A stretch of 64,000 nt of DNA from Ferrimonas balearica DSM 9799 (GTDB lineage: Bacteria > Pseudomonadota > Gammaproteobacteria > Enterobacterales > Shewanellaceae), in NCBI RefSeq assembly GCF_000148645.1, contig NC_014541.1:4177139-4241138 (forward strand). The letters are read 5' to 3'. The notes below the pieces were generated by a model that was given only the letters and a program-made list of their open reading frames with translations, was not told the DNA's origin and searched no databases. Shown piece after piece: positions 1-64,000 of the stretch (position 1 is its first letter; each line of letters opens with the position of its first letter). Made by a program: the position numbers and the translations under genes.

Positions 1-776
1 ATTTCCAACCCGCAACGGCTGATGACGTCCGAGAGTTTGATTTGCTTAACCCATCCAGAGCCGGAGAGCTGGAAGTCGGCGGTTACTCCACCAAGTTTTC
101 ACCTCACGATATGCGGCGGTCTTTCGCTGTTTTTCTGGTGCGGAACAAACTGGGGAATTTGCTGACCATCAAGCACCAGTTCAAACACAAAAACCTCTCG
201 ATGTCTGGGTGGTACGCCAACAATGCCGAACTGGCCCGCATGGAAGGGATCATGCTGGATGGCGAATTGACGGCAATGTTTGATGAAGCCATGGAAGATG
301 TGGCTGTCGATGCGCTGGATGAGGTGTACAACGAGTCGAGCCACTTATCTGGGGTGGAGGGAGAGCGCATTGCCAAGTCCAAGGAGGAAGCGCTACGTAG
401 GGGTGAAACCATCCTGTTAAGTCGCAGCGAATTGCGGGCTCTGGTCAGAAGTGGCGACAAGTCCATCGTTATGCTCCCAACTGGATCTTACTGCACCAAC
501 CCCACCTGTGAGCGCCTGTGCTCCATCAGTCAATTCCACACTGAGAGCAAGCCCTGTGAGCACGAGATCATCACAGACCGAGGGGCACGAATTAAAGCCA
601 GAGAGCACCGGAGTCTGGTCGAGAGCTTCAGGGAGATGAACGCCATGGAGGACTACGCGCTCTCCTCCATTCTGGAGGGGGAAAGACAGAAAATTTTGTA
701 TTTGGAGCAGACGTTGACCCAACACAATATCGACTTTGAACCCTTCAAGGATGAGATTAAGGCGGTAATGGCATGA
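1..776 (+). CDS. Tyrosine recombinase of an integrative element, C-terminal part
   Basis: The reading frame is open from the window edge (first full codon at base 3), so the N-terminal part lies outside. The visible part holds the end of the catalytic domain: an H-x-x-R signature (HDMRRSFAVFLV), then an H in HQFKHKNLSMSGWY whose final Y is the likely nucleophile. About 190 residues follow, including a Cys cluster (CTNPTCERLC...C) that may bind zinc. The stop overlaps the next start by 4 bases, so the two are translationally coupled. The layout resembles the last integrase of multi-recombinase elements, such as Gamma-Mobile-Trio islands or strand-biased integrative elements. I cannot decide which from this fragment. 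Confidence 0.85.
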   Translation, partial: FQPATADDVREFDLLNPSRAGELEVGGYSTKFSPHDMRRSFAVFLVRNKLGNLLTIKHQFKHKNLSMSGWYANNAELARMEGIMLDGELTAMFDEAMEDVAVDALDEVYNESSHLSGVEGERIAKSKEEALRRGETILLSRSELRALVRSGDKSIVMLPTGSYCTNPTCERLCSISQFHTESKPCEHEIITDRGARIKAREHRSLVESFREMNAMEDYALSSILEGERQKILYLEQTLTQHNIDFEPFKDEIKAVMA

Positions 777-1225
777 GTGAGCAACTGAAATTATCCGAGG
801 CACGATTACAGGCGGCTTTTGAGCGTTTGGTGTCGGGAAAGCCGCTTAAGGTAAAGGCCAGCGGCAGGCTGACACTGAACAAAATCAACAATGAGGCTGG
901 ATTCGCCAAAGGCTATGTCCACAAGTTCCCTGAGTTTATGGAGCGGATTAAGCCGCTGATCGAGGACTACAACTATAAACGCGAACAAGCACTGGCATCT
1001 GGACTGGACATCGAGATTGATGCCCCGTTGTCGGAGATGGATGTCCTCAGAGCCAAATTGAAGAAAGCTGAAAGGCTTAAAGAGAAATACCGTACTGAGC
1101 GTGACAATGCGGTTGAGGCAAGAAAGCAGTTGGAGATGAACTATTCAGAACTGTCATTCCGATACTACGAATTGCAAGAAACAGTTAAAGCGCAAGGTTC
1201 CGTTATGACACCAATCAAGCGTTAA
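773..1225 (+). CDS. Small coiled-coil recombination accessory protein (TnpC/Srap/GmtX-like)
   Basis: This 150-residue protein starts on an ATG that overlaps the recombinase stop (ATGA). The N-terminal half looks like a helix-turn-helix (about residues 28-60, around NKINNEAGFAKGYVHKFPEF). Residues 80-140 form a charged, heptad-rich coiled coil. Small proteins of this design (Tn554 TnpC, Srap of strand-biased elements, GmtX) sit directly after a tyrosine recombinase and help recombination. The family is assigned from architecture and position, not from clear sequence recall. Confidence 0.6.
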   Translation: MSEQLKLSEARLQAAFERLVSGKPLKVKASGRLTLNKINNEAGFAKGYVHKFPEFMERIKPLIEDYNYKREQALASGLDIEIDAPLSEMDVLRAKLKKAERLKEKYRTERDNAVEARKQLEMNYSELSFRYYELQETVKAQGSVMTPIKR

Positions 1226-1235
1226 TGGAATTTTG

Positions 1236-1279
1236 AGTGAGGCACTCACAAATCTCACTTTCACTGTGAGTGCCTCACA
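1236..1279. repeat. Paired 15-bp dyads, copy A (TGTGA-N5-TCACA type)
   Basis: Two copies of a 15-bp dyad lie head to tail at 1236-1250 (AGTGA GGCAC TCACA) and 1265-1279 (TGTGA GTGCC TCACA), with starts 29 bp apart. The 14-bp segments 1237-1250 and 1265-1278 are also perfect inverted repeats of each other. The pair fills the gap between the accessory gene and the next CDS. It could be an operator for the RHH-like protein or a recombinase/accessory-protein site. A second pair with the same spacing lies at 4848-4891. Confidence 0.8.
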
Positions 1280-1298
1280 TTGGTAAAGGGACACCAAT

Positions 1299-1817
1299 AT
1301 GTCAGAAAATATGAAAAAAAAGCTACTTGGCCACTATGAAGAGGGGCTTATTGATTTCTATTACCTCTCAAACTGGGCAAACAAAAGGGTTGTAGACTTT
1401 TTTTATCTTGATGATGACTGCGTTAATGGTGACAAATACGAGATGAAGGATCATTTCGAACTTAAAGTGAGAAAAATTCATAGCACAGAGTTGTATGCGA
1501 AAGCACAAATCTGGGCAGGAAAAGATAAGCGACGCTCTCTGACAGATGAGGAAAAGGCAAACATTCGTTTTCAAGAGTACTCCGCTATGATGGATTTAAT
1601 CTGTGAGGTATTCACAGATAAAGAGCTTAACAAGCTGTACGCCTCTGTTCGTAAAATCAAATCTGAGCGGAGTAAGAGAGGTGACGATAAGCCCACCAAA
1701 ATCACCGTACGCTATGGAACAAGAGATGCCCTGAACAGCCTAGCCAAAGAGCGTGGATTAACCATGGATGCTTTGCTTCAGGAGTTGATTAAGGGATGCA
1801 ATGTGCCTTCTGCGTGA
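1299..1817 (+). CDS. RHH-like DNA-binding protein, probable element regulator
   Basis: I do not recognise the family of this 172-residue protein. Its last 40 residues fit a ribbon-helix-helix fold: strand TKITVRY, helix RDALNSLAKERG, helix TMDALLQELIKG. The N-terminal 110 residues are mixed charged and aromatic (FYYLSNW, RVVDFFYLDDD). Base composition is clearly more AT-rich than the chromosome further right. It lies just downstream of the paired dyads, which suggests an autoregulator or a copy-number or excision regulator. That role is inferred from position and fold only. Confidence 0.6.
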   Translation: MSENMKKKLLGHYEEGLIDFYYLSNWANKRVVDFFYLDDDCVNGDKYEMKDHFELKVRKIHSTELYAKAQIWAGKDKRRSLTDEEKANIRFQEYSAMMDLICEVFTDKELNKLYASVRKIKSERSKRGDDKPTKITVRYGTRDALNSLAKERGLTMDALLQELIKGCNVPSA

Positions 1818-1906
1818 GGTTAAGTGTGACTCTGTAGTTGCACCCTCCATACAGTTGCGCTTCGGGGAGATGATTCGGGTAAGAAGGAAGTTGGCGTTTC
1901 TTCCAG

Positions 1907-1925
1907 AAGGCTTTAAGCCTTTTTT
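1907..1925 (+). terminator. Rho-independent terminator-like hairpin
   Basis: The arms AAGGCTT and AAGCCTT flank a very short loop and run into a T tract, about 90 bp after the RHH-like gene. It probably ends the recombinase-module transcript. The very tight loop keeps confidence moderate. Confidence 0.5.
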
Positions 1926-2012
1926 GGCACCTAAATTGGATGATTTCTAAGCTCTATTTTGATACTTTGTAATAGTGTCAAATGAAGTCGAATCTAGGAG
2001 AAGGAGAACTTA

Positions 2013-2810
2013 GTGCGAGTCCACATTATGTCCGATCTTCATTTAGAGCATTTTAATAAGCCTTCTGACTGGATTCCTCCCATAGTCGAAGCTGATGCTC
2101 TTGTCCTCGCAGGTGATATTGGGGTCCTCGATGAACCCTATATCGATTGGCTTTCCTCCGTCTCCAAACGATACTCTGCGGTAATAATGGTTTTAGGGAA
2201 TCATGAGTACTATCAAGATGGATTGACGGTGCAAACCGCTCATAGTGCATGGCTTAATGCTATAGAACGACTAGGGAATGCCTACTGCCTTCAAGACGAG
2301 TCTGTAATTATAGATAATGTTCGTTTTGTTGGAACGACACTGTGGACTGACTATAGCGTTCATGGTGAAGAAAGTCGTGGAGTCGGTATGCGACTCGCCG
2401 AGCAAAAGATGAATGATCATCGACGTATATCGATGTCAGATTCCATGGGCCAGAGAAGGTTCTTCCCCGATGATGCGCTGTCATTACATCTGAGCTCGAG
2501 AAAATATATAGAGAAGACACTAACAACTACTCATTCCGGCCCAACGGTTGTAGTGACACATCATGCGCCTCACCCCGTCTGCATTCATCCTAGATATCAG
2601 AATGACCTGCTTACAGTTGCGTACGCTAGTGATCTTGATGAGCTCATTAAACAGCACAGGCCAGAACTTTGGATCCATGGGCACCTCCATAACTGTGTAG
2701 ACCGTGATGTGCATGGAACAAGAATAGTTTGTAATCCAAGAGGGTATCCTCTAGATATGTGGACTCCGCAGAATCAATGGTTTAAGCCTGACCTTGTCAT
2801 TTCGGTTTGA
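2013..2810 (+). CDS. Calcineurin-like metallophosphoesterase
   Basis: This 265-residue cytosolic protein of the binuclear metallophosphatase fold shows the family motifs in order: DLHLE (near residue 8), GDIG (about 35), GNHEYY (about 63), THHAPH (about 182) and GHLHN (about 221). The GTG start is preceded by AAGGAG at about 7 bases. An ATG five codons later is possible. The gene stands alone between the recombination module and a convergent lipoprotein gene, with AT-rich codon use, so it looks like cargo. The substrate is unknown. Such enzymes act on nucleotides, nucleic acids or phosphoproteins, and some occur in defence loci. Confidence 0.85.
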   Translation: MRVHIMSDLHLEHFNKPSDWIPPIVEADALVLAGDIGVLDEPYIDWLSSVSKRYSAVIMVLGNHEYYQDGLTVQTAHSAWLNAIERLGNAYCLQDESVIIDNVRFVGTTLWTDYSVHGEESRGVGMRLAEQKMNDHRRISMSDSMGQRRFFPDDALSLHLSSRKYIEKTLTTTHSGPTVVVTHHAPHPVCIHPRYQNDLLTVAYASDLDELIKQHRPELWIHGHLHNCVDRDVHGTRIVCNPRGYPLDMWTPQNQWFKPDLVISV

Positions 2811-3001
2811 AATATCACCCTCCCTTCTCTTAGGTTGACGTCAAAAAAATAATAGTCAGTCAACACTAAGTTCTGCTCACGATTCAGACGTGTCCTAACA
2901 TCCGCAATGTGCTCAGCTCAAAATACAGAATGACTGCTCGAATCCAGACCAATAAAGAATCATTTCAAGGGCTATTTTTCGCTGAGGTTTTCGCATAAAG
3001 A

Positions 3002-3021
3002 AAGGGGCCATTCGGCCCCTT
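3002..3021 (-). terminator. Terminator of the metalloprotease lipoprotein gene
   Basis: On the minus strand, AAGGGGCC-GAAT-GGCCCCTT is followed by TTCTTTAT, 15 bp beyond the stop codon at 3036. Confidence 0.8.
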
Positions 3022-3035
3022 GGTTGGTGATTGCT

Positions 3036-4346
3036 TTAGTTGGTGAACACCGCTTTGTGCTCGTGGCCCTGTCCACACATCCAAGTGCGCTCTTTTACGG
3101 ACTGGATGGAGTTACCGTCTTCGTCTTGTGCTGACGGCAGGGTGCGATACCAGTCTGCTGCCTGAGCCGTGTGACGAGCCATCGCAGCTTCGTCTCCGAG
3201 TTCAAAGTTCAACTCTTCGAACAGGGTGCCCGGAGGGTTGTTGTAAAGCACTTCCAGCGCACGACGACCAATTTCGCCGGTAAAATCATCGTAAACCGTG
3301 TCTCCACGGTTCTCGCCATGCCCAGTGAAGCCGAGGGCGTGCAGAAGTTCGTGGAAGGCGATTTCTCGCAGCATGTCGTAATCGTCACCAATAACGGCAT
3401 GGTTCACCATTGCCCAGATGATGTTTACCTTTTGCTTCACATTAGCGGGGAAGGTGAACGATGACCAATCCGCCGGGGTGTTGTATGTCCACATCGTACC
3501 GTGGTCTACAAGGCCCGTGGTGCTATCAAAACTGAATGCAGTTTTGATAATGTAGTCACTACGTGAAAAATCCCACGGGTACGGGCCAGTTTGTCCCCAC
3601 ACTCGTTCTGACGGGATTTCAGCAGCAACATCTCCCTCAAAGTCATTGGACTCCCAATTTGCTTCATTTACGAACGGTGAGAGTACGATTGAGCCCTCTA
3701 TTTCGAGGCCAATTGCTTCGTACGCCCGTTGTACTCGACCGGCTCCACCCCACTCCCAAATGTTCATTGTCATTTCAAGGTGGTTGTATGGGAAGGCGGT
3801 GATGCCATCTACATCGAGGGCTTCGAAGCCAACGATTTCATTGATCTCGTTAGCTGCGTCAATGTATGCACGGTAAACCACGGCATCGGTGCCCATGTCG
3901 CCGTTGTGGTTGTTCCAGTACAGTTTTACCGGCTCTGGTTGTTGTTCGCTACCGATCCATCGGTGCGTTCGATCTTCGTAACTGTACAGTCCAATGTCGG
4001 TGCAGCTGCCCGCATAGATTGCACCGGGTTGCTTAAAACCGTTTGAGCACTGAACGTCACGCAGGAAGTTCAGAACGCGAGTGTCGTCCACTTCCGGGTC
4101 AGGATCTGGGGTCGGGTCCGGATCAGGATCTGGGGTCGGATCAGGATCAGGATCAGGATCTGGGGTCGGGTCCGGATCAGGAGTCGGATCGGGATCTGGG
4201 GTCGGGTCCGGATCAGGAGTCGGATCAGGATCGACTACCGGAGGCGGGGTAGGGTTCGGGGTGTCGTCACTGGAGCCACCGCCACAACCGATGAGCATCA
4301 GTGACAGTAGAAGTGGATAGGACAGTCTTTTGAGTTGTTGCGACAT
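3036..4346 (-). CDS. Secreted lipoprotein with metzincin-type zinc protease motif
   Basis: The N-terminus has a lipoprotein signal peptide ending in a lipobox (LMLIGC), then GGGSSDD. A low-complexity (DP)n/(DPTP)n linker of about 60 residues follows, of the kind that spaces a domain from the membrane. The C-terminal domain holds HELLHALGFTGH, which fits HExxHxxGxxGH; the three His would bind zinc and the Glu is catalytic. No cell-wall anchor or repeat domain is visible. I chose the ATG at 4346 (MSQQLKR) because a CAGGA box lies 9 bases before it; the ATG at 4355 is the alternative. The gene is convergent with the phosphoesterase and lies inside the element, so it is probably cargo. The substrate is unknown. 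Confidence 0.8.
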   Translation of the reverse strand: MSQQLKRLSYPLLLSLMLIGCGGGSSDDTPNPTPPPVVDPDPTPDPDPTPDPDPTPDPDPTPDPDPDPDPTPDPDPDPTPDPDPEVDDTRVLNFLRDVQCSNGFKQPGAIYAGSCTDIGLYSYEDRTHRWIGSEQQPEPVKLYWNNHNGDMGTDAVVYRAYIDAANEINEIVGFEALDVDGITAFPYNHLEMTMNIWEWGGAGRVQRAYEAIGLEIEGSIVLSPFVNEANWESNDFEGDVAAEIPSERVWGQTGPYPWDFSRSDYIIKTAFSFDSTTGLVDHGTMWTYNTPADWSSFTFPANVKQKVNIIWAMVNHAVIGDDYDMLREIAFHELLHALGFTGHGENRGDTVYDDFTGEIGRRALEVLYNNPPGTLFEELNFELGDEAAMARHTAQAADWYRTLPSAQDEDGNSIQSVKERTWMCGQGHEHKAVFTN

Positions 4347-4432
4347 GCTTTTCATCCTGAATTTAGTCGCGGGACAAATAGCATAAAATCACTTAACCAA
4401 TTCATATTTAGTTAATTATTGTCATCAAGGTC

Positions 4433-4579
4433 ATGAATTCACGTCGTTGGAGCATCCGCCGAAAGATGGGTATCTTTCCACAGCTGATGGCACGTATTCC
4501 TCAAGCCAATGGCCAGTTTCAGTGTCAGAGCGGACTTTGGGATGACGAAGGCTTGAGCCGTCTGTGCTCACACGATTAA
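4433..4579 (+). CDS. Possible small ORF, 48 residues, unknown
   Basis: An ATG-to-TAA frame encodes an Arg-rich start (MNSRRWSIRRK) and an acidic end. The AAGG before it is too close to the ATG to be a good ribosome site. It lies in the otherwise gene-free right end of the element and could equally be a decayed gene fragment. Confidence 0.25.
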   Translation: MNSRRWSIRRKMGIFPQLMARIPQANGQFQCQSGLWDDEGLSRLCSHD

Positions 4580-4593
4580 GCTGGCGAAGAGGC

Positions 4594-4682
4594 GGCGGTA
4601 GGGACCGGCCCCGCGTTAACAACAGAAGCCCCCAGCGACCAGAAGCAGCGGTAGGCGATGGCCCTGCGTTAACAACAGAAGC
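4594..4682 (+). repeat. Two 35-bp direct repeats, 54-bp period
   Basis: Segments 4594-4628 and 4648-4682 both begin GCGGTAGG and end GCGTTAACAACAGAAGC, with a few mismatches between. They are locally GC-rich against an AT-rich background. They do not fit an integron attC core (GTTRRRY). Function unknown. Confidence 0.75.
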
Positions 4683-4705
4683 AGCCAACGAAAACGGAGA
4701 CGAAG

Positions 4706-4852
4706 ATGAAGATGAAGGCAGAGCGCAAGATCACAGAGGCCAAGAAAGCCAAGCTCGGTGGCATGACGAAGTTGCGTGCGGCGTATCTGGAAGCCAAAGC
4801 GGAAGGGCGCGTTCGCAGCTGTCGAATCACAGGTGTGAGACTCAGTTTGTGA
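4706..4852 (+). CDS. Possible small basic protein, 48 residues
   Basis: The ATG is preceded by GGAGA at about 5 bases. The product is Lys/Arg-rich (MKMKAERKITEAKKAKLGG...) and ends at a TGA that lies inside the third dyad. The good ribosome site and basic composition suggest a small nucleic-acid-binding peptide, but nothing else supports it. Confidence 0.35.
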   Translation: MKMKAERKITEAKKAKLGGMTKLRAAYLEAKAEGRVRSCRITGVRLSL

Positions 4853-4891
4853 ACCCCTCACAGCGCTGGCTAGAAATGTGAGGTACTCACA
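4848..4891. repeat. Paired 15-bp dyads, copy B (right end of element)
   Basis: TGTGA-ACCCC-TCACA at 4848-4862 and TGTGA-GGTAC-TCACA at 4877-4891 start 29 bp apart, exactly the spacing of copy A at 1236-1279. The half-sites are conserved while the five central bases vary, as expected for a protein-binding site. Confidence 0.8.
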
Positions 4892-4924
4892 ACCAAGAGC
4901 TACCCACTGCTAGTCTGGTGTAAT

Positions 4925-5025
4925 AGTGGTGAGCTGGAAGAAAGAATTTCACCACAATTTTTCCAATTAAACCTTATTTGACTGAGTGGTGGCGAAACTC
5001 TCATGAAACATAGGGTCTCACCACT
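4925..5025. repeat. Terminal inverted arms of the element (AGTGGTGA / TCACCACT)
   Basis: AGTGGTGA (4925-4932), TTCACCAC (4948-4955), AGTGGTGG (4985-4992) and TCACCACT (5018-5025) alternate in orientation. The outer two are perfect inverse copies. The set ends about 25 bp before the point where the truncated DUF2956 reading frame begins, so these arms probably mark the recombinase binding region of the right attachment site. Confidence 0.6.
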
Positions 5026-5040
5026 TTACTTCAAAGAAAA

Positions 5041-5060
5041 AACCTAGACTGTTAGTCGAT
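5041..5060. mobile_element. Likely right junction of the integrative element
   Basis: Left of here the DNA is AT-rich and repeat-filled. Right of here host DUF2956 codons begin, read on the minus strand. The frame runs through ...TKLIAKGI and then hits D-stop, where family members continue. The exact crossover base cannot be fixed without the empty site. Confidence 0.55.
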
Positions 5061-5186
5061 GCCCTTGGCGATCAGCTTGGTTTGCTCTTTGGTCTGGCCC
5101 GGCTGCTGAGTGCCACGGGCGATCTTCATCGCCTCAGCGACCACTTCAGGGGAAACGGATTGTGCATTGGTGTTGGCTTTAGCCAT
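5052..5186 (-). pseudogene. DUF2956 gene, 3' end removed by the element
   Basis: The 44 residues match the conserved N-terminal block of DUF2956 (SPEVVAEAMKIARGTQ, PGQTKEQTKLIAKGI). As I recall the family, it is roughly 100 residues long and continues with a Lys-rich segment and a hydrophobic tail. Here the frame stops two residues after the block, exactly where the element's repeats begin. The gene is divergent from yigB. Its function is unknown; the short product may or may not be stable. Confidence 0.7.
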
Positions 5187-5347
5187 GAATGGACCCTCTG
5201 TTGCAGTGGCGGCCATTGTAACCAGCGCCGGCAAACTCCTGCCACTGCCCGTCACAGCCGCGCGGCCTGATGCTTGGTCTGAATCGCGGCGGACTGGACA
5301 GCCCGGAGACTCAGCGCCATCATCGGGCCAAGCCACAGGAGAGCCCA

Positions 5348-6055
5348 ATGCGCTTTTACCGCCGCCTGCAACCGGTGCAGGCCCTGAGTTTTGACCTCGA
5401 CGACACGCTGTACGACAACACCCCGGTGCTGCAGGCCGCAGAGCGCCGCCTGTTGCAGCGCCTGCAAACCGAATCCCGGGACCCACGCGCCAGTGACCCT
5501 CAGTGGTGGCAGCAGCAGAAAGCCCAAACTCTGCAGCGTTCACCCGAACTGGGGCACGACACCACCCTGACCCGCCAGGCCACACTGGCGCATGGTCTGG
5601 CCGAACTGGGCCATCCCGCTCCGCAGGCCGCCAGCAAGGCACTGATGACGCAGTTCCTGATTTGGCGCAGTGAAATCGGCGTGTCGGAGCCGGTGGTTAA
5701 TCTGCTGCTTGAGCTGGCCGAACGTTATCCGCTGGCGGTGATCACCAACGGCAACGCTGATGTGCGTCGATTCCTGCCCCAGGTGCCCTTTGCCACGGTG
5801 CATTGCGCTGGCCCCGACGGACCTCAGAAACCGGCACCGGCCCTGTTCCACCAATGCTGTCAGGCATTGGCGATCGCGCCAGCACAGCTGCTTCATATCG
5901 GTGACCACCCCGGCACCGACGTGCTCGGCGCCATCCGCGCCGGCTGCCAGGCGGCGCTGCTGCAGCCGGGCGCCAATGGTCGCATCCGCCCGTCAGGCCC
6001 CGCGTTGCCGACCCTGGAGTTTGACTCACTGGAAGCCCTGCGCCAGTGGTTATGA
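5348..6055 (+). CDS. yigB: HAD-family phosphatase YigB (FMN/5-amino-6-ribitylaminouracil phosphate type)
   Basis: This 235-residue HAD hydrolase has motif I LSFDLDDTLYDN (nucleophile Asp and acid Asp), motif II VITNGNAD, a Lys in PQKPAPALF, and motif IV HIGDHPGTDVLGA. The start is the ATG at 5348 with AGGAG before it; an upstream extension to 5270 is non-homologous. In E. coli YigB dephosphorylates a riboflavin-pathway intermediate and FMN, and lies directly before uvrD as here. Confidence 0.9.
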   Translation: MRFYRRLQPVQALSFDLDDTLYDNTPVLQAAERRLLQRLQTESRDPRASDPQWWQQQKAQTLQRSPELGHDTTLTRQATLAHGLAELGHPAPQAASKALMTQFLIWRSEIGVSEPVVNLLLELAERYPLAVITNGNADVRRFLPQVPFATVHCAGPDGPQKPAPALFHQCCQALAIAPAQLLHIGDHPGTDVLGAIRAGCQAALLQPGANGRIRPSGPALPTLEFDSLEALRQWL

Positions 6056-6060
6056 CAAGG

Positions 6061-6066
6061 TATAAT
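6061..6066 (+). promoter_or_regulatory. Possible -10 element for uvrD
   Basis: A perfect TATAAT lies 33 bp before the uvrD ATG, just after the yigB stop. No good -35 is seen at 16-18 bp, and no LexA box (CTGT-N8-ACAG) was found, unlike E. coli uvrD. Confidence 0.4.
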
Positions 6067-6098
6067 GGCGCCCCCTAGAGACTCCGCAGGCGCCAGAC

Positions 6099-8264
6099 AT
6101 GACCTCCAGATTGCAGCTCGACACCCTTAACGACAAACAACGTGCCGCCGTAGAAGCGGCACCCGGTGCCGTGCTGGTGCTGGCAGGGGCGGGCAGTGGC
6201 AAAACCCGGGTGCTGACCCATCGCATCGCCTGGTTGCTGGAGGAGCAGGGCGAAAGCCCCTACGCCATTCTGGCGGTGACCTTTACCAATAAAGCCGCGG
6301 CCGAGATGCGCCACCGTATCGAAGATCTGGTGCATGGCCCGGTCAACCGGATGTGGATCGGCACCTTCCACGGCCTCGCTCACCGTCTGCTGCGCGCCCA
6401 CTATCAGGAGGCGGGTCTGCCCGAGGGGTTCCAGATCCTCGACAGCGACGATCAGCAGCGCCTGGTCAAACGCATTCTCAAAAGCCTGCAACTGGATGAG
6501 AAGCGCTGGTCACCCCGTCAGGCGGTGGGCTACATCAACGCCAAGAAAGATGAGGGGTTACGGCCCCAACACATCGACGCCGGTTACCACCCGGTGGAGA
6601 AAACCTTTCTGCAGATCTATCAGGCCTATCAGGAAGCCTGCGACCGGGCCGGCCTGGTGGACTTTGCCGAGTTGCTGCTGCGCGCCCACGAGCTGTGGCT
6701 GAAACAGCCGCACCTGCTGCGCCACTATCAACAGCGTTTCCGCCATATCCTGGTGGACGAGTTCCAGGACACCAACGCCATCCAGTACGCCTGGATCCGC
6801 ATGCTGGCCTCCGATGGCAGCCACATCATGATCGTGGGCGACGATGACCAGTCCATCTACGGCTGGCGTGGCGCCCGGGTGGAGAACCTGCAAAAGTTTC
6901 TCGACGATTTCCCCGGCGCCCAGACCATCCGCCTGGAACAAAACTACCGCTCCACCAGCACCATCCTCAGCGCCGCCAACGCCCTGATCGCCCACAACGC
7001 CGAGCGGATGGGCAAAGAGCTGTGGACCGAGGGGGCCACTGGTGAGCCGATCAGCCTCTACTGCGCCTTTAACGAGCTGGAGGAAGCCCGTTATATCGTC
7101 GGCCGCATCAAGCAACACCTCGACGGCGGCGGAGCCCTCTCCGACTGCGCCATTCTCTACCGCTCCAACGCCCAGTCGCGGGTGCTGGAGGAAGCGTTGC
7201 TGCATCAGAGCGTGGCTTACCGCATCTACGGCGGCCTGCGCTTCTTCGAACGCCAGGAGATCAAGGACGCGCTGGGTTATCTGCGCCTGATCGCCAACCG
7301 CCACGACGACGCCGCCTTTGAGCGCATCGTCAACACCCCGACCCGGGGCATCGGTGATCGCACCCTGGACATCGTCCGCGCCACCGCCCGCGCCGAGGGC
7401 ATCACCCTGTGGCGCGCCTGTCAGCGCCTGCTCAGTGAGCGCGGCCTGGCCGGTCGGGCCGCCTCGGCGGTGGCCGCCTTTATCAGCCTGATCGACCAGC
7501 TCGAAGAGGAGGTGATGGACGCGCCGCTCAAGCGCCAGGCTGACCACGTGATCAACCACTCCGGCCTGCGTGCCATGTACGAGGCGGAGAAGGGCGAGAA
7601 GGCCGAAGCGCGGATTGAGAACTTGAACGAGCTGGTGACCGCCGCCGGCTCCTTTGAGCGCCCGGAAGACAGCGAGGAGATGAGCGAGCTGAACGCCTTT
7701 TTGGCCCATGCCGCGCTGGAAGCCGGGGAAGGCCAGGCCGATGATAACGACGATGCGGTGCAGCTGATGACCCTGCACAGCGCCAAGGGGCTGGAGTTCC
7801 CGCTGGTGTTTATGTGCGGCGTGGAGGAGGGGATGTTCCCCAGCCAAATGGCCCTGGACGAGGGAGACCGACTGGAGGAGGAGCGCCGCCTTTGCTACGT
7901 GGGGATGACCCGGGCGATGCAGAAGCTCTACATCACCTACGCGGAATCACGCCGCCTGTATGGCCGTGAAACCTTTGCCAAGGCCAGTCGCTTTATCCGC
8001 GAAATTCCGCAGGAGCATCTGGACGAAGTGCGACTGACCACCCAGGTGTCTCAGCCGCGCCAGTACAACCGCTTTAATCAGTCAGAACAGCGCTTTAACG
8101 ACACCGGTTTCAGCCTGGGCCAGCGCGTGCATCACCCCAAATTTGGTGACGGGGTGATCATCAATTACGAAGGCTCCGGCCCGCAAAGCCGGGTTCAGGT
8201 GGCGTTCGACGGCATGGGCGTCAAGTGGCTGGTGGTGGCGTACGCCCGTCTGGAAGCCCGGTAA
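6099..8264 (+). CDS. uvrD: DNA helicase II UvrD
   Basis: This 721-residue SF1A 3'-5' helicase acts in nucleotide excision repair and mismatch repair. Visible motifs: Q-motif region LNDKQRAAVE, Walker A AGAGSGKTRVL, Ia AVTFTNKAAAEM, II LVDEFQDTN, III GDDDQSIYGWRGA, IV QNYRST, V TLHSAKGLEFP, VI YVGMTRAM. The C-terminal Tudor-like segment (GQRVHHPKFGDGVIINYEG) is complete and binds RNA polymerase in E. coli. Length is normal. It follows yigB as in enterics. Confidence 0.98.
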   Translation: MTSRLQLDTLNDKQRAAVEAAPGAVLVLAGAGSGKTRVLTHRIAWLLEEQGESPYAILAVTFTNKAAAEMRHRIEDLVHGPVNRMWIGTFHGLAHRLLRAHYQEAGLPEGFQILDSDDQQRLVKRILKSLQLDEKRWSPRQAVGYINAKKDEGLRPQHIDAGYHPVEKTFLQIYQAYQEACDRAGLVDFAELLLRAHELWLKQPHLLRHYQQRFRHILVDEFQDTNAIQYAWIRMLASDGSHIMIVGDDDQSIYGWRGARVENLQKFLDDFPGAQTIRLEQNYRSTSTILSAANALIAHNAERMGKELWTEGATGEPISLYCAFNELEEARYIVGRIKQHLDGGGALSDCAILYRSNAQSRVLEEALLHQSVAYRIYGGLRFFERQEIKDALGYLRLIANRHDDAAFERIVNTPTRGIGDRTLDIVRATARAEGITLWRACQRLLSERGLAGRAASAVAAFISLIDQLEEEVMDAPLKRQADHVINHSGLRAMYEAEKGEKAEARIENLNELVTAAGSFERPEDSEEMSELNAFLAHAALEAGEGQADDNDDAVQLMTLHSAKGLEFPLVFMCGVEEGMFPSQMALDEGDRLEEERRLCYVGMTRAMQKLYITYAESRRLYGRETFAKASRFIREIPQEHLDEVRLTTQVSQPRQYNRFNQSEQRFNDTGFSLGQRVHHPKFGDGVIINYEGSGPQSRVQVAFDGMGVKWLVVAYARLEAR

Positions 8265-8265
8265 C

Positions 8266-8562
8266 TCAGGGGTTAATCCGGATCTTAGCCGGTGCCGGTT
8301 CGGCATCGGCTGAGCGCCAGATCAGCGCCCCGTTGGTTTCATAGTCGTTCTTGGGCAGGCAGTAGAGCAGTTTGCCCCCCACCTCCAATGGCGCCCCTTC
8401 AGAGTACTGCTGGCCCTGATACCAACAGGCACGAACAAACTCGGCACCATCCACCACCGGGATCGGTTTCGGACCTGTGCTGATCACCCGTGCGGGTCGC
8501 TCCACCTGAGCCAGGGCACCAGTGGTCACCAGCAGGCCAATCATCAAGACACGGATTTTCAT
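8266..8562 (-). CDS. DUF1496 (YnjH-like) secreted small protein
   Basis: This 98-residue protein has a signal peptide (MKIRVLMIGLLVTTGALA) and the DUF1496 core CWYQGQQYSEGAPLEVGG followed by LLYC and NDYETNGAL. The two Cys may form a periplasmic disulfide. The ATG at 8562 follows AAAGAAG; a GTG one codon upstream is less likely. It ends two bases from the convergent uvrD stop. Function unknown. Confidence 0.85.
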   Translation of the reverse strand: MKIRVLMIGLLVTTGALAQVERPARVISTGPKPIPVVDGAEFVRACWYQGQQYSEGAPLEVGGKLLYCLPKNDYETNGALIWRSADAEPAPAKIRINP

Positions 8563-8947
8563 CACTTCTTTCCCCCAAACGACTCATTCCAGACCTTGCC
8601 CCGAAAGCGCGGCGACTGTCCAGTCAGTAAAGCGACCCTGAGCCCGGCTCACTGCATCCCAACAATGGTGAAACTTTGTTCTCTTTTACCTGTGCAAAAT
8701 GTAGCCCACAGCAAATTTTGTCACTTTTCACCTTGTAAATCGTGGGGTTAACCAACAAACAATGCGCTGAAATGTTGACCAGATCGCATTTTTGACAATT
8801 GCCTACCCCCCGAACACTCACACTGTGACCCACCCACTCCCCAGTCACGGGTGTAACCAATATGCTGGACCACCTAACAAAGAACGTGACTCACGCGCAA
8901 CCAAACAATGGCGAGAATCGCCACAACGCCGTCACCGAGGAGACTTC
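8563..8947. other. Divergent intergenic region, no gene seen
   Basis: These 385 bp separate the YnjH-like gene from the HemN-like gene. A TTGACA occurs near 8793 but has no convincing -10 partner. I see no FNR box, terminator or RNA signature. Short open frames crossing it have no ribosome sites. Confidence 0.5.
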
Positions 8948-10282
8948 ATGTCGTTAGCCGAACGCGCACTCAATAACGCCGCCATCCGCGAAAGCAACAA
9001 GATCACCACCCCGCGCTGGATGCTGGACAGTCTTGAGCACGTGATGCAGTACTACACCAAGCGTCACCTGTGTCTCGACACTCAGGCGTGCGATGCGTTT
9101 CCGGCGCCGATCCCGGGCCGAAAGTACATGCTCTACATGCATGTGCCGTTCTGCCACACCCTGTGCTCCTTCTGCACCTTCCACCGCTTCCTGTTCAAGG
9201 AAGAGAAAGCCCGGGCGTACTTTATCAGCCTGCGCAAAGAGATGGAGATGGCCAAGGCGCTGGGTTACGACTTTGAAGAGCTGTACATCGGCGGTGGCAC
9301 CACCACCGTGCTGGTGGACGAACTGGCGCGCACCATTGAGCACGCCCGCAACCTGTTCCCCGGCATCAAGCAGGTCTCCTGTGAGTCTGACCCGCTGCAC
9401 CTGACCTCCGCCGAGTTCACCCAGCTGCATGGCCTGGTGGACCGTCTGTCTGTGGGCGTTCAGAGCTTCAACCGCGACATCCTGGCCCGCACCGACCGCC
9501 TGGAGAAGTTCGGCGAGCCGGAAGTGGTGTATGAAAAACTGCTGCGCGCCAAAGACAACTTCCCGATCCTGAACGTCGACATGATCTTCGGCTTCCAGGG
9601 TCAGACCGAGGAAGTACTGCAGAACGATATGGATATGCTGACCCGCCTGGGCCCGCGCCAGATCACCACCTACCCGCTGATGGTGACTCACCAGACCCGC
9701 AAGAGCGCCAAGGGCAACCTGGCCGCGGCGGATCAGGACATCCGTAAAGATTACGAGCTGATCCTCAACAGCCTCAAAGGCCATTACGATCAGCTTACCG
9801 CCTGGTCCTTCGGCAAGAGCAATGAAGAGGGCTTCGACGAGTACGTGGTCAACTACGACGACTACCTCGGCCTGGGTTCCGGCAGCTTCAGCTTCCTGCA
9901 CGACACCCTGTACGTGAACAGCTTCTCGCTGCGTCGCTACCAGGAACGCATCGCGGCGGGCAAGATGGGCGTGGAGTCCTCCAAGCACTACAGCCGCCAT
10001 GCGGTGATGCAGTACCGCTTCCTGCTGAACCTGTTTGGTGGCCGCATCTCCAAGAGCTACTTCAAGGATCAGTTCGGTGTCAGCCCCTACCTGGGCCTGG
10101 CTAAAGAGATGGCGTTTATGCACGCCACCGGCTGCCTGAAGCAGGACCCCACCGACGCTGACAAGCTGCAGGCCACCCCCAACGGCCTGATGATGGGCCT
10201 GCTGATGATGAAGAACTTCTACGCCGGCATGGACAACGTCCGCGCCGAGCTGCGCCGCCCCCTGGGCGCCAAAGACATGTAA
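8948..10282 (+). CDS. HemN-like radical SAM protein (coproporphyrinogen III oxidase family)
   Basis: This 444-residue protein has the radical SAM CX3CX2C motif (CHTLCSFCTF) that ligates a 4Fe-4S cluster, then YIGGGTTT (SAM binding) and DRLSVGVQSF. True HemN has a fourth Cys just after the motif (CXC); here that position is Phe, as in HemW-type relatives. Oxygen-independent coproporphyrinogen oxidation is therefore doubtful, and a canonical hemN lies at 37442. The start is the ATG at 8948 with GAGGAG before it. It stands alone before a strong terminator. Confidence 0.8.
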   Translation: MSLAERALNNAAIRESNKITTPRWMLDSLEHVMQYYTKRHLCLDTQACDAFPAPIPGRKYMLYMHVPFCHTLCSFCTFHRFLFKEEKARAYFISLRKEMEMAKALGYDFEELYIGGGTTTVLVDELARTIEHARNLFPGIKQVSCESDPLHLTSAEFTQLHGLVDRLSVGVQSFNRDILARTDRLEKFGEPEVVYEKLLRAKDNFPILNVDMIFGFQGQTEEVLQNDMDMLTRLGPRQITTYPLMVTHQTRKSAKGNLAAADQDIRKDYELILNSLKGHYDQLTAWSFGKSNEEGFDEYVVNYDDYLGLGSGSFSFLHDTLYVNSFSLRRYQERIAAGKMGVESSKHYSRHAVMQYRFLLNLFGGRISKSYFKDQFGVSPYLGLAKEMAFMHATGCLKQDPTDADKLQATPNGLMMGLLMMKNFYAGMDNVRAELRRPLGAKDM

Positions 10283-10293
10283 TGGTTATCGCG

Positions 10294-10324
10294 AAAAAGG
10301 GCGCCCCTGGGGCGCCCTTTTTTT
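10294..10324 (+). terminator. Strong rho-independent terminator
   Basis: A GGGCGCCCC / GGGGCGCCC stem is followed by seven T, 12 bases after the HemN-like stop. Confidence 0.92.
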
Positions 10325-10395
10325 ATGACCGGATAATGACAACCCGGACGCCGCTGGCGATAATCCGGTGCACTAAATGTGTACCGAGCGCCAGC

Positions 10396-11238
10396 ATGAG
10401 CCGAATCCTGATCATCGCCAACCTGAACTGTGACCACATTCTCCGCCTGAGCCGCCCGCTCAGCTCCGGTGCCCGGATCCACTACGAAGATCTCGGCCAT
10501 CGCATTGGCGGTGGCGCCACCAATACCGGTCTGGGACTGGTTTGGGCCGGTCATCAGGTGGCCCTGTTGAGCCAGGTTGGCAATGATAAGTTGGGCGATT
10601 GGCTGCTGGATGAGGCCCGCCAACTGGGGCTGAACTGCGATCAGGTGCATCGGCTGGTTGGGCCGACCCAACCGCTTCAGTTGCTGATGGAGCCGGATGG
10701 CGAGCGCACCATTTTACGCCCCAACCGGCCACGCCTGTTGCTGCCCCAGCGTCTCGACTGGCAAGCCACTGACGCTCTCTACGTCAATCTGTCGGCCGAG
10801 CACCTGCCTAATCTGATGGCGGATGCCCTCGCCAGTACCTTGGTGGTGGCCCAGCTGCCCAAGGACCTGGCCGTCCGCCCCAGCCACTACCTGATCACCT
10901 CACAGGATGACCTGGCCCAACACGGCGTTGAGCCCAGCTTCGAGTGGGCCCAAAGCATTGCCGGGCCCAGCCTGCGCGCCTTTATCGTCACCGCCGGGGC
11001 GGAGGGCGCCTGTGCTTACCTGCCCGGCACCAGCCTGCAACAGAGCGCCGTGGCGGCCACGGTGGTGGACAGCACCGGTGCCGGCGACTGCTACGCGGCG
11101 GGCTTGATCCACGGTTTGCTGAGTCAGGGTGAGTTGAGCCAAGCGATGGCGGAAGCCGCCCGCTGGGCAGCGTTTGCGGTATCGGCGGAGAGCTCCATTC
11201 CCCCGCAGGCTCTGCATTCTTACCTGGCTTCGGCTTGA
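10396..11238 (+). CDS. PfkB-family carbohydrate/nucleoside kinase
   Basis: This 280-residue ribokinase-fold protein has signature 1 (RIGGGATNTGLGLVWAGHQV) near the N-terminus and signature 2 (VVDSTGAGDCYAAGLIHG), whose Asp is the catalytic base and whose GAGD forms the anion hole. The lid region is short. The start is the ATG at 10396 (MSRILII); the upstream extension crosses a terminator. The substrate cannot be read from the sequence; a sugar or nucleoside is likely. Confidence 0.85.
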   Translation: MSRILIIANLNCDHILRLSRPLSSGARIHYEDLGHRIGGGATNTGLGLVWAGHQVALLSQVGNDKLGDWLLDEARQLGLNCDQVHRLVGPTQPLQLLMEPDGERTILRPNRPRLLLPQRLDWQATDALYVNLSAEHLPNLMADALASTLVVAQLPKDLAVRPSHYLITSQDDLAQHGVEPSFEWAQSIAGPSLRAFIVTAGAEGACAYLPGTSLQQSAVAATVVDSTGAGDCYAAGLIHGLLSQGELSQAMAEAARWAAFAVSAESSIPPQALHSYLASA

Positions 11239-11306
11239 CGCCTGACCACTTTGTGGTCAATAACCATTTAACCTGTCTGCACTTTCACCACGAACAACGG
11301 AGCCGG

Positions 11307-12365
11307 ATGGAACTGGATCCCAGGCCAGTGCAATACAAGGGACTGCAGTGGCTGCTGATTTTTGCCACGTTGACGCCATTGGCCAGTGTCTTTCTTTACG
11401 AATGGTCCCAACCGCTGGAACGCCAGGCCCCCTACCTGCTGAACGCCACTCTGGCGGTTCTGCTGTGGGGCCTTAACCGTCGCGCCCACCGGCGCAAACG
11501 CTTTCAACTGGCGATGCCCATTGAGGTTCAGGGGCTGCTGCTGGGGCTGGCGGTCTCCACCGTGGTAGTGGCACGCCTCACCGGTAACGACGGGGGCCCC
11601 ATCCTGCCGGTGTTCTCCGCCTACGTGATGTTTGTGTTTGCCTCAGTATTGGGGCTGCACAGCGCCGACCGCGCATTGTTGATGTGCCTGGCCCCACCCA
11701 CTCTGGTGCTGCTATGGCCCAGTGGCGTGCTGTGGTGGCAGGAGTTGGCGGTGCTGGTGATCACCCTCTATCTCGGCTTTGCCGCCCGTCGTCAAATCAA
11801 CCTGTGGATGCGGATGAGCCAGGCTCAGTTGCGCCAGAACAAACGCCTGCTGGAGAAGTTTCGCACCCTCTCCAATCAGGACCCACTGACCGGCCTCGGC
11901 AACCGTCGCTGCTTTGAGCAGCGTCTGGCCCAGTCCGTCAGCGAGGCCAAGCGCAGCAAAAACGCGCTGAGCCTGATCCTGCTCGATGTGGATTACTTCA
12001 AGCGCTACAACGACCACTTCGGCCATCAGGCCGGTGACGAGTGTCTGCGCACCGTGGCCCAGATCCTGCGCCTGTCCAGCCGTCGTCAGTCCGATACCCT
12101 GGCCCGCATCGGCGGTGAAGAGTTCGTACTGCTGCTGCCCAACACCGATAAGCGCGGCGCACAGCGACTGGCGGAGGAGATCCAGAGCCGGCTGCTGCAG
12201 GCGGATCTCGACCACCCTCAATCGGGCATTTCAAAGCGGGTTACCCTGAGTCAGGGCATCGCCCAGTGGCACCCCGGCCTGTCCGGTGACGCACTGATGC
12301 ACCAGGCCGACAAAGCGATGTACGAATCCAAACTGGCGGGCCGAAACACCATCTCGGCCGCCTGA
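11307..12365 (+). CDS. Membrane diguanylate cyclase (GGDEF)
   Basis: This 352-residue protein has about five or six N-terminal membrane helices (roughly residues 15-165) and no recognised sensor fold. A short coil and a GGDEF domain follow. The active site is RIGGEEF with LDVDYFKRYND upstream. RxxD (RQSD) five residues before GGEEF is an intact inhibitory I-site, so product feedback is expected. The ATG at 11307 follows CGGAG. The enzyme makes c-di-GMP from two GTP at the inner membrane. Confidence 0.93.
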   Translation: MELDPRPVQYKGLQWLLIFATLTPLASVFLYEWSQPLERQAPYLLNATLAVLLWGLNRRAHRRKRFQLAMPIEVQGLLLGLAVSTVVVARLTGNDGGPILPVFSAYVMFVFASVLGLHSADRALLMCLAPPTLVLLWPSGVLWWQELAVLVITLYLGFAARRQINLWMRMSQAQLRQNKRLLEKFRTLSNQDPLTGLGNRRCFEQRLAQSVSEAKRSKNALSLILLDVDYFKRYNDHFGHQAGDECLRTVAQILRLSSRRQSDTLARIGGEEFVLLLPNTDKRGAQRLAEEIQSRLLQADLDHPQSGISKRVTLSQGIAQWHPGLSGDALMHQADKAMYESKLAGRNTISAA

Positions 12366-12374
12366 ACCCTCGAT

Positions 12375-12404
12375 AAAAAAGCGCGCCGGATGGCGCGCTT
12401 TTTT
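12375..12404. terminator. Bidirectional terminator between convergent genes
   Basis: An AAAAAAGCGCGCC-GGAT-GGCGCGCTTTTTT hairpin lies between the cyclase and the ETF-QO gene and works on both strands. Confidence 0.92.
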
Positions 12405-12406
12405 GA

Positions 12407-14041
12407 TCACATATTGGGGTAGTTAGGACCGCCACCGCCCTCCGGCGTGACCCAGGTGATGTTCTGGCTGGGGTCCTTGATGTCGCAGGTTTTGCAGTGG
12501 ATGCAGTTGGCCGCATTGATCTGCAGTCGCGGCGTTCCGCCCTCTTCAACAATCTCATACACCCCGGCCGGGCAGTATCGCTGCGCCGGTTCATCAAACT
12601 GGGCCAGGTTCACCTGCACCGGAATCGCCGCGTCAGTCAGCTTAAGGTGACAGGGCTGGTCCTCTTCGTGATAGGTGTTGGACAGGAACACCGAAGAGAG
12701 GCGATCAAAGCTCAGCTTGCCATCCGGCTTAGGGTACTGGATGGCCACAGCCTGGGCGGCGGGTTGCAGCTGGGCGTGATCACGATGCTCATCTTTAAGG
12801 GTGATGGGCAGGCGACCGCCAAACAGGTTCTGATCCAGGGTGTTAAACGCGCCCCCCAGCATGCTGCCGAATTTGTGCAGCGCCGGGCCAAAATTGCGGG
12901 AGCGATACAGCTCATCGTAGAGCCAGGAAGCTTTAAAGTGCGCTTCAAACTGGGTCAGGTCCTGCACACCGGCTTCAGCATCGCTCAGGGCTTCGGCCAC
13001 CACTTCCGCCGCCAGCATGCCGGACTTCATCGCGGTGTGGCTGCCCTTGATCTTGGCGAAGTTGAGCGTGCCGGCGTCGCAGCCAATCAACAGGCCGCCG
13101 GGAAAGCTCATCTTGGGCAGAGAGTTGAAACCGCCCTTGGCGATGGCCCGGGCACCGTAGCTGATGCGCTCGCCGCCCTCCAGATGTTTGGCAATCTCCG
13201 GATGGGTCTTAAAGCGCTGGAACTCCTCAAAAGGGTTCAGGTTGGGGTTGTCGTAGTTCAGGTCGACAATCAGCCCCACCAGCACCTGGTTGTTGTCGGC
13301 ATGGTAGAGGTAGCTGCCGCCGGATGCGCCATGCTCGGACAATGGCCAGCCGGCAGTGTGCACCACCTTACCGGGCTTGGTGGCGCCCTCCGGCAGCTGC
13401 CAGATCTCCTTAAAGCCCAGCCCATAGTGTTGCGGGCTGCGCCCGGCATCCAGCTGGTAACGGGCGATCAGCGCCTTACCCAGGTGGCCACGGCAACCTT
13501 CAGCAAACAGCGTATAACGGGCGCGCAGCTCCATGCCCGGCATATAGCCATCCTTCTCGCTGCCATCCAGACCGACGCCCATGTCGCCGGTGATCACGCC
13601 ACCAATCACGCCATCCTGCTCAATCAGCTCGGCAGCACTGAATCCCGGGTAGATCTCCACCCCCAGTCCTTCGGCCTGCTCCGCCAGCCAGCGACACAGA
13701 TTGCCCAGGCTGATGATGTAGTTGCCGTCGTTGTGCATCGTTTTTGGGGTCAGCCAGTTGGGGAACTGGCGTCCGCCTTTACTGTCCAGCAGCCAGATCT
13801 CATCATCGGTGACCGGGGTGTCCAACGGCGCCCCCTGTTCGCGCCATTCCGGCAGCAGTTCATTCAGGGCGCGCGGCTCAAACACCGCGCCAGAGAGGAT
13901 ATGGGCACCCACTTCGGAGCCCTTCTCCACCACGCAGACATTGAGTTCCGCGTTCAGCTGTTTCAGGCGGATGGCAGCGGACAGGCCAGCCGGGCCGGCA
14001 CCCACCACCAGGACGTCAAATTCCATCGACTCGCGTTCCAT
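12407..14041 (-). CDS. Electron transfer flavoprotein-ubiquinone oxidoreductase
   Basis: This 544-residue membrane-associated flavoprotein passes electrons from ETF (fatty-acid and amino-acid oxidation) to ubiquinone. FAD binding is shown by DVLVVGAGPAGLSAAIRL near the N-terminus. The 4Fe-4S cluster is bound by CIHCKTCDIK, with a further Cys upstream (CPAGVYE), near the C-terminus. Length matches the family. The start is the ATG at 14041 or, five codons in, MEFDVLVVG. No ETF genes are adjacent. Confidence 0.96.
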   Translation of the reverse strand: MERESMEFDVLVVGAGPAGLSAAIRLKQLNAELNVCVVEKGSEVGAHILSGAVFEPRALNELLPEWREQGAPLDTPVTDDEIWLLDSKGGRQFPNWLTPKTMHNDGNYIISLGNLCRWLAEQAEGLGVEIYPGFSAAELIEQDGVIGGVITGDMGVGLDGSEKDGYMPGMELRARYTLFAEGCRGHLGKALIARYQLDAGRSPQHYGLGFKEIWQLPEGATKPGKVVHTAGWPLSEHGASGGSYLYHADNNQVLVGLIVDLNYDNPNLNPFEEFQRFKTHPEIAKHLEGGERISYGARAIAKGGFNSLPKMSFPGGLLIGCDAGTLNFAKIKGSHTAMKSGMLAAEVVAEALSDAEAGVQDLTQFEAHFKASWLYDELYRSRNFGPALHKFGSMLGGAFNTLDQNLFGGRLPITLKDEHRDHAQLQPAAQAVAIQYPKPDGKLSFDRLSSVFLSNTYHEEDQPCHLKLTDAAIPVQVNLAQFDEPAQRYCPAGVYEIVEEGGTPRLQINAANCIHCKTCDIKDPSQNITWVTPEGGGGPNYPNM

Positions 14042-14261
14042 CACTCTTCCTCGTGTGACTCTCTGCTGGAGCTTACGTTTACGTTATCGTCAGCTTACTG
14101 AAAAAGTGACCAAGTTCACAGAGGGAGGCGTAGGAACAGTACAGGAGGGCGGCAAGAATCGGACAAATTCGGCAAGATCCTCTCACGGCGGCCCGTCAAA
14201 ATGTGATCCCAACTGATTGTCCGAGTCGCTGGCTATACTTTACACTGCAAGCAGTTGTTAA

Positions 14262-14356
14262 CCGAGCCCGTCGGTACCTAAGTCCAGCAAGGGATATGGT
14301 CGTCGGGCCGTGGCATCAGGCCACCGGGGTAGATTGAGAAAGTTAATCTGCCTTCC
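14262..14356 (+). promoter_or_regulatory. Candidate molybdenum-cofactor (MOCO) riboswitch
   Basis: The moaA leader folds into a compact set of helices: GCCCG (14266-14270) with CGGGC (14304-14308), a GTGGC-ATCAG-GCCAC hairpin (14310-14324), and GGTAGATT (14328-14335) with AATCTGCC (14345-14352), close to the ribosome site. A possible -10 (TATACT) lies at 14233. MOCO motif RNAs sit in exactly this place upstream of moaA. I recognise the position and folding pattern, not every consensus base. Confidence 0.55.
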
Positions 14357-14378
14357 TCTATTTTAGGAAAGGTGACAC

Positions 14379-15359
14379 ATGCGAGAGCTCCAGGACCGAT
14401 TCGGTCGCAGCTTCCCATACCTGCGCCTGTCGATCACAGACGCCTGCAATTTTAAGTGCGAATACTGTCTGCCTAACGGCTACCACCCCGACGGCAAGCC
14501 CCGATTTATGACGCTGGACGAGATCCGGCGGGTTTTGCATGCCTTCTCCACGGTGGGCATGCGCAAAGTGCGCATCACCGGCGGCGAGCCCACCCTGCGT
14601 AAGGACTTCGAAGAGGTCCTGCAGCTGGCCGCCAACACCCCCGGCGTTGATACCATCGCCACCACCACCAACGGTTACCGCCTGGCCGAGCATGCCCGGG
14701 CCTGGCATCAGGCCGGTCTGTCTCAGGTCAACGTTTCGGTCGACAGCCTCGACCCTGCCAATTTCCAGCGCATCACCGGCGACAGCCGGTTTGATCTGGT
14801 GATGAAGGGGATCGACGCCGCCCTGAACGAGGGCTACCGCAAGGTGAAGATCAACGTGGTATTACTGAAGGGGCTGAACGGTGGCGAGCTGCCGCTGTTC
14901 CTCGACTACATCAAGCACCAGCCGGTCGACCTGCGCTTTATTGAGCTGATGGAAACCGGCCTGCACCACGACTACTTCCAGGCCCATCACTTGCCCGGCA
15001 CGGTGATCCAGGCGCAACTGGAACGCCAGGGCTGGCAGTTGGATCCCCGCGGCCCGGACGATGGCCCGGCCCTCAACTACAGCCACCCGGATTACGCCGG
15101 CCGTATCGGCCTGATCATGCCTTACGCCAAAGATTTCTGTGCCAGTTGCAACCGTCTGCGGGTCTCCGCCATCGGCAAACTGCACCTGTGCCTGTTCACC
15201 GAGGCCGGCATTGAGCTGCGTGATCTGCTCGGCAGCGACGACCAGCAGGAAGAGCTGATCGCCCGGCTGCACGCCGCCCTGGGCCAGAAACACCAAACCC
15301 ATTACCTCCACGAGGGGGACGCCGGAGCCACACCACACCTGGCCTCCATCGGCGGATAA
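14379..15359 (+). CDS. moaA: GTP 3',8-cyclase MoaA
   Basis: This 326-residue radical SAM enzyme starts molybdopterin synthesis by converting GTP to 3',8-cyclo-GTP. The N-terminal cluster motif is CNFKCEYC and the C-terminal one is CASCNRLRVS...C. The protein ends in GG, the tail needed to reactivate the enzyme. ITGGEPTLR is the SAM-binding GGE. It is first gene of moaABCDE, behind a structured leader and a strong AGGAAAGG site. Confidence 0.97.
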   Translation: MRELQDRFGRSFPYLRLSITDACNFKCEYCLPNGYHPDGKPRFMTLDEIRRVLHAFSTVGMRKVRITGGEPTLRKDFEEVLQLAANTPGVDTIATTTNGYRLAEHARAWHQAGLSQVNVSVDSLDPANFQRITGDSRFDLVMKGIDAALNEGYRKVKINVVLLKGLNGGELPLFLDYIKHQPVDLRFIELMETGLHHDYFQAHHLPGTVIQAQLERQGWQLDPRGPDDGPALNYSHPDYAGRIGLIMPYAKDFCASCNRLRVSAIGKLHLCLFTEAGIELRDLLGSDDQQEELIARLHAALGQKHQTHYLHEGDAGATPHLASIGG

Positions 15360-15388
15360 CGACAAAAAGCGACGCAAAGAGACACCTT

Positions 15389-15919
15389 ATGGGACACCTT
15401 TCTCAAGCCAACTTTATCCCTTTGAACATCGCCGTTCTGACCCTGTCCGACACCCGCGACTGGGACAGCGACAAGTCCGGCCAATATCTGGCGGACCACC
15501 TGCAAGAGGCCGGTCACACCTTGGTGGATCGCCGCATCGTCAAAGACGACAAGTACACCATTCGTGCGGTACTGTCGGAGTGGATCGCTTCCGATAACGT
15601 GCAGGTGGTCATCACCACCGGCGGCACCGGCTTTACTGACCGTGACTCCACTCCGGAGGCGGTGATGCCGCTGTTCGACAAAGCGATCGAGGGCTTTGGT
15701 GAACTGTTCCGCCACATTACCTATCAGGAGCTGGGCACCAGCACGGTACAATCCCGTGCCGTTGCAGGAATGGCCAATAAAACCGCCATCTTCTGCCTGC
15801 CCGGTTCAACCGGTGCCTGCCGCACTGGCTGGACCAAGATCCTCAAGGAGCAGCTGGACGCCACCCACCGCCCTTGCAACTTTGTGACCCATTTGAAAGC
15901 AGTAAAGGAACCAGCATGA
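15389..15919 (+). CDS. moaB: Molybdopterin adenylyltransferase-type protein MoaB
   Basis: This 176-residue protein of the MoaB/MogA fold has TLSDTRD near the N-terminus and [14 protein letters not shown], the nucleotide and molybdopterin-binding loop. It adenylates molybdopterin before molybdate insertion, or substitutes for MogA. It lies 29 bp after moaA and its stop overlaps the moaC start by 4 bases. Confidence 0.95.
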
Positions 15920-16398
15920 GCGGCTTTACCCACATCAACGCCCAGGGCGATGCCCATATGGTGGACGTGACCGAGAAGTCCGTCACTGAGCGCGAAGCCC
16001 GCGCCGAAGCCACCATCGTGATGGCACCGGACACCCTGGCCATGATCATGGAGGGGCGTCATCACAAGGGCGACGTGTTTGCCACCGCCCGCATCGCCGG
16101 CATTATGGCCGCCAAGAAAACCTCTGACCTGATCCCGCTGTGCCACCCGCTGATGCTGACCAAGGTGGAAGTGGATCTGGTCGCCGAGCCCGAACTGAAC
16201 CGGGTGCGGATCCAGTCTGTCTGCAAACTGGCGGGCCAGACCGGGGTGGAGATGGAAGCCCTGACCGCCGCTTCCGTCGCTGCACTGACCATTTACGACA
16301 TGTGCAAAGCGGTTCAGAAAGACATGGTGATCGAAGGGGTCCGCCTGCTGGAGAAGCGCGGCGGCAAATCCGGTCACTTTAAAATCGACCAGCAGTAA
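15916..16398 (+). CDS. moaC: Cyclic pyranopterin monophosphate synthase MoaC
   Basis: This 160-residue protein acts after MoaA to form cyclic pyranopterin monophosphate. Conserved blocks: [31 protein letters not shown] and [11 protein letters not shown]; the Lys and Asp in KAVQKDM are catalytic. The start (ATG at 15916) overlaps the moaB stop and aligns with MoaC N-termini. Confidence 0.97.
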
Positions 16399-16407
16399 AG
16401 GCTTATC

Positions 16408-16656
16408 ATGATCAACGTGTTGTTTTTTGCCCAGATCCGGGAAGTGATTGGTGTCGACAAGCTGGCGGTGGACGCCAGCGAAGGGCTGACCGCCGAAACC
16501 CTGCGTCAGCAACTGCTGGAGCGTGGTGACAAGTGGCGCCTGGCGCTGCAGGACAAAAACGTGCTGGTGGCAGTGAATCAAACCCTGTCCGGCTGGGACA
16601 CCGCTCTGACCTCCGGTGACGAAGTGGCGTTCTTCCCGCCGGTGACCGGAGGCTGA
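16408..16656 (+). CDS. moaD: Molybdopterin synthase sulfur carrier subunit MoaD
   Basis: This 82-residue ubiquitin-fold protein ends in FFPPVTGG. The terminal Gly-Gly is adenylated by MoeB and then thiocarboxylated. The N-terminus (INVLFFAQIREVIG) is typical. One base separates its stop from moaE. Confidence 0.97.
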   Translation: MINVLFFAQIREVIGVDKLAVDASEGLTAETLRQQLLERGDKWRLALQDKNVLVAVNQTLSGWDTALTSGDEVAFFPPVTGG

Positions 16657-16657
16657 C

Positions 16658-17104
16658 ATGATCGCGGTACAAACCCAGGATTTCAGCGTTGCCGACGAGT
16701 ACGCCAAGCTGGCCGATAACCCCGGTTGCGGCGCGGTGGTGACCTTTGTGGGCAAGGTGCGTGACTTCGGCGACAGCCGCGGCGTCAGCGCCATGACCCT
16801 GGAGCACTACCCGGGCATGACCGAAGCGGTGTTGCACCAGATTGAAGCGGAAGCCCGCCAGCGCTGGCCGCTGGATGAGGTCACCATCATCCACCGTGTG
16901 GGTGAGCTGCAGCTGTGCGACCAGATCGTCTTTATCGGCGTCTCCAGCGCGCACCGTAAGGCGGCGTTCGCGGCCTGTGAATTCCTGATCGACTTCCTCA
17001 AGACCCGTGCCCCGTTCTGGAAGAAAGAGACCAGCGACGATGGCACCGTCTGGGTGGACGCCAAGGACGCGGACCAGCAAGCCGCCGAGCAGTGGCAGCG
17101 CTGA
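16658..17104 (+). CDS. moaE: Molybdopterin synthase catalytic subunit MoaE
   Basis: This 148-residue partner of MoaD adds two sulfurs to cyclic pyranopterin monophosphate. Family blocks: GAVVTFVGKVRD, LEHYPGMTE, IHRVGEL, SSAHRKAAF and FWKKE, whose Lys is catalytic. It is last gene of the operon and is followed by a terminator. Confidence 0.97.
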   Translation: MIAVQTQDFSVADEYAKLADNPGCGAVVTFVGKVRDFGDSRGVSAMTLEHYPGMTEAVLHQIEAEARQRWPLDEVTIIHRVGELQLCDQIVFIGVSSAHRKAAFAACEFLIDFLKTRAPFWKKETSDDGTVWVDAKDADQQAAEQWQR

Positions 17105-17123
17105 GCGTGTTCTGAACGCCATA

Positions 17124-17151
17124 AAAAAGGCCCGCGATTGCGGGCCTTTTT
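17124..17151 (+). terminator. Terminator of moaABCDE
   Basis: An AAAAAGGCCCGC-GATT-GCGGGCCTTTTT hairpin. It is A/T-flanked on both sides, so it may also serve the convergent lipoprotein gene. Confidence 0.93.
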
Positions 17152-17171
17152 GCTGACGTGATTCACGTCAA

Positions 17172-19127
17172 TTATTGGTTCCACTCCGCCATCAGGCGGT
17201 TGGCCAGCGCTTCGTCACGGGTCAGCAGTGCCGGCAGGCCGCCACGCTCCTGCTCCAGCACCAGGGTCAGTTTGTCGTCCTGAGCGGCCAGAGCCATCAC
17301 CATGTCACGATCGCCCGGTTCCGCATCTTCCGCCTGGGTGAACTTCACCCACAGGAAACCTTCCTTCACTTCGTAAGGCAGGCACCAGTCCGCCTCATCG
17401 CCTTCGGCGATGCAGACCTGGTTGTTGTCCTTGAAGGTCATGGCCGCCATCATCGGATCAGCCTGAGAGCCGGAACCGGCGTCATCACTGATGAAGTACC
17501 AGGTGCCCAGAGCCGCTTCGGTGGTCCAGGATTGCCAGGTGCTTTCGTCAGTGAAATCGGTCTTGGCGTAAGCGTTCAGGTCACCGGCATCCGGCACGGA
17601 CAGCGCCAGTTTGTCGCTGAAGTAGATAAAGCGATCGTTCTCGGTGGTGCCGTCAAAGAACAGCTTGTCGTCTTTGATTTCGTAGGTGCCGTCTTCCAGC
17701 ATCTGGCCGTTTTCTTCGAAGTACAGGATACCGTCAACAAAGGCCACGCCCATTACGCCTTCGTCCTGGAAGTAGTAGGCGTTCATGCTGGCCAGGTAGC
17801 GCGCATCCGCCGTCGCATCGGTGCCTTCCAGGAAGTCAGCCAGGGTGAACTCCGGCACGGTAACCGCTTCCACGGAGACCTTCAGTACCGCTTCCACCGC
17901 CGCGTGAACGCCGTCGGTGGCGGTAACGGTGATCAGGTAATCACCACCTTTGCTCGGGGTGCCCTTCAGCACCAGGTCGTCGTCGCCTTCGATGGCGGCG
18001 GTGATGCCCGGCAGGGTGGTGGTCACGGTCAGCTTCAGCTGGTCATCTTCGTCGTTGAACAGGTCATCCAGGTCGATAACCTCATTGATCGCAACGCCTT
18101 CAGACAGCGCCAGTTTGGCCAGCTCCGCTTCCAGTTCCGCTTTCTCTTCCAGGTCCACGGTCGGGGCCTGGTTCGGGGTGTTCACCTCGATCTCAATCTC
18201 AACCGGGTAGGAGCGCGCACCATGCTCATCCGTGGCGTAAACGTGCAGCTCAATCTCGCCCGCTGCAACCGGGGTACCGGTCAGGGTGTTGGTGCTGGCG
18301 TTAAAGGCCAGGCCCAGCTTATCCAGCGCACGGCCCTCTTCGTCCACCACGGACAGGGTGATGGCGTCGTTGTCACGGTCAACAAAGGCGCCCGCCAGTT
18401 CGATGGTCTCGATGGCATCACCCAGGTCGATCTCGATCGCTTCCAGCGCGTCCTGCTCGGCCTCGGTCAGGGCGATAGCCGGACGGTGGTTTTCAGTCAC
18501 CACGCCACCGGAGATCACCGGATCAAAATCTTCCAGGTCGTCATCGCTGGACTCCACCTTGTCCGCCACGATGTCGATCAGCTGCTCCAGAACGTCGTCC
18601 TGTACGGCTTCGTCCACCAGGGTTTCACCAATCACGGTGATGCCCTGTGCGGTTTTGTCACCCTTGGCGGCGTCGGCGATGTAGTCGCCGAACAGCTGCT
18701 CAGAAGTGGTGCCCAGCGCCGTGAACTGTTCAACCACAGCGGCTTCGGCGTCGGCCTGGGTGGTCACGCCATCGGCCATCTTGGCCACAACCAGGTTGGT
18801 CATCGGGCTGACCACAGCGGAGTCCGCCGGGGCTTTCAGCTCAAAGGTTTTGGTGACCAGGCCACGGCTGCTGTCGAGGGTCTTGCCTTCGATGGCCTTC
18901 ACGCACAGGGCTTCACCCTTGTGCTTGGCCGGCACCTTGATGTTGCCTTCCACGTCGGTGGTGCCGATCAGGGTGTCGCACTGCTCACCCGCGTAAACCT
19001 CGGCATTCACCAGGTAGCCGTCGATGGCTTTTACGGTAAAGGAGACCTCTGGCGCAGCATCGTCGCTGCCACCACAACCGCTGAGTACCAGGGCGATGGA
19101 CGCCGCCAGCAAACTGATTTTTTTCAT
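17172..19127 (-). CDS. Large Ig/cadherin-like lipoprotein, unknown function
   Basis: This 651-residue exported protein has a lipobox (LVLSGC) after MKKISLLAASIA. It is very acidic. Residues 20-210 resemble a carboxypeptidase-regulatory type beta domain (GYLVNAEVYAGEQCDT...). Two Ig-like or putative-Ig repeats follow (pattern LTGTPVAAGEIELHVYATDEHG and LKGTPSKGGDYLITVTATDG). A C-terminal beta domain ends the protein. It may be a surface adhesin or scaffold. The start is the ATG at 19127; the frame extends upstream without a ribosome site. Confidence 0.75.
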   Translation of the reverse strand: MKKISLLAASIALVLSGCGGSDDAAPEVSFTVKAIDGYLVNAEVYAGEQCDTLIGTTDVEGNIKVPAKHKGEALCVKAIEGKTLDSSRGLVTKTFELKAPADSAVVSPMTNLVVAKMADGVTTQADAEAAVVEQFTALGTTSEQLFGDYIADAAKGDKTAQGITVIGETLVDEAVQDDVLEQLIDIVADKVESSDDDLEDFDPVISGGVVTENHRPAIALTEAEQDALEAIEIDLGDAIETIELAGAFVDRDNDAITLSVVDEEGRALDKLGLAFNASTNTLTGTPVAAGEIELHVYATDEHGARSYPVEIEIEVNTPNQAPTVDLEEKAELEAELAKLALSEGVAINEVIDLDDLFNDEDDQLKLTVTTTLPGITAAIEGDDDLVLKGTPSKGGDYLITVTATDGVHAAVEAVLKVSVEAVTVPEFTLADFLEGTDATADARYLASMNAYYFQDEGVMGVAFVDGILYFEENGQMLEDGTYEIKDDKLFFDGTTENDRFIYFSDKLALSVPDAGDLNAYAKTDFTDESTWQSWTTEAALGTWYFISDDAGSGSQADPMMAAMTFKDNNQVCIAEGDEADWCLPYEVKEGFLWVKFTQAEDAEPGDRDMVMALAAQDDKLTLVLEQERGGLPALLTRDEALANRLMAEWNQ

Positions 19128-19431
19128 TGTTATTCCGTCAATTTTGTTTTGTTCAGAGCCGTGTCCCGACTCCGGCCCACGACACGTTGGCGTATCGAAA
19201 AAAGGCGCGGCCATGCTAGACCAACATCGGGATTAACATGTTGAACTCAGGCACATTTTTTGGCAGGGAGGCGGGGTTTCGTTGGCGTTAGGACAGGAGT
19301 TGAACAGGAACCGTCGAGAAAATCATCGTGGGTCGCAACATGAACAATCGTTAATCTGTCCGCCACCTTGGCGAAAGGGGCAAGTCTCTATATTGGCGAC
19401 AGTTATTCAGACAACCGATACAGAGCATCCC
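19128..19431. promoter_or_regulatory. Divergent promoter region
   Basis: These 304 bp separate two exported-protein genes. A possible promoter for the right-hand gene is TTGGCG at 19368-19373 with TATATT at 19389-19394 (15-bp spacing), 38 bp before the ATG. No other feature is evident. Confidence 0.35.
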
Positions 19432-20721
19432 ATGAAAAAACTGATCATCCCCACTCTGATGGCCACCACTCTGGCCGCTTGTGGTTCCAGCTCCAGCGAC
19501 GGCAGCAACCCGCTGCCGCCTCAGGCCACTCTGCCCAGCGCCATTCAGGGCGCCCTGCAGAAAGTGGAAGGCAGCAACCTGTATGTGAATGGCGCCAAAA
19601 TCCCCGCCTCCACCGCTCAGGTGGAGATGGATGATCAGCGCGCCAGCCTCGGTGACCTCAAGCCGGGCATGGTTCTGGACATCGACACCAACGGCTTCGA
19701 AGCCGTAGAAGTGGACTACGACGCGCTGCTGAAAGGCCCGGTTTCCGAGGTCACTGACAGCAGCCTGGTAGTGGCTGGCCAGACCGTCATGAGCGCTCAG
19801 GCCAACCAGTTCCACAGCGGCGACTTTGTTGAAGTAAGCGGCCATTACCAGGCCGGTGGCATCCAGGCCAGCTTTATCGAAGGCACCGATGACCTCGGCA
19901 TCGTTGAGGTAGAGGGCCAGATGACCAACCTGGACACCCAGGCAAAGCAGTTCAATCTGGGCCAGCTGACCGTCAACTACGCCAACGCGGCGCTGGACGG
20001 TCGTCTCAGCAACGGCGCCTGGGTCGAAGTGGAAGGCAGCATCAACAAGCTGACCATGACCGCCACCGAAGTGGACGTTGAGCAAGCCCCGGGCTTCGAC
20101 GAAGACGACAGCGTGGAACTGGTGGGCACCATCAGCTGGATCAACGACGACCAGTCCCTGATGACCCTGAACCAGCAGTGGCAGGTGGCCATCGACACCC
20201 AGACCCAGTTCGATGACGGCGAAAACCGCAGTCAGCTGAAAGTGGGCCAGCTGGTCGAAGTGGACGGTCTGTGGCAGGCGGAGCACAACCGCATTCGTGC
20301 CACCGAGATCGACATTGAAGATCAGGACCACGATGGCGATGACACCGCGTCCAGCCGTCAGTTCCAGGTGGAGGGCACCGCTCAGTACGCTGATGGCACC
20401 CTGTCCATCAACGGCATTGAACTGGTGCTGACCACCAACACCCAGTTCGAAGACGGCCTCAACCTGGCCACCCTGAACGGCAGCTATGTGCAGCTGGAAG
20501 GGTATGTGCAGGATGACCAGTTCCTGGTGATGGAAGTGGAAAGCGAGCAGCCGGAACTGTCCATCGACCTGCAGGGTCCGGTCAGCGCCAACCCGGTCAG
20601 CCTGTGGGGCTACAGCGCCACTGACGCCAGCCTCGACAGCCACGCCGGCCAGTGGGTTGACCTGGAGTGTCGCTTTGACCCTGCCAGCCAGCAACTGAGC
20701 GCCTGTCAGCTCGACCATTAA
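19432..20721 (+). CDS. DUF5666 lipoprotein with repeated beta domains
   Basis: This 429-residue exported lipoprotein has a lipobox at TTLAAC in MKKLIIPTLMATTLAAC. The rest is a chain of about five DUF5666-like units (alternating V-x-G-x-V strands such as LVEVDGLW, VEVEGSI, FVEVSGHY), each about 70 residues. The final unit (SLWGYSATDASLD to SACQLDH) is paralogous to the next gene. It heads a five-gene plus-strand cluster that ends in a two-component system. The family's role is unknown. Confidence 0.8.
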   Translation: MKKLIIPTLMATTLAACGSSSSDGSNPLPPQATLPSAIQGALQKVEGSNLYVNGAKIPASTAQVEMDDQRASLGDLKPGMVLDIDTNGFEAVEVDYDALLKGPVSEVTDSSLVVAGQTVMSAQANQFHSGDFVEVSGHYQAGGIQASFIEGTDDLGIVEVEGQMTNLDTQAKQFNLGQLTVNYANAALDGRLSNGAWVEVEGSINKLTMTATEVDVEQAPGFDEDDSVELVGTISWINDDQSLMTLNQQWQVAIDTQTQFDDGENRSQLKVGQLVEVDGLWQAEHNRIRATEIDIEDQDHDGDDTASSRQFQVEGTAQYADGTLSINGIELVLTTNTQFEDGLNLATLNGSYVQLEGYVQDDQFLVMEVESEQPELSIDLQGPVSANPVSLWGYSATDASLDSHAGQWVDLECRFDPASQQLSACQLDH

Positions 20722-20782
20722 TCTCCATCCGGCCCGGGAGCCTTCCCGGGCCGCCTGACCCTTTCCCTATCGAGGTATTGTT

Positions 20783-21238
20783 ATGTCCCCCCTCCTCACC
20801 CGCAGCGCCGCGGCCCTGACCATCGCCCTTTCCCTTGCCAGCGCCCATGCTGCCAGCCAACCCAACACCGCAATCCAGTCTTTTCAGGTGGAGGGGATCG
20901 CCCACTACCAGGATGGCACCCTGCGGGTAAATGGGGTCACTCTGACGCTGGATAAAAGCAGCAAATTCGATGACTGGTGGCTGGGTAAATCCACCCTGGA
21001 TGGTCGCTGGATCAAAGTGGAGGGCTTCCATCAGGCGGGCCAGTACCGGGTCAGCAAGGTGGATGGTGAAAACCGGGATAATGACATCGAGCTGAACGGC
21101 ATGGTGCACGACAATGCCCTGTGGGGTTATCCGGCCAGCGATGAGAGTCTGGCACCGTTTAATAACCAGTGGGTGGCGCTGGAGTGCCAACTGGATGAGA
21201 GCGGAAAACAGATCAGCCTGTGCCATCTGGACGACTGA
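20783..21238 (+). CDS. Exported single-unit paralogue of the DUF5666 protein
   Basis: This 151-residue protein has a signal peptide ending near ASAHA. It repeats the last two units of the upstream protein: FQVEGIAHYQDGTLRVNGV against FQVEGTAQYADGTLSINGI, and ALWGYPASDESL against SLWGYSATDASL. Both end in a conserved Cys pair (LEC...C-x-LD). Here there is no lipobox Cys, so it should be periplasmic and soluble. A local duplication within the cluster is the simplest origin. Confidence 0.75.
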   Translation: MSPLLTRSAAALTIALSLASAHAASQPNTAIQSFQVEGIAHYQDGTLRVNGVTLTLDKSSKFDDWWLGKSTLDGRWIKVEGFHQAGQYRVSKVDGENRDNDIELNGMVHDNALWGYPASDESLAPFNNQWVALECQLDESGKQISLCHLDD

Positions 21239-21304
21239 TCCCATCGAAACCCGCAGCCCTGTGATAGAGTTCAGCCACAGGGCTGATTTGCGACCACGAC
21301 ACCG

Positions 21305-21835
21305 ATGAAATACCTGATTTGGCTCCCTCTTATGCTGGCTAGCACTCTGCCAGCCCAGGCCGTGCCCCGGCTGTATGAACAGCTGGCCAGCAACGGGCCG
21401 CCAACACCGCTGCAGATCCTGCGCCAGGTGGAACAGCACTACCAGCACGAAGGCCGCATCGTCGAGTTTGAGCTGGAGGTGGAGAAAGGGGTGATCACCT
21501 ACGAGATCAGCCTGGCCCGCAGCGACGACAACAACTTCCTCGAGCTGACCCTCGACGCCAGCGGTAAGGTGCTGGATCGGGAGCGTGAGCCCGGCGAAAT
21601 GGATGATGAGTCCGAACTGGAAGCGCTGGCCGCCCTGGAGGACCAGGATTGGCAGGTTTCCCAGTTGGTGGAGCGTGCCATTGGCCAGCAGCAGGGCTAC
21701 CTTATCGAAGCGCAACTGGAACACAACATCGGCATCAGCTACCTCGAAGTCGAATTGCTGACCGAAAAGGGCAAGCGCAAACTGGCGGTCGATCTGGCCA
21801 CCGGGGAGCCACTGCCCATCCTGCAGTGGGACTGA
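21305..21835 (+). CDS. PepSY-domain periplasmic protein
   Basis: This 176-residue protein has a signal peptide (MKYLIWLPLMLASTLPAQA). Two PepSY-like units follow: one around GRIVEFELEVEKGVITYEI and one around GYLIEAQLEHNIGISYLEV. PepSY domains bind or inhibit proteins and often sit beside two-component systems. One base separates its stop from the response-regulator start, so the three genes form one operon. It is a good candidate for a periplasmic sensor input. Confidence 0.85.
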   Translation: MKYLIWLPLMLASTLPAQAVPRLYEQLASNGPPTPLQILRQVEQHYQHEGRIVEFELEVEKGVITYEISLARSDDNNFLELTLDASGKVLDREREPGEMDDESELEALAALEDQDWQVSQLVERAIGQQQGYLIEAQLEHNIGISYLEVELLTEKGKRKLAVDLATGEPLPILQWD

Positions 21836-21836
21836 T

Positions 21837-22514
21837 ATGAAGATCCTGATCATTGAAGACGACGCCACCAACCGCCAGTACCTGAGCAAAGGCTTCAGCG
21901 AACAGGGCTACGTGGTGGATTGCGCTGAAGACGGCCAGCAGGGGCTGATGCTGGCCACCAGCGAAAGCTACCGCCTGATTGTGCTCGACCGCATGCTGCC
22001 CAAGCTCGAGGGGCTGGCCCTGCTGGCCGCCCTGCGCGCCACCGGCAACACCACTCCGGTGGTGATCCTGTCAGCGCTGGGGGATGTGGATGAACGCATC
22101 AAAGGGCTGCGCGCCGGCGGCGACGACTACATGGTCAAACCCTTCTCCTTTGCCGAGCTGCTGATCCGGGCCCAGCGCCTGATGGAGCGGCCCAGCAACG
22201 ACAGCCGCCCGAGCCAGCTCAGCCTAGCCAACCTGCATCTCGATCTGTTGGCCCACAAAGCCCGGGTGGATGACCACACCATGACCCTGCAGCCCAAGGA
22301 GTTCCAACTGCTGCGCTTTCTGCTGGAGCACCAGGGCCAGCTGCTGACCCGCACCCTGCTGTTCGAATCGGTGTGGGACTACCACTTTGACCCCGGCACC
22401 AACGTGATCGACGTGCACATCGCCCGGCTGCGCAAAAAACTGCAGGAAGCCGGTGCACGGGTGCACATCGAAACCGTGCGCGGCGCCGGTTACCGCATCG
22501 GCCCGGCAACTTGA
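21837..22514 (+). CDS. OmpR/PhoB-family response regulator
   Basis: This 225-residue protein has a receiver domain: acidic pocket IIEDD, phospho-acceptor Asp in IVLDRMLP, Thr/Ser in ILSAL and Lys in MVKPFSFAE. A winged-helix output domain follows (LQPKEFQLLRFLLEH, IDVHIARLRKKL, IETVRGAGYRIG). It is cognate to the kinase one base downstream. Its own cluster, with the DUF5666 proteins, is the likely target by analogy. Confidence 0.95.
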   Translation: MKILIIEDDATNRQYLSKGFSEQGYVVDCAEDGQQGLMLATSESYRLIVLDRMLPKLEGLALLAALRATGNTTPVVILSALGDVDERIKGLRAGGDDYMVKPFSFAELLIRAQRLMERPSNDSRPSQLSLANLHLDLLAHKARVDDHTMTLQPKEFQLLRFLLEHQGQLLTRTLLFESVWDYHFDPGTNVIDVHIARLRKKLQEAGARVHIETVRGAGYRIGPAT

Positions 22515-22515
22515 T

Positions 22516-23850
22516 ATGGGCATTTCCGCCACCCCTCGCCGCAGTTCGGTCTGGCGCCTGACCCTCGGCCTCTCGGCCCTGACCGCCGCCATGCTGGTGG
22601 TCACCATGCTGCTGCTGTATCAACTGCTGGTGGGCGCCCAGCAGCGCGAGATCGACCGCCGCCTCAATGACGAAGCGCAGGAGCTGGCGGAGCTGGCCGA
22701 ACAACTCTCCCCCCAACGCTTTGCCGACCAGCTGGTGATCAAGCTCAAAGAGAGCACCGTGCTGTTTGCCTGGCAGGGCCCGGACGGCATGATCGGCCCT
22801 TTCAGCCTGCTGCCCCCAAACGTCCCCAAATTGCCCAATACCGCCGCGGTTCCGGTGCTGGACCCGCGCCAGAAGCAGTTGCTGCTGTTCACCTCTGGAC
22901 TGGTGGATACCCGCCATGGTCCGGTGATGGTGGCGGTCTCGACCCAGCAGCTCAGTCGCCTCAACCAGCAGTTTGTGCAAACCGCCGCGGTGGCCAGTGG
23001 CGCCACCTTGTTGCTGACCCTGGCCCTGGGCTACCTGTTTGCCCGCCGCCAGCTGCGCCGCCTGCGCCAGTTCAACCAACTGGCGGAACGGGTGGAGCAG
23101 GGGCAGCTGGATGCCCGCCTGCCGTTTCGAACCGATGGGGATGAGTTTGACCAGCTGGCCCGCCACTTCAACCGTGTGCTGGACAACATGACCGCCAGCC
23201 TCGATACCGTGCAGGGCATCAGTGACAACATCGCCCATGACCTGCGCACCCCGTTGACCCGCCTGCGGCTGGGGCTGGAACAGCGGCTCGACGCCGACCC
23301 CAGCCTGGGGCAGGAGCTGGAGCAACTGGACACCATTCTGGCCACCTTCGAAGCGATGCTGGCCCTGACCCGACTGGAGAAAGGCCAAAGGCAGGTGGAG
23401 CGTCAGCCGGTCGACCTGGCCGCCCTGGCAGAAGACGTGGTGGAGATGATGCAGCCCTCAGCGGAGCTGCACGACCAGACCCTGCAGATTGAGGGCGCCA
23501 TGAACCGTGCGCTGGAGGGGGACCGGAACCTGTTGTTCCAGGCCCTGTTCAACCTGGTGGATAACGCCATCAAGTACGCCGGACCCGGTGCCACCATCAC
23601 TCTCAGTGCCGATGGCAACGGCATCACCGTGGCCGACAATGGCCCGGGCGTCAGTCCGGCGGAGCGTGACAAGCTGACCCAGCGCCTCTATCGCGGCGAT
23701 ACCAGTCGCCAGCAACCGGGACTCGGGCTGGGTCTGGCCATGGTGCGGGCCATCTGCCACGCCCACGGCGGCACCATACGCATCGAATCCAACCACCCGG
23801 GACTGCGCATCACGCTGGGGCTGCCCAGCGGCGAACCGGCCCGGCTATAA
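22516..23850 (+). CDS. Membrane sensor histidine kinase
   Basis: This 444-residue kinase has a first membrane helix at about residues 15-38, a short periplasmic domain of about 115 residues, a second helix at about 155-178 and HAMP. The HisKA motif is DNIAHDLRTPLTRLR (phospho-acceptor His). The HATPase shows NLVDNAIKYA (N box), VADNGPGV (G1) and GLGLGLAM (G2). The ATG at 22516 directly follows the regulator stop. The small periplasmic domain has no recognised fold and could contact the PepSY protein. Confidence 0.95.
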   Translation: MGISATPRRSSVWRLTLGLSALTAAMLVVTMLLLYQLLVGAQQREIDRRLNDEAQELAELAEQLSPQRFADQLVIKLKESTVLFAWQGPDGMIGPFSLLPPNVPKLPNTAAVPVLDPRQKQLLLFTSGLVDTRHGPVMVAVSTQQLSRLNQQFVQTAAVASGATLLLTLALGYLFARRQLRRLRQFNQLAERVEQGQLDARLPFRTDGDEFDQLARHFNRVLDNMTASLDTVQGISDNIAHDLRTPLTRLRLGLEQRLDADPSLGQELEQLDTILATFEAMLALTRLEKGQRQVERQPVDLAALAEDVVEMMQPSAELHDQTLQIEGAMNRALEGDRNLLFQALFNLVDNAIKYAGPGATITLSADGNGITVADNGPGVSPAERDKLTQRLYRGDTSRQQPGLGLGLAMVRAICHAHGGTIRIESNHPGLRITLGLPSGEPARL

Positions 23851-23879
23851 TGTCGGGCCCTTTGCCAAGCGAATTCACC

Positions 23880-24557
23880 ATGCCGAGCCTCACCCCCAGC
23901 GTTATTCACCAACACCCTGACTTTGTCGTCGTCGTCAAACCGGCGGGGGTGCATTTCCACAGCCAGGATGGCAACGCCGGCCTGGTGGCCCAGCTGGAAG
24001 CGCAGCTGAATGAATCCCTCTATCCGGTGCATCGGCTCGACACCCCCACCTCCGGGCTGCTGGTGTTAGCCCGCCATCCGGCGGCGGCCGCCACCCTGAC
24101 GGCGCTGTTCACCGCCCACCAGGTGGAGAAGCGCTATCTGGCTCTGTCCGGCCACAAGCCGAAGAAAAAACAGGGCACCGTGAAAGGCGGCATGGCCAAG
24201 GCCCGCCGCGGCGCCTGGAAGCTCACTCCCGGCCAGGAGAATTGGGCCATCACCCAGTTTGTCAGCCACAACCTGCGCCCCGGCATACGCGCTTTCCTGC
24301 TGCGTCCCCGCTCCGGCCGTACCCACCAGATCCGGGTGGCACTGAAAAGCCTGGGCGCCCCCATCCTCGGCGATGCCCTGTATGGCGGCAGTGACGCGGA
24401 CCGCACCTACCTGCACGCCTGGAGTCTGGGGTTTGACTGGCAGGGCCAGTGGCAACAGTTCTGGCTGGCGCCGCAGCAGGGGGAGCAGTGGGGCGAGGAG
24501 TTGGCGCCGTTGCTGGCGCAGTGGCAACAGGACGATCCCGCCTGGCCAAAGGGCTGA
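23880..24557 (+). CDS. RluA-family pseudouridine synthase (TIGR01621 type)
   Basis: This 225-residue protein has the RluA motif HRLDTPTSGLLVLA, whose Asp is catalytic, with YLALSGHKPKKKQG and RTHQIRVALKSLGAPILGD. It has no S4 domain, which fits the short TIGR01621 group. The RNA target is unknown. I chose MPSLTPSV at 23880; the ATG at 23850 overlaps the kinase stop and would add 10 residues. Confidence 0.9.
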   Translation: MPSLTPSVIHQHPDFVVVVKPAGVHFHSQDGNAGLVAQLEAQLNESLYPVHRLDTPTSGLLVLARHPAAAATLTALFTAHQVEKRYLALSGHKPKKKQGTVKGGMAKARRGAWKLTPGQENWAITQFVSHNLRPGIRAFLLRPRSGRTHQIRVALKSLGAPILGDALYGGSDADRTYLHAWSLGFDWQGQWQQFWLAPQQGEQWGEELAPLLAQWQQDDPAWPKG

Positions 24558-24596
24558 GTCGCTATACTGGAGGCTCTGTCTCTGGGAGTCATCGCG

Positions 24597-24761
24597 ATGG
24601 ACGTCAACAAGCTGATCCTGGTTTTACTGGCCATTTTGCTGCCGCCCGTGGCGGTGTTTCTGCACCGCGGCATCGGCAGTGATCTGGTGATCAATATCCT
24701 GCTTTGCCTGTTCTTCTGGCTGCCCGGCGTATTGCACGCCCTCTACATCATCACCCGCTAA
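24597..24761 (+). CDS. YqaE/Pmp3-family small membrane protein
   Basis: The 54 residues have two membrane helices (about 5-22 and 30-52) around HRGIGSDL, with LLPPVAVFLHRG and LFFWLPGVLHALYII typical of the Pmp3/UPF0057 family. Such proteins affect membrane potential and stress tolerance in yeast and plants; the bacterial role is less clear. A GGGAGTC site precedes the ATG. Confidence 0.9.
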   Translation: MDVNKLILVLLAILLPPVAVFLHRGIGSDLVINILLCLFFWLPGVLHALYIITR

Positions 24762-24770
24762 AAACGCAAA

Positions 24771-24792
24771 ACGCCAGCCCGAAGGCTGGCGT
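24771..24792 (-). terminator. Terminator of moeAB
   Basis: On the minus strand ACGCCAGCC-TTCG-GGCTGGCGT runs into TTTTGCGTTTTT. It also lies 10 bp after the yqaE-like stop on the plus strand. Confidence 0.85.
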
Positions 24793-24813
24793 GGTATGCC
24801 GTGAATTGGCCGC

Positions 24814-25563
24814 TTAACCGCAGACCGGACAACCCGGTCGCTTGGGCAGGCCCATTTCGCGGAACTCCATGGTCATGGCGTCGATCATCAGGATGCGGCC
24901 CGACAGGGTGCGCCCCATACCGGAGATCTGCTTCACCGCTTCGGTCGCCTGCAGACAGCCCACCATGCCCACCACCGGGGCCAGGATGCCACTCTCCACA
25001 CAAGACAACTGTTGCTCGCCGAACAGGCTGGCAAAGCACTGATAGCAGGGCTTGTCCTCACCATAATCAAAGACGGTGACCAGCCCCTCCATGCGGATGG
25101 CAGCAGCGGAGATCAGCGGCACCTTCGCCTCGAAGCAGAACCGGTTCAGTTGTTCGCGGGTCATCAGGTTGTCGGTGCAATCCAGCACAATGCTGTGCTC
25201 GGCCACGGCGGCCGCCAGCTCCGGCTCATCCAGCAGACGGTCCACCACGTTGATGGTGACGTGGGGGTTCAGGCCGGACAACTCTTCGGCGGCGGAGCGC
25301 GCCTTATTGATGCCGATGCGGCTGTCCCGGTGCAGCACCTGCCGCTGCAGGTTGGACAGCTCAACATGGTCAAAGTCCACCAGGGTGATCTCACCGATGC
25401 CGGCGGTCACCAGATACTGAGCAGCGGCACAGCCCAGGCCCCCCGCCCCCAGCACCAGCGCTTTGGCCTGTTTCAACGCTTCCTGGCCATCCATGTCGAA
25501 CGCCCGGATCACGATCTGGCGGTTGTAACGCAGCAGCTCCTGATCGGAGAGGATCTCGTCCAT
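24814..25563 (-). CDS. moeB: Molybdopterin-synthase adenylyltransferase MoeB
   Basis: This 249-residue E1-like enzyme adenylates the C-terminus of MoaD. It shows the nucleotide loop GAGGLGCAAAQYL, LVDFDHVELSNLQRQ, DCTDN and two zinc CxxC pairs (CYQC and CPVC at the C-terminus). The start overlaps the moeA stop by one base. Length matches E. coli MoeB. Confidence 0.97.
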   Translation of the reverse strand: MDEILSDQELLRYNRQIVIRAFDMDGQEALKQAKALVLGAGGLGCAAAQYLVTAGIGEITLVDFDHVELSNLQRQVLHRDSRIGINKARSAAEELSGLNPHVTINVVDRLLDEPELAAAVAEHSIVLDCTDNLMTREQLNRFCFEAKVPLISAAAIRMEGLVTVFDYGEDKPCYQCFASLFGEQQLSCVESGILAPVVGMVGCLQATEAVKQISGMGRTLSGRILMIDAMTMEFREMGLPKRPGCPVCG

Positions 25564-26810
25564 TACAAGCCTCCCAGCACCGCGTTAAAGGGCTCAACCG
25601 TGACCCGGCTGCCTGCGGCGGTGTCGCCCTGCTCGCGCGGCAGGATAATAAAGCAGTTGGCCCGGCTCATGGAGGTGGTCATGTCGGACCCCTGAGCGCC
25701 GGTGGAGGTGACGATCAGAGTGCCGTCTTCGGCGCGGGACAGAATGCCGCGTTGGTACTCCTGGCGGCCCGGCGCTTTGCGCAGGTCATCCTGCAGCACC
25801 GCGTCGAGGGTCAGAGCCGGACGGAAGGGCTCACCGGCCAGGTGGGCCAGCAGCGGCTGCACCAGCTGGTAGCAGGTCACCATGGAAGAGACCGGGTTCC
25901 CCGGCAGGCCGCAGAACCAGGCGTTGGGCAGACGGCCAAAGGCAAAGGGTTTGCCCGGCTTGATGGCCAGCTTCCAGAAGCTGATCTGGCCCATCTCGTC
26001 CAGCACTACCTTGATAAAGTCCGCTTCACCCACCGAAACGCCGCCGGAGGTGATCACCACATCCGCTTCCGCATCGGCGCGGCGGAACGCCGCACGCACC
26101 TGCTCAAGGTCATCGGGGATCACGCCCAGATCTCGCACCTCGCACCCCATGGCGGTCAGCATGCTGCGCAGAGCGTGGCGGTTGGAGTCATAGATTTCCC
26201 CCACCGCCAGCTCAGTGCCCGGGGCTTTCAGTTCATCACCGGTGGAGAACAGCGCCACCACCAGCTTGGGCCGCACCGGTACCTCAGCCACACCAACGGT
26301 GGCCAGCACACCCACTTCGGCGGCACTGATGCGGGTGCCCGCTCTCAACACGACAGTGCCGGCACGCAGTTCACTGCCGCGACTGCGGACAAAGTGGCCC
26401 GCACGGACGGACTCGGTAAATCGGACCCGGTCTTCGCCTTCGGCTTCCACCACTTCCTGCATCACGATGCTGTCCAGACCGGCGGGCAGGGCTGCACCGG
26501 TCATAATGCGCACGCACTGGCCCGGGCCCACTTCCCCCTCAAACGGCACCCCGGCAAACGCCTTGCCTGCCACGGTCAGCACCGCGCCCTCTGCCACGTC
26601 GGCAGCGCGAACGGCGTACCCGTCCATGGCAGAGTTGTCGAAGGGCGGCAGGTCGATGGCGGCGGCAATGTCCCTGGCCAGTACCCGACCCGGGCACTGT
26701 TCCAGCGACACCCACTGCTCCGTGTCCAGCGGCGCAACCTGTTCGCGCATCCGCGCAAGGGCATCAGCGGGCAGCATCAGCCCGGGTTGGCTACAGCAAT
26801 CGTGACTCAT
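25563..26810 (-). CDS. moeA: Molybdopterin molybdenumtransferase MoeA
   Basis: This 415-residue enzyme inserts molybdenum into adenylated molybdopterin. Conserved blocks: DNSAMDGYAV, RIMTGAALPAGLD, SRGSELRAG, GDELKAPG, TSGGVSVGEADF, KPGKPFAFG, GLPGNPVSS. It forms a two-gene operon with moeB, split from moaABCDE by about 8 kb. Confidence 0.97.
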   Translation of the reverse strand: MSHDCCSQPGLMLPADALARMREQVAPLDTEQWVSLEQCPGRVLARDIAAAIDLPPFDNSAMDGYAVRAADVAEGAVLTVAGKAFAGVPFEGEVGPGQCVRIMTGAALPAGLDSIVMQEVVEAEGEDRVRFTESVRAGHFVRSRGSELRAGTVVLRAGTRISAAEVGVLATVGVAEVPVRPKLVVALFSTGDELKAPGTELAVGEIYDSNRHALRSMLTAMGCEVRDLGVIPDDLEQVRAAFRRADAEADVVITSGGVSVGEADFIKVVLDEMGQISFWKLAIKPGKPFAFGRLPNAWFCGLPGNPVSSMVTCYQLVQPLLAHLAGEPFRPALTLDAVLQDDLRKAPGRQEYQRGILSRAEDGTLIVTSTGAQGSDMTTSMSRANCFIILPREQGDTAAGSRVTVEPFNAVLGGL

Positions 26811-26891
26811 CGGCTTGTCTCAAATTCCTGGGGTTTAACCGACATTATGCCACCGCCAGCACAATGTGCTGCCACATCGATCAACAAAGCC

Positions 26892-26919
26892 TTGCATTGG
26901 CGCCCGCGCTGCCTATAAT
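26892..26919 (+). promoter_or_regulatory. Sigma-70 promoter of the yhhQ operon
   Basis: TTGCAT at 26892-26897 and TATAAT at 26914-26919 are 16 bp apart. The leader holds a GCTGG/CCAGC hairpin at 26931-26946. I see no preQ1 riboswitch signature. Confidence 0.65.
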
Positions 26920-26999
26920 TTCGCCCCTCGCTGGCCCCTGCCAGCAACCGAAACCGTAGTCCGGGTTCCCTCACCCCGTTAACCAAAAAGGTGACATTG

Positions 27000-27662
27000 A
27001 TGCTTTCCTTGAGTGACGCGCAGATGAAGCGCGCCCTGGCCGTTCTGGTCAGTTTTCACATTCTGATTATCGCCTCCAGCAACTTCCTGGTGCAGCTGCC
27101 ATTCCAACTGTTTGGCTACCACACCACCTGGGGCGCATTCTCATTCCCCTTCGTCTATCTGGCCACCGACCTGACGGTACGGATCTTTGGTGCCAGCGCC
27201 GCCCGTCGCATCATTTTCGGTGCCATGTTCCCGGCCCTGGTGATCTCTTATCTGGTTTCCGTGGTGTGGCATAACGGCGAGTTTGTCGGCCTGTCCGGCC
27301 TTAGTGAATTCAACACCTTTGTCGGCCGTATCGCCCTGGCCAGTTTTGCGGCCTACCTGTTTGGCCAGCTGATGGACATCAAGGTCTTTGCCAAGCTGCG
27401 TAAACAGGCGGCCTGGTTCGTGGCGCCGGCCGCCTCCACCGTGATCGGCAACTTTGTCGATACCGCGGTGTTCTTCTCCGTGGCGTTTTACGCCAGTGCC
27501 GATCCCTTTATGGCAGAACACTGGGTGGAAATTGCGACCGTCGACTACTTCTTTAAGCTCGCCATCAGTTTGTTGCTGTTTTTGCCGGCTTACGGGGTGC
27601 TTTTGCGCCTGTTGACCGATAGGATTCTGCGCCAGAACCCACAACAACATCCTCTGGCCTGA
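27000..27662 (+). CDS. yhhQ: Queuosine precursor transporter YhhQ
   Basis: This 220-residue inner-membrane protein has six predicted helices. Family marks: FHILIIASSNFLVQLPFQLFGYHTTWGAF (read in parts) near helix 1 and PFVYLATDLTVRIFG in helix 2. It takes up preQ0/preQ1 for queuosine tRNA modification. The ATG at 27000 has AAAAGG at a proper distance; a GTG at 26991 is in frame but overlaps that site. Confidence 0.93.
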   Translation: MLSLSDAQMKRALAVLVSFHILIIASSNFLVQLPFQLFGYHTTWGAFSFPFVYLATDLTVRIFGASAARRIIFGAMFPALVISYLVSVVWHNGEFVGLSGLSEFNTFVGRIALASFAAYLFGQLMDIKVFAKLRKQAAWFVAPAASTVIGNFVDTAVFFSVAFYASADPFMAEHWVEIATVDYFFKLAISLLLFLPAYGVLLRLLTDRILRQNPQQHPLA

Positions 27663-28315
27663 TGAGCACTGCGCAACACTTCTCTTCCGACTGGCAGCAA
27701 CGCTGCCGCCAATGGGCCGCCGCCGCAGGCAGCGACGGTGCCCATGACCTGACTCACATCGAACGGGTGGTGGCCACCGCCACCCGCTTGGGCCAGCACG
27801 CCAACGCCAACCTCGATATCATCCTGCCCGCGGCCTGGCTTCATGACGTGGTGCTGGTGGACAAGCGCGACCCGCGCCGCAGCCAGGCCTCCCAGCTGAG
27901 TGCTGATAAGGCGGTGGCCCTGCTGGCCGAGGCCGGGTACCCGACCCAGCTGCTGGACGCCATCCACCATGCCATCGCATCCCACAGTTGGTCGGCCGGC
28001 ATCGAGCCCACCAGCCTGGAAGCCCAGATTGTGCAAGACGCCGACCGGCTGGATGCGCTGGGCGCCATCGGCCTGTCCCGCTGCCTGATGCTGGGGGGGC
28101 AGTGGAACCGCGAGCTGTACAACGCGGACGATCCGCTGGGCCAACAGCGCGACTGGGACGACAACCAGTACAACCTGGACCACCTGTTTATTAAACTGCA
28201 GCACCTGCCCGGTCAGCTTCGGACGGAAGCCGGTCGCATCGAGGGCCAGCGCCGCTGGGCCTGGATGCAGGGTTATCTCGACCAACTGGCCATCGAACTC
28301 GGACTCAAGCCATGA
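27662..28315 (+). CDS. HD-domain phosphohydrolase (YedJ-like)
   Basis: This 217-residue soluble protein has HD motif HDLTHIERVV, AAWLHDVVL, HHAIASHSW and a final Asp in VQDADRLDALGAIG, all metal ligands of the HD superfamily. It overlaps the yhhQ stop (TGATG) and the next gene by 4 bases, so the three are co-translated. The substrate is unknown. Confidence 0.88.
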   Translation: MSTAQHFSSDWQQRCRQWAAAAGSDGAHDLTHIERVVATATRLGQHANANLDIILPAAWLHDVVLVDKRDPRRSQASQLSADKAVALLAEAGYPTQLLDAIHHAIASHSWSAGIEPTSLEAQIVQDADRLDALGAIGLSRCLMLGGQWNRELYNADDPLGQQRDWDDNQYNLDHLFIKLQHLPGQLRTEAGRIEGQRRWAWMQGYLDQLAIELGLKP

Positions 28316-28758
28316 TTCAGCAAACCATTCGCCCAGGCACCATCGAAGAGGTGGTGGCCATCAGTCAACAGATCCCGGAATTCAACGCTCCCTACGGCCG
28401 CGATGAGTACCAGCGCCGACTGGCCGATACCACTCACCTGATCCAGGTGGCAGAGGTGCAGGGCGAGCTGGCGGGTTTCAAGGTGGGCTACCAGCTGGAC
28501 GATGGCGTGTTCTACTCCTGGATGGGCGGCATTGTGCCGGATTTCCGGGCATTGGGACTGGCCAGCCAGATGCTGGCGCAGCAGGAGCAGTGGGCCACTG
28601 AGCAGGGTTACCACAGCCTGAAAGTGAAAAGCCGCAACCGCTACGCCACCATGGTGGCGATGTTGCTGCGTCACGGATATCAGATAGAAGCCTTTGAAGA
28701 TAAAGGGGAAACGGTGGCAGACCACCGCATCCACCTGCACAAAGAACTGAAAAAATAA
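28312..28758 (+). CDS. GNAT-family N-acetyltransferase
   Basis: This 148-residue protein has the acetyl-CoA loop region VPDFRALGLASQML (a V-x-x-x-x-R-x-x-G-x-A form of the GNAT motif A) and KVKSRNRYATMVAMLLRHGY. It is last in the yhhQ-HD operon. The acceptor is unknown. Confidence 0.85.
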   Translation: MIQQTIRPGTIEEVVAISQQIPEFNAPYGRDEYQRRLADTTHLIQVAEVQGELAGFKVGYQLDDGVFYSWMGGIVPDFRALGLASQMLAQQEQWATEQGYHSLKVKSRNRYATMVAMLLRHGYQIEAFEDKGETVADHRIHLHKELKK

Positions 28759-28768
28759 GGATCCGAGC

Positions 28769-28803
28769 TTGCAAGAGTAAATGATATTGATTATCGTTTA
28801 CTT
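28769..28803 (+). promoter_or_regulatory. Fur box over the promoter of the RyhB-type RNA
   Basis: A near-perfect dyad at 28777-28801 (arms GTAAATGATA and TATCGTTTAC around TTGAT) matches the Fur consensus. It covers the spacer and -10 of a promoter: TTGCAA at 28769-28774, 17 bp, TATCGT at 28792-28797. Iron-loaded Fur would block transcription from about 28804. Confidence 0.82.
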
Positions 28804-28894
28804 GCGTTCCAATCCGGTGAGCCGCTCACACTCACCACCAACGCACATTGCTCACACATTGGCAGGCCAGCGCTCACACTGGCCTGTTTTTTTT
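28804..28894 (+). ncRNA. ryhB: RyhB-type iron-stress small RNA
   Basis: The transcript of about 91 nt starts with GCG and holds the RyhB core ACATTGCTCACA at 28845-28856, the conserved stretch that pairs with target mRNAs. It ends in a rho-independent terminator (AGGCCAG / CTGGCCT, 28864-28885, then eight T). Length, core and Fur-controlled promoter all match E. coli RyhB (90 nt), which with Hfq represses iron-using proteins when iron is scarce. It is convergent with elbB and shares its 3' region. Confidence 0.85.
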
Positions 28895-28898
28895 GCGT

Positions 28899-29558
28899 TC
28901 AGCGCTGGCACATCGCCACAACCTGCTGCACCAGCTTATCGATGCCCTCAGCCGCCTCAGCAACATTGCCCGCCAACATATAAGCCGGTGACGACACCAC
29001 CTGATGCACCTCATCCACTACGATGTCGGTCACCAGGCAGTCCTGGTGGGCGCCGCCCATCTGGGTGAACGCCTCAGCAGTGCCGGCGTCGGTGCCGATG
29101 GTGCCCTTTACCCCTTCACCATAAAGCTTCGGCAGCATGATCGGCGCGATGCAGAGAAAGCCACTGGGCTTGCCGGCGGCGGTAAAGGCCCGACAGGCCG
29201 CCATCACGTCCTCTTCCACCTCGCAGCCGGCACCGGCCACGGCAAAATCACACAGGTTTTTGGCGGCACCAAAACCGCCGGGCAGGATCACCGCGGCAAA
29301 GTCATCCACCACCAGTGCAGACAGTGGCTGGATCTCGCCTCGGGCGATGCGGGCCGATTCGACCAGGATATTGCGCTGTTCACCCTCGGCCACCTCGCCA
29401 GTGAGGTGGTTCACCACATGGCGCTGGTCGCGGTCCGGAGCAAAACACTGATAAGCCACACCCGCACGGGACAATGACAACAGGGTAAGGACCGATTCAT
29501 GGATCTCGCTGCCGTCAAAAACGCCGCAACCACTCAAAATCACTGCGATGGGTTTCAT
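28899..29558 (-). CDS. elbB: Isoprenoid biosynthesis glyoxalase ElbB
   Basis: This 219-residue DJ-1/PfpI-fold protein has MKPIAVILSGCGVFDGSEIHE (read in parts), VILPGGFGAAKNLCDFA, and a nucleophile elbow with Cys in GFLCIAPIML. E. coli ElbB shows glyoxalase activity. The start is the ATG at 29558 with AGGAG upstream. It lies divergent from polA across the GATC/DnaA-box region. Confidence 0.93.
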   Translation of the reverse strand: MKPIAVILSGCGVFDGSEIHESVLTLLSLSRAGVAYQCFAPDRDQRHVVNHLTGEVAEGEQRNILVESARIARGEIQPLSALVVDDFAAVILPGGFGAAKNLCDFAVAGAGCEVEEDVMAACRAFTAAGKPSGFLCIAPIMLPKLYGEGVKGTIGTDAGTAEAFTQMGGAHQDCLVTDIVVDEVHQVVSSPAYMLAGNVAEAAEGIDKLVQQVVAMCQR

Positions 29559-29579
29559 GCCAAGACTCCTCTTTATTCC

Positions 29580-29981
29580 TTTAGTAGATTCAAACATATG
29601 TTCTATATGACTAAGGGTTTTAACAAATTTTTTACCGCGGGGTGGACCTGGTTAAATAGTATGCTAAGTTATCCTTCGACTTCAGGAAGGAACCTGTCGT
29701 TGTTCCCCCCTTCCCTGCCGATATCAGTCCAGTGCCAATGTCAATATCCACATTGCAGTGATCGGTCAGATCGCATTTTGAAGTCAAGCGATGATCCCTT
29801 GGATCCCGCATGGAAACTGGGTTTGCAGGAAAAACAGAGATCCCGATCACGGATCCCGATCCTTTTGTCCACAACCACTGTTCACAAAGTTATCCACAGC
29901 TTGAGCGCTGCGCTTTGCCATGCCTGACTCACTGGCAAATCGCCCCAGTAACATGGCATCCTAGCTGCCTTATATCCACAG
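29580..29981. other. oriC-like region: GATC cluster and DnaA boxes upstream of polA
   Basis: Eight GATC sites fall in 102 bp (29760-29861), several inside repeats of GATCCCG. One perfect DnaA box TTATCCACA lies at 29890-29898. Single-mismatch boxes lie at 29744-29752, 29865-29873 and 29972-29980. An AT-rich stretch lies at about 29580-29660. There is no ORF with a ribosome site. E. coli polA is known to be DnaA-stimulated, so this may be a polA control region, a DnaA-titrating or SeqA locus, or an origin. The usual origin neighbours (mnmG, mioC, dnaA) are not in view. Confidence 0.55.
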
Positions 29982-29996
29982 ATGAAACTGGCTTCT

Positions 29997-32750
29997 ATGT
30001 CCCACTCAGCTCAAGCCCCACTGATCCTGGTTGATGGATCGTCCTACCTGTATCGCGCCTACCATGCGCCACCGCACCTGACCAACTCCCGTGGCGAACC
30101 CACCGGTGCGGTCTATGGTGTGGTCAACATGCTGCGCAGCCTGCTGAAGCAGTATGGGCCAAGCCATATGGCAGTGGTGTTTGACGCCAAAGGCAAGACC
30201 TTCCGGGACGAGATCTATGCCGAATACAAAGCCCACCGCCCGCCGATGCCGGACGATCTGCGCTGCCAGATCGAACCACTGCACGCCATCATTCGTGCCC
30301 TGGGCCTGCCGCTGATCTGCATCAGCGGTGTGGAAGCCGATGATGTGATCGGCACTCTGGCGCAACAAGCTGAGGCGGAAGGCCATGATGTGCTGATCAG
30401 CACCGGCGATAAAGATATGGCCCAGCTGGTCACCGATAAGATCACCCTGATCAACACCATGACCGATACCGTTATGGACGTTGAGGGCGTACACAACAAG
30501 TTTGGTGTGGGCCCGGAGCTGATCATCGATCTGCTGGCGATGATGGGGGATAAGGTCGACAACATTCCCGGCCTGCCGGGTGTCGGTGAGAAAACCGCGC
30601 TGGCCATGCTGCAGGGGATCGGCAGCCTGGAAGCGATCTACCAGGATGTCGACGCCGTGGCCGCTCTGGGCTTCCGTGGCGCCAAAACCATGCCGAAGAA
30701 GCTGGCCGAACACAAAGAGGCGGCCTTCCTCTCTTACACCCTGGCCACCATCAAGACCGATGTGGAGCTGGATCAGAAACCCTCGGAACTTCTGATTGGT
30801 GAGGCCGACCGTGACGCGTTGGCCAAGTTGTATGGCGATCTCGAGTTCCGTCGCTGGCTCAACGAAGTGCTGGATGGCGGCGCCATCCTGCCCGCCGGCA
30901 ATGGCGATAATGGCGCCAGCGCCAAAGCCCCGGCCCAGAATGGTACGGAGCACGAGCTGATCCTGACCGAATCTCAGTTAGATACCTGGATCGAGAAGCT
31001 GAGCCAGGCCGAACTGTTTGCCATCGACACCGAAACCACCAGCATCGATTACATGGCCGCCGAACTGGTGGGCCTCTCCTTTGCCGTGGAAGCCGGAAAA
31101 GGCGCCTACCTGCCGGTCGCACACGATTACGAAGGGGCACCGGTTCAGCTGGACCGCGACACGGTCCTGGCCAAACTCAAACCGCTGCTGGAAGACACTG
31201 CGCCGCGCAAAGTGGGCCAGAACCTCAAGTACGATATGTCTGTGCTGGCCAAGTACGGCATCGCCCTGAACGGCATCGCCTTTGACACCATGCTGGAGTC
31301 CTACTGCTTTAACTCCACCGCCGGCCGCCACAATATGGATGATATGGCGCTCAAGTATCTGGGCCATAAAACCATCCACTTTGAGGACATTGCCGGTAAG
31401 GGCGCCAAGCAGAAGACCTTTAACCAGATCCCGCTGGAGGAGGCCGCTCCCTACGCGGCGGAAGACGCGGACATCACCCTGCGTCTGCACCAGCACCTGT
31501 GGCCACGCCTGCAGGAGCTGGCGGGACCGACCCGGGTATTTGAACAGCTGGAGCGCCCGCTGGTGCCGATCATGTCCGCCATGGAGCGTCACGGCGTACT
31601 GATCGACACCGATCAGCTGCACCAGCAAAGCAGCGAGATCGCCACCACCCTCGACAGCCTGGAACAACAGGCCCACGAGATCGCCGGCGAGGTGTTTAAC
31701 CTGGGTTCCACCAAGCAGCTGCAAGCGATCTTCTTCGACAAGCTGGGCTACCCGGTCCTGAAGAAAACCCCTAAAGGGGCGCCCTCCACCGCCGAAGAGG
31801 TGCTGCAGGAGCTGGCACTGGATTACCCGCTGCCCAAGATCATCCTTGAGCACCGCAGCCTGGCCAAGCTGAAGAACACCTACACCGACAAGCTGCCGCA
31901 ACTGGTTAAGCCGTCCGGTCGGGTGCACACCAGCTACCACCAGGCGGTGACCGCCACCGGTCGTCTCTCCAGCTCCGATCCGAACCTGCAGAACATCCCG
32001 ATCCGTACCGCCGAGGGACGTCGCATTCGACAGGCTTTTATCGCGCCTGAAGGCTATAAGCTGCTGGCGATCGACTACTCCCAGATCGAACTGCGGATCA
32101 TGGCGCACCTGTCGCAGGACAAGGGTCTGCTGGAGGCCTTTGCCGCCGGCAAGGACATTCACAAAGCCACCGCCGCCGAAGTGTTTGGCGTGGATTTTGA
32201 CAGCGTGACCACTGAGCAGCGTCGCCGCGCCAAGGCGGTCAACTTTGGCCTGATCTATGGCATGTCGGCGTTTGGCCTGGCCAAGCAGCTGGATATCGGC
32301 CGTGCCGAGGCACAGGAGTACATCGACCGTTACTTCCACCGCTACCCGGGCGTACTGGAGTATATGGATCGCACCCGTGCCCAGGCCCACGATAAAGAGT
32401 ATGTGGAAACCCTGATGGGCCGTCGCCTGCACCTGCCGGAGATCAACGCCCGCAACAAGATGCGCCAGCAGGCGGCAGAACGTACCGCCATTAACGCGCC
32501 GATGCAGGGCACCGCCGCCGACATCATCAAGAAGGCGATGCTGCTGGTGGCCGACTACCTCAGCCAGCAGGCGGAGGACGAAATCCACCTGATCATGCAG
32601 GTGCACGATGAACTGGTGTTTGAAGTGCGTGAAGGCGTGGCGGAACAGCACAAAGACGCCCTCTGTGAGCTCATGAGCCAGGCTGCCGAACTCGACGTGC
32701 CGCTGCTGGCAGAGGGGGGGCTGGGAGACAACTGGGATCAGGCCCACTGA
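29997..32750 (+). CDS. polA: DNA polymerase I
   Basis: This 917-residue enzyme repairs DNA and removes RNA primers. Order: 5'-3' nuclease (about 1-300; [35 protein letters not shown]), active 3'-5' proofreading domain (about 315-510; AIDTETTS keeps the Asp and Glu), and polymerase ([51 protein letters not shown]). The start at 29997 gives [14 protein letters not shown], the same lead length as E. coli. An in-frame ATG at 29982 adds five residues. Confidence 0.98.
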
Positions 32751-32764
32751 TCGAGTGAACCACT

Positions 32765-32790
32765 GCGGACGCACAACCCCGTGCGTCCGC
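32765..32790 (+). terminator. Hairpin after polA
   Basis: GCGGACGCAC and GTGCGTCCGC pair perfectly around AACCCC, 15 bp after the polA stop. No T run follows, so it is a weak or factor-assisted terminator. Confidence 0.55.
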
Positions 32791-32805
32791 GTGAATTTCA
32801 TCACA
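32790..32805 (+). promoter_or_regulatory. CRP-binding site upstream of spf
   Basis: GTGA-N6-TCAC matches the CRP core exactly. Its centre is about 70 bp before the spf start. cAMP-CRP controls spf in E. coli (repression), which fits glucose-linked regulation here. Confidence 0.75.
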
Positions 32806-32833
32806 AAAAATCGAATTCACCAGCGGCAGGGCT

Positions 32834-32861
32834 TTGACCTTGCCGCCGCTTTGGGTATCCT
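32834..32861 (+). promoter_or_regulatory. spf promoter
   Basis: TTGACC (32834-32839), 16 bp, TATCCT (32856-32861); the RNA begins 7 bases later at 32868. Confidence 0.82.
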
Positions 32862-32867
32862 GTCTCG

Positions 32868-32975
32868 GTAGGGTACAGAGGTAAGATGTTCTATCTTTCA
32901 GACCTATTTATGATCGCCTTTTATGGTGATCGCCAAAATTTGGCACCCCGGCGACACTGTCGTCGGGGTTTTTTT
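32868..32975 (+). ncRNA. spf: Spot 42 RNA
   Basis: The first 38 nt, beginning GTAGGGTACAGAGG, are identical to E. coli Spot 42 as I recall it. The RNA ends in a CCCCG...CGGGG hairpin and seven T. Total length (108 nt) matches. Spot 42 is a Hfq-dependent RNA that represses secondary-carbon metabolism genes when glucose is present. The position between polA and engB is conserved. Confidence 0.97.
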
Positions 32976-33128
32976 GTGCCTGAATTTGGGCAAAGGGCCG
33001 CCAAAAAGTTAGAGCAAATACTTTAAATCGGGATTTGGGTAGGTTACATTGTCACCACTAGGCCTTCCCAAGTGACGGTTTAGTCTTGTTATCGTTGAAA
33101 AGCTTCTCCCCATAAAAGCTTTTATTAC
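32976..33128 (+). other. Intergenic segment with possible second small transcript
   Basis: Between the spf terminator and the plus-strand terminator at 33129 there is no ORF. An AAAAGCTT / AAGCTTTT hairpin lies at about 33099-33125. A plus-oriented terminator with no plus-strand gene before it suggests a short RNA or spf read-through control. No clear promoter was found. Confidence 0.3.
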
Positions 33129-33160
33129 GCCGGCGACCACCTTTGGTCACCGGCTTTTTT
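33129..33160 (+). terminator. Plus-strand terminator facing engB 3' end
   Basis: A GCCGG...CCGGC stem with six T following, directly before the convergent engB stop codon. Confidence 0.8.
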
Positions 33161-33161
33161 C

Positions 33162-33800
33162 TTATTCGGGCTGGTCAATCTGGTTGGCCATATCGTCACG
33201 ATGCAGCCACTCGTTCAGCACCTTCAGCGCCGGCTCTCGGCCAGTGCCCTTCAGTGACGAGAACAGTTGCACCACCACTTCGCCTTCCAGCTCCGCCAAC
33301 TCCGCCTTTACATGGCGCAGAGTCTTGTTCTTTTCCGCCTGCTTCAGCTTGTCAGCCTTAGTCAGCAGCACCAGTACCGGCATACCGGCCGCCACACCCC
33401 AGCGGATCATATTGTGGTCCAGATCCTTGAGCGGATGACGCACATCCATCAGCACCACCAGCCCTTTCAGACAGCGACGATGCTCCAGGTATTCAGCCAG
33501 TGCCTGTTGCCACTTGATCTTCATCTCCAGCGGCACTTTGGCAAAACCGTAGCCGGGCAGATCCACCAGGCGCTTGTCCTCCGTTAAAGAGAACACGTTG
33601 ATCAGCTGGGTACGGCCAGGACGCTTACTGGTGTGCGCCAGACCATTGTGATCGGTCAGGGTATTCAGGGCACTGGATTTACCAGCGTTGGAACGGCCTG
33701 CAAAGGCGATCTCCACCCCTTCATCGGGCGGCAGATGATGGATATCCGGGGCGCTGGTAACAAAGCGGGCCAGACGGAAATCGACTTGGAATTCGGTCAC
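33162..33800 (-). CDS. engB: Ribosome biogenesis GTPase EngB (YihA/YsxC)
   Basis: This 212-residue essential GTPase acts in 50S assembly. G1 is [16 protein letters not shown]2 region RPGRTQ, G3 [11 protein letters not shown]4 TKADK, G5 SSLKGTG. The start is the GTG at 33800 (read MTEFQVDF), with GGAG 6 bases before it and alignment to E. coli YihA; the TTG four codons upstream covers the ribosome site. Confidence 0.97.
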
Positions 33801-33969
33801 GGGGGTCTCCAATCAGGTCAGCAGAGCAGCGGGCCGGGATCACAAAACGACCCCGAGCTTAGACCTGGCTCAGATTTCGTGTAAAATGCCGCTGCGTGCT
33901 CCCCACAGTGTAACAGGGGACCCATGCCGCAGGGAAAGAAACGCCACCGATATAATAAGTTGGAACACC

Positions 33970-34596
33970 ATGAAAAAGTTTGCTGTTGTCTTTGCTGTGC
34001 TGTCCATGTTCTCCACCCTGGCCCAGGCTGAGGGCAACCCTGAAGCGGGCAAGGCGAAAGCCGTGACCTGCATCGCCTGCCACGGAGCGGATGGCAACAG
34101 CCCCATTGAGATGTATCCGAAAATCGCCGGCCAACACACCGGCTACCTGGTTAAGCAGTTGAAGGAGTTCCGTCAGGCTGCCAAAACCGGTGGTCAGGAA
34201 GGCCGTAACGACCCCATCATGAGCGGCATGGCCATGGCACTGAGCGATGAAGACATCGCCGACGTGTCCGCCTACTTCGCCAGCCAGGCCATCAGTGAAG
34301 GCCCCGCTGCCGATGCTGCTGTACAAGAGAAAGGCCACCAGCTCTACATGGGCGGTGACGCTTCTCGTCAGATCACTGCCTGCGTTGCCTGCCACGGCGT
34401 CAAAGGTGAAGGCATGGGCCTGGCCGGTTACCCGGCACTGGCTGACCAGCATCCCGCCTACCTCAAGGCGCAGCTGGAGAAGTTCCGCAGCGGTGACCGC
34501 AACAACGATATGAACGGCATGATGGCCGGCGTCGCCAAGAACCTGAGCGACGAAGACATCGCCATCCTGGCGCAGTACATCTCCGCCATCGAGTAA
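33970..34596 (+). CDS. Diheme cytochrome c4
   Basis: This 208-residue periplasmic protein has a signal peptide (MKKFAVVFAVLSMFSTLAQA) and two similar halves, each with a CXXCH haem site (CIACH and CVACH) and a distal Met ligand (MSGMAMALSDEDI and MNGMMAGVAKNLSDEDI). It carries electrons to terminal oxidases. engB is divergent; Shewanella has the same neighbour order. Confidence 0.95.
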   Translation: MKKFAVVFAVLSMFSTLAQAEGNPEAGKAKAVTCIACHGADGNSPIEMYPKIAGQHTGYLVKQLKEFRQAAKTGGQEGRNDPIMSGMAMALSDEDIADVSAYFASQAISEGPAADAAVQEKGHQLYMGGDASRQITACVACHGVKGEGMGLAGYPALADQHPAYLKAQLEKFRSGDRNNDMNGMMAGVAKNLSDEDIAILAQYISAIE

Positions 34597-34611
34597 GACT
34601 CCCTCGCGGAG

Positions 34612-34639
34612 AAAAAGCGGGCCATCTGGCCCGCTTTTT
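34612..34639 (+). terminator. Terminator of cytochrome c4
   Basis: An AAAAAGCGGGCC-ATCT-GGCCCGCTTTTT hairpin, 15 bp after the stop. Confidence 0.92.
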
Positions 34640-34831
34640 GTTTTTCAGTCACTTTATCTACCCAGGGTCCAATTCCCAGAGATTCCCCTAAATGGTCAGA
34701 CCCTTTTCCAGGCGGACTCACCAATGGATACAATTTGGATACAGACAAGACCCATTGAGTTTGTAAGACATTTGCCATAGTTGGTGGCGGTAATGCCTGC
34801 GTTGTTAAAACCCCTTCTGCTGATAACCTTC

Positions 34832-34858
34832 GTTAAATCATTACCTTAGTGATTTAAC
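34832..34858. promoter_or_regulatory. 9-bp inverted repeat upstream of the Csr RNA
   Basis: GTTAAATCA (34832-34840) and TGATTTAAC (34850-34858) are perfect inverse copies with a 9-bp spacer, centred about 83 bp before the predicted RNA start. It is a likely activator site. The sequence does not match the GacA/UvrY consensus TGTAAG-N-CTTACA that I looked for. Confidence 0.5.
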
Positions 34859-34927
34859 AAAAAATATTGCGTTACATCTCATCACAAAAAAAGTTGCGAT
34901 CCAGCTCAAATTACGTAGAGTAGGCAC

Positions 34928-35314
34928 CGAAACGGAGCGGGTGACTGGTAACGGATATCAGCACCCACCAGGAAACTCTTTAGGATGAAGAGCGGCACTG
35001 GAAGCCACACTTAGGATAAGACGGGCCGGAGAGTCCGAACCCAAGGAAATTGGGTTTACAAGGATGGTACCTTGAACGTCAGGATGACGTGGTCGTTAGG
35101 AAGACGACTGACACTGTGTTACGGATGACGACACAGGAAAGAGAATAAAGGTCCGGAGTGACCACAAACAACAACTGCACGCATGGAAGCAGGCAATAAT
35201 AAGACGGAAGTCAGACCGGGAAGTCTCATCGCAGGTAGGGAATGCCTGGTTAAAGAATAGGGGAGTGTCTAAGACACCCTTGGTAAGGCGGCAGAGTAAT
35301 CTGCCGCCTTTTTT
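34928..35314 (+). ncRNA. csrB: CsrB/CsrC-family CsrA-sequestering RNA
   Basis: About 387 nt hold 19 GGA motifs, many in hairpin loops (CAGGATGACG, TAGGAAGACG, AAGGATGG, GGGAATGCC). They end in an AAGGCGGCAG / CTGCCGCCTT terminator plus T run. This is the signature of RNAs that titrate CsrA. A TTGCGA-N16-TAGAGT promoter (34894-34921) sets the start near 34928. The site between engB and yihI is where enterics carry csrC, so csrC is an equally good name. No protein-coding frame crosses it. Confidence 0.92.
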
Positions 35315-35365
35315 ATCATCGTTTTGCATATAATGGCCCCCATCGACGTCCCGACAGGAAACCCC

Positions 35366-36001
35366 ATGCTCTGCCCCCTGTGCCAGCACCCCGATACCGG
35401 CCATTACCACCAGGACAAGCGACGCCACTATTTCCAATGTCAGCGTTGCGATCTGGTGTTTGCCGATCCCGCCGCCCTGTTGCCTGCCCAGGCAGAGAAA
35501 GACCAATACGACAAGCACAACAATGACCCCGCTGACGCCGGTTACCGTCGCTTTCTGGCACGTCTGGCCACGCCACTGCAGGAGCGCCTGTCGCTGGGTG
35601 CTGAAGGGTTGGACTTTGGCTGTGGGCCGGGCCCCACCCTGTCGTTGATGATGACCGAAGCGGGTTTCCCCAGCGCCATCTATGATCCCTACTTCGCACC
35701 GGACCGCACTCCGCTGCGCCGCCAATACGATTTCATCACCTGCACCGAGGCGATCGAACACTTCTATCGCCCCGCGCGGGAGTGGCAACTGTTGGTGAGT
35801 CTGCTGAAGCCCGGCGCCTGGCTCGGCCTGATGACCAAGCTGGTGCGCGGCCCGCAGGCGTTTGCCCAGTGGCACTACAAGAACGACCCGACCCACGTCA
35901 GCTTTTTCAGCCAGCGTACCTTCGAGTATCTGGCCAAACGCGATGGCCTGGTGCTGGAGTTCATCGGCGCCGACGTTATTCTGCTGCAAAAACCGGCATA
36001 A
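35366..36001 (+). CDS. Class I SAM-dependent methyltransferase with zinc ribbon
   Basis: This 211-residue protein has an N-terminal zinc-ribbon-like CPLC...CQRC, then a Rossmann methyltransferase: motif I LDFGCGPGPTLSL, a TCTEAIEHF post-motif and LKPGAWLGLMTKL. The start is MLCPLC at 35366 with AGGAAA before it. A TATAAT at 35329 may drive it. The substrate is unknown. Confidence 0.85.
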   Translation: MLCPLCQHPDTGHYHQDKRRHYFQCQRCDLVFADPAALLPAQAEKDQYDKHNNDPADAGYRRFLARLATPLQERLSLGAEGLDFGCGPGPTLSLMMTEAGFPSAIYDPYFAPDRTPLRRQYDFITCTEAIEHFYRPAREWQLLVSLLKPGAWLGLMTKLVRGPQAFAQWHYKNDPTHVSFFSQRTFEYLAKRDGLVLEFIGADVILLQKPA

Positions 36002-36034
36002 TCTGGTATAAACCCGCCCCCTATTGGAGGCTCT

Positions 36035-36556
36035 ATGACCCGTATTAAGAAATCCCGAAAAGTAAATTCCAACGGCCCGACCCGGCCGGCCCGGGAGAAG
36101 GCCAACGCCGCCAAGGCCAGAGCCGGCAAGAAAGCCGGTAAAGGCCAGGCCAGCGGCAGCCGCCACAGCCAGTCCAAGCTGGCCCTGGCCCGCCAGGAGC
36201 GCGCCGAGACCGATCCGCGCCTGGGCAGCAAAACCCCGGTCGCCCTGTTCGTCGACAGCACCGCACCGGCCAAGCCGGCAGCCAAGGCACTGGCGCCGGA
36301 TGTGGAACTGGCCAAGCTGGAGGCGGATCCGCGCCTGAACCTGCTGCTGGAGCGCACTGAAGCCGGTGAGACCCTCAAGCCGAAGGATCAGCAGTGGCTT
36401 GACGCCACTCTGGACCGCATCGCTGACCTGATGCAGCAGCTGGGCCTGGATGTGGAAGAAGATGACGCGTTTGAGGAAGAGAACGCCGACGGCGAGCCGG
36501 ATCTGTTCAGCCGCTTTGAGCAGGGTGCCGACCTGCTGGATCAGTACAAGGAGTAA
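36035..36556 (+). CDS. yihI: Der GTPase-activating protein YihI
   Basis: This 173-residue protein is basic in its N-terminal third (KKSRKVNSNGPTRPAREKANAAK in parts) and acidic at its C-terminus (EEDDAFEEENADG), as in YihI, which stimulates the ribosome-assembly GTPase Der. It lies between the Csr RNA and hemN as in E. coli, and is followed after 2 bases by the DUF2489 gene. Confidence 0.93.
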   Translation: MTRIKKSRKVNSNGPTRPAREKANAAKARAGKKAGKGQASGSRHSQSKLALARQERAETDPRLGSKTPVALFVDSTAPAKPAAKALAPDVELAKLEADPRLNLLLERTEAGETLKPKDQQWLDATLDRIADLMQQLGLDVEEDDAFEEENADGEPDLFSRFEQGADLLDQYKE

Positions 36557-36558
36557 CA

Positions 36559-36996
36559 ATGCCAACATGGATGGTGGCCATCGCCACCGGGATCATCATC
36601 GCCCTGGCTGGCTACGCCGCTGCCCTGTTATGGCAATTGCGCCAGCAACGCCAACGTCAGGCCCGACTCAAGACTGAGCGCCGGGCCACGCTGGCGGAGC
36701 AGATCCAGCTTATCGCCAAAGCCTGTCTGGAAAAGCAGTGTGAGCCATCCGAAGGTGCACTGCGCCTGGTTAACCTGCTGCGCGCCCTGCCGGACAGCGA
36801 TATGGACGCCCTGCGTCAGCAGTATCCGGTACTGCACGAGCTGTTCGACAAGGTGGCCGACCACCCCATTCTGGACGCGCGCAAAGCGCTTAAGCGCAAT
36901 GAGCGCATGAAGCTGGATATGGAGCGCGCCCACTGGGAAGCTCGCCTGGGCCCGAAGCTGGACCCGGAGCTGACCCAACTGGCCGCGCTGCAGTAG
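36559..36996 (+). CDS. DUF2489 membrane-anchored protein
   Basis: This 145-residue protein has one N-terminal membrane helix (about 4-26) and a cytoplasmic helical domain (QIQLIAKACLEKQC, GALRLVNLLRALP). It matches the DUF2489 family that sits between yihI and hemN in Shewanella and Vibrio. Function unknown; it is likely co-transcribed with yihI. Confidence 0.88.
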   Translation: MPTWMVAIATGIIIALAGYAAALLWQLRQQRQRQARLKTERRATLAEQIQLIAKACLEKQCEPSEGALRLVNLLRALPDSDMDALRQQYPVLHELFDKVADHPILDARKALKRNERMKLDMERAHWEARLGPKLDPELTQLAALQ

Positions 36997-36999
36997 GCC

Positions 37000-37323
37000 C
37001 TACTCGGGACACTGAGGGGGCGCCAGCGAACGTGCCTCCAGCAGCCCCTTCAGTTGTCTGAGCTCGCCGGTGCAGGCGTCCAGCGCTTGCTGTGACGCCC
37101 TGGCCACCGAGTGCCAGCCCTTATCCTGATATTTGTCCACGTCCATGCGGTGCAACCCCGCCAGTGACGATACCCGACACCAGCGCTTCTGCAGTGCCGC
37201 GTCATCCACCTGCTGCCAATGGCTTATCGGCTGCACTTTTTTGCCGATTTCACACACTCCGGCCTGCGCCAGCGGCGTCAAAACGACGCAAAGTGCCACG
37301 GCTGTCACAACTCTCCCTAGCAT
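37000..37323 (-). CDS. Small periplasmic protein, unknown
   Basis: The 107 residues have a signal peptide (MLGRVVTAVALCVVLTPLAQA) and four Cys in the mature part (VCEIGKK, WCRVSS, DACTGE, PPQCPE), possibly two disulfides. The ATG at 37323 follows a very good AAGGAGGT. It is convergent with the DUF2489 gene with a 3-bp gap and divergent from hemN. I do not recognise the family. Confidence 0.75.
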   Translation of the reverse strand: MLGRVVTAVALCVVLTPLAQAGVCEIGKKVQPISHWQQVDDAALQKRWCRVSSLAGLHRMDVDKYQDKGWHSVARASQQALDACTGELRQLKGLLEARSLAPPQCPE

Positions 37324-37441
37324 TAACAACACCTCCTTCGCAATTCTGTTGCCACATTGGTCAAATTTGGGGCCATGATCAATGGCGAGGTCGGCCAAAA
37401 GGTGCATAATGCGGACAGTCCGATCCCAAGGAGACGCTTTC

Positions 37442-38812
37442 GTGCAGGATAAAATCAGCTGGAATCAGGCCCTGATTGAGAAATACAACTACTCTGGGCC
37501 CCGCTACACCTCATACCCGACCGCCATCGAATTCCATAAAGATTTTTCCGATGCCGATCTCCGTCAGGCCATCATCGGCTCTGACAAGCGCGACCTTTCC
37601 CTTTATATCCACGTGCCCTTCTGCCACAAGCTTTGCTACTACTGTGGCTGCAACAAGATCATCACTCGCCACCCGCATAAGGCAGACCAGTACCTGGACT
37701 ACCTCGAGCGTGAGATCAAAAACCGGGCACCGCTGTTCGCCGATTACACCGTTACCCAGATGCACTGGGGCGGCGGCACCCCGACCTTCCTCAACCACGA
37801 GCAGATCCGTCGCCTGACCGGCCTGTTGAAGCAGCACTTCAACTTCGCCAACGAAGGGGAGTTCTCCATCGAGATCGACCCGCGCGAGATTGAGCTGGAA
37901 ACCGTGGATGTGCTGAAAGAGGTTGGCTTTAACCGCATCTCCGTTGGCGTCCAGGACTTCAATAAGGACGTGCAGAAGGCGGTCAACCGCGAACAGGACG
38001 AGCAGTTTATCTTCGACCTGGTGAAGTACGCCCGCGAGCAGGGCTTCCAATCCACCAACGTTGACCTGATCTACGGCCTGCCGCACCAGACCCCGGAAAA
38101 CTTCCAGGAAACCCTGGAGCGCATCAAGGCGCTGAGCCCGGATCGCCTCTCCATCTTCAACTACGCGCACCTGCCGCACCGTTTTGCCGCACAGCGTAAG
38201 ATCCACGAAGAAGATCTGCCGAGCCCGCAGCAGAAGCTGAAGATCCTGGAAAACAGCATCAACACCCTGACCGGTGAAGGCTACCAGTTTATCGGCATGG
38301 ACCACTTCGCCAAGCCGGACGACGAGCTGGCCAAGCTGCAGCGCGCTGGCAAACTGCACCGTAACTTCCAGGGCTACACCACTCAGCCCGACGCCGACCT
38401 GCTGGGCCTGGGCGCTTCCGCCATCTCCAGCATCGGTAACGCTTACGCCCAGAACCAGGTGGCGCTGAAGGACTACTACGACGCCATCGACGCCGAAGGC
38501 CATGCGCTGGTGAAGGGCTGCTCTCTGGAGCGTGACGACTTTATCCGTCGTGCCGTGATCAAGCAGCTGATCTGCCACTTCGAGCTGGACACCACCACCA
38601 TCGAGCGTGACTGGGACATCAACTTCAACGAGTACTTCGCCGAAGACCTCAAGCTGTTGACCCCCTTCATCGAAGACCAGCTGGTGGAAGTGGAAGGCAA
38701 CATCATCCGCGTCACCGCCCAGGGCAACCTGCTGATCCGCAACATCTGCATGTGCTTCGACCGCTACCTGCGTGAGAAAGCCCGCCAGCAGCAGTTCAGC
38801 CGGGTTATCTGA
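37442..38812 (+). CDS. hemN: Oxygen-independent coproporphyrinogen III oxidase
   Basis: This 456-residue radical SAM enzyme of anaerobic haem synthesis decarboxylates coproporphyrinogen III twice. The full motif CHKLCYYCGC includes the fourth Cys lacking in the relative at 8948. Also seen: GPRYTSYPTAIEF, WGGGTPTFL, RISVGVQDF. The GTG at 37442 has AAGGAG before it and gives the E. coli length. Confidence 0.97.
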   Translation: MQDKISWNQALIEKYNYSGPRYTSYPTAIEFHKDFSDADLRQAIIGSDKRDLSLYIHVPFCHKLCYYCGCNKIITRHPHKADQYLDYLEREIKNRAPLFADYTVTQMHWGGGTPTFLNHEQIRRLTGLLKQHFNFANEGEFSIEIDPREIELETVDVLKEVGFNRISVGVQDFNKDVQKAVNREQDEQFIFDLVKYAREQGFQSTNVDLIYGLPHQTPENFQETLERIKALSPDRLSIFNYAHLPHRFAAQRKIHEEDLPSPQQKLKILENSINTLTGEGYQFIGMDHFAKPDDELAKLQRAGKLHRNFQGYTTQPDADLLGLGASAISSIGNAYAQNQVALKDYYDAIDAEGHALVKGCSLERDDFIRRAVIKQLICHFELDTTTIERDWDINFNEYFAEDLKLLTPFIEDQLVEVEGNIIRVTAQGNLLIRNICMCFDRYLREKARQQQFSRVI

Positions 38813-38822
38813 TCCCCGGGAC

Positions 38823-38852
38823 AAAAAAAGCCGCCAGCAGGCGGCTTTTTTT
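38823..38852. terminator. Bidirectional terminator, hemN and add
   Basis: An AAAAAAAGCCGCC-AGCA-GGCGGCTTTTTTT hairpin lies between the convergent genes. Confidence 0.93.
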
Positions 38853-38860
38853 ATGTCCGG

Positions 38861-39868
38861 TTACCCCCCGCGGGCAGCCTTGCGAGCCCGCAGCTGCGCA
38901 CGTTCCGCCTCGCTGATAAAAGCCAGCTCCAGGCCGTTGTGCTGGATCTGGCGCAACTGCTCAAGGGTCAGGCCGATACGCTGGTGCGCCATACGGTACT
39001 CAAACGGTACCGAGTTGGCGGAGACACCCGGGTCATCGGTGTTGAGACAAACCTTGATGCCCGCCTCAACAAACTGACGAATGGGGTGCACCTCGTAATC
39101 CGCCACGGAGTTTGCGTGCACATTGGAGGTGGGGCAGGATTCAATGCCGATGCCGCGCTCCGCCAGCATCGCCAGCAAACGGGGATCCTGAGTGGCGGTG
39201 GTGGCGTGGCCCAGACGAGTGGCGCCCAGCTCATTCACCGCCTGCCAGATGCTGCTCGGCGGCCCCGGTTCACCGGCATGGATGGTGACGTTCAGGCCAG
39301 CGTCACGCACCCGCTTAAAGTGGTCCACAAACAGGTCGCCCGGGAAGCCCTCTTCATCTCCGGCCAGATCACAGGCCACGAAGTGATCACGCTGGCGCAA
39401 AATCGCGTCCAGTTCACGGTGGCAGGCCTCCTGACCATCCCCCCGGCACAGAATGCCGATCAGGTTCACCTTCACCCCTGTGGCGCGGGCAGCGCTTTGA
39501 ACGCCATCAATCACCGCTTCCACCACACCGTCCATGGCCAGGCCATGAGGCCCCGCCATATAGGCCGGGGAGAAACGCAGCTCGGCGTAATCCACCCCTT
39601 CCAGGGCCAAATCTTCCACATTCTCCCGCGCCACCCGGTGCACCGCATTGAGATCCCCCAGTACCGCCACCTGATAATCCAGCTTGGCCAGCAGGGCTTC
39701 CACGGAGGGGCAACGGTCCACGACCTGAAGATAGGGGCGCAGGGCGGCGAGGGTATCGGCGGGCAGCGCGATATTAAAACGGCGACCAAGGTCCAGTACG
39801 GTTTCCGGACGGACGCTGCCGTCCAGATGGCGGTGCAGATCGGTCAGCACCAGAGAAGCATCAATCAT
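38861..39868 (-). CDS. add: Adenosine deaminase
   Basis: This 335-residue zinc enzyme turns adenosine to inosine for purine salvage. Metal and catalytic motifs: DLHRHLDGS (two His), HAGE (His and Glu), ATRLGHATTA (His), SCPTSN and NTDDPG (metal-binding and catalytic Asp). Length is normal. It is divergent from the DUF885 lipoprotein gene. Confidence 0.96.
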   Translation of the reverse strand: MIDASLVLTDLHRHLDGSVRPETVLDLGRRFNIALPADTLAALRPYLQVVDRCPSVEALLAKLDYQVAVLGDLNAVHRVARENVEDLALEGVDYAELRFSPAYMAGPHGLAMDGVVEAVIDGVQSAARATGVKVNLIGILCRGDGQEACHRELDAILRQRDHFVACDLAGDEEGFPGDLFVDHFKRVRDAGLNVTIHAGEPGPPSSIWQAVNELGATRLGHATTATQDPRLLAMLAERGIGIESCPTSNVHANSVADYEVHPIRQFVEAGIKVCLNTDDPGVSANSVPFEYRMAHQRIGLTLEQLRQIQHNGLELAFISEAERAQLRARKAARGG

Positions 39869-39994
39869 GGGTACAGTTCTGTTTTCTTATTGACCCGTTA
39901 TGCCATCCCAATTGGCACAACGAATCCGCTACAATGGCGCAACCCCGCTCCCAGGAGTCGGTGGAAAAGGATAACGAAAACAAGGAAAAAAACG

Positions 39995-41722
39995 ATGAAA
40001 AAGTGCCTGGGACTGGTGCTGTTGCTGCTGGCCGGCTGCGCCTCCACTCCGCCCCCCACCGAGCAACTCAACCAACTGATGGACGACACCTGGGCACAGC
40101 AGTTGGCGGCCTCACCGTCGCTGGCCCATCGCTATGGTGATGCCGACGCGGCCGGCCGGCTGTCTGACGTTTCTCCGGAATCCCTGGCGGCCCAAAACCG
40201 CGCTTACCAATCTCTGCTGGAGCGGGCCGAGGCGATCGACAGTGACAGTCTGTCGAGCCAGTCTCAGGTGGACCTCGCCATTCTGCTGGGGATCCTCAAC
40301 AACCAGGTCGACAGCTACCAGTACAAAGAACACCTGCTGCCCATCTCCTCAGAAGGCGGCTTCCACGCCTATGTGGCCAGCTTTGCCCGCAGTGCCCGAC
40401 TGGATGACGCCGAAGCGATCGAGCACTACCTCAGCCGTCTGCAGGCTCTGCCGGTCTACTTCGATCAACAGATAAGCTGGATGCGCCAGGGCATGGCGGA
40501 AGGGATCACCGTGCCCCGGGTGGTACTGCCGGGCTTTGAAGACAGCATCACCGCGTTTATTCCCGACAGCCCTGAGCAGAGCCTCTACTACCGCCCACTG
40601 GACGCATTGGGTGAGGAGCATGCCGATGCCAAAGCCCGGGGACTGAAACTGGTGTCTGAAGCGGTCATCCCCGCTTATCAGGGCTTCTACGACTTCTTCG
40701 TCAATGAATACCAGCCCGCTGCGCGCCAGACCATTGCCGCCAGCGACCTGCCCAACGGTCAGGCCTACTACGAAAACCGGGTACGCCACTTCACCACCCT
40801 GGGCATGAGCGCCGACGAGGTGCATCAACTGGGTTTGAACGAGGTGGCCCGTATCCGTGCTGAGATGGAGCAGGTGATTGCCGACCTGGGCTTTGAAGGC
40901 AGCTTTGCGGAGTTCCTCACCTTCCTGCGCACCGACCCCCAGTTCTATGCCACCAGCCCGGATGAGCTGCTGCGCTACGCCGCGTTCCTGTCCAAGCAGG
41001 CCGACGCCATGCTGCCCCGCTTCTTTACCACCCTGCCACGCACCCCCTATGGCATTAAGCAGGTTCCGGCCGAAATCGCGCCGAAATACACCACCGGACG
41101 TTACTCCGGCGCCAGCCGCGATGACCAGCCTGGCTACTACTGGGTCAACACCTACGCCCTCGATAAGCGCCCACTGTACGAGATGGAAGCCCTGACCCTG
41201 CACGAAGCGGTACCGGGCCACCACCTGCAGATCGCCCTGAGCCAGGAGCAGGAGGTGCACCTGCTGCGCCGTAACCACTACATCAGCGCCTTTGGTGAGG
41301 GTTGGGGCCTGTACGCTGAGAAGCTGGGCCTGGAAGGGGGCTTCTACCAGGACCCCTACAGCAACTTTGGCCGATTGACCTACGAGATGTGGCGGGCCTG
41401 CCGCCTGGTGGTGGACACCGGCATGCACGCCAAAGGCTGGAGCCGCGATCAGGCGCTGGCGTTCCTGGCGGACAACACCGCCCTGTCGCTGCACAATGTC
41501 GGCACTGAGATTGACCGCTACATCTCCTGGCCGGGTCAGGCGGTGTCCTACAAAGTCGGTGAACTGACCCTGTGGCGCCTGCGTCAGAAGGCCGAGGCGG
41601 AGTTGGGTGACCAGTTCGACCTCCGTGCCTTCCATGACCAGATCCTGGGTGGCGGCTCCATGCCGCTGGCCGAACTGGAGCGACAGCTGGATTTGTGGAT
41701 CAGCAGCCAGCGCCAGGGGTAA
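39995..41722 (+). CDS. DUF885 lipoprotein (putative metallopeptidase)
   Basis: This 575-residue protein has a lipobox (LLLAGC) in MKKCLGLVLLLLAGC and the DUF885 catalytic segment LTLHEAVPGHHLQ (HExxxxH-like zinc site), followed by AFGEGWGLYAEKLG with the third ligand Glu. DUF885 members are thought to be peptidases attached to the membrane. The start is the ATG at 39995 after AAGGAAAA. The long upstream frame is only the antisense of add. Confidence 0.9.
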   Translation: MKKCLGLVLLLLAGCASTPPPTEQLNQLMDDTWAQQLAASPSLAHRYGDADAAGRLSDVSPESLAAQNRAYQSLLERAEAIDSDSLSSQSQVDLAILLGILNNQVDSYQYKEHLLPISSEGGFHAYVASFARSARLDDAEAIEHYLSRLQALPVYFDQQISWMRQGMAEGITVPRVVLPGFEDSITAFIPDSPEQSLYYRPLDALGEEHADAKARGLKLVSEAVIPAYQGFYDFFVNEYQPAARQTIAASDLPNGQAYYENRVRHFTTLGMSADEVHQLGLNEVARIRAEMEQVIADLGFEGSFAEFLTFLRTDPQFYATSPDELLRYAAFLSKQADAMLPRFFTTLPRTPYGIKQVPAEIAPKYTTGRYSGASRDDQPGYYWVNTYALDKRPLYEMEALTLHEAVPGHHLQIALSQEQEVHLLRRNHYISAFGEGWGLYAEKLGLEGGFYQDPYSNFGRLTYEMWRACRLVVDTGMHAKGWSRDQALAFLADNTALSLHNVGTEIDRYISWPGQAVSYKVGELTLWRLRQKAEAELGDQFDLRAFHDQILGGGSMPLAELERQLDLWISSQRQG

Positions 41723-41774
41723 ACTCAAATCAGATTTCGCGGGGCCTCGGCCCCGCCTCACGTTGGGAGCCCTT

Positions 41775-42083
41775 ATGGACAAGCACACCGAAACCGAAGT
41801 GCAGGCCGCCGTTTTTCGCCGTCTGCTCAGCCACCTCGACAGCCACAAAGAGGTGCAGAACATCGACCTGATGATCCTCGCGGATTTCTGCCGCAACTGC
41901 CTGGCCAAATGGTACATGGCGGAAGCCGGTGAGCGGGGTGTTGAGGTGGATTATGATGCTGCGCGGGAAGCGATCTACGGCATGCCCTACAGCGAGTGGA
42001 AAGCCAACCACCAGCAACCAGCCACGCCAGAACAACTGGCCGCTTTCGAGGCCCGTCAGGCCGCTAAGAAAGCCAATTCATGA
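41775..42083 (+). CDS. DUF1244 protein
   Basis: The 102 residues match the short, highly conserved DUF1244 core: FRRLLSHLDSH, VQNIDLMILADFCRNCLAKWY. The paired Cys in FCRNC may bind metal. The start is the ATG at 41775. The stop overlaps the hydrolase start by 4 bases. Function unknown. Confidence 0.9.
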   Translation: MDKHTETEVQAAVFRRLLSHLDSHKEVQNIDLMILADFCRNCLAKWYMAEAGERGVEVDYDAAREAIYGMPYSEWKANHQQPATPEQLAAFEARQAAKKANS

Positions 42084-43030
42084 GCGTGGATTCACTGTGG
42101 CAGCAGGTCGAACAGGGCCAGTTTGCCGGTGTCGATGGGGTGGCGGTGCACTACGCCATATTGCGCCACCCCAACGAGCGGGGGGCCGTGGCTCTCTGTA
42201 CCGGCCGGGTGGAAACCTACCTGAAGTACGCTGAGCTGGTGGCTGAACTCTACGGGGCGGGCTTTACCCTCTACCTGTGGGACCACCGTGGGCAGGGCCT
42301 GTCCGGCCGGATGCTGGATAATCCCCACATCGGCCACGTGCGCCGCTTTGACGACTACATCGAAGATTTCCACCGCTTCTACCAACAACATATCGCCCCG
42401 GCAGGACACCGCTACCGCGCCCTGCTGGGTCACTCCATGGGTGGGGCCATTGCCACCGCTTACCTGCAGCGCTACCCCGAGCACTTCCAGGCTGCGGCCC
42501 TGTCTGCGCCCATGTACGGCATCCGGCTGCCGGTGGCCAAGGCGATACTGCAACCTCTGGTGTCGCTGTTGGCCAGCCTGACCCCGGGACGCTACGTCCC
42601 CGGCGGTCACGATTACGAGCCGGTGCGGTTTGAGGAAAACGAGTTAACCGGTGATGCCGGGCGATACCAAAGCTTTCGGGCCCTGTATGAGGCGCAGCCT
42701 CAGCTGCAGTTGGGTGATCCCAGCCTGAACTGGCTGAAAGAGGCGCTGCAACAGGTCGACCACCTGGCGGTGGCCGAGGTGACGGTGCCGATCCTGGTGA
42801 TGCAGGCGGGACAGGACAGCATTGTCGACAATGCTGCGCAATGCGCCTTTTGCGCGCGCCAGCCCCAACACCAGCTGATCCGCTACGACGGTGCCCGCCA
42901 TGAGATCCTGATCGAGCAGGACCCCATCCGCAGCGCCGCCATTACGGCGTCGATGCAGTGGTGGGAACGGCATGGAGCTGCTGCACCTTCAACAGTTTCA
43001 ACAGCGAATCAAGCGGCCGTGGCGCGCTGA
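42080..43030 (+). CDS. Alpha/beta hydrolase (lysophospholipase-like)
   Basis: This 316-residue serine hydrolase shows oxyanion segment CTGRVETYLKY, the helper LWDHRGQGLSGR and the nucleophile elbow LLGHSMGGAIA; the acid Asp is in QAGQDSIVDN and the His in DGARHEIL. It resembles PldB/monoacylglycerol lipase enzymes that cleave lysophospholipids. Its last 89 bases overlap the convergent GGDEF/EAL gene. Confidence 0.9.
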   Translation: MSVDSLWQQVEQGQFAGVDGVAVHYAILRHPNERGAVALCTGRVETYLKYAELVAELYGAGFTLYLWDHRGQGLSGRMLDNPHIGHVRRFDDYIEDFHRFYQQHIAPAGHRYRALLGHSMGGAIATAYLQRYPEHFQAAALSAPMYGIRLPVAKAILQPLVSLLASLTPGRYVPGGHDYEPVRFEENELTGDAGRYQSFRALYEAQPQLQLGDPSLNWLKEALQQVDHLAVAEVTVPILVMQAGQDSIVDNAAQCAFCARQPQHQLIRYDGARHEILIEQDPIRSAAITASMQWWERHGAAAPSTVSTANQAAVAR

Positions 43031-45440
43031 ACAGGTAACCCTGGAAGCGACGTCCTCCCTGGCCCAGCAACACTTCGTAGCACGCTTCCTCATCAACGCC
43101 GTGGGCGGTCCACGGCAGCTCAAGGGCGCGGATCACCTGCACCTGAGCCCGCAGCAGGGCCTGGGCCTGGGGCCGCGCCAGTGAACCAAAGTGGCGGCAA
43201 TCCAGTTTCACCTCGGTCAGCGGCAGCGCCAGCAGTTGCGCCGGGGCCATCAGACCGCTGCCCAGGTCATCCAGCACCAGGTCAACGCCCAACGCCACCA
43301 GTGCTTCCAGCCGGCTCAGTTCGTCATCCTCGCAGTTCAGCAACTCCCGCTCAGATAACTCAATCGCCAGCGCCTGACGGCCGATACCGTGGCGTTCCAT
43401 CTGGTGGCGAAGCTGATCAATAAAATCGGTGGCCATCAGCTGACGCAGTGACAGGTTCAGACTCATACGGTCCACGCCATGTCGGCGCAGCGACGCCAAA
43501 TCCCGGCAGGCTTGCTCCAGTTGCAGCTCAGTCAGCTGGTCGCTCATGCCGTAGCGCTTCAGCACCGGCAGGAACTGGTCAGGCAGGATCTCGCCTCGTT
43601 CCGGGTGGTGCCAGCGCAGCAGCGCTTCTACCGTCAGGATCTCCCGGTCCGGGTCCATCACCGGCTGGTAATGCAACCGCAATTGATTGTGTGTCAGGGC
43701 CTGGTGCAAGCCATCACGTAACCACAGCAGGCGACGCGCCTCCTGGTGCAGGGCGGGGCGGTAGACGCGGGTGCTGCTGCGTTCGTACTCTTTGGCGTCA
43801 AACACCGCCAGCTCAGCCTGTGCCAGCACCGTGTTGGTGTCCTGATCCGGCCCCGGCACAAACACACTGATGCCGATGGTGGCCCCCATATGCAACGGGG
43901 AGCCCTCCAGCAACCAGGGCTTGGCCAGACCATCATGAATTCTGCGCCCCAACTGCTCGGCCTGCTCCATCGGGGTATCTCCAGGACGACACGCCACCAT
44001 CAGGGCGAATTCGTCCCCCTCCAGTCGCAGTATCATGCTGGCTTCCGGCACCAGCTTGTGCAGCCGCCTTTCCACCTGTTCCAGCAGGCGATCACCGGCC
44101 TGGTGGCCGTGGACATCATTGATCACCTTAAAATCATCCAGATCGAGGTAGAGCAGCAAAGCCCCATCGTTGGCCACATCAGCGGCCTGGACGGCGGGCT
44201 CAAGCCGACGCAGCAGGGCCGGGCGATTGAGGCCAGAGGCATGGCTGTCGCCGCTGAGCCCCAGCTGCGGCTGTCCCAGTTCATTGGTGATGTCGGTGTG
44301 GGTGCCAATCATGCGGCGGGGGCGGCCATCGCGGTCCCAATCCACCATCATCGCTTTGTCCAGTACCCAGATGTAATGACCATCCCGGTGGCACAACCGA
44401 TGCAGGTTCTCAAACTCGCCAATATGGCCCTCGATGTATTCCTGCAACTGGCGCAGTACCCGGCCGCGGTCCTCCGGGTGCAAACGCTGTTCCCAGGCAT
44501 CGAAGCTGGACACCAGCTCATCGTCACGGTATCCCAGCATCGCCTTCCAATGGTGGGAGAGGAACACGGTGTTGGTGTCCAACTGCCAATCCCAGACGCC
44601 CAACTTGAGCCCTTCGACCGCGTACAACCAGCGCTGCTCACTGGCCACCAACTGGGCATAGCTCTCGCGCAAACGCTGATTGCTCTGGGCCATGCTGTCA
44701 CTGAGGTCCACCAGCTCCGCCAGCCCCTGATCGGTGGGCAGTTTCAGCTCGGGCTCGCCCAACCGCGGCACTTGTCGGGTCAGGGCATTCATTGGCACCA
44801 CCAGATAGCGGTAACCCAGCATCAGTAAGCCCACGGCCAGCACCAGCGCCACCACCCACAGCCAGGAGAGGCGATCGGTAAACTGCTTTTGAGTGATGGT
44901 ATTGAGGGGGGTCAGATCCTGCTCAAGGTAGAGCAGGCGAGGTACCAGCTGGGGCTTTAGCTGCACCAGGGGATAGTAGATCTGCAGGCTGCCGCGCATC
45001 GGATCCTGATGAAACTGCGCCCGCCCGGCCAACAGCGCTTTGCGCGCCAGTTCACTCTGGTAGCCATCCAACAGGCGGTTGGCCTGGCCTCCACGCCAGA
45101 TCAGCTGGCTGCCGAAATAGATGCGTTGGTCCCGGTCGACAATCGCGGCTGACAGCAGACTGCTCTCCTGCGCCCACTGCAACATGATCTGCTCCGCCAC
45201 TTCGGCGGTTCGGCTGCTGCCGCCGGTCACCAGCATCTGTTCCAGCTGTTGGGCCCGCTGCTTCAGCAGGTGGCGCTGGGCGTCCTGCAGATGGCTGCGC
45301 ATCATGTCCCGTCCCAGGACAAAATCCACTCCCACCAGCGTGACGACATAGAGCAGCAGCGATACGCTCATCACCAGCAGTAACGGCCAGCGGGGTTTAG
45401 GCAACCGGGCCAGCAACGGCCAGCGCGTTGATGGGGTCAC
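42942..45440 (-). CDS. Membrane GGDEF-EAL protein with PAS domain, likely degenerate
   Basis: This 832-residue protein has two N-terminal helices (about 17-40 and 190-212) around a periplasmic domain, then HAMP-like, PAS (about 265-385, WKAMLGYRDDELV), GGDEF (about 400-560) and EAL (about 575-815) domains. The GGDEF motif reads LEGDEF (first Gly lost). EAL is partly kept (VEALLRW, NLSLRQL, IELSE, DDLGSG, VKLD, QGYLF), but AEGVE is AHGVDE, so the usual catalytic Glu is His. A sensor or effector role for c-di-GMP is more likely than strong enzyme activity. Confidence 0.88.
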   Translation of the reverse strand: MTPSTRWPLLARLPKPRWPLLLVMSVSLLLYVVTLVGVDFVLGRDMMRSHLQDAQRHLLKQRAQQLEQMLVTGGSSRTAEVAEQIMLQWAQESSLLSAAIVDRDQRIYFGSQLIWRGGQANRLLDGYQSELARKALLAGRAQFHQDPMRGSLQIYYPLVQLKPQLVPRLLYLEQDLTPLNTITQKQFTDRLSWLWVVALVLAVGLLMLGYRYLVVPMNALTRQVPRLGEPELKLPTDQGLAELVDLSDSMAQSNQRLRESYAQLVASEQRWLYAVEGLKLGVWDWQLDTNTVFLSHHWKAMLGYRDDELVSSFDAWEQRLHPEDRGRVLRQLQEYIEGHIGEFENLHRLCHRDGHYIWVLDKAMMVDWDRDGRPRRMIGTHTDITNELGQPQLGLSGDSHASGLNRPALLRRLEPAVQAADVANDGALLLYLDLDDFKVINDVHGHQAGDRLLEQVERRLHKLVPEASMILRLEGDEFALMVACRPGDTPMEQAEQLGRRIHDGLAKPWLLEGSPLHMGATIGISVFVPGPDQDTNTVLAQAELAVFDAKEYERSSTRVYRPALHQEARRLLWLRDGLHQALTHNQLRLHYQPVMDPDREILTVEALLRWHHPERGEILPDQFLPVLKRYGMSDQLTELQLEQACRDLASLRRHGVDRMSLNLSLRQLMATDFIDQLRHQMERHGIGRQALAIELSERELLNCEDDELSRLEALVALGVDLVLDDLGSGLMAPAQLLALPLTEVKLDCRHFGSLARPQAQALLRAQVQVIRALELPWTAHGVDEEACYEVLLGQGGRRFQGYLFSAPRPLDSLLKLLKVQQLHAVPTTASTP

Positions 45441-45688
45441 GGCCTGACTTCCTTGTTGGGTTCCTGCTTCCTAGCATACCGATCCGTTCAGGGCGATGAT
45501 AGGGTCAGAAAGTGAACACCATTACCTGCCAGAAAATCCCGTTAAGGGCAGTGATTCTGCCCATCAGAGAAACACCAGAGAAGACGAGAAAAAGGCGTGA
45601 AAACCATCCCGGCAGGTTGCGGCAAGGGACAGGTCGGTTTAGGTTGAAAGGATGCAGCCCCAATTCCGCCACTTAAGCTTTCGAATAC

Positions 45689-45715
45689 CCCCGGCAAACC
45701 GTGATTTTGCCGGGG
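45689..45715 (+). other. Hairpin overlapping the tRNA 5' end
   Basis: CCCCGGCAAA (45689-45698) and TTTGCCGGGG (45706-45715) are perfect 10-bp inverse arms. The 3' arm contains the first four bases of the tRNA acceptor stem. A leader transcript would compete with tRNA folding. Confidence 0.65.
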
Positions 45716-45803
45716 ACGTAGCTCAATGGTAGAGCAGCGGGTTTATACTCCGTAGCGCCAGATAAGCGGCTGGTTGTGGGTTCGAGTCCCACCGTCCCTA
45801 CCA
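45712..45803 (+). tRNA. Class II tRNA with anticodon UAU (Ile by anticodon, identity uncertain)
   Basis: The 92-nt cloverleaf is complete with encoded CCA. Acceptor GGGGACG pairs with CGTCCCT (first pair G-U), D stem GCTC/GAGC around AATGGTA, anticodon stem GCGGG/TCCGT with loop TTTATAC, T arm GTGGG-TTCGAGT-CCCAC, discriminator A. The variable region is 22 nt and forms its own stem (CCAG/CTGG). Long variable arms belong to Leu, Ser, Tyr and Sec tRNAs, none of which reads AUA. The function is therefore open. Confidence 0.8.
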
Positions 45804-45809
45804 TCTCAA

Positions 45810-46991
45810 TCAGGCGTGCTGGCCCGCCACATAGCCGCTGCTCCAGGCCCACTGGAAGTTAAAGCCCCCCAGCCAGCCGGTTACGTCCATCACCTCTCCC
45901 ACAAAAAACAGGCCAGGTACTGACTTGCATTCCATGGTTTTGGAGGAGAGTTCGTCGGTGTCGACGCCGCCCAGGGTCACTTCGGCAGTGCGATAACCCT
46001 CATCACCGGCCGGTTTCAGTTGCCAGCCATTAAGCTTGCCCGGAATGGTCTCCAGTGCGGCCTTGTTGAGCTGGCCCAGAGGCAGGTTCTGCCAGCCGTG
46101 GTAGGCCACCAGGGCTTCCGCCAGGCGCGCCGGGAAGTGCTCAGACAGCCAGGTCAGCAGCTGTCGCTTGGGCGAGCGCTGGCGGGCTTCGGTCAGGGAC
46201 TGGGCTGCATCCAGTGACGGCAGCAGGTCGATGGTGACGGCCTCACCGCTCTGGCGGTAGTTGGACGCCTGCAGCACCGAGGGGCCGGACAGGCCACGGT
46301 GGGTGATCAGCATCTGCTCGGTAAAGCTCGGCCCCCGGGCAGCCTGAACGCTGGTGGTCAGACTGATGCCGGACAGCGGCTCGAAGTGCTGTTTTTCAAC
46401 GGGTTGCAGGGTGAAGGGCACCAGACCCGCACGGGTAGGGCGCACCTTCAGGCCAAACTGCTCAGCAATTTGGTAGCCGAACGGGGTGGCGCCCAGCTTC
46501 GGCATCGACAGGCCACCGGTCGCCACCACCAGCGATTCACACTGGATGCGACCGGCGCTGGTGGCGAGGCTGAAGCCGCCCTCCACCTGACTGACCGCTT
46601 CGATGGTGGTACGCAGCCGGATCTGCACCTGGCCCTTGTCGCACTCCGCCAGCAGCATGCTGACGATATCTTTGGCGGAATCATCACAGAACAGCTGGCC
46701 GTGGTCGCGCTCGTGGTAGGCGATATTGTGTCGCACCACCATATCGAGGAAATCCCACTGGGTGTACTGAGCCAGCGCCGACTTGGGAAAGTGCGGGTTG
46801 GCACAGAGGTAGTTGGCCGGCTCCATATACAGGTTGGTGAAGTTGCAGCGGCCGCCGCCGCTGATCAGGATCTTCTTGCCCGCCTGTTTGGCGTGATCCA
46901 GCACCATGACCCGGCGACCACGGGCCGCCGCGGTGGCTGCACACATCAAGCCGGCGGCACCGGCGCCGATCACTACCACATCTGTCTGCAT
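45810..46991 (-). CDS. yhiN: YhiN-family flavoprotein (HI0933-like)
   Basis: This 393-residue FAD protein has the dinucleotide fold VVVIGAGAAGLMCAA, then AGKKILISGGGRCNFTN, and the C-terminal MECKSVPGLFFVGEVMDVTGWLGG (read in parts) with NFQWAWSSG. It matches the widely conserved YhiN/HI0933 family of putative reductases. The substrate is unknown. It ends 6 bp from the convergent tRNA. Confidence 0.93.
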   Translation of the reverse strand: MQTDVVVIGAGAAGLMCAATAAARGRRVMVLDHAKQAGKKILISGGGRCNFTNLYMEPANYLCANPHFPKSALAQYTQWDFLDMVVRHNIAYHERDHGQLFCDDSAKDIVSMLLAECDKGQVQIRLRTTIEAVSQVEGGFSLATSAGRIQCESLVVATGGLSMPKLGATPFGYQIAEQFGLKVRPTRAGLVPFTLQPVEKQHFEPLSGISLTTSVQAARGPSFTEQMLITHRGLSGPSVLQASNYRQSGEAVTIDLLPSLDAAQSLTEARQRSPKRQLLTWLSEHFPARLAEALVAYHGWQNLPLGQLNKAALETIPGKLNGWQLKPAGDEGYRTAEVTLGGVDTDELSSKTMECKSVPGLFFVGEVMDVTGWLGGFNFQWAWSSGYVAGQHA

Positions 46992-47024
46992 TATTGATTT
47001 CCGTCAGCAGTCTGAATGAACAAA

Positions 47025-47048
47025 AAGGGGATGCCTCGGCATCCCCTT
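47025..47048 (-). terminator. Terminator of yibN-secB-gpsA
   Basis: On the minus strand AAGGGGATGCC-GA-GGCATCCCCTT continues into TTTG, 18 bp after the gpsA stop. Confidence 0.88.
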
Positions 47049-47065
47049 ATAACCTTAGCGCCGCA

Positions 47066-48070
47066 TCACTCCGGCTTCATGTCCCGCCCAAGCAAGGCCC
47101 GGGCGGCATCCTGTACCGGTTTGCCCTCATAGAGCACCTGATACAGTTGATCAGTAATCGGCATTTCGACCCCCTGACGTTTGGCCAGCAGGTACACCTC
47201 TTTGGCGTTACGGTAGCCCTCGACAACCTGACCGATCTCCTCCATCGCCAGCTCCACCCCTTTGCCCTGGCCCAGGGCCAGACCGAAGCGGCGGTTACGT
47301 GACAGGTTGTCGGTACAGGTCAGCACCAGATCACCCAGACCGGCCATGCCCATAAAGGTGTCCTTGTCGGCACCCAGTGAGCAGCCCAGTCGGCACATCT
47401 CCACCAGACCACGGGTGATCAGGGCAGTACGGGCGTTGGCGCCAAAGCCAATGCCGTCGGACATGCCGGCGCCAATGGCGATCACGTTCTTCACCGCACC
47501 ACCGAGCTGCATGCCGATAAAGTCCGGGTTGATGTACACCCGCATCCAAGTGCCGCAGTGCAGCAGCTGGGCCATCTCTTCGGCAAACTCCGGGTCGGTG
47601 GCGGCCAGGGAGATGGCGGTAGGCAAACCGGCGGCCATCTCTTTGGCAAACGTCGGGCCGGACAGCACCGCCAGCGGGATGCTATCGCCGAGGATCTCAC
47701 GGGCCACATCCTGAAGCAGGCGACCGGTTTCCGGCTCCAGCCCCTTGGTGGCCCAGAGGATTCGGGCGTCATCACGCAGCAGCGGCTTGGCGCGGCTGAG
47801 CACTTCACCGAAGACGTGGCTGGGCACCACCACCAACACATCGCGGGAGGCGGCCAGGGCTTTGGCCAGATCGGCCTCTACCACCAGCGGGTCAGGGAAG
47901 GCGGCACCGGGCAGGAACGCGTCATTGCAGCGGTCCTGTTCCAGCTGGGCCATATGCTCGGGCTCGTGGCCCCACAGTACGGTGCGATGGCCGTTGCGGG
48001 CCAACGAAATAGCAAGGGCGGTGCCGTATGACCCCGCCCCGAGTACCGTAATCGCGGCTTGTTCAGTCAA
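47066..48070 (-). CDS. gpsA: NAD(P)H-dependent glycerol-3-phosphate dehydrogenase
   Basis: This 334-residue enzyme reduces dihydroxyacetone phosphate to glycerol-3-phosphate for phospholipid synthesis. It shows [40 protein letters not shown] (catalytic Lys) and [11 protein letters not shown]. It is 20 bp after secB, an order shared with E. coli. Confidence 0.97.
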
Positions 48071-48090
48071 CTGAAAAGCTCCTGAGGTAA

Positions 48091-48585
48091 TTAGGCGTCT
48101 GCCTGAGCACCTTCAGCGGCGGCTTCTTGCTGACGCTTCTGCAGGTATTGGGCAAACAGGGCATCGAAGTTCACCGGCGCCAGGTTCAGCGGCGGGAAGG
48201 TGCCACGGTTAACCAGGCTGGCCACGGCTTCGCGGGCGTACGGGAACAGGATGTTGGGGCAACCGGCGCCCAGGGCGTGGGCCAGTTGCGGCTCAGGCAG
48301 GTTGGAGATGGTGAAGATACCGGCCTGCTGCACTTCGCACAGGAACGCCACGTCTTCGCCCACTTTGGTGGTCACGGTGATGGAGATCACCACTTCGAAG
48401 GTGTCGTCTGCCAGCTTGCTGGAGCGGGTGTCCAGGTCCAGCTTCACTTCCGGCTTCCACTCTTTCTGGAAGATGGTCGGAGAGTTCGGAGTCTCGAAAG
48501 AGATGTCCTTGGTGTATACGCGCTGGATCTGGAACTGCGGAGCAGCTTGTTCGTTAGTGGCGGCGTTGTTGGTTGCTTCAGCCAT
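48091..48585 (-). CDS. secB: Protein-export chaperone SecB
   Basis: This 164-residue acidic protein forms tetramers that keep exported preproteins unfolded and hands them to SecA. Conserved parts: [57 protein letters not shown] (in parts). In E. coli grxC lies between yibN and secB; here the 150-bp gap is empty. Confidence 0.97.
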
Positions 48586-48736
48586 TGTTTTTCCTACCTT
48601 AAATTTGTTCGTTATGTCGGGCTTCCATTCGCCGAGCCGGACGCCAAAGTGTCAGGCGACCAACGTTGCTGCGGACGGGTCCCCGTTATAGGGGTCGTTG
48701 ATGGGGGCTGCGGCCGCCTCTGCGACCGCCATCCAA

Positions 48737-49174
48737 TCAGCGTTTTTTCTTCCGTACCACCGGCAGATTCGCGGCGTTCCAGTCGGTCATGCCACCGTGC
48801 AGGTTGTAGACCTGCTCGAAACCGGCTTTAACCAGTACCTGGGCCGCCTGGGACGAACTGATCCCGGCGTTGCACACCACAATGATGGGGTCGTTCTTAA
48901 ACTTTTCAACCGCCCCCAGCTGATTATTTTTGATCTGGGACAGGGGCACATTGATGGCGTCGACGATGTGGCCTTTCTTAAATTCGTCGGCACCGCGCAC
49001 GTCCAGCACCTTGGCATCCTGACGGTTGATCAGCAGGGTAGCTTGCTGGTGAGAAACGGTTTTGAACTTGGTCAACTTGCTCTTAACCAGAGACATGATG
49101 AACATCGCCAACAGGGCGACCCAGATCAGGCTGAGTACCGGGTTGCGGGCGAAAAAGTCGATGTATTCCTGCAT
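48737..49174 (-). CDS. yibN: Membrane-anchored rhodanese YibN
   Basis: This 145-residue protein has an N-terminal membrane helix (about 11-30) and a rhodanese domain with the active Cys in VVCNAGISSSQAA. It may transfer sulfur; E. coli YibN is inner-membrane. It is divergent from gpmI across 198 bp that must hold both promoters. Confidence 0.93.
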   Translation of the reverse strand: MQEYIDFFARNPVLSLIWVALLAMFIMSLVKSKLTKFKTVSHQQATLLINRQDAKVLDVRGADEFKKGHIVDAINVPLSQIKNNQLGAVEKFKNDPIIVVCNAGISSSQAAQVLVKAGFEQVYNLHGGMTDWNAANLPVVRKKKR

Positions 49175-49372
49175 GAAAGTGCCTGTTAACTGACGCTATG
49201 AGTGAAATAACGGGCAGCAAGTATACCCTGTCATTTCCAAGGATGCAGCGTTGATGCGGCGGGATGGGGACGGCGCTGGTTTGCAGCGGAGCCCTCGGTG
49301 TACACTGAGTCACACTCAGCTAATCGACATCGGCGCCCCCGATAGTGACGGCGCCCAACGCAAGGACTCACC

Positions 49373-50905
49373 ATGACTGTCGCCCGCAAACCCCTGGCGC
49401 TGATCATCCTCGATGGTTGGGGCTACCGCGCCCCCAGTGCCGACAACGCCATTACCAACGCCAATACGCCCGTACTCGACGCCCTGTTTGCCGAGCGTCC
49501 CAGCACCCTGATCTCCGGTTCCGGCCTGGATGTGGGCCTGCCGGACGGGCAGATGGGTAACTCCGAAGTGGGCCACATCAATCTGGGAGCCGGCCGTGTG
49601 GTCTACCAGGAGCTGACCCGAATCGGTAAGGCGATCAGCGACGGTGAGTTCCAGCACAACCCGGCAATGGCCAAGGCGGTGGACGATGCCGTGGCCAAGG
49701 ACAAAGCGGTGCACATCATGGGCCTGCTCTCCCCGGGCGGCGTGCACAGCCATGAGGATCACCTCGAGGCGATGGTGCGCATGGCCGCTGAGCGTGGTGC
49801 TGAGCGCATCTACCTGCACGCCTTCCTGGACGGTCGCGACACCCCGCCGCGCAGCGCCGAAGCCTCCCTGGCCCGATTTGACGCACTGTTTGCTGAGCTG
49901 GGCAAAGGCGCCATCGCCAGCATCGTCGGTCGCTACTACGCCATGGACCGTGACCAGCGCTGGGAGCGCGTCGAGCAGGCGTACCAGCTGCTGACCGAAG
50001 GCAAAGGCGCGCATCAAGCTGACCACGCCGTCGACGCCCTGCACGCTGCTTACCAGCGCGATGAAAACGACGAGTTTGTTGCTCCCACCGTGATTGGCAG
50101 CCCGGCACCGATGGCCGATGGCGACGCACTTATCTTTATGAACTTCCGCGCCGACCGCGCCCGCCAGATCACCCGCGCCTTTGTCGACCCCGGTTTTGAC
50201 GGTTTTGCCCGGGCCGCCACGCCCAAGCTGAACTTCGTGATGCTGACCCAATACGCTGCGGACATCGACGCGCCCTGCGCCTTCCCGCCGGTGGACCTGG
50301 TCAACACCTTCGGCGAGCTGATGGCCAAAGCCGGCAAGAAACAGCTGCGCATCAGTGAGACCGAGAAGTACGCCCACGTGACCTTCTTCTTCAATGGCGG
50401 CGTGGAAACCCCGTTTGAAGGCGAGCAGCGCATCCTGATCAACTCCCCCAAGGTCGCCACCTACGACCTGCAGCCGGAGATGAGCAGCGAAGAGCTGACC
50501 GACCGCCTGGTGGCCGCCATCGAGTCCGGTGAGTTCGACGCCATCATCTGTAACTACCCCAACGGCGACATGGTGGGTCACACCGGCAATTTCGACGCGG
50601 CGGTCAAAGCCTGTGAAGCGGTCGACCGCTGCATCGGCCGGGTGGTCGAAGCGCTGGAGAAAGTGGGGGGCGAGTGCCTGATCACCGCCGACCATGGCAA
50701 CGCCGAACAGATGAGCGACGTCAACACCGGTCAGGCCCACACCGCCCACACCAGTGAGCCGGTGCCGCTGATCTACGTCGGCCGCGACGCCGAACCCCGC
50801 CAGGGTGGCGCGCTGTCTGACATCGCTCCCACCATGCTGTACCTGATGGGCCAACCAATCCCCGCCGAGATGACCGGCCAGCCACTGCTGACCCTGAAAT
50901 CGTGA
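49373..50905 (+). CDS. gpmI: 2,3-bisphosphoglycerate-independent phosphoglycerate mutase
   Basis: This 510-residue manganese enzyme of glycolysis interconverts 3- and 2-phosphoglycerate. Metal and catalytic motifs: [22 protein letters not shown] (nucleophile Ser), [38 protein letters not shown] and ADHGNAE. It heads gpmI-envC-ctpA-yibQ, overlapping envC by 4 bases. Confidence 0.97.
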
Positions 50906-52029
50906 AACGACTGCTCTCCCTGACCCTGCTCCTCCTGCTGGCCACCCCGGTGGCCAGCCAGGAGGACGTGGCGCAACAACAGGCCCAGCTGGACAAGCTG
51001 AGCCGCGAAATCCAGCAGCGCCAAGCCAAGCTGTCCAAAGCCCAGGTGGCCAAGGACGGCCTGCAGGCGGAGCTGCGCCGCACCGATAAAGCGATCAGCG
51101 ACAGCGCCCAGGCGCTGAAAGGGCAACAGCGCGCCCTGGCCAAAAGCGAAGCCACCCTGGCGGAGCTGGGCCAGCGTCAAAGTGAGCTGGAAGCCTCGCA
51201 GCGACGCCAACGCGACCAGCTGGCCGCCCAGGTGCGCACCGCCTGGATGAGCGGCGGGCAGGACCACACCGCCCTGCTGCTCGGCAACGATGACCCCGCT
51301 ACGCTGGAGCGGATGCTGGTGTACTACCAGTACCTCAACCAGGCCCGCATTGACGCCATCGAGGCACTGAAAGCCACCGCCGCCGAACTGGCGTCGGTGA
51401 TCAGCCAGCAACAGCAGGAGCGCGACCGACAGGCCGATCTGCTGCGTCAGCAGGAGCGGGAGCGGAGCCGCCTGGCAGAGCGTCAGAAGGAGCGCCAGAC
51501 CGCCCTGGCCAAGCTGGAACGCCAGCTTCAGCGCGACAGCAACCAGCTGGCGCTGATGCAGGAGGACCGGGAAGTGCTGGAGCGAGCCATCACCGAAGCG
51601 CTGGAGGCCCTGGCCCGCAGCGCCACCCTGGATGGATTGGCCGACAGCAAAGGGCGTTTGCCCTGGCCCACCTCGGGCAAGGTCTCGAAGGGTTTTGGCA
51701 GTCACCGTGAAGGTCAGCTGAAGTGGAATGGCTGGCTGATGAGTGCTCCGGCAGGCCGGGAGATCAAAGCCATCAGCGCCGGTCAGGTGGTGTTTGCCGA
51801 CTGGCTGCGCGGCTTTGGTCTGGTGGTGGTGGTGGACCACGGCGAGCATTACCTCAGCCTCTATGGCCACACTCAGGCCCTGCTGAAACAGGTGGGGGAT
51901 GACGTCAAACCCGGCGAGGTAATCGCCCTGACCGGCAGCTCCGGTGGCCTGCGGCAACCAGGTCTATACTTCGAAATACGCCATCGAGGGCGCGCCGTCG
52001 ATCCCAAGCCGTATTTGAAAAAGGGATAG
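50902..52029 (+). CDS. envC: Murein hydrolase activator EnvC
   Basis: This 375-residue exported protein has a signal peptide ([19 protein letters not shown]), a long coiled coil (about 22-240) and a C-terminal LytM/M23 domain. As in EnvC, the LytM site looks degenerate: it has [15 protein letters not shown] but not the full HxxxD/HxH set. It activates the amidases AmiA and AmiB at the division septum, working with FtsEX, which is also in this window. Confidence 0.95.
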
Positions 52030-52062
52030 CGTCGCCGGCCCTCCTGATCAGGAGGGCAGCCC

Positions 52063-53268
52063 ATGCGGCGCATTATCCCCTTTCTGGTCGGCCTCCTGCT
52101 CTGCGCGTCCAGCGCGTTTGCCGGGCAGGAGTATCACAAGGATGCGGCTTCGCCGACCCAGCAGGATACCCAGGCTTTGGTCAACGCGGTTCAGGAGTTG
52201 ATCGAGGATTACTACGTCGACGAGGTGGATCAGCAAGCCCTGCTGGACGGCGCCCTCAAAGGCATGCTTGAGGTTCTCGACCCGCACTCCACCTACCTGC
52301 GTCCCCACACACTGTCCCTGCTGCGCGACAACAATCGCGGCCACTATTACGGCTATGGCCTTGAGGTGTCCGTGGATGAGGGCGAGATCCGGGTGGTCTC
52401 CCCCATGGCGAACTCCTCAGCGGAGTACGCCGGTGTGCAGCCCGGCGATGTGCTGTTGAAGGTCGATGAACTGGAGGCCGATCCGGACGACCTCGACCCC
52501 ATGATCGCCTACATCAAGCAAGCCAGCCTGGATGACCGTCCGGTGCACCTGACCCTGCGCCGGGACAGCGAACCGGAACTGCTGGTGCTGAGACTGCTGC
52601 CCTCCGAGGTGGAGGTGGTGTCCAGCGAATCCCACCGTCTGCCGGGCAACATCGGTTACCTGCGCATCACCAGCTTTAACCAACGCACCGCCTCTGAGAT
52701 CCGGCTGGCAGCACACCAACTGTCACAAGCGCCGCTGGATGGGCTGGTGCTGGACCTTCGCAACAACCCCGGTGGCTTACTGGATGCCGCGGTGCAGGTG
52801 GCGGACATGTTTCTCAGTGAAGGGGTGATCGTCACCACCCACGGCCGTTTCTTCGATGCCAACAGCCAGTACAGCGCCAGCCGCTTTACCCTGTTCCGTG
52901 ATCTGCCGGTAGTGGTGATCATCAACGAAGGCAGCGCCTCCGCCGCCGAGATCCTGGCTGGCGCCCTGCAGGACCAGGGCCGGGCCCTGCTGGTGGGGGA
53001 ACGCTCCTTTGGCAAGGGCACGGTGCAGAGCCTGATCCCGCTGCTGTCCGGCGGCGGCGCCATCAAGCTCACCACGGCCCGCTACGCCACCCCAAACGGC
53101 ACCTTTATCGATCAACAGGGCATCGATCCCGACGTCGCAGTGGAAGCCAAGGAAGATGGCGATATACTGAGCAATAACAATCCCTTGCTGAGTCTTCAGG
53201 ATGATCCTCAGTTACTGGCAGCGTACGACCTTCTGGTCCCCAAATCGGCTCAGCTGGGCCGCCCTTAG
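52063..53268 (+). CDS. S41-family periplasmic protease (CtpA/Prc-like)
   Basis: This 401-residue protein has a signal peptide (MRRIIPFLVGLLLCASSAFA), a PDZ domain (about 88-175) and an S41 catalytic core: LDLRNNPGG, nucleophile Ser in NEGSASAAEI and general-base Lys in GERSFGKGTVQ. It cleaves C-terminal tails of periplasmic proteins, possibly cell-wall enzymes. Its 3' end overlaps the next start by 68 bases. Confidence 0.93.
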   Translation: MRRIIPFLVGLLLCASSAFAGQEYHKDAASPTQQDTQALVNAVQELIEDYYVDEVDQQALLDGALKGMLEVLDPHSTYLRPHTLSLLRDNNRGHYYGYGLEVSVDEGEIRVVSPMANSSAEYAGVQPGDVLLKVDELEADPDDLDPMIAYIKQASLDDRPVHLTLRRDSEPELLVLRLLPSEVEVVSSESHRLPGNIGYLRITSFNQRTASEIRLAAHQLSQAPLDGLVLDLRNNPGGLLDAAVQVADMFLSEGVIVTTHGRFFDANSQYSASRFTLFRDLPVVVIINEGSASAAEILAGALQDQGRALLVGERSFGKGTVQSLIPLLSGGGAIKLTTARYATPNGTFIDQQGIDPDVAVEAKEDGDILSNNNPLLSLQDDPQLLAAYDLLVPKSAQLGRP

Positions 53269-53992
53269 TCTCGCCCTGTTCTGCGGCCTGGCCCATGCCG
53301 GGCCGCGACTCTCCCTGATCATCGACGACATCGGCGCCCGCGAAGCGGACCGCGCCGCCCTCACGCTGCCCACTGAGGTCACTCTGGCGTTTCTGCCGCA
53401 CACCCCCTGGGGGCGGGAACTGGCCCTGCAGGCCTGGCGCCAGGACCGGGAACTGATGTTGCACCTGCCGATGGGCACCACCGGTCCCAAATCCCCCGGC
53501 CCCTGGGCCATTGAGCCGGGCCAGGACCGCTGGCAGGTGCAGTACCGGGTGAAAAAAGCCCTGGCGGACATCCCCTTTGTAACCGGCGTGAACAACCATA
53601 TGGGCAGCGCCGTCACTCCCGATCCCGACCGTATGGCCTGGGTGATGGAGGTGCTCAGCCTGAAGGGACTCTACTTTGTCGACAGCGTCACCACCTCAGA
53701 CAGCCGCGCTTACGAACAAGCGCTGGCCTGGGGGGTCGCCACCAAGAAAAGGGATGTGTTTCTCGACCCGGACCGGGCCGAAGGGACGCTGGAAAAGCAG
53801 TGGGCTGAAGCATTACGCCAGGCCGATAAGTTTGGCGAAGTGGTGGTGATCGGGCATCCCTACCCGGAAACCCTGACGTTTCTTGAAGCGACCCTGCCAA
53901 CCCTGGCCGAACAGAATATCCAGCTGGTGCCGCTGTCGACGCTGTTTACCCCGCCCGTACTGTCGCCGCTTCCAGTTCAGTCAGCACGCTGA
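53201..53992 (+). CDS. yibQ: Divergent polysaccharide deacetylase YibQ
   Basis: This 263-residue exported protein has a signal-like N-terminus (WSPNRLSWAALSLALFCGLAHA) and the family core LSLIIDDIGAR, AFLPHTPWG, MLHLPMG, GVNNHMGSAVT. Conserved Asp and His suggest metal binding, but the deacetylase role is unproven. The start lies inside ctpA in another frame; no clean ribosome site precedes it, so translational coupling is likely. Confidence 0.88.
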   Translation: MILSYWQRTTFWSPNRLSWAALSLALFCGLAHAGPRLSLIIDDIGAREADRAALTLPTEVTLAFLPHTPWGRELALQAWRQDRELMLHLPMGTTGPKSPGPWAIEPGQDRWQVQYRVKKALADIPFVTGVNNHMGSAVTPDPDRMAWVMEVLSLKGLYFVDSVTTSDSRAYEQALAWGVATKKRDVFLDPDRAEGTLEKQWAEALRQADKFGEVVVIGHPYPETLTFLEATLPTLAEQNIQLVPLSTLFTPPVLSPLPVQSAR

Positions 53993-54206
53993 GGGCCACC
54001 GCATCGGTGCTGCCACAGATGTCCGGGTCGGGCTTAAAGTCACTGCACACCGCCGGACGACCCGGTTGGCCGAAGATTTTGCACAGATTGCGGTCATCCA
54101 GCTGAATGCAGCGCACTCCGGCGGGCTTGCCGTTGGGCATGCCCGGAATGGGGGAGGTGATGGATGGGGCGATGCAACAGGCTCCGCACCCCAGTCGACA
54201 CTGCAT
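53946..54206 (-). CDS. YkgJ-family cysteine-cluster protein
   Basis: The 86 residues begin MQCRLGCGACC and keep further Cys (VRCIQ, NLCKIFG, PAVCSDF, DICGS), the pattern of the CxxCxxCC putative zinc or Fe-S family. The start is the ATG at 54206 with GGAG at 6 bases; a TTG at 54218 would add four residues. Its 3' end overlaps yibQ by 47 bases, convergent. Confidence 0.85.
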   Translation of the reverse strand: MQCRLGCGACCIAPSITSPIPGMPNGKPAGVRCIQLDDRNLCKIFGQPGRPAVCSDFKPDPDICGSTDAVALSVLTELEAATVRAG

Positions 54207-54225
54207 AATGGACTCCAAACAACAG

Positions 54226-54252
54226 AAAAACGGGCCGTTTGGCCCGTTTTTT
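54226..54252. terminator. Terminator downstream of rpoH
   Basis: AAAAACGGGCC-GTTT-GGCCCGTTTTTT lies 16 bp past the rpoH stop; T runs exist on both strands. Confidence 0.9.
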
Positions 54253-54267
54253 CAACAATTCAAAAGC

Positions 54268-55128
<861 letters not shown>

Positions 55129-55244
55129 GCTGTACCTCGTTCGTTGCGGGATGGGGGAGTCTAGCACGCCCCAACGGTAAAGGTTAAGGGAGGCGCCAAT
55201 CGACGGATTCCGGGTTCAGACTCCATTTGGCTGGCCCGGTTCCC

Positions 55245-56189
55245 TCAACGTGGTTCGATGGCGCGCAGATGACGACGGACCGACAGCCAGGCCCCCAGCC
55301 ATCCCAGCCCGCAGGCGAACAGGATCAGCAGGCCGCTTTGGCTGCCGCTCAGCCCCTCCAGCCGGATCTGACTGCGGTAGAGGCTGAGCAGCTGAGCCAC
55401 CGCCCCGTCGAGCCAGATCAGCATGGCATTGACCAGCACCATGGCGATCAACGCCGCCAGCAGGCCCAGCCAGATACCACCGTACAGGAAGGGACGGCGG
55501 ATAAAGGCTTCGGTAGCCCCCACCAGCTTCATCACTTTGATCTCGTGGAAACGCTGCATGATCGCCAACCGGATGGTGTTTCCGGTGATCAGCACCACCG
55601 CCAGGATCAACAGGGCTGCCAGGGCACTGCCGGACTGGCGTCCAACCTGTCCCAGAGCCTGCAGTCGCTGCAGCCAATCCAGGTCGAGTCGCGCCATCGC
55701 CACCTCCGGCAACTGCGCCAGCTTATCGCGCAGATCCCGCGCGGCATCCGCTTCGCTGTAACGGGAAGAGGGCTGCACCCGTACTACTGCGGGTAGCGGG
55801 TTACTGTCGAGGTATTTGAGCGCTTCACCAAACTGGCTGTGGGACTGGAACTCCGCCAGCGCCTCATCCGGGCTGAGGTAGTGCACCTCAAGAATCTCCG
55901 ACATGGAACGCAGCTGAGTCACCACACTCTGGCGCCGGGTTTCGTTGCTGTCGAGGCGCAGAAACAGGCTGATCTCGGCGGCACTCTGCCACTGTGCCTC
56001 CACTTTGGCGGCGTTGTTGGAGAGCACCATCAACAGCGCGGGCAGAGACAGGCTGAAGCCCAGCACCAGCATGGTCATCAGCGAGGTCATCGGGGTGCGC
56101 CAAAGCTCACCGAGGCTGCTCAGTGCCTGGCGCAGATGCTGTTGCAGGCCGCTTTTCAGGCGCTGCGAGAAAGGCAGTTTGGCTTTCAC
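55245..56189 (-). CDS. ftsX: Cell-division membrane protein FtsX
   Basis: This 314-residue protein has four membrane helices (about 45-65, 190-210, 240-265, 290-308), with a periplasmic loop between helices 1 and 2 that recruits EnvC. Marks: MRTLVLGFSLSLP-like first helix (TSLMTMLVLGFSLSLPALL in parts) and IMQRFHEIKVMKLVGAT. Start overlaps ftsE stop by 4 bases. Confidence 0.96.
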   Translation of the reverse strand: MKAKLPFSQRLKSGLQQHLRQALSSLGELWRTPMTSLMTMLVLGFSLSLPALLMVLSNNAAKVEAQWQSAAEISLFLRLDSNETRRQSVVTQLRSMSEILEVHYLSPDEALAEFQSHSQFGEALKYLDSNPLPAVVRVQPSSRYSEADAARDLRDKLAQLPEVAMARLDLDWLQRLQALGQVGRQSGSALAALLILAVVLITGNTIRLAIMQRFHEIKVMKLVGATEAFIRRPFLYGGIWLGLLAALIAMVLVNAMLIWLDGAVAQLLSLYRSQIRLEGLSGSQSGLLILFACGLGWLGAWLSVRRHLRAIEPR

Positions 56190-56854
56190 AGGGCCACCTC
56201 CTCGCTGACCATACGGCCCTGACGCAGGGTCAGGGTGCGGTAGCGCATGCGGGCAATCAGGCCCAGATCGTGGGTGGCGATCAGTACAGTGGTGCCGGAC
56301 GCGTTCAGGGTTTCAAACAGGCGCAGGATGTCCATCGACAGCTTGGGGTCGAGGTTGCCGGTGGGTTCATCCGCCAGCAGCAGCGGCGGGCGGTTGATCA
56401 CCGCACGGGCGATGCCCACGCGCTGCTGTTCACCACCGGACAGTTGGATCGGGGCGTAAGCGGCTTTGTCGCCGAGGCCAACCATATCCAGCGCCCCCTC
56501 CACCCGTTTGCTGATCTCACTGCTTTTGAAGCCTTCGATCACCAACGGCAGCGCCAGGTTGTCGTAGACGCTGCGGTCCATCAACAGGTTGTGGTCCTGA
56601 AAGATGATGCCGATATTGCGGCGCAGATAGGGCACATCGCCGCGCTTCATCTTGGCGATGTCCTGACCGTGAATGGTCACCTTGCCGGTGGTTGGGCGCT
56701 CAATGGCGGTAATCAGCTTGAGCAGGGTGCTCTTGCCTGCGCCGCTGTGGCCGGTGAGGAAAGCCATCTCTCCCGGTGCCAAGCCAAAGGACACATTTTC
56801 CAGCGCCATACGGCCGCCGGGGTAGATCTTGTTGACCTGCTCAAACTGGATCAT
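56186..56854 (-). CDS. ftsE: Cell-division ATP-binding protein FtsE
   Basis: This 222-residue ABC ATPase shows Walker A GHSGAGKST, Q-loop IGIIFQDHN, signature LSGGEQQRVGIARA, Walker B LLADEPTGNLD and H-loop ATHD. It pairs with FtsX to control EnvC and septal wall splitting. It lies 3 bp after ftsY. Confidence 0.98.
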   Translation of the reverse strand: MIQFEQVNKIYPGGRMALENVSFGLAPGEMAFLTGHSGAGKSTLLKLITAIERPTTGKVTIHGQDIAKMKRGDVPYLRRNIGIIFQDHNLLMDRSVYDNLALPLVIEGFKSSEISKRVEGALDMVGLGDKAAYAPIQLSGGEQQRVGIARAVINRPPLLLADEPTGNLDPKLSMDILRLFETLNASGTTVLIATHDLGLIARMRYRTLTLRQGRMVSEEVAL

Positions 56855-56857
56855 CGC

Positions 56858-58630
56858 TTACGCGGACTCCTGCTCGCTGAATAGCGCGTCGATAAAGGCC
56901 TGGCTTTCGAATGGACGCAGATCGTCAATCCCTTCACCAACGCCGATGTAACGTACTGGTATACCAAACTTATCCGCCAGAGCGAAGATCACGCCGCCCT
57001 TGGCGGTGCCATCCAGTTTGGTCAGGGTCAGGCCGGTCAGCCCCACCGCTTCGTTAAAGATCTGGGCCTGGCTGATGGCGTTCTGGCCGGTGCTGGCGTC
57101 CAGAGTGAGCATCACTTCGTGCGGCGCGTTCTCATCCAGCTTCTTCATCACCCGGACGATCTTCTTCAGCTCGTCCATCAGGTGGGCCTTGTTCTGCAGG
57201 CGGCCGGCGGTGTCCGCAATCAATACATCCACGTTACGCGCTTTGGCAGCCTGCAGGGCATCGAAGATCACGGAGGCACTGTCGGCACCGGTGTGCTGGG
57301 CAATCACCGGAATGTTGTTGCGGTCACCCCAAACCTGCAGCTGCTCAACCGCCGCGGCACGGAAGGTATCCCCCGCCGCCAGCATGACGGATTTGCCTTC
57401 CGCCTGGAACTGCTTGGCCAGCTTGCCGATGGTGGTGGTCTTACCCACGCCATTTACCCCCACCATCAGGATCACGAAGGGGCCGTTGGGATTCTCAATC
57501 ACCAGCGGCTGATCCACTTTGGACAGGGTGTCTTTCAGCTCAGATTTCAGGTGAGCAAACAGCGCGTCGGAATCTTTCAGCTCGCCGAAGCTGGCTTTGT
57601 CGGTCAGGCTGTCGATGATGCGGGAGGTGGTTTCCACCCCAACGTCCGCCAGCAGCAGCTGGGTTTCCAGCTCCTCAAACAGCTCATCGTCGATCTTCTT
57701 GCCCTTAAACAGGGCCATAAAGCCGCCACCAATGTTTTCACTGGTGCGACGCAGACCGGCTTTCAGGCGGGCAAAGAAACCCTGCTTTTCCGGCGCTTCT
57801 GCGGCGGATTGCTCAGCCGCAGCGTTTTCGGCAGCAATGCGCTCGGCTTCAGCCTGTTCAGCCGCTACGCGCTCGGCCTCAAGGCGTTCCGCTTCAGCTT
57901 GCTCAGCAGCAACACGCTCGGCTTCGATGCGAGCCGCTTCAGCTTGCTCAGCAGCAGCACGCTCCGCTTCGATGCGAGCCGCTTCAGCCTGCTCAGCAGC
58001 CACACGCTCCGCTTCGATGCGAGCCGCTTCGGCCTGCTCGGCAGCAACACGCTCCGCTTCGATACGAGCCGCTTCAGCCTGCTCGGCAGCAACCCGTTCC
58101 GCTTCGATGCGAGCCGCTTCGGCCTGCTCGGCAGCCACACGCTCCGCTTCGATGCGTTCCGCTTCAGCCTGCTCAGCAGCAACCCGTTCCGCTTCAATAC
58201 GGGCCGCTTCGGCCTGCTCAGCAGCTACACGCTCGGCTTCGATGCGGGCCGCTTCGGCCTGCTCGGCGGCAACACGCTCGGCTTCGATACGGGCCGCTTC
58301 AGCCTGCTCGGCAGCCACACGTTCGGCTTCGATGCGAGCCGCTTCGGCCTGCTCGGCAGCCACGCGCTCCGCTTCGATACGGGCCGCTTCGGCCTGCTCT
58401 GCGGCCACACGCTCGGCTTCGATACGGGCCGCTTCGGCCTGCTCGGCAGCAACACGCTCGGCTTCGATGCGCTCCGCTTCAGCCTGTTCGGCAGCAAGGC
58501 GTTCCGCTTCCAGACGCTCCGCTTCGGCCTGTTCTGCACTGGCCTGCTGGGCGGATTCGGTTACTTCGGGGCGCTGCGGCGCCTCCTCCTTTTTCTCCCG
58601 GCGAAACCAGGAAAATAAGCCTTTGGCCAT
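56858..58630 (-). CDS. ftsY: Signal recognition particle receptor FtsY, with expanded repeat domain
   Basis: This 590-residue GTPase receives ribosome-SRP complexes at the inner membrane. The N-terminal [16 protein letters not shown] is the amphipathic membrane lead. Residues 32-271 are sixteen 15-residue repeats ([15 protein letters not shown]), which should form a long charged helix. The NG domain follows: [15 protein letters not shown] (G1), [18 protein letters not shown] (G3), [10 protein letters not shown] (G4). The repeat makes it about 90 residues longer than E. coli FtsY. Confidence 0.97.
57818..58537 (-). repeat. Sixteen 45-bp tandem repeats in ftsY
   Basis: Each unit encodes AEQAEAxRxEAERxA. 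Third-base changes are scattered among units while the protein repeat stays nearly constant, so expansion has been followed by purifying selection. Units 13 and 16 are the most divergent. Length variation between strains is likely. Confidence 0.93.
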
Positions 58631-58745
58631 CTTTTCTTACCCTTTACTGCCGGCCGGGCTGACAACACCCGCCCGGGCCTTGCTAAAATAGCGATTTTTC
58701 TGGGGCCTTAGTCTACCCAGAATTACCGCAAAAACCGAGGTCACC

Positions 58746-59366
58746 ATGGCGAGAGCCCCCCGTCGTAACGCCAATCCACGCTCCGAATCCCGAACTCCGG
58801 GACAGATCCGCCTTATCGGCGGCCAGTGGCGTGGTCGCAAGCTGCCGGTGACCGATGTGGTAGGTCTGCGCCCCACCACTGATCGGGTGCGGGAAACCCT
58901 ATTTAACTGGCTGATGCAGGACACCCGTGGTGCCCGTGTGCTGGACTGCTTTGCCGGCAGCGGTGCGCTGTCACTGGAAGCGCTGTCCCGCTTTGCCGCC
59001 AGCGCCACCATGCTGGAACTGGACAGCGCTGCGGCGCGCCAGTTGATGGCCAACCTGGCCACCCTGAAGGCCGACAACGGCAAAGTGATCAGCGGTGACA
59101 GTCTGGCGTTTCTGGCCAAACCGGCCGAGGCGCCTTACGACATCGTGTTTATCGACCCGCCGTTCCGCAAAGGGTTGTTGGCGCCCTGCATCGAACACCT
59201 GAGCCAAAATGGCTATCTGCGCCCCGGCACCTGGATCTATCTGGAAACCGAATCCGAACTCGATATGCCTGCGCTGCCCGCCGGCTGGTCACTGCATCGG
59301 GAGAAAGTGGCTGGCCAGGTGGCGTTCCGTCTCTATCAATACCGACCCACTGAGAACCCTGTATGA
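58746..59366 (+). CDS. rsmD: 16S rRNA (guanine-966-N2)-methyltransferase RsmD
   Basis: This 206-residue enzyme methylates G966 of 16S rRNA. It shows GQWRGRKLPV, LRPTTDRVRETLFNWL, motif I LDCFAGSGALSLEAL and catalytic FIDPPF (the N6/N2 NPPF-type loop). It is divergent from ftsY, as in E. coli, and overlaps the next gene by 4 bases. Confidence 0.97.
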   Translation: MARAPRRNANPRSESRTPGQIRLIGGQWRGRKLPVTDVVGLRPTTDRVRETLFNWLMQDTRGARVLDCFAGSGALSLEALSRFAASATMLELDSAAARQLMANLATLKADNGKVISGDSLAFLAKPAEAPYDIVFIDPPFRKGLLAPCIEHLSQNGYLRPGTWIYLETESELDMPALPAGWSLHREKVAGQVAFRLYQYRPTENPV

Positions 59367-59629
59367 CCCAGTTCCTGTCCTGGGCCAAGGCCGGCATGGC
59401 CGCCGCCTGGCTGATCATGATCGTTAACCTGATTTTCCCCTGGCCAGCGCCCTATCATCTGGCGCTGCAGATCCTGTTGCAGATCACCCTGGCCGGCCAC
59501 CTGGCGATCTGCGGCGGTTTCCGCGTGCGCCAGGGCAAGCCGTTGAGCTGGGCCCACTACCGCGAACTGATGCTCTACGGGGTGTTTGCCCTGCTCAGCT
59601 GGCGCCATCAGGCGCGTTCCGGCGAGTAA
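59363..59629 (+). CDS. yhhL: DUF1145 membrane protein (YhhL-like)
   Basis: The 88 residues have two or three membrane helices (about 8-28, 33-52, 66-82). The partnership with rsmD is the same as E. coli yhhL. Function unknown. Confidence 0.85.
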   Translation: MTQFLSWAKAGMAAAWLIMIVNLIFPWPAPYHLALQILLQITLAGHLAICGGFRVRQGKPLSWAHYRELMLYGVFALLSWRHQARSGE

Positions 59630-59660
59630 ACGAATGCGGGGGCCTATTGGCCCCCGTAAG

Positions 59661-60254
59661 TTACTTTCCGATCGCCAGGTATTGGGCGATGCCATCGAGG
59701 AACATCTGCACCGAGATCATCACCAGCACCATCCCCATCAGGCGCTCCAGCGCCACCAGGCCACGCTCACCCAGCAAGCGGTGGAACAGGCCGGAGAACA
59801 TCAGGATGGCGGCGGAGATGCCCCAGGAGAGCAGCAGGGCGATGGTCCAATCCATCATCTTGCCTGGTTCGGTATGTGCCAGCAGCAACAGCGCGGCCAA
59901 TACCGAGGGGCCCGCAATCAGTGGGATCGCCAGTGGCACCAGAAACGGTTCCTGACCGGCATCGAGTCCGGTTACCCCTCCGGGGGTGGGGAAGATCATG
60001 CGAATCGCGATCAGGAACAGGATGATGCCGCCGGCAATGGACACCGACTCGGTACGCAGGTTGAGGAACGACAGCATCGCTTCACCGGCGTAGAGGAAAA
60101 GCAGCATAATGCCGAGGGCAAACAGCAACTCGCGGATCAGGATGATGCGACGGCGCTTGGGATCAACGTGACGCAGGACCGACAGAAAGATTGGCATATT
60201 GCCCAGCGGGTCCATGATCAGGAACAGCATCACCGCCGCAGACAGGATATCCAT
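59661..60254 (-). CDS. yhgN: MarC/YhgN-family membrane protein
   Basis: This 197-residue inner-membrane protein has six helices and the family start FLIMDPLGNMPIFLSVL, with a second copy of the fold around LAIPLIAGPSVLAALLLL. MarC proteins were once thought to give drug resistance; their role is now unclear. It is convergent with the DUF1145 gene. Confidence 0.9.
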   Translation of the reverse strand: MDILSAAVMLFLIMDPLGNMPIFLSVLRHVDPKRRRIILIRELLFALGIMLLFLYAGEAMLSFLNLRTESVSIAGGIILFLIAIRMIFPTPGGVTGLDAGQEPFLVPLAIPLIAGPSVLAALLLLAHTEPGKMMDWTIALLLSWGISAAILMFSGLFHRLLGERGLVALERLMGMVLVMISVQMFLDGIAQYLAIGK

Positions 60255-60305
60255 TAAGAAAACTCCAATTTATCGACTGCACACTTCTGTTTTACTGAAC
60301 AAAAG

Positions 60306-60311
60306 TATAAT
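60306..60311 (+). promoter_or_regulatory. Possible -10 element for the HD-GYP gene
   Basis: A TATAAT in an AT-rich stretch lies 62 bp before the ATG. No clear -35 is seen. Confidence 0.35.
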
Positions 60312-60373
60312 TTATTCGTCTCCGCAAAATGGTACCACCCGACCAGGACGATTCGGTTGGGAATGCAAAAACT

Positions 60374-61540
60374 ATGATCAAAACCCTGCCGGTCAACCAA
60401 GTGACTCTGGGCATGTACGTGGTGGATATCCCCGGCCATTCAATGATGGCCATCCGCCAGCAAGGATACATTCGTACACCGGAAATGCTGACCCTGCTGC
60501 GTAAGCAGGGGGTGAAACGCGTTGTTATCGACACCAGCCGCTCGCTGACCCGTGTGGCAACACCGACCGCACCCAAAGCGCCGGAACAGGCCAAGTCTGC
60601 CCCCGCCAAGGCTTCCCTCAAGGAGGAGATGCCCCGCGCCCGTAAACTGTACAACCAGGCTCGCCAACTGCAGCACCGGATGATGCACGACGTCAAACTG
60701 GGCAAACAGCTTGAACTGGAGCCGGTTGAGCAGATGGCGGATCAGTTCATCAGCAGCGTATTCCGCAATGCCAGCGCCCTGAACTGCCTGCGCCTGATCA
60801 AGGACAAAGACGACTACCTGTTGGAACACTCCATCGGCGTGTCGATCCTGATGACCCTGTTCGCCCGCCACCTTGGCTACAGTGGCAGCGTCCTGCACAA
60901 AATCTGTGTGGGTTCACTGCTGCACGACATCGGCAAGGTGATGATCCCAAGCGAGATCCTCAACAAGCCCGGCAAACTCACCGATGAAGAGTTTGTCATT
61001 ATGAAAAGCCATGCCGCCCACAGCCGCGACATCATCCAGTCCACGCCCGGCATCAGCCCCATCAGTCTTGATGTGGCCGCGATGCACCATGAGAAACTGG
61101 ATGGCACGGGCTACCCCGATGGGCTCAAAGGCGAAGAGATCACCACCTATGGCCGTATGATTGCCATCTGTGACATCTACGATGCCATTACCGCAGACCG
61201 CAGTTACCACAAGGGCGCGCCACCGACGGTGGCACTCAAACGCTTGCTGGAGATGACCCCACACCAGCTGGATCGGGAACTGATGCAGGCGTTTATTCAG
61301 TGCATCGGTGTTTATCCGCCGGGCACCATGGTGGAGCTGTCCAACGGTTTGCTGGCGGTGGTGCAGGAAACCAATGAGGGTAAACCGCTGAAACCCATCG
61401 TTAAAGCGGTCTACAATCCGAAGAGCCGAACCCACGTGATGGCCACGGTGATCGACCTGTCGTCACCGCACTGCAGCGACAAGATTGTGCGGGCCGTCAG
61501 CCCCCGTGATTATCGGTTGGAACTGGACAACTACCTCTAA
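60374..61540 (+). CDS. HD-GYP c-di-GMP phosphodiesterase
   Basis: This 388-residue protein has an N-terminal DUF3391 domain (about 1-130; VNQVTLGMYVVDIPGHSMM in parts) and an HD-GYP domain: HSIGVSILM, LLHDIGKVMIP (HD), HHEKLDGTGYPDGL (GYP), then CDIYDAITADRSYHKG. It should degrade c-di-GMP. The start is the ATG at 60374 (MIKTLPVNQV). It acts opposite to the cyclase at 11307. Confidence 0.94.
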   Translation: MIKTLPVNQVTLGMYVVDIPGHSMMAIRQQGYIRTPEMLTLLRKQGVKRVVIDTSRSLTRVATPTAPKAPEQAKSAPAKASLKEEMPRARKLYNQARQLQHRMMHDVKLGKQLELEPVEQMADQFISSVFRNASALNCLRLIKDKDDYLLEHSIGVSILMTLFARHLGYSGSVLHKICVGSLLHDIGKVMIPSEILNKPGKLTDEEFVIMKSHAAHSRDIIQSTPGISPISLDVAAMHHEKLDGTGYPDGLKGEEITTYGRMIAICDIYDAITADRSYHKGAPPTVALKRLLEMTPHQLDRELMQAFIQCIGVYPPGTMVELSNGLLAVVQETNEGKPLKPIVKAVYNPKSRTHVMATVIDLSSPHCSDKIVRAVSPRDYRLELDNYL

Positions 61541-61587
61541 CGCTTATACCTTGGCGCCCCCCCGCCAAGGTGTGTCCGGAGACCACA

Positions 61588-62373
61588 ATGAACTACCTGA
61601 TCGCCAGTGTTCTTATCCTGGCCGTTGGCCCGTTGCTTTATCACGGCTTTCGCCACCAAACCCGCGTGCTCGATGCCATTGGTGCCTTTGTGGTGGTGTC
61701 GCTGTTTGGCCTGGTGCTGTTCGATATCCTGCCGGAACTTTGGCATCACGGCGGTTTCTGGGTGGTGCCCGCCATCCTGCTCGGTTTCTTTGGCCCCACG
61801 CTGGCGGAGAAGGCGTTCCATCGTCACTCCCGATTGGCCCACAACCTGACCCTTGCGCTGGGCCTGACCGGCCTGCTGGTGCACACCTTGACCGATGGCA
61901 GTGCCATCTACCTGGTCAGCCAGCAGCAGGCCAATGACCTGCTGGCGCTGGGGGTGGTGCTGCATAACCTGCCGGCGGGCCTCGCTATCTGGTGGCTGCT
62001 GCGACCGCAGTTTGGCCGGGTGATCGCCGCCGCCATGTTGGGCACCCTGATGTTCTTTACCGTGGTGGGCTTCTTCCTGGGCGACGAACTGCTGGCGATG
62101 ATCAGCGTTTCGGGTTCGGTATATCTGCAAGCCTTCGTCACCGGTTCTATCCTGCACGTATTGGTGCATCGTCCCCATGAACACCATCATGAGTCGCATC
62201 ACCATCATGACCACGGTCATGGCCACCGTCGCTGGCGACCGAGCCGAGGCCACTACCTGGGCAGTGCGCTGGCACTGATCTTCCTGGTGCTGGTGATGCT
62301 GTCCCATCATGAACATGGCCACCACGGCCACCTGCACGGCGACGCAGATCCGACCCATAACCACAGCCACTAA
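61588..62373 (+). CDS. ZIP-like membrane protein with His-rich tail
   Basis: This 261-residue protein has seven or eight predicted helices. GVVLHNLPAGLAIWWLL resembles the HNxPEG metal site of ZIP transporters, and VHTLTDGSAIYLV gives another His. A cytosolic or periplasmic loop and the C-terminus are packed with His (HEHHHESHHHHDHGHGH in the loop). Zinc, nickel or other divalent transport or sensing is likely. The ATG at 61588 follows CGGAG. Confidence 0.8.
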   Translation: MNYLIASVLILAVGPLLYHGFRHQTRVLDAIGAFVVVSLFGLVLFDILPELWHHGGFWVVPAILLGFFGPTLAEKAFHRHSRLAHNLTLALGLTGLLVHTLTDGSAIYLVSQQQANDLLALGVVLHNLPAGLAIWWLLRPQFGRVIAAAMLGTLMFFTVVGFFLGDELLAMISVSGSVYLQAFVTGSILHVLVHRPHEHHHESHHHHDHGHGHRRWRPSRGHYLGSALALIFLVLVMLSHHEHGHHGHLHGDADPTHNHSH

Positions 62374-62384
62374 GGAGACTGGTG

Positions 62385-62954
62385 ATGCTGGCGACCCTCT
62401 CAGCCTTTATCCTCAAATGTGCCGGTTGGCGCATCGAAGGCGCGCTGCCGGAACGCCGTAAGTACGTCGCCATCGTCGCCCCGCACACCAGCAACTGGGA
62501 CTTTATTATCGGCCTGCTGGCCCGCTTCCAGCTCGACATTCCCGCCCGCTTTATCGGCAAGCACCAGCTGTTCCGGCCACCGCTGGGGTGGCTGATGCGG
62601 GCCTTGGGCGGACGTCCGGTGGTGCGCACCCAGTCCAATAATCTGGTGGAGGATGTGGTCGCCATGTTCCGGCAGGAGCCGGAATTTGTGCTGGCCCTGG
62701 CGCCCGAAGGCACCCGCAGCCCGGTGTCCCACTGGAAAACCGGCTTCTACCACATCGCCCGGGGCGCCGGCGTTCCCATCGTACCGGTGGCTCTGGATTT
62801 CCGTCATCGTGCCATCGTGATTGGCCAGCCCCTGACCCCTGGCGAGTGCAAAGCCGCTGATATGGCCCAGTTGCTGGCCTTCTTCCGTCCCCACCGGGGC
62901 CGCTTTGCCCAGCCCATCCCGCATTACCAGCCACGGGATAAACGATCCTCATAA
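62385..62954 (+). CDS. PlsC-type acyltransferase
   Basis: This 189-residue protein has the acyltransferase motifs: PHTSNWDF (an H-x4-D form with the catalytic His and Asp), FIGKHQLF, APEGTRSP and VPIVPVALDF. It probably makes or remodels phospholipids, though the short length resembles the family of small PlsC-like proteins of unknown substrate. The ATG at 62385 has GGAG 7 bases before it. Confidence 0.88.
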   Translation: MLATLSAFILKCAGWRIEGALPERRKYVAIVAPHTSNWDFIIGLLARFQLDIPARFIGKHQLFRPPLGWLMRALGGRPVVRTQSNNLVEDVVAMFRQEPEFVLALAPEGTRSPVSHWKTGFYHIARGAGVPIVPVALDFRHRAIVIGQPLTPGECKAADMAQLLAFFRPHRGRFAQPIPHYQPRDKRSS

Positions 62955-62957
62955 AAA

Positions 62958-62980
62958 ACGCCCCGCAGATGCGGGGCGTG
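62958..62980 (-). terminator. Terminator of the MscS-type channel gene
   Basis: On the minus strand CACGCCCCGC-ATCT-GCGGGGCGT ends in TTTTTTAT, just after the channel gene stop. Confidence 0.85.
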
Positions 62981-62986
62981 CTCGTT

Positions 62987-64000
62987 TTAGTGCCCAAAGG
63001 GGCGTCCCATCTGCCTCAGGTCAGCACCGGTGGGTTTCTGCATCGCGCGCAGCTCAAACTGCGGCAGCACCGCCAGGGCGTGGTCAAAGATGTCCGCCTG
63101 TATCCCTTCGTAGATCGGCCAACGGGTGTCGTTGGTAAAGCAGTAGATCTCCATGGGCAGGCCATTTTCCGTGGGCTCCAGCTGGCGCACCATCAGGGTC
63201 ATCTCCTTGAGGATCATGGGATGATGCTCAAGGTAGGCCTGCAGATAAGCCCGGAAGCAACCCAGGTTGGTCAGCTTGCGGCCATTGGCCGGCTGCTCCA
63301 GATGGGGCACGCCCGCATTCGCTTCGGTCAGCTCCTTGCGCTTATTGGCCAGATGCGGACGCATCAACTCGATCTGATCCAGGCGCTCATACAGGGCTTC
63401 ATCGAGAAAACGCACGGAATGCAGGTCCAGCAACAGGGAACGCTTAATCCGGCGTCCACCGGCCTCCTGCATCCCACGCCAGTTACGGAAGGCATCCGCC
63501 ACCATGGCATGCGCCGGGATCATGGTGATGGTCTTATCAAAGTTCTGCACCTTCACCGTGGTCAGGCTCACCTCAATCACGTCACCATTGGCGCCGTATT
63601 TGTCCATCTGCACCCAGTCACCGCGACTGACCATGCGGTTAGCGGACAACTGCACCCCGGCGACAAAGCCGAGAATGGTGTCGCGGAACACCAACAACAG
63701 CAAACCGGTCGCCACACCCAAACCGGACAGCAGGTAAAGCGGTGACTTTTCCAGCAACACCGAGATAAACAGGATGGCGGCAACCAGAAACAGGAACAGT
63801 TTGCCCAGCTGGATAAAGCTCTGTACCGGCAGACGACGGCTGACCGGGCTTTGCAGCGCCACAGCCTGCACCGTATCCAATACCGCGAAAATCAGGCGGA
63901 TCACCACCACCAGAATCAACAACTCCAGTGCCATGGTGGCGGCATGATCCCACCAGGGCCAGGCCGCAAACACCAGTGGGGTAAACAGGTCCAGAATCAC
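62987..64000 (-). CDS. MscS-family mechanosensitive channel (YbdG-like), N-terminus cut by window
   Basis: At least 337 residues are visible and the frame is open to the window end. YbdG of E. coli is about 415 residues, so the start probably lies outside. Three or four membrane helices are visible, then the pore helix segment GLGVATGLLLLVFRDTILGFVAGVQL (in parts) and the cytoplasmic vestibule beta domain (VQMDKYGANGDVIEVSLTTVKV in parts). GGRRIKRSLLLDL and TLMVRQLEPTENGLP are close to YbdG. It eases hypo-osmotic stress. Confidence 0.93.
   Translation of the reverse strand: MILDLFTPLVFAAWPWWDHAATMALELLILVVVIRLIFAVLDTVQAVALQSPVSRRLPVQSFIQLGKLFLFLVAAILFISVLLEKSPLYLLSGLGVATGLLLLVFRDTILGFVAGVQLSANRMVSRGDWVQMDKYGANGDVIEVSLTTVKVQNFDKTITMIPAHAMVADAFRNWRGMQEAGGRRIKRSLLLDLHSVRFLDEALYERLDQIELMRPHLANKRKELTEANAGVPHLEQPANGRKLTNLGCFRAYLQAYLEHHPMILKEMTLMVRQLEPTENGLPMEIYCFTNDTRWPIYEGIQADIFDHALAVLPQFELRAMQKPTGADLRQMGRPFGH

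Follow-up and report, generated by a model that had tools for sequence, protein, structure and literature searches.

Does the genus Ferrimonas, metal-reducing marine bacteria with cytochrome-dependent energy metabolism, possess a RyhB gene? RyhB is a small RNA of Gram-negative bacteria which is made under iron shortage and switches off iron-rich proteins. The question was raised by a locus of F. balearica DSM 9799, in a stretch of 64,000 nucleotides that was analysed as a whole (the window). An earlier note on this stretch had placed an unlisted RyhB-type RNA at 28769-28894, with a Fur box over its promoter, a start at the right spacing, the RyhB core and a terminator closing an RNA of 91 nt, and on reading of the sequence these coordinates proved correct (Table 1). 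In the literature searched, which left most subscription journals outside its coverage, no RyhB described for Ferrimonas and no work on small RNAs of the genus were found, and the papers containing "sRNA" concerned other subjects as far as their accessible text goes.

Table 1. Positions of the predicted RNA gene, its parts and the neighbouring features in the window
Feature	Position	Strand	Basis or remark
GNAT acetyltransferase gene	28312..28758	+	upstream neighbour; common to G029 ryhB locus
-35 element TTGCAA	28769..28774	+	read from sequence
Fur box, 15/19 to consensus	28777..28795	.	best 19-mer of window
Second, overlapping Fur site, 14/19	28783-28801		second-best 19-mer of window
-10 element TATCGT	28792..28797	+	17 nt from -35; read from sequence
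RyhB orthologue, predicted 91-nt small RNA	28804..28894	+	model R1 spans 28804-28892, E 3.5e-9
5' end GCGUUCCAA, proposed second seed	28804..28812	+	identical in 36/36 aligned copies
Hairpin 1, stem GGUGAG/CUCACC, loop CCGCUCACA	28816..28836	+	fold
GCTCACAC copy 1, loop and first stem base of hairpin 1	28824..28831	+	
RyhB core ACATTGCTCACA, predicted main seed	28845..28856	+	sequence match and alignment
GCTCACAC copy 2, within core	28850..28857	+	
Intrinsic terminator and T run	28861..28894	+	terminator-like stem (10 pairs), then T8
GCTCACAC copy 3, terminator loop	28872..28879	+	
elbB	28899..29597	-	convergent neighbour; NF008747, 3.6e-96
GTTGGAAC, possible pairing site for RNA 5' end, weak in F. 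balearica	33959..33966	+	just upstream of cytochrome c start 33970

Fur sites were scored as 19-mers against the consensus GATAATGATAATCATTATC. The 15/19 site overlaps the -35/-10 pair as had been claimed, and apart from it and the overlapping second site no 19-mer in the rest of the window exceeded 13/19. Among 30 order-1 Markov sequences of 64 kb, none contained a 15/19 site. A consensus search allowing up to 3 mismatches returned no site, that at 28777-28795 having 4. The promoter TTGCAA-N17-TATCGT agreed with the consensus at 8/12 positions and fell under the cutoff of the promoter scan, which called none at the locus. A TTGCA-type hexamer at similar spacing was visible by eye in relatives found by similarity, while the later list of aligned copies came from a search requiring this hexamer. 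Upstream of all 36 aligned copies a Fur-box-like site was present with 12 to 16 of 19 positions, reaching 15/19 in genomes G000, G003, G004 and G007 and only 12/19 in G006, G009 and G011. The start at 28804 was backed by Ferrimonas and Shewanella copies starting with GCGTTCCAA there, and by a match of 127 nt in S. oneidensis.

The Rfam RyhB model (RF00057, Rfam 15) gave no match in the window at its gathering level or even at E 10, which leaves the locus outside that Rfam family and bears out its description as unlisted. The RyhB of S. oneidensis also fails this model (21.4 bits vs a cutoff of 55), and at gathering level none was recognised in 17 of 18 related loci scanned, the sole hit being L014 in G046, a genome of another family. 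In this way the reference RNA library misses RyhB in the family loci tested. A covariance model, R1, was built from 36 family copies, the window's sequence included, and scored the window at 52.8 bits (E 3.5e-9). The RyhB genes of S. oneidensis and G046 were outside these 36 training sequences; R1 matched the former over 127 nt at G116:C1:4920219-4920345 with 88.2 bits (E 1.5e-16), G116 being taken as S. oneidensis MR-1 as inferred from position, and the latter, which is recognised by Rfam and lies beside polA, with 25.6 bits (E 0.0015). In the accessible text of the published accounts, S. oneidensis RyhB is given as "~127 nt" from a mapped start and a predicted terminator, together with a Northern blot (PMC5826389), and by RACE as 168 nt at 4920234-4920401 (PMC2964681). 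The RACE start at 4920234 lies 15 nt downstream of the R1 match start at 4920219, which speaks against the start placed at 28804, and the RACE RNA overlaps the match and ends later. The same accessible text states that this gene was found in 2010 via gene order, after searches with BLAST and the Rfam model had been unsuccessful (PMC2964681).

Gene order was also informative for the locus studied here. The RNA is preceded in the window by VUT (27000), HD (27662) and GNAT (28312) and followed by elbB (28899), polA (29982), yihA (33162), cytochrome c4 (33970) and hemN (37382), where "c4" is our name for a di-haem cytochrome c, after SO_4666. In G029, ryhB directly follows VUT and GNAT, the HD gene is missing, and the stretch contains neither polA nor elbB. 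In G046, ryhB stands upstream of polA, then yihA, the cytochrome and hemN, in a stretch without GNAT, VUT or elbB. The window carries both halves, the upstream side of G029 and the polA side of G046, and gene order therefore ties it to both loci. As marks of family membership, VUT and GNAT were found upstream both here and in G029, and the Fur box over the promoter at 15/19, the latter judged on sequence only. The S. oneidensis gene sits between SO_4716 and SO_4717, and its downstream gene differs from the window's. As a separate observation, about 5 nt separate the end of elbB from the T run, with elbB transcribed in the direction of the run (28861-28899); the terminator stem had no T run on the minus strand by eye, and transcripts extending past the end of elbB could overlap the RNA in antisense.

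Because one model joins the window and S. oneidensis loci and the neighbours agree, orthology with Shewanella RyhB is demonstrated at the level of sequence model and gene order, and the earlier assignment to the RyhB type holds. The locus is very probably the Ferrimonas orthologue in the full sense, namely a Fur-repressed, Hfq-dependent RNA of about 91 nt that would pair over the start regions of iron-protein mRNAs. A Fur-controlled RNA of independent origin (as PrrF and NrrF), with the same core by convergence, would suit the missing Rfam RyhB match and the middle of the RNA, which is unalignable with the longer family copies; yet the 5' nonamer, core, promoter layout, terminator position and neighbours are all common and a single model joins the loci, which makes such an origin very improbable. 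PrrF of Pseudomonas (RF00444) is repressed by Fur and represses iron proteins, as RyhB does. Tandem copies in some Ferrimonas and Shewanella genomes resemble the arrangement of PrrF, whereas the PrrF model gave no match in the window at the gathering cutoff or at E 10, and 21 bits (cutoff 90, E 0.49) at the S. oneidensis locus.

The transcript itself was then considered from its fold and conservation. The core ACATTGCTCACA, present as claimed, is single in the window and single in the 4.28-Mb genome (4,279,159 bases). The predicted 91 nt, closed by a terminator as the earlier reading had it, folded at -29.1 kcal/mol (z -3.67), and 0/200 shuffles were equally stable. Across the 36 aligned copies, the core positions CA-TGCT-A were fixed and the first nine bases GCGTTCCAA were invariant, the latter partly by construction, as the copies were collected with a search requiring CGTTCCAA. 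In six Ferrimonas copies, two pairs of hairpin 1 were changed at both positions, and every cell was paired. Shuffle controls of these six sequences reached two such pairs in 90/500 cases, the number of two-sided cells in 14/500 and the covariation score in 10/500, and slid controls paired 22 to 47 per cent compared with 96.6 in the real alignment. In the F. futtsuensis group hairpin 1 was not recovered, the fold giving just the terminator and a three-pair helix. The stem GCGUU/AACGC is invariant, and its pairing is unproven because the pairing sequences never vary. These data also bear on the idea that the site is no RNA gene, its Fur box serving another purpose, such as a small ORF or control of the convergent elbB by antisense. 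The nearness of elbB, which points at the T run from about 5 nt away, and a 95-codon ORF crossing the site would agree with this, but the length steps among Ferrimonas copies (91, 92, 89, 88, 87 nt) are not multiples of three, hairpin 1 shows two-sided changes, and the homologous S. oneidensis RNA, which has a different downstream gene, was detected according to the accessible text of both papers (PMC2964681, PMC5826389). We give this explanation very little credence and keep to a RyhB orthologue.

For distribution, the earlier prediction "in this lineage" was too narrow, since R1, run at E 0.01 under the stricter filtering applied to large searches, matched 146 of 152 family genomes. Copies from Shewanella were already published in 2010, as the available text shows (PMC2964681). 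Among the six misses, the copy of G104 breaks off at the locus end and G019 (62 per cent complete) has a doubtful copy, while relaxed filters gave no convincing match in G001, G010, G018 and G143 (best E 0.7, 3.9, 0.8 and 0.5). Twelve of 14 Ferrimonas genomes carried ryhB; because G001 and G010 show no copy, RyhB is not indispensable in the genus. The gene lies directly beside elbB in 11 Ferrimonas genomes and about 0.5 kb off in G011. Tandem copies occurred in G002 and G008, and G005 (L062) had an intact copy next to an apparently decayed tandem copy without a Fur box, which looks like a snapshot of copy loss. Between GNAT and elbB of G001 and G010 (L066, L067) no ryhB was seen, and the G001 gap contained sequence resembling by eye the flank of the G011 copy, perhaps a repeat element.

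The same gene was found on contigs of F. marina, F. futtsuensis, F. sediminicola, F. kyonanensis, F. sediminum and F. balearica. Searching 84,980 genomes for the exact pattern GCGTTCCAA-N28-58-CATTGCTCACA returned 31 loci (8 in the Ferrimonas group, 12 in Shewanella and 11 elsewhere, those 11 without Fur box and terminator by eye), which is no full census, the gap limit omitting longer copies, that of S. oneidensis among them. A record labelled Marinobacter nauticus (L028, NZ_JAHVJZ010000005.1) held a Ferrimonas locus with 91 per cent over the query, as in G007, and is probably a mislabelled Ferrimonas. In G046, a second RyhB-like match (L071 9652-9738, E 0.019) beside the Rfam-recognised copy is likely an unlisted tandem RyhB in another family. 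The absence of a detected copy in G001 and G010 and the apparently decayed tandem copy in G005 would also accord with a decaying RyhB that is out of use in F. balearica. However, G000, G003, G004, G006 and G007 retain the core ACATTGCTCACA and the 5' end without change, stem changes compensate each other, and the Fur site stays at 15/19 in G000, G003, G004 and G007; disuse is thus highly unlikely, and a working RyhB remains our reading.

The genome contains fur (NF006999, 3.3e-85; its sole FUR-family match) and hfq (NF001602, 3.6e-42). In S. oneidensis, RyhB destabilises cctA, scyA, omp35 and nrfA mRNA and Hfq is needed, as reported in the accessible text of PMC5826389. By analogy with Shewanella, Fur repression, use of Hfq and mRNA loss would be expected in Ferrimonas, and the F. 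balearica RNA is presumably expressed. When iron is sufficient, Fe-Fur would cover the promoter, and when iron falls the RNA of about 91 nt would be made, ending at its own terminator. Together with Hfq, its single-stranded core CAUUGCUCA would pair with mRNAs of iron-rich proteins across their start regions, and these mRNAs would then be left untranslated or degraded, the proposed targets being, in order, petABC (bc1 complex), nrfA and sodB. Where free, the 5' end GCGUUCCAA may act as second seed, for cytochrome c4 and, in the F. futtsuensis group, for sodB; in the F. balearica group it would be folded onto AACGC, with two extra copies of the core motif in hairpin loops. From homology and predicted pairing we infer Fur control and repression of iron enzymes in F. 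balearica, as the earlier note had predicted.

Targets were scored as duplex energy plus opening cost with our own script, which was checked in S. oneidensis on 176 start regions drawn from 12 stretches around positions where targets were expected. Among the 176, petA ranked 1, c4 3, mtrC 7, sodB 13, cymA 17 and cctA 24, and mtrA, inside an operon, 157; all seven are RyhB-responsive in the accessible text of PMC5826389. SO_3420 was too close to the end for scoring, and scyA, nrfA, omp35 and SO_4047 were unrecognised in the stretches. For F. balearica, 361 start regions were taken from longest-ORF calls in a G+C-rich genome and include spurious antisense ORFs; petA and sdhC were absent from them and were added by hand, the sdhC start being guessed. 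The pairing of petA beat all 361, and the other ranks against them were nrfA (NF008339) 5, sdhC 13 and sodB 90. Of 300 shuffled RNAs, 7 were as good for petA, 32 for nrfA and 57 for sodB, and 25 reached the summed score of petA, sodB, c4 and nrfA. Whole-duplex energies without accessibility did not separate the targets, with 83/300 shuffles as low. Cytochrome c4 found no support as a target in F. balearica, with rank 228/361 and with 266/300 and 69/100 shuffles as good once folding was counted.

The shuffle test was extended over 13 genomes, whose counts are not independent as the genomes are related. For petA, at most 6/100 shuffles were as good in 11 of them, with 24 in G011 and 37 in G002. 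For sodB (12 genomes scored, G011 left out), the count was 0 to 11 of 100 in 10 genomes, 19 in G000 and 54 in S. oneidensis, where the region near the start was scored and the site from the 176-region scan lies about 45 nt upstream. For c4, the six genomes of the F. futtsuensis group gave counts of 0 or 1 per 100 and S. oneidensis gave 2; G006 gave 1, at another site, G004 gave 11, and G000, G003, G007 and G011 gave 54 to 69. The target list and seeds being predictions from pairing, these results suggested petA (petABC, bc1 complex) as the best-supported target, nrfA as the next, and sodB as a weak one in F. balearica once folding is counted. The large subunit of glutamate synthase (NF008730), an iron-sulphur enzyme, was the best of the 361, its start region pairing with the RNA's first 12 bases, and by this prediction is a possible new RyhB target. 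Its gene lies at L242 7377-11828, about 0.7 Mb in the window's genome.

The seeds themselves appeared to vary among relatives. The c4 leader of S. oneidensis has UUGGAACGC at the ribosome-binding site, with nine perfect pairs to GCGUUCCAA. Counted over 25 of the 31 genomes with a match, TTGGAAC stood directly before the c4 start in 14/14 Ferrimonas genomes, 4/6 other family genomes and 0/5 from other families. G001, G010 and G018 retain it without a detected ryhB, and conservation of the motif alone is therefore no proof of c4 pairing. Cytochrome c4 is listed as RyhB-responsive in PMC5826389, the accessible text of which gives no pairing site for it. Over the sodB start codon, the leader reads GAGCAATG, matching the core, in G000, G003, G004, G006 and G007, and GAACGC, matching the RNA's first six bases, in G002, G005, G008, G009, G012 and G013; elsewhere it reads TTAGCAATG (G001 and G011) or TTAGCATG (G010). 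The 91 nt contain three copies of the motif GCTCACAC and the window has two more on either strand; in 20,000 dinucleotide shuffles of the RNA three copies never arose and two arose in 9. Of the heptamer GCTCACA, G000, G003, G004 and G007 have three copies each and G006 has two, as do 5/8 listed RNAs of the F. futtsuensis group; no listed Shewanella-type RNA has more than one. From these sequences, the pairing segments of RyhB seem to have been rearranged and copied within Ferrimonas.

A more specific scheme is put forward tentatively, and we would sooner expect it to fail than to hold. The family RyhB would be a two-seed RNA, with the 5' GCGUUCCAA serving leaders such as that of c4 and the core serving petA; Ferrimonas would have rewired these seeds, sodB being bound by the core or by the 5' end according to clade, and in the F. 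balearica clade the 5' end would have been closed off and GCUCACAC copied into the loops of two hairpins. If true, a rewired two-seed RNA with copies of GCUCACAC could hold several mRNAs. The clade differences offer natural variants of how a small RNA changes seeds while retaining its targets.

Compared with known systems, the F. balearica locus resembles S. oneidensis RyhB in the Fur box over the promoter (15/19 in both), the 5' GCGUUCCAA, the core CAUUGCUCACAC and the terminator. The predicted Ferrimonas targets petABC, nrfA, sodB and c4 respond to RyhB there, according to the accessible text of two papers (PMC5826389, PMC2964681). The F. balearica RNA is predicted at 91 nt, whereas that of S. 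oneidensis has 127 nt by R1 and 168 nt by RACE; the latter has one GCUCACAC and the former three, and in the predicted folds the 5' end is free in S. oneidensis and paired with AACGC in F. balearica. The locus shares the core ACATTGCTCACA, Fur box and terminator with RyhB of Enterobacteriaceae and Vibrio (RF00057), and the G046 copy also lies beside polA; it differs in being unrecognised by the Rfam model, and the 5' end of the G046 copy is different. TCA-cycle genes belong to the E. coli RyhB regulon and are spared by S. oneidensis RyhB, according to the accessible text of PMC2964681. The kind of RNA is thus already known, and the details of the seeds are the part worth testing. An iron-sparing RNA is now placed in a genus whose energy metabolism leans on cytochromes.

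Other features were also observed in the window. A molybdenum cofactor riboswitch (RF01055, 8.6e-14) at 14247-14390 lies just before moaA at 14379 (TIGR02666), and moeA and a ThiF-family gene are at 24814-26810. A tRNA match (RF00005) with a long insert in the variable region was found at 45712-45800.
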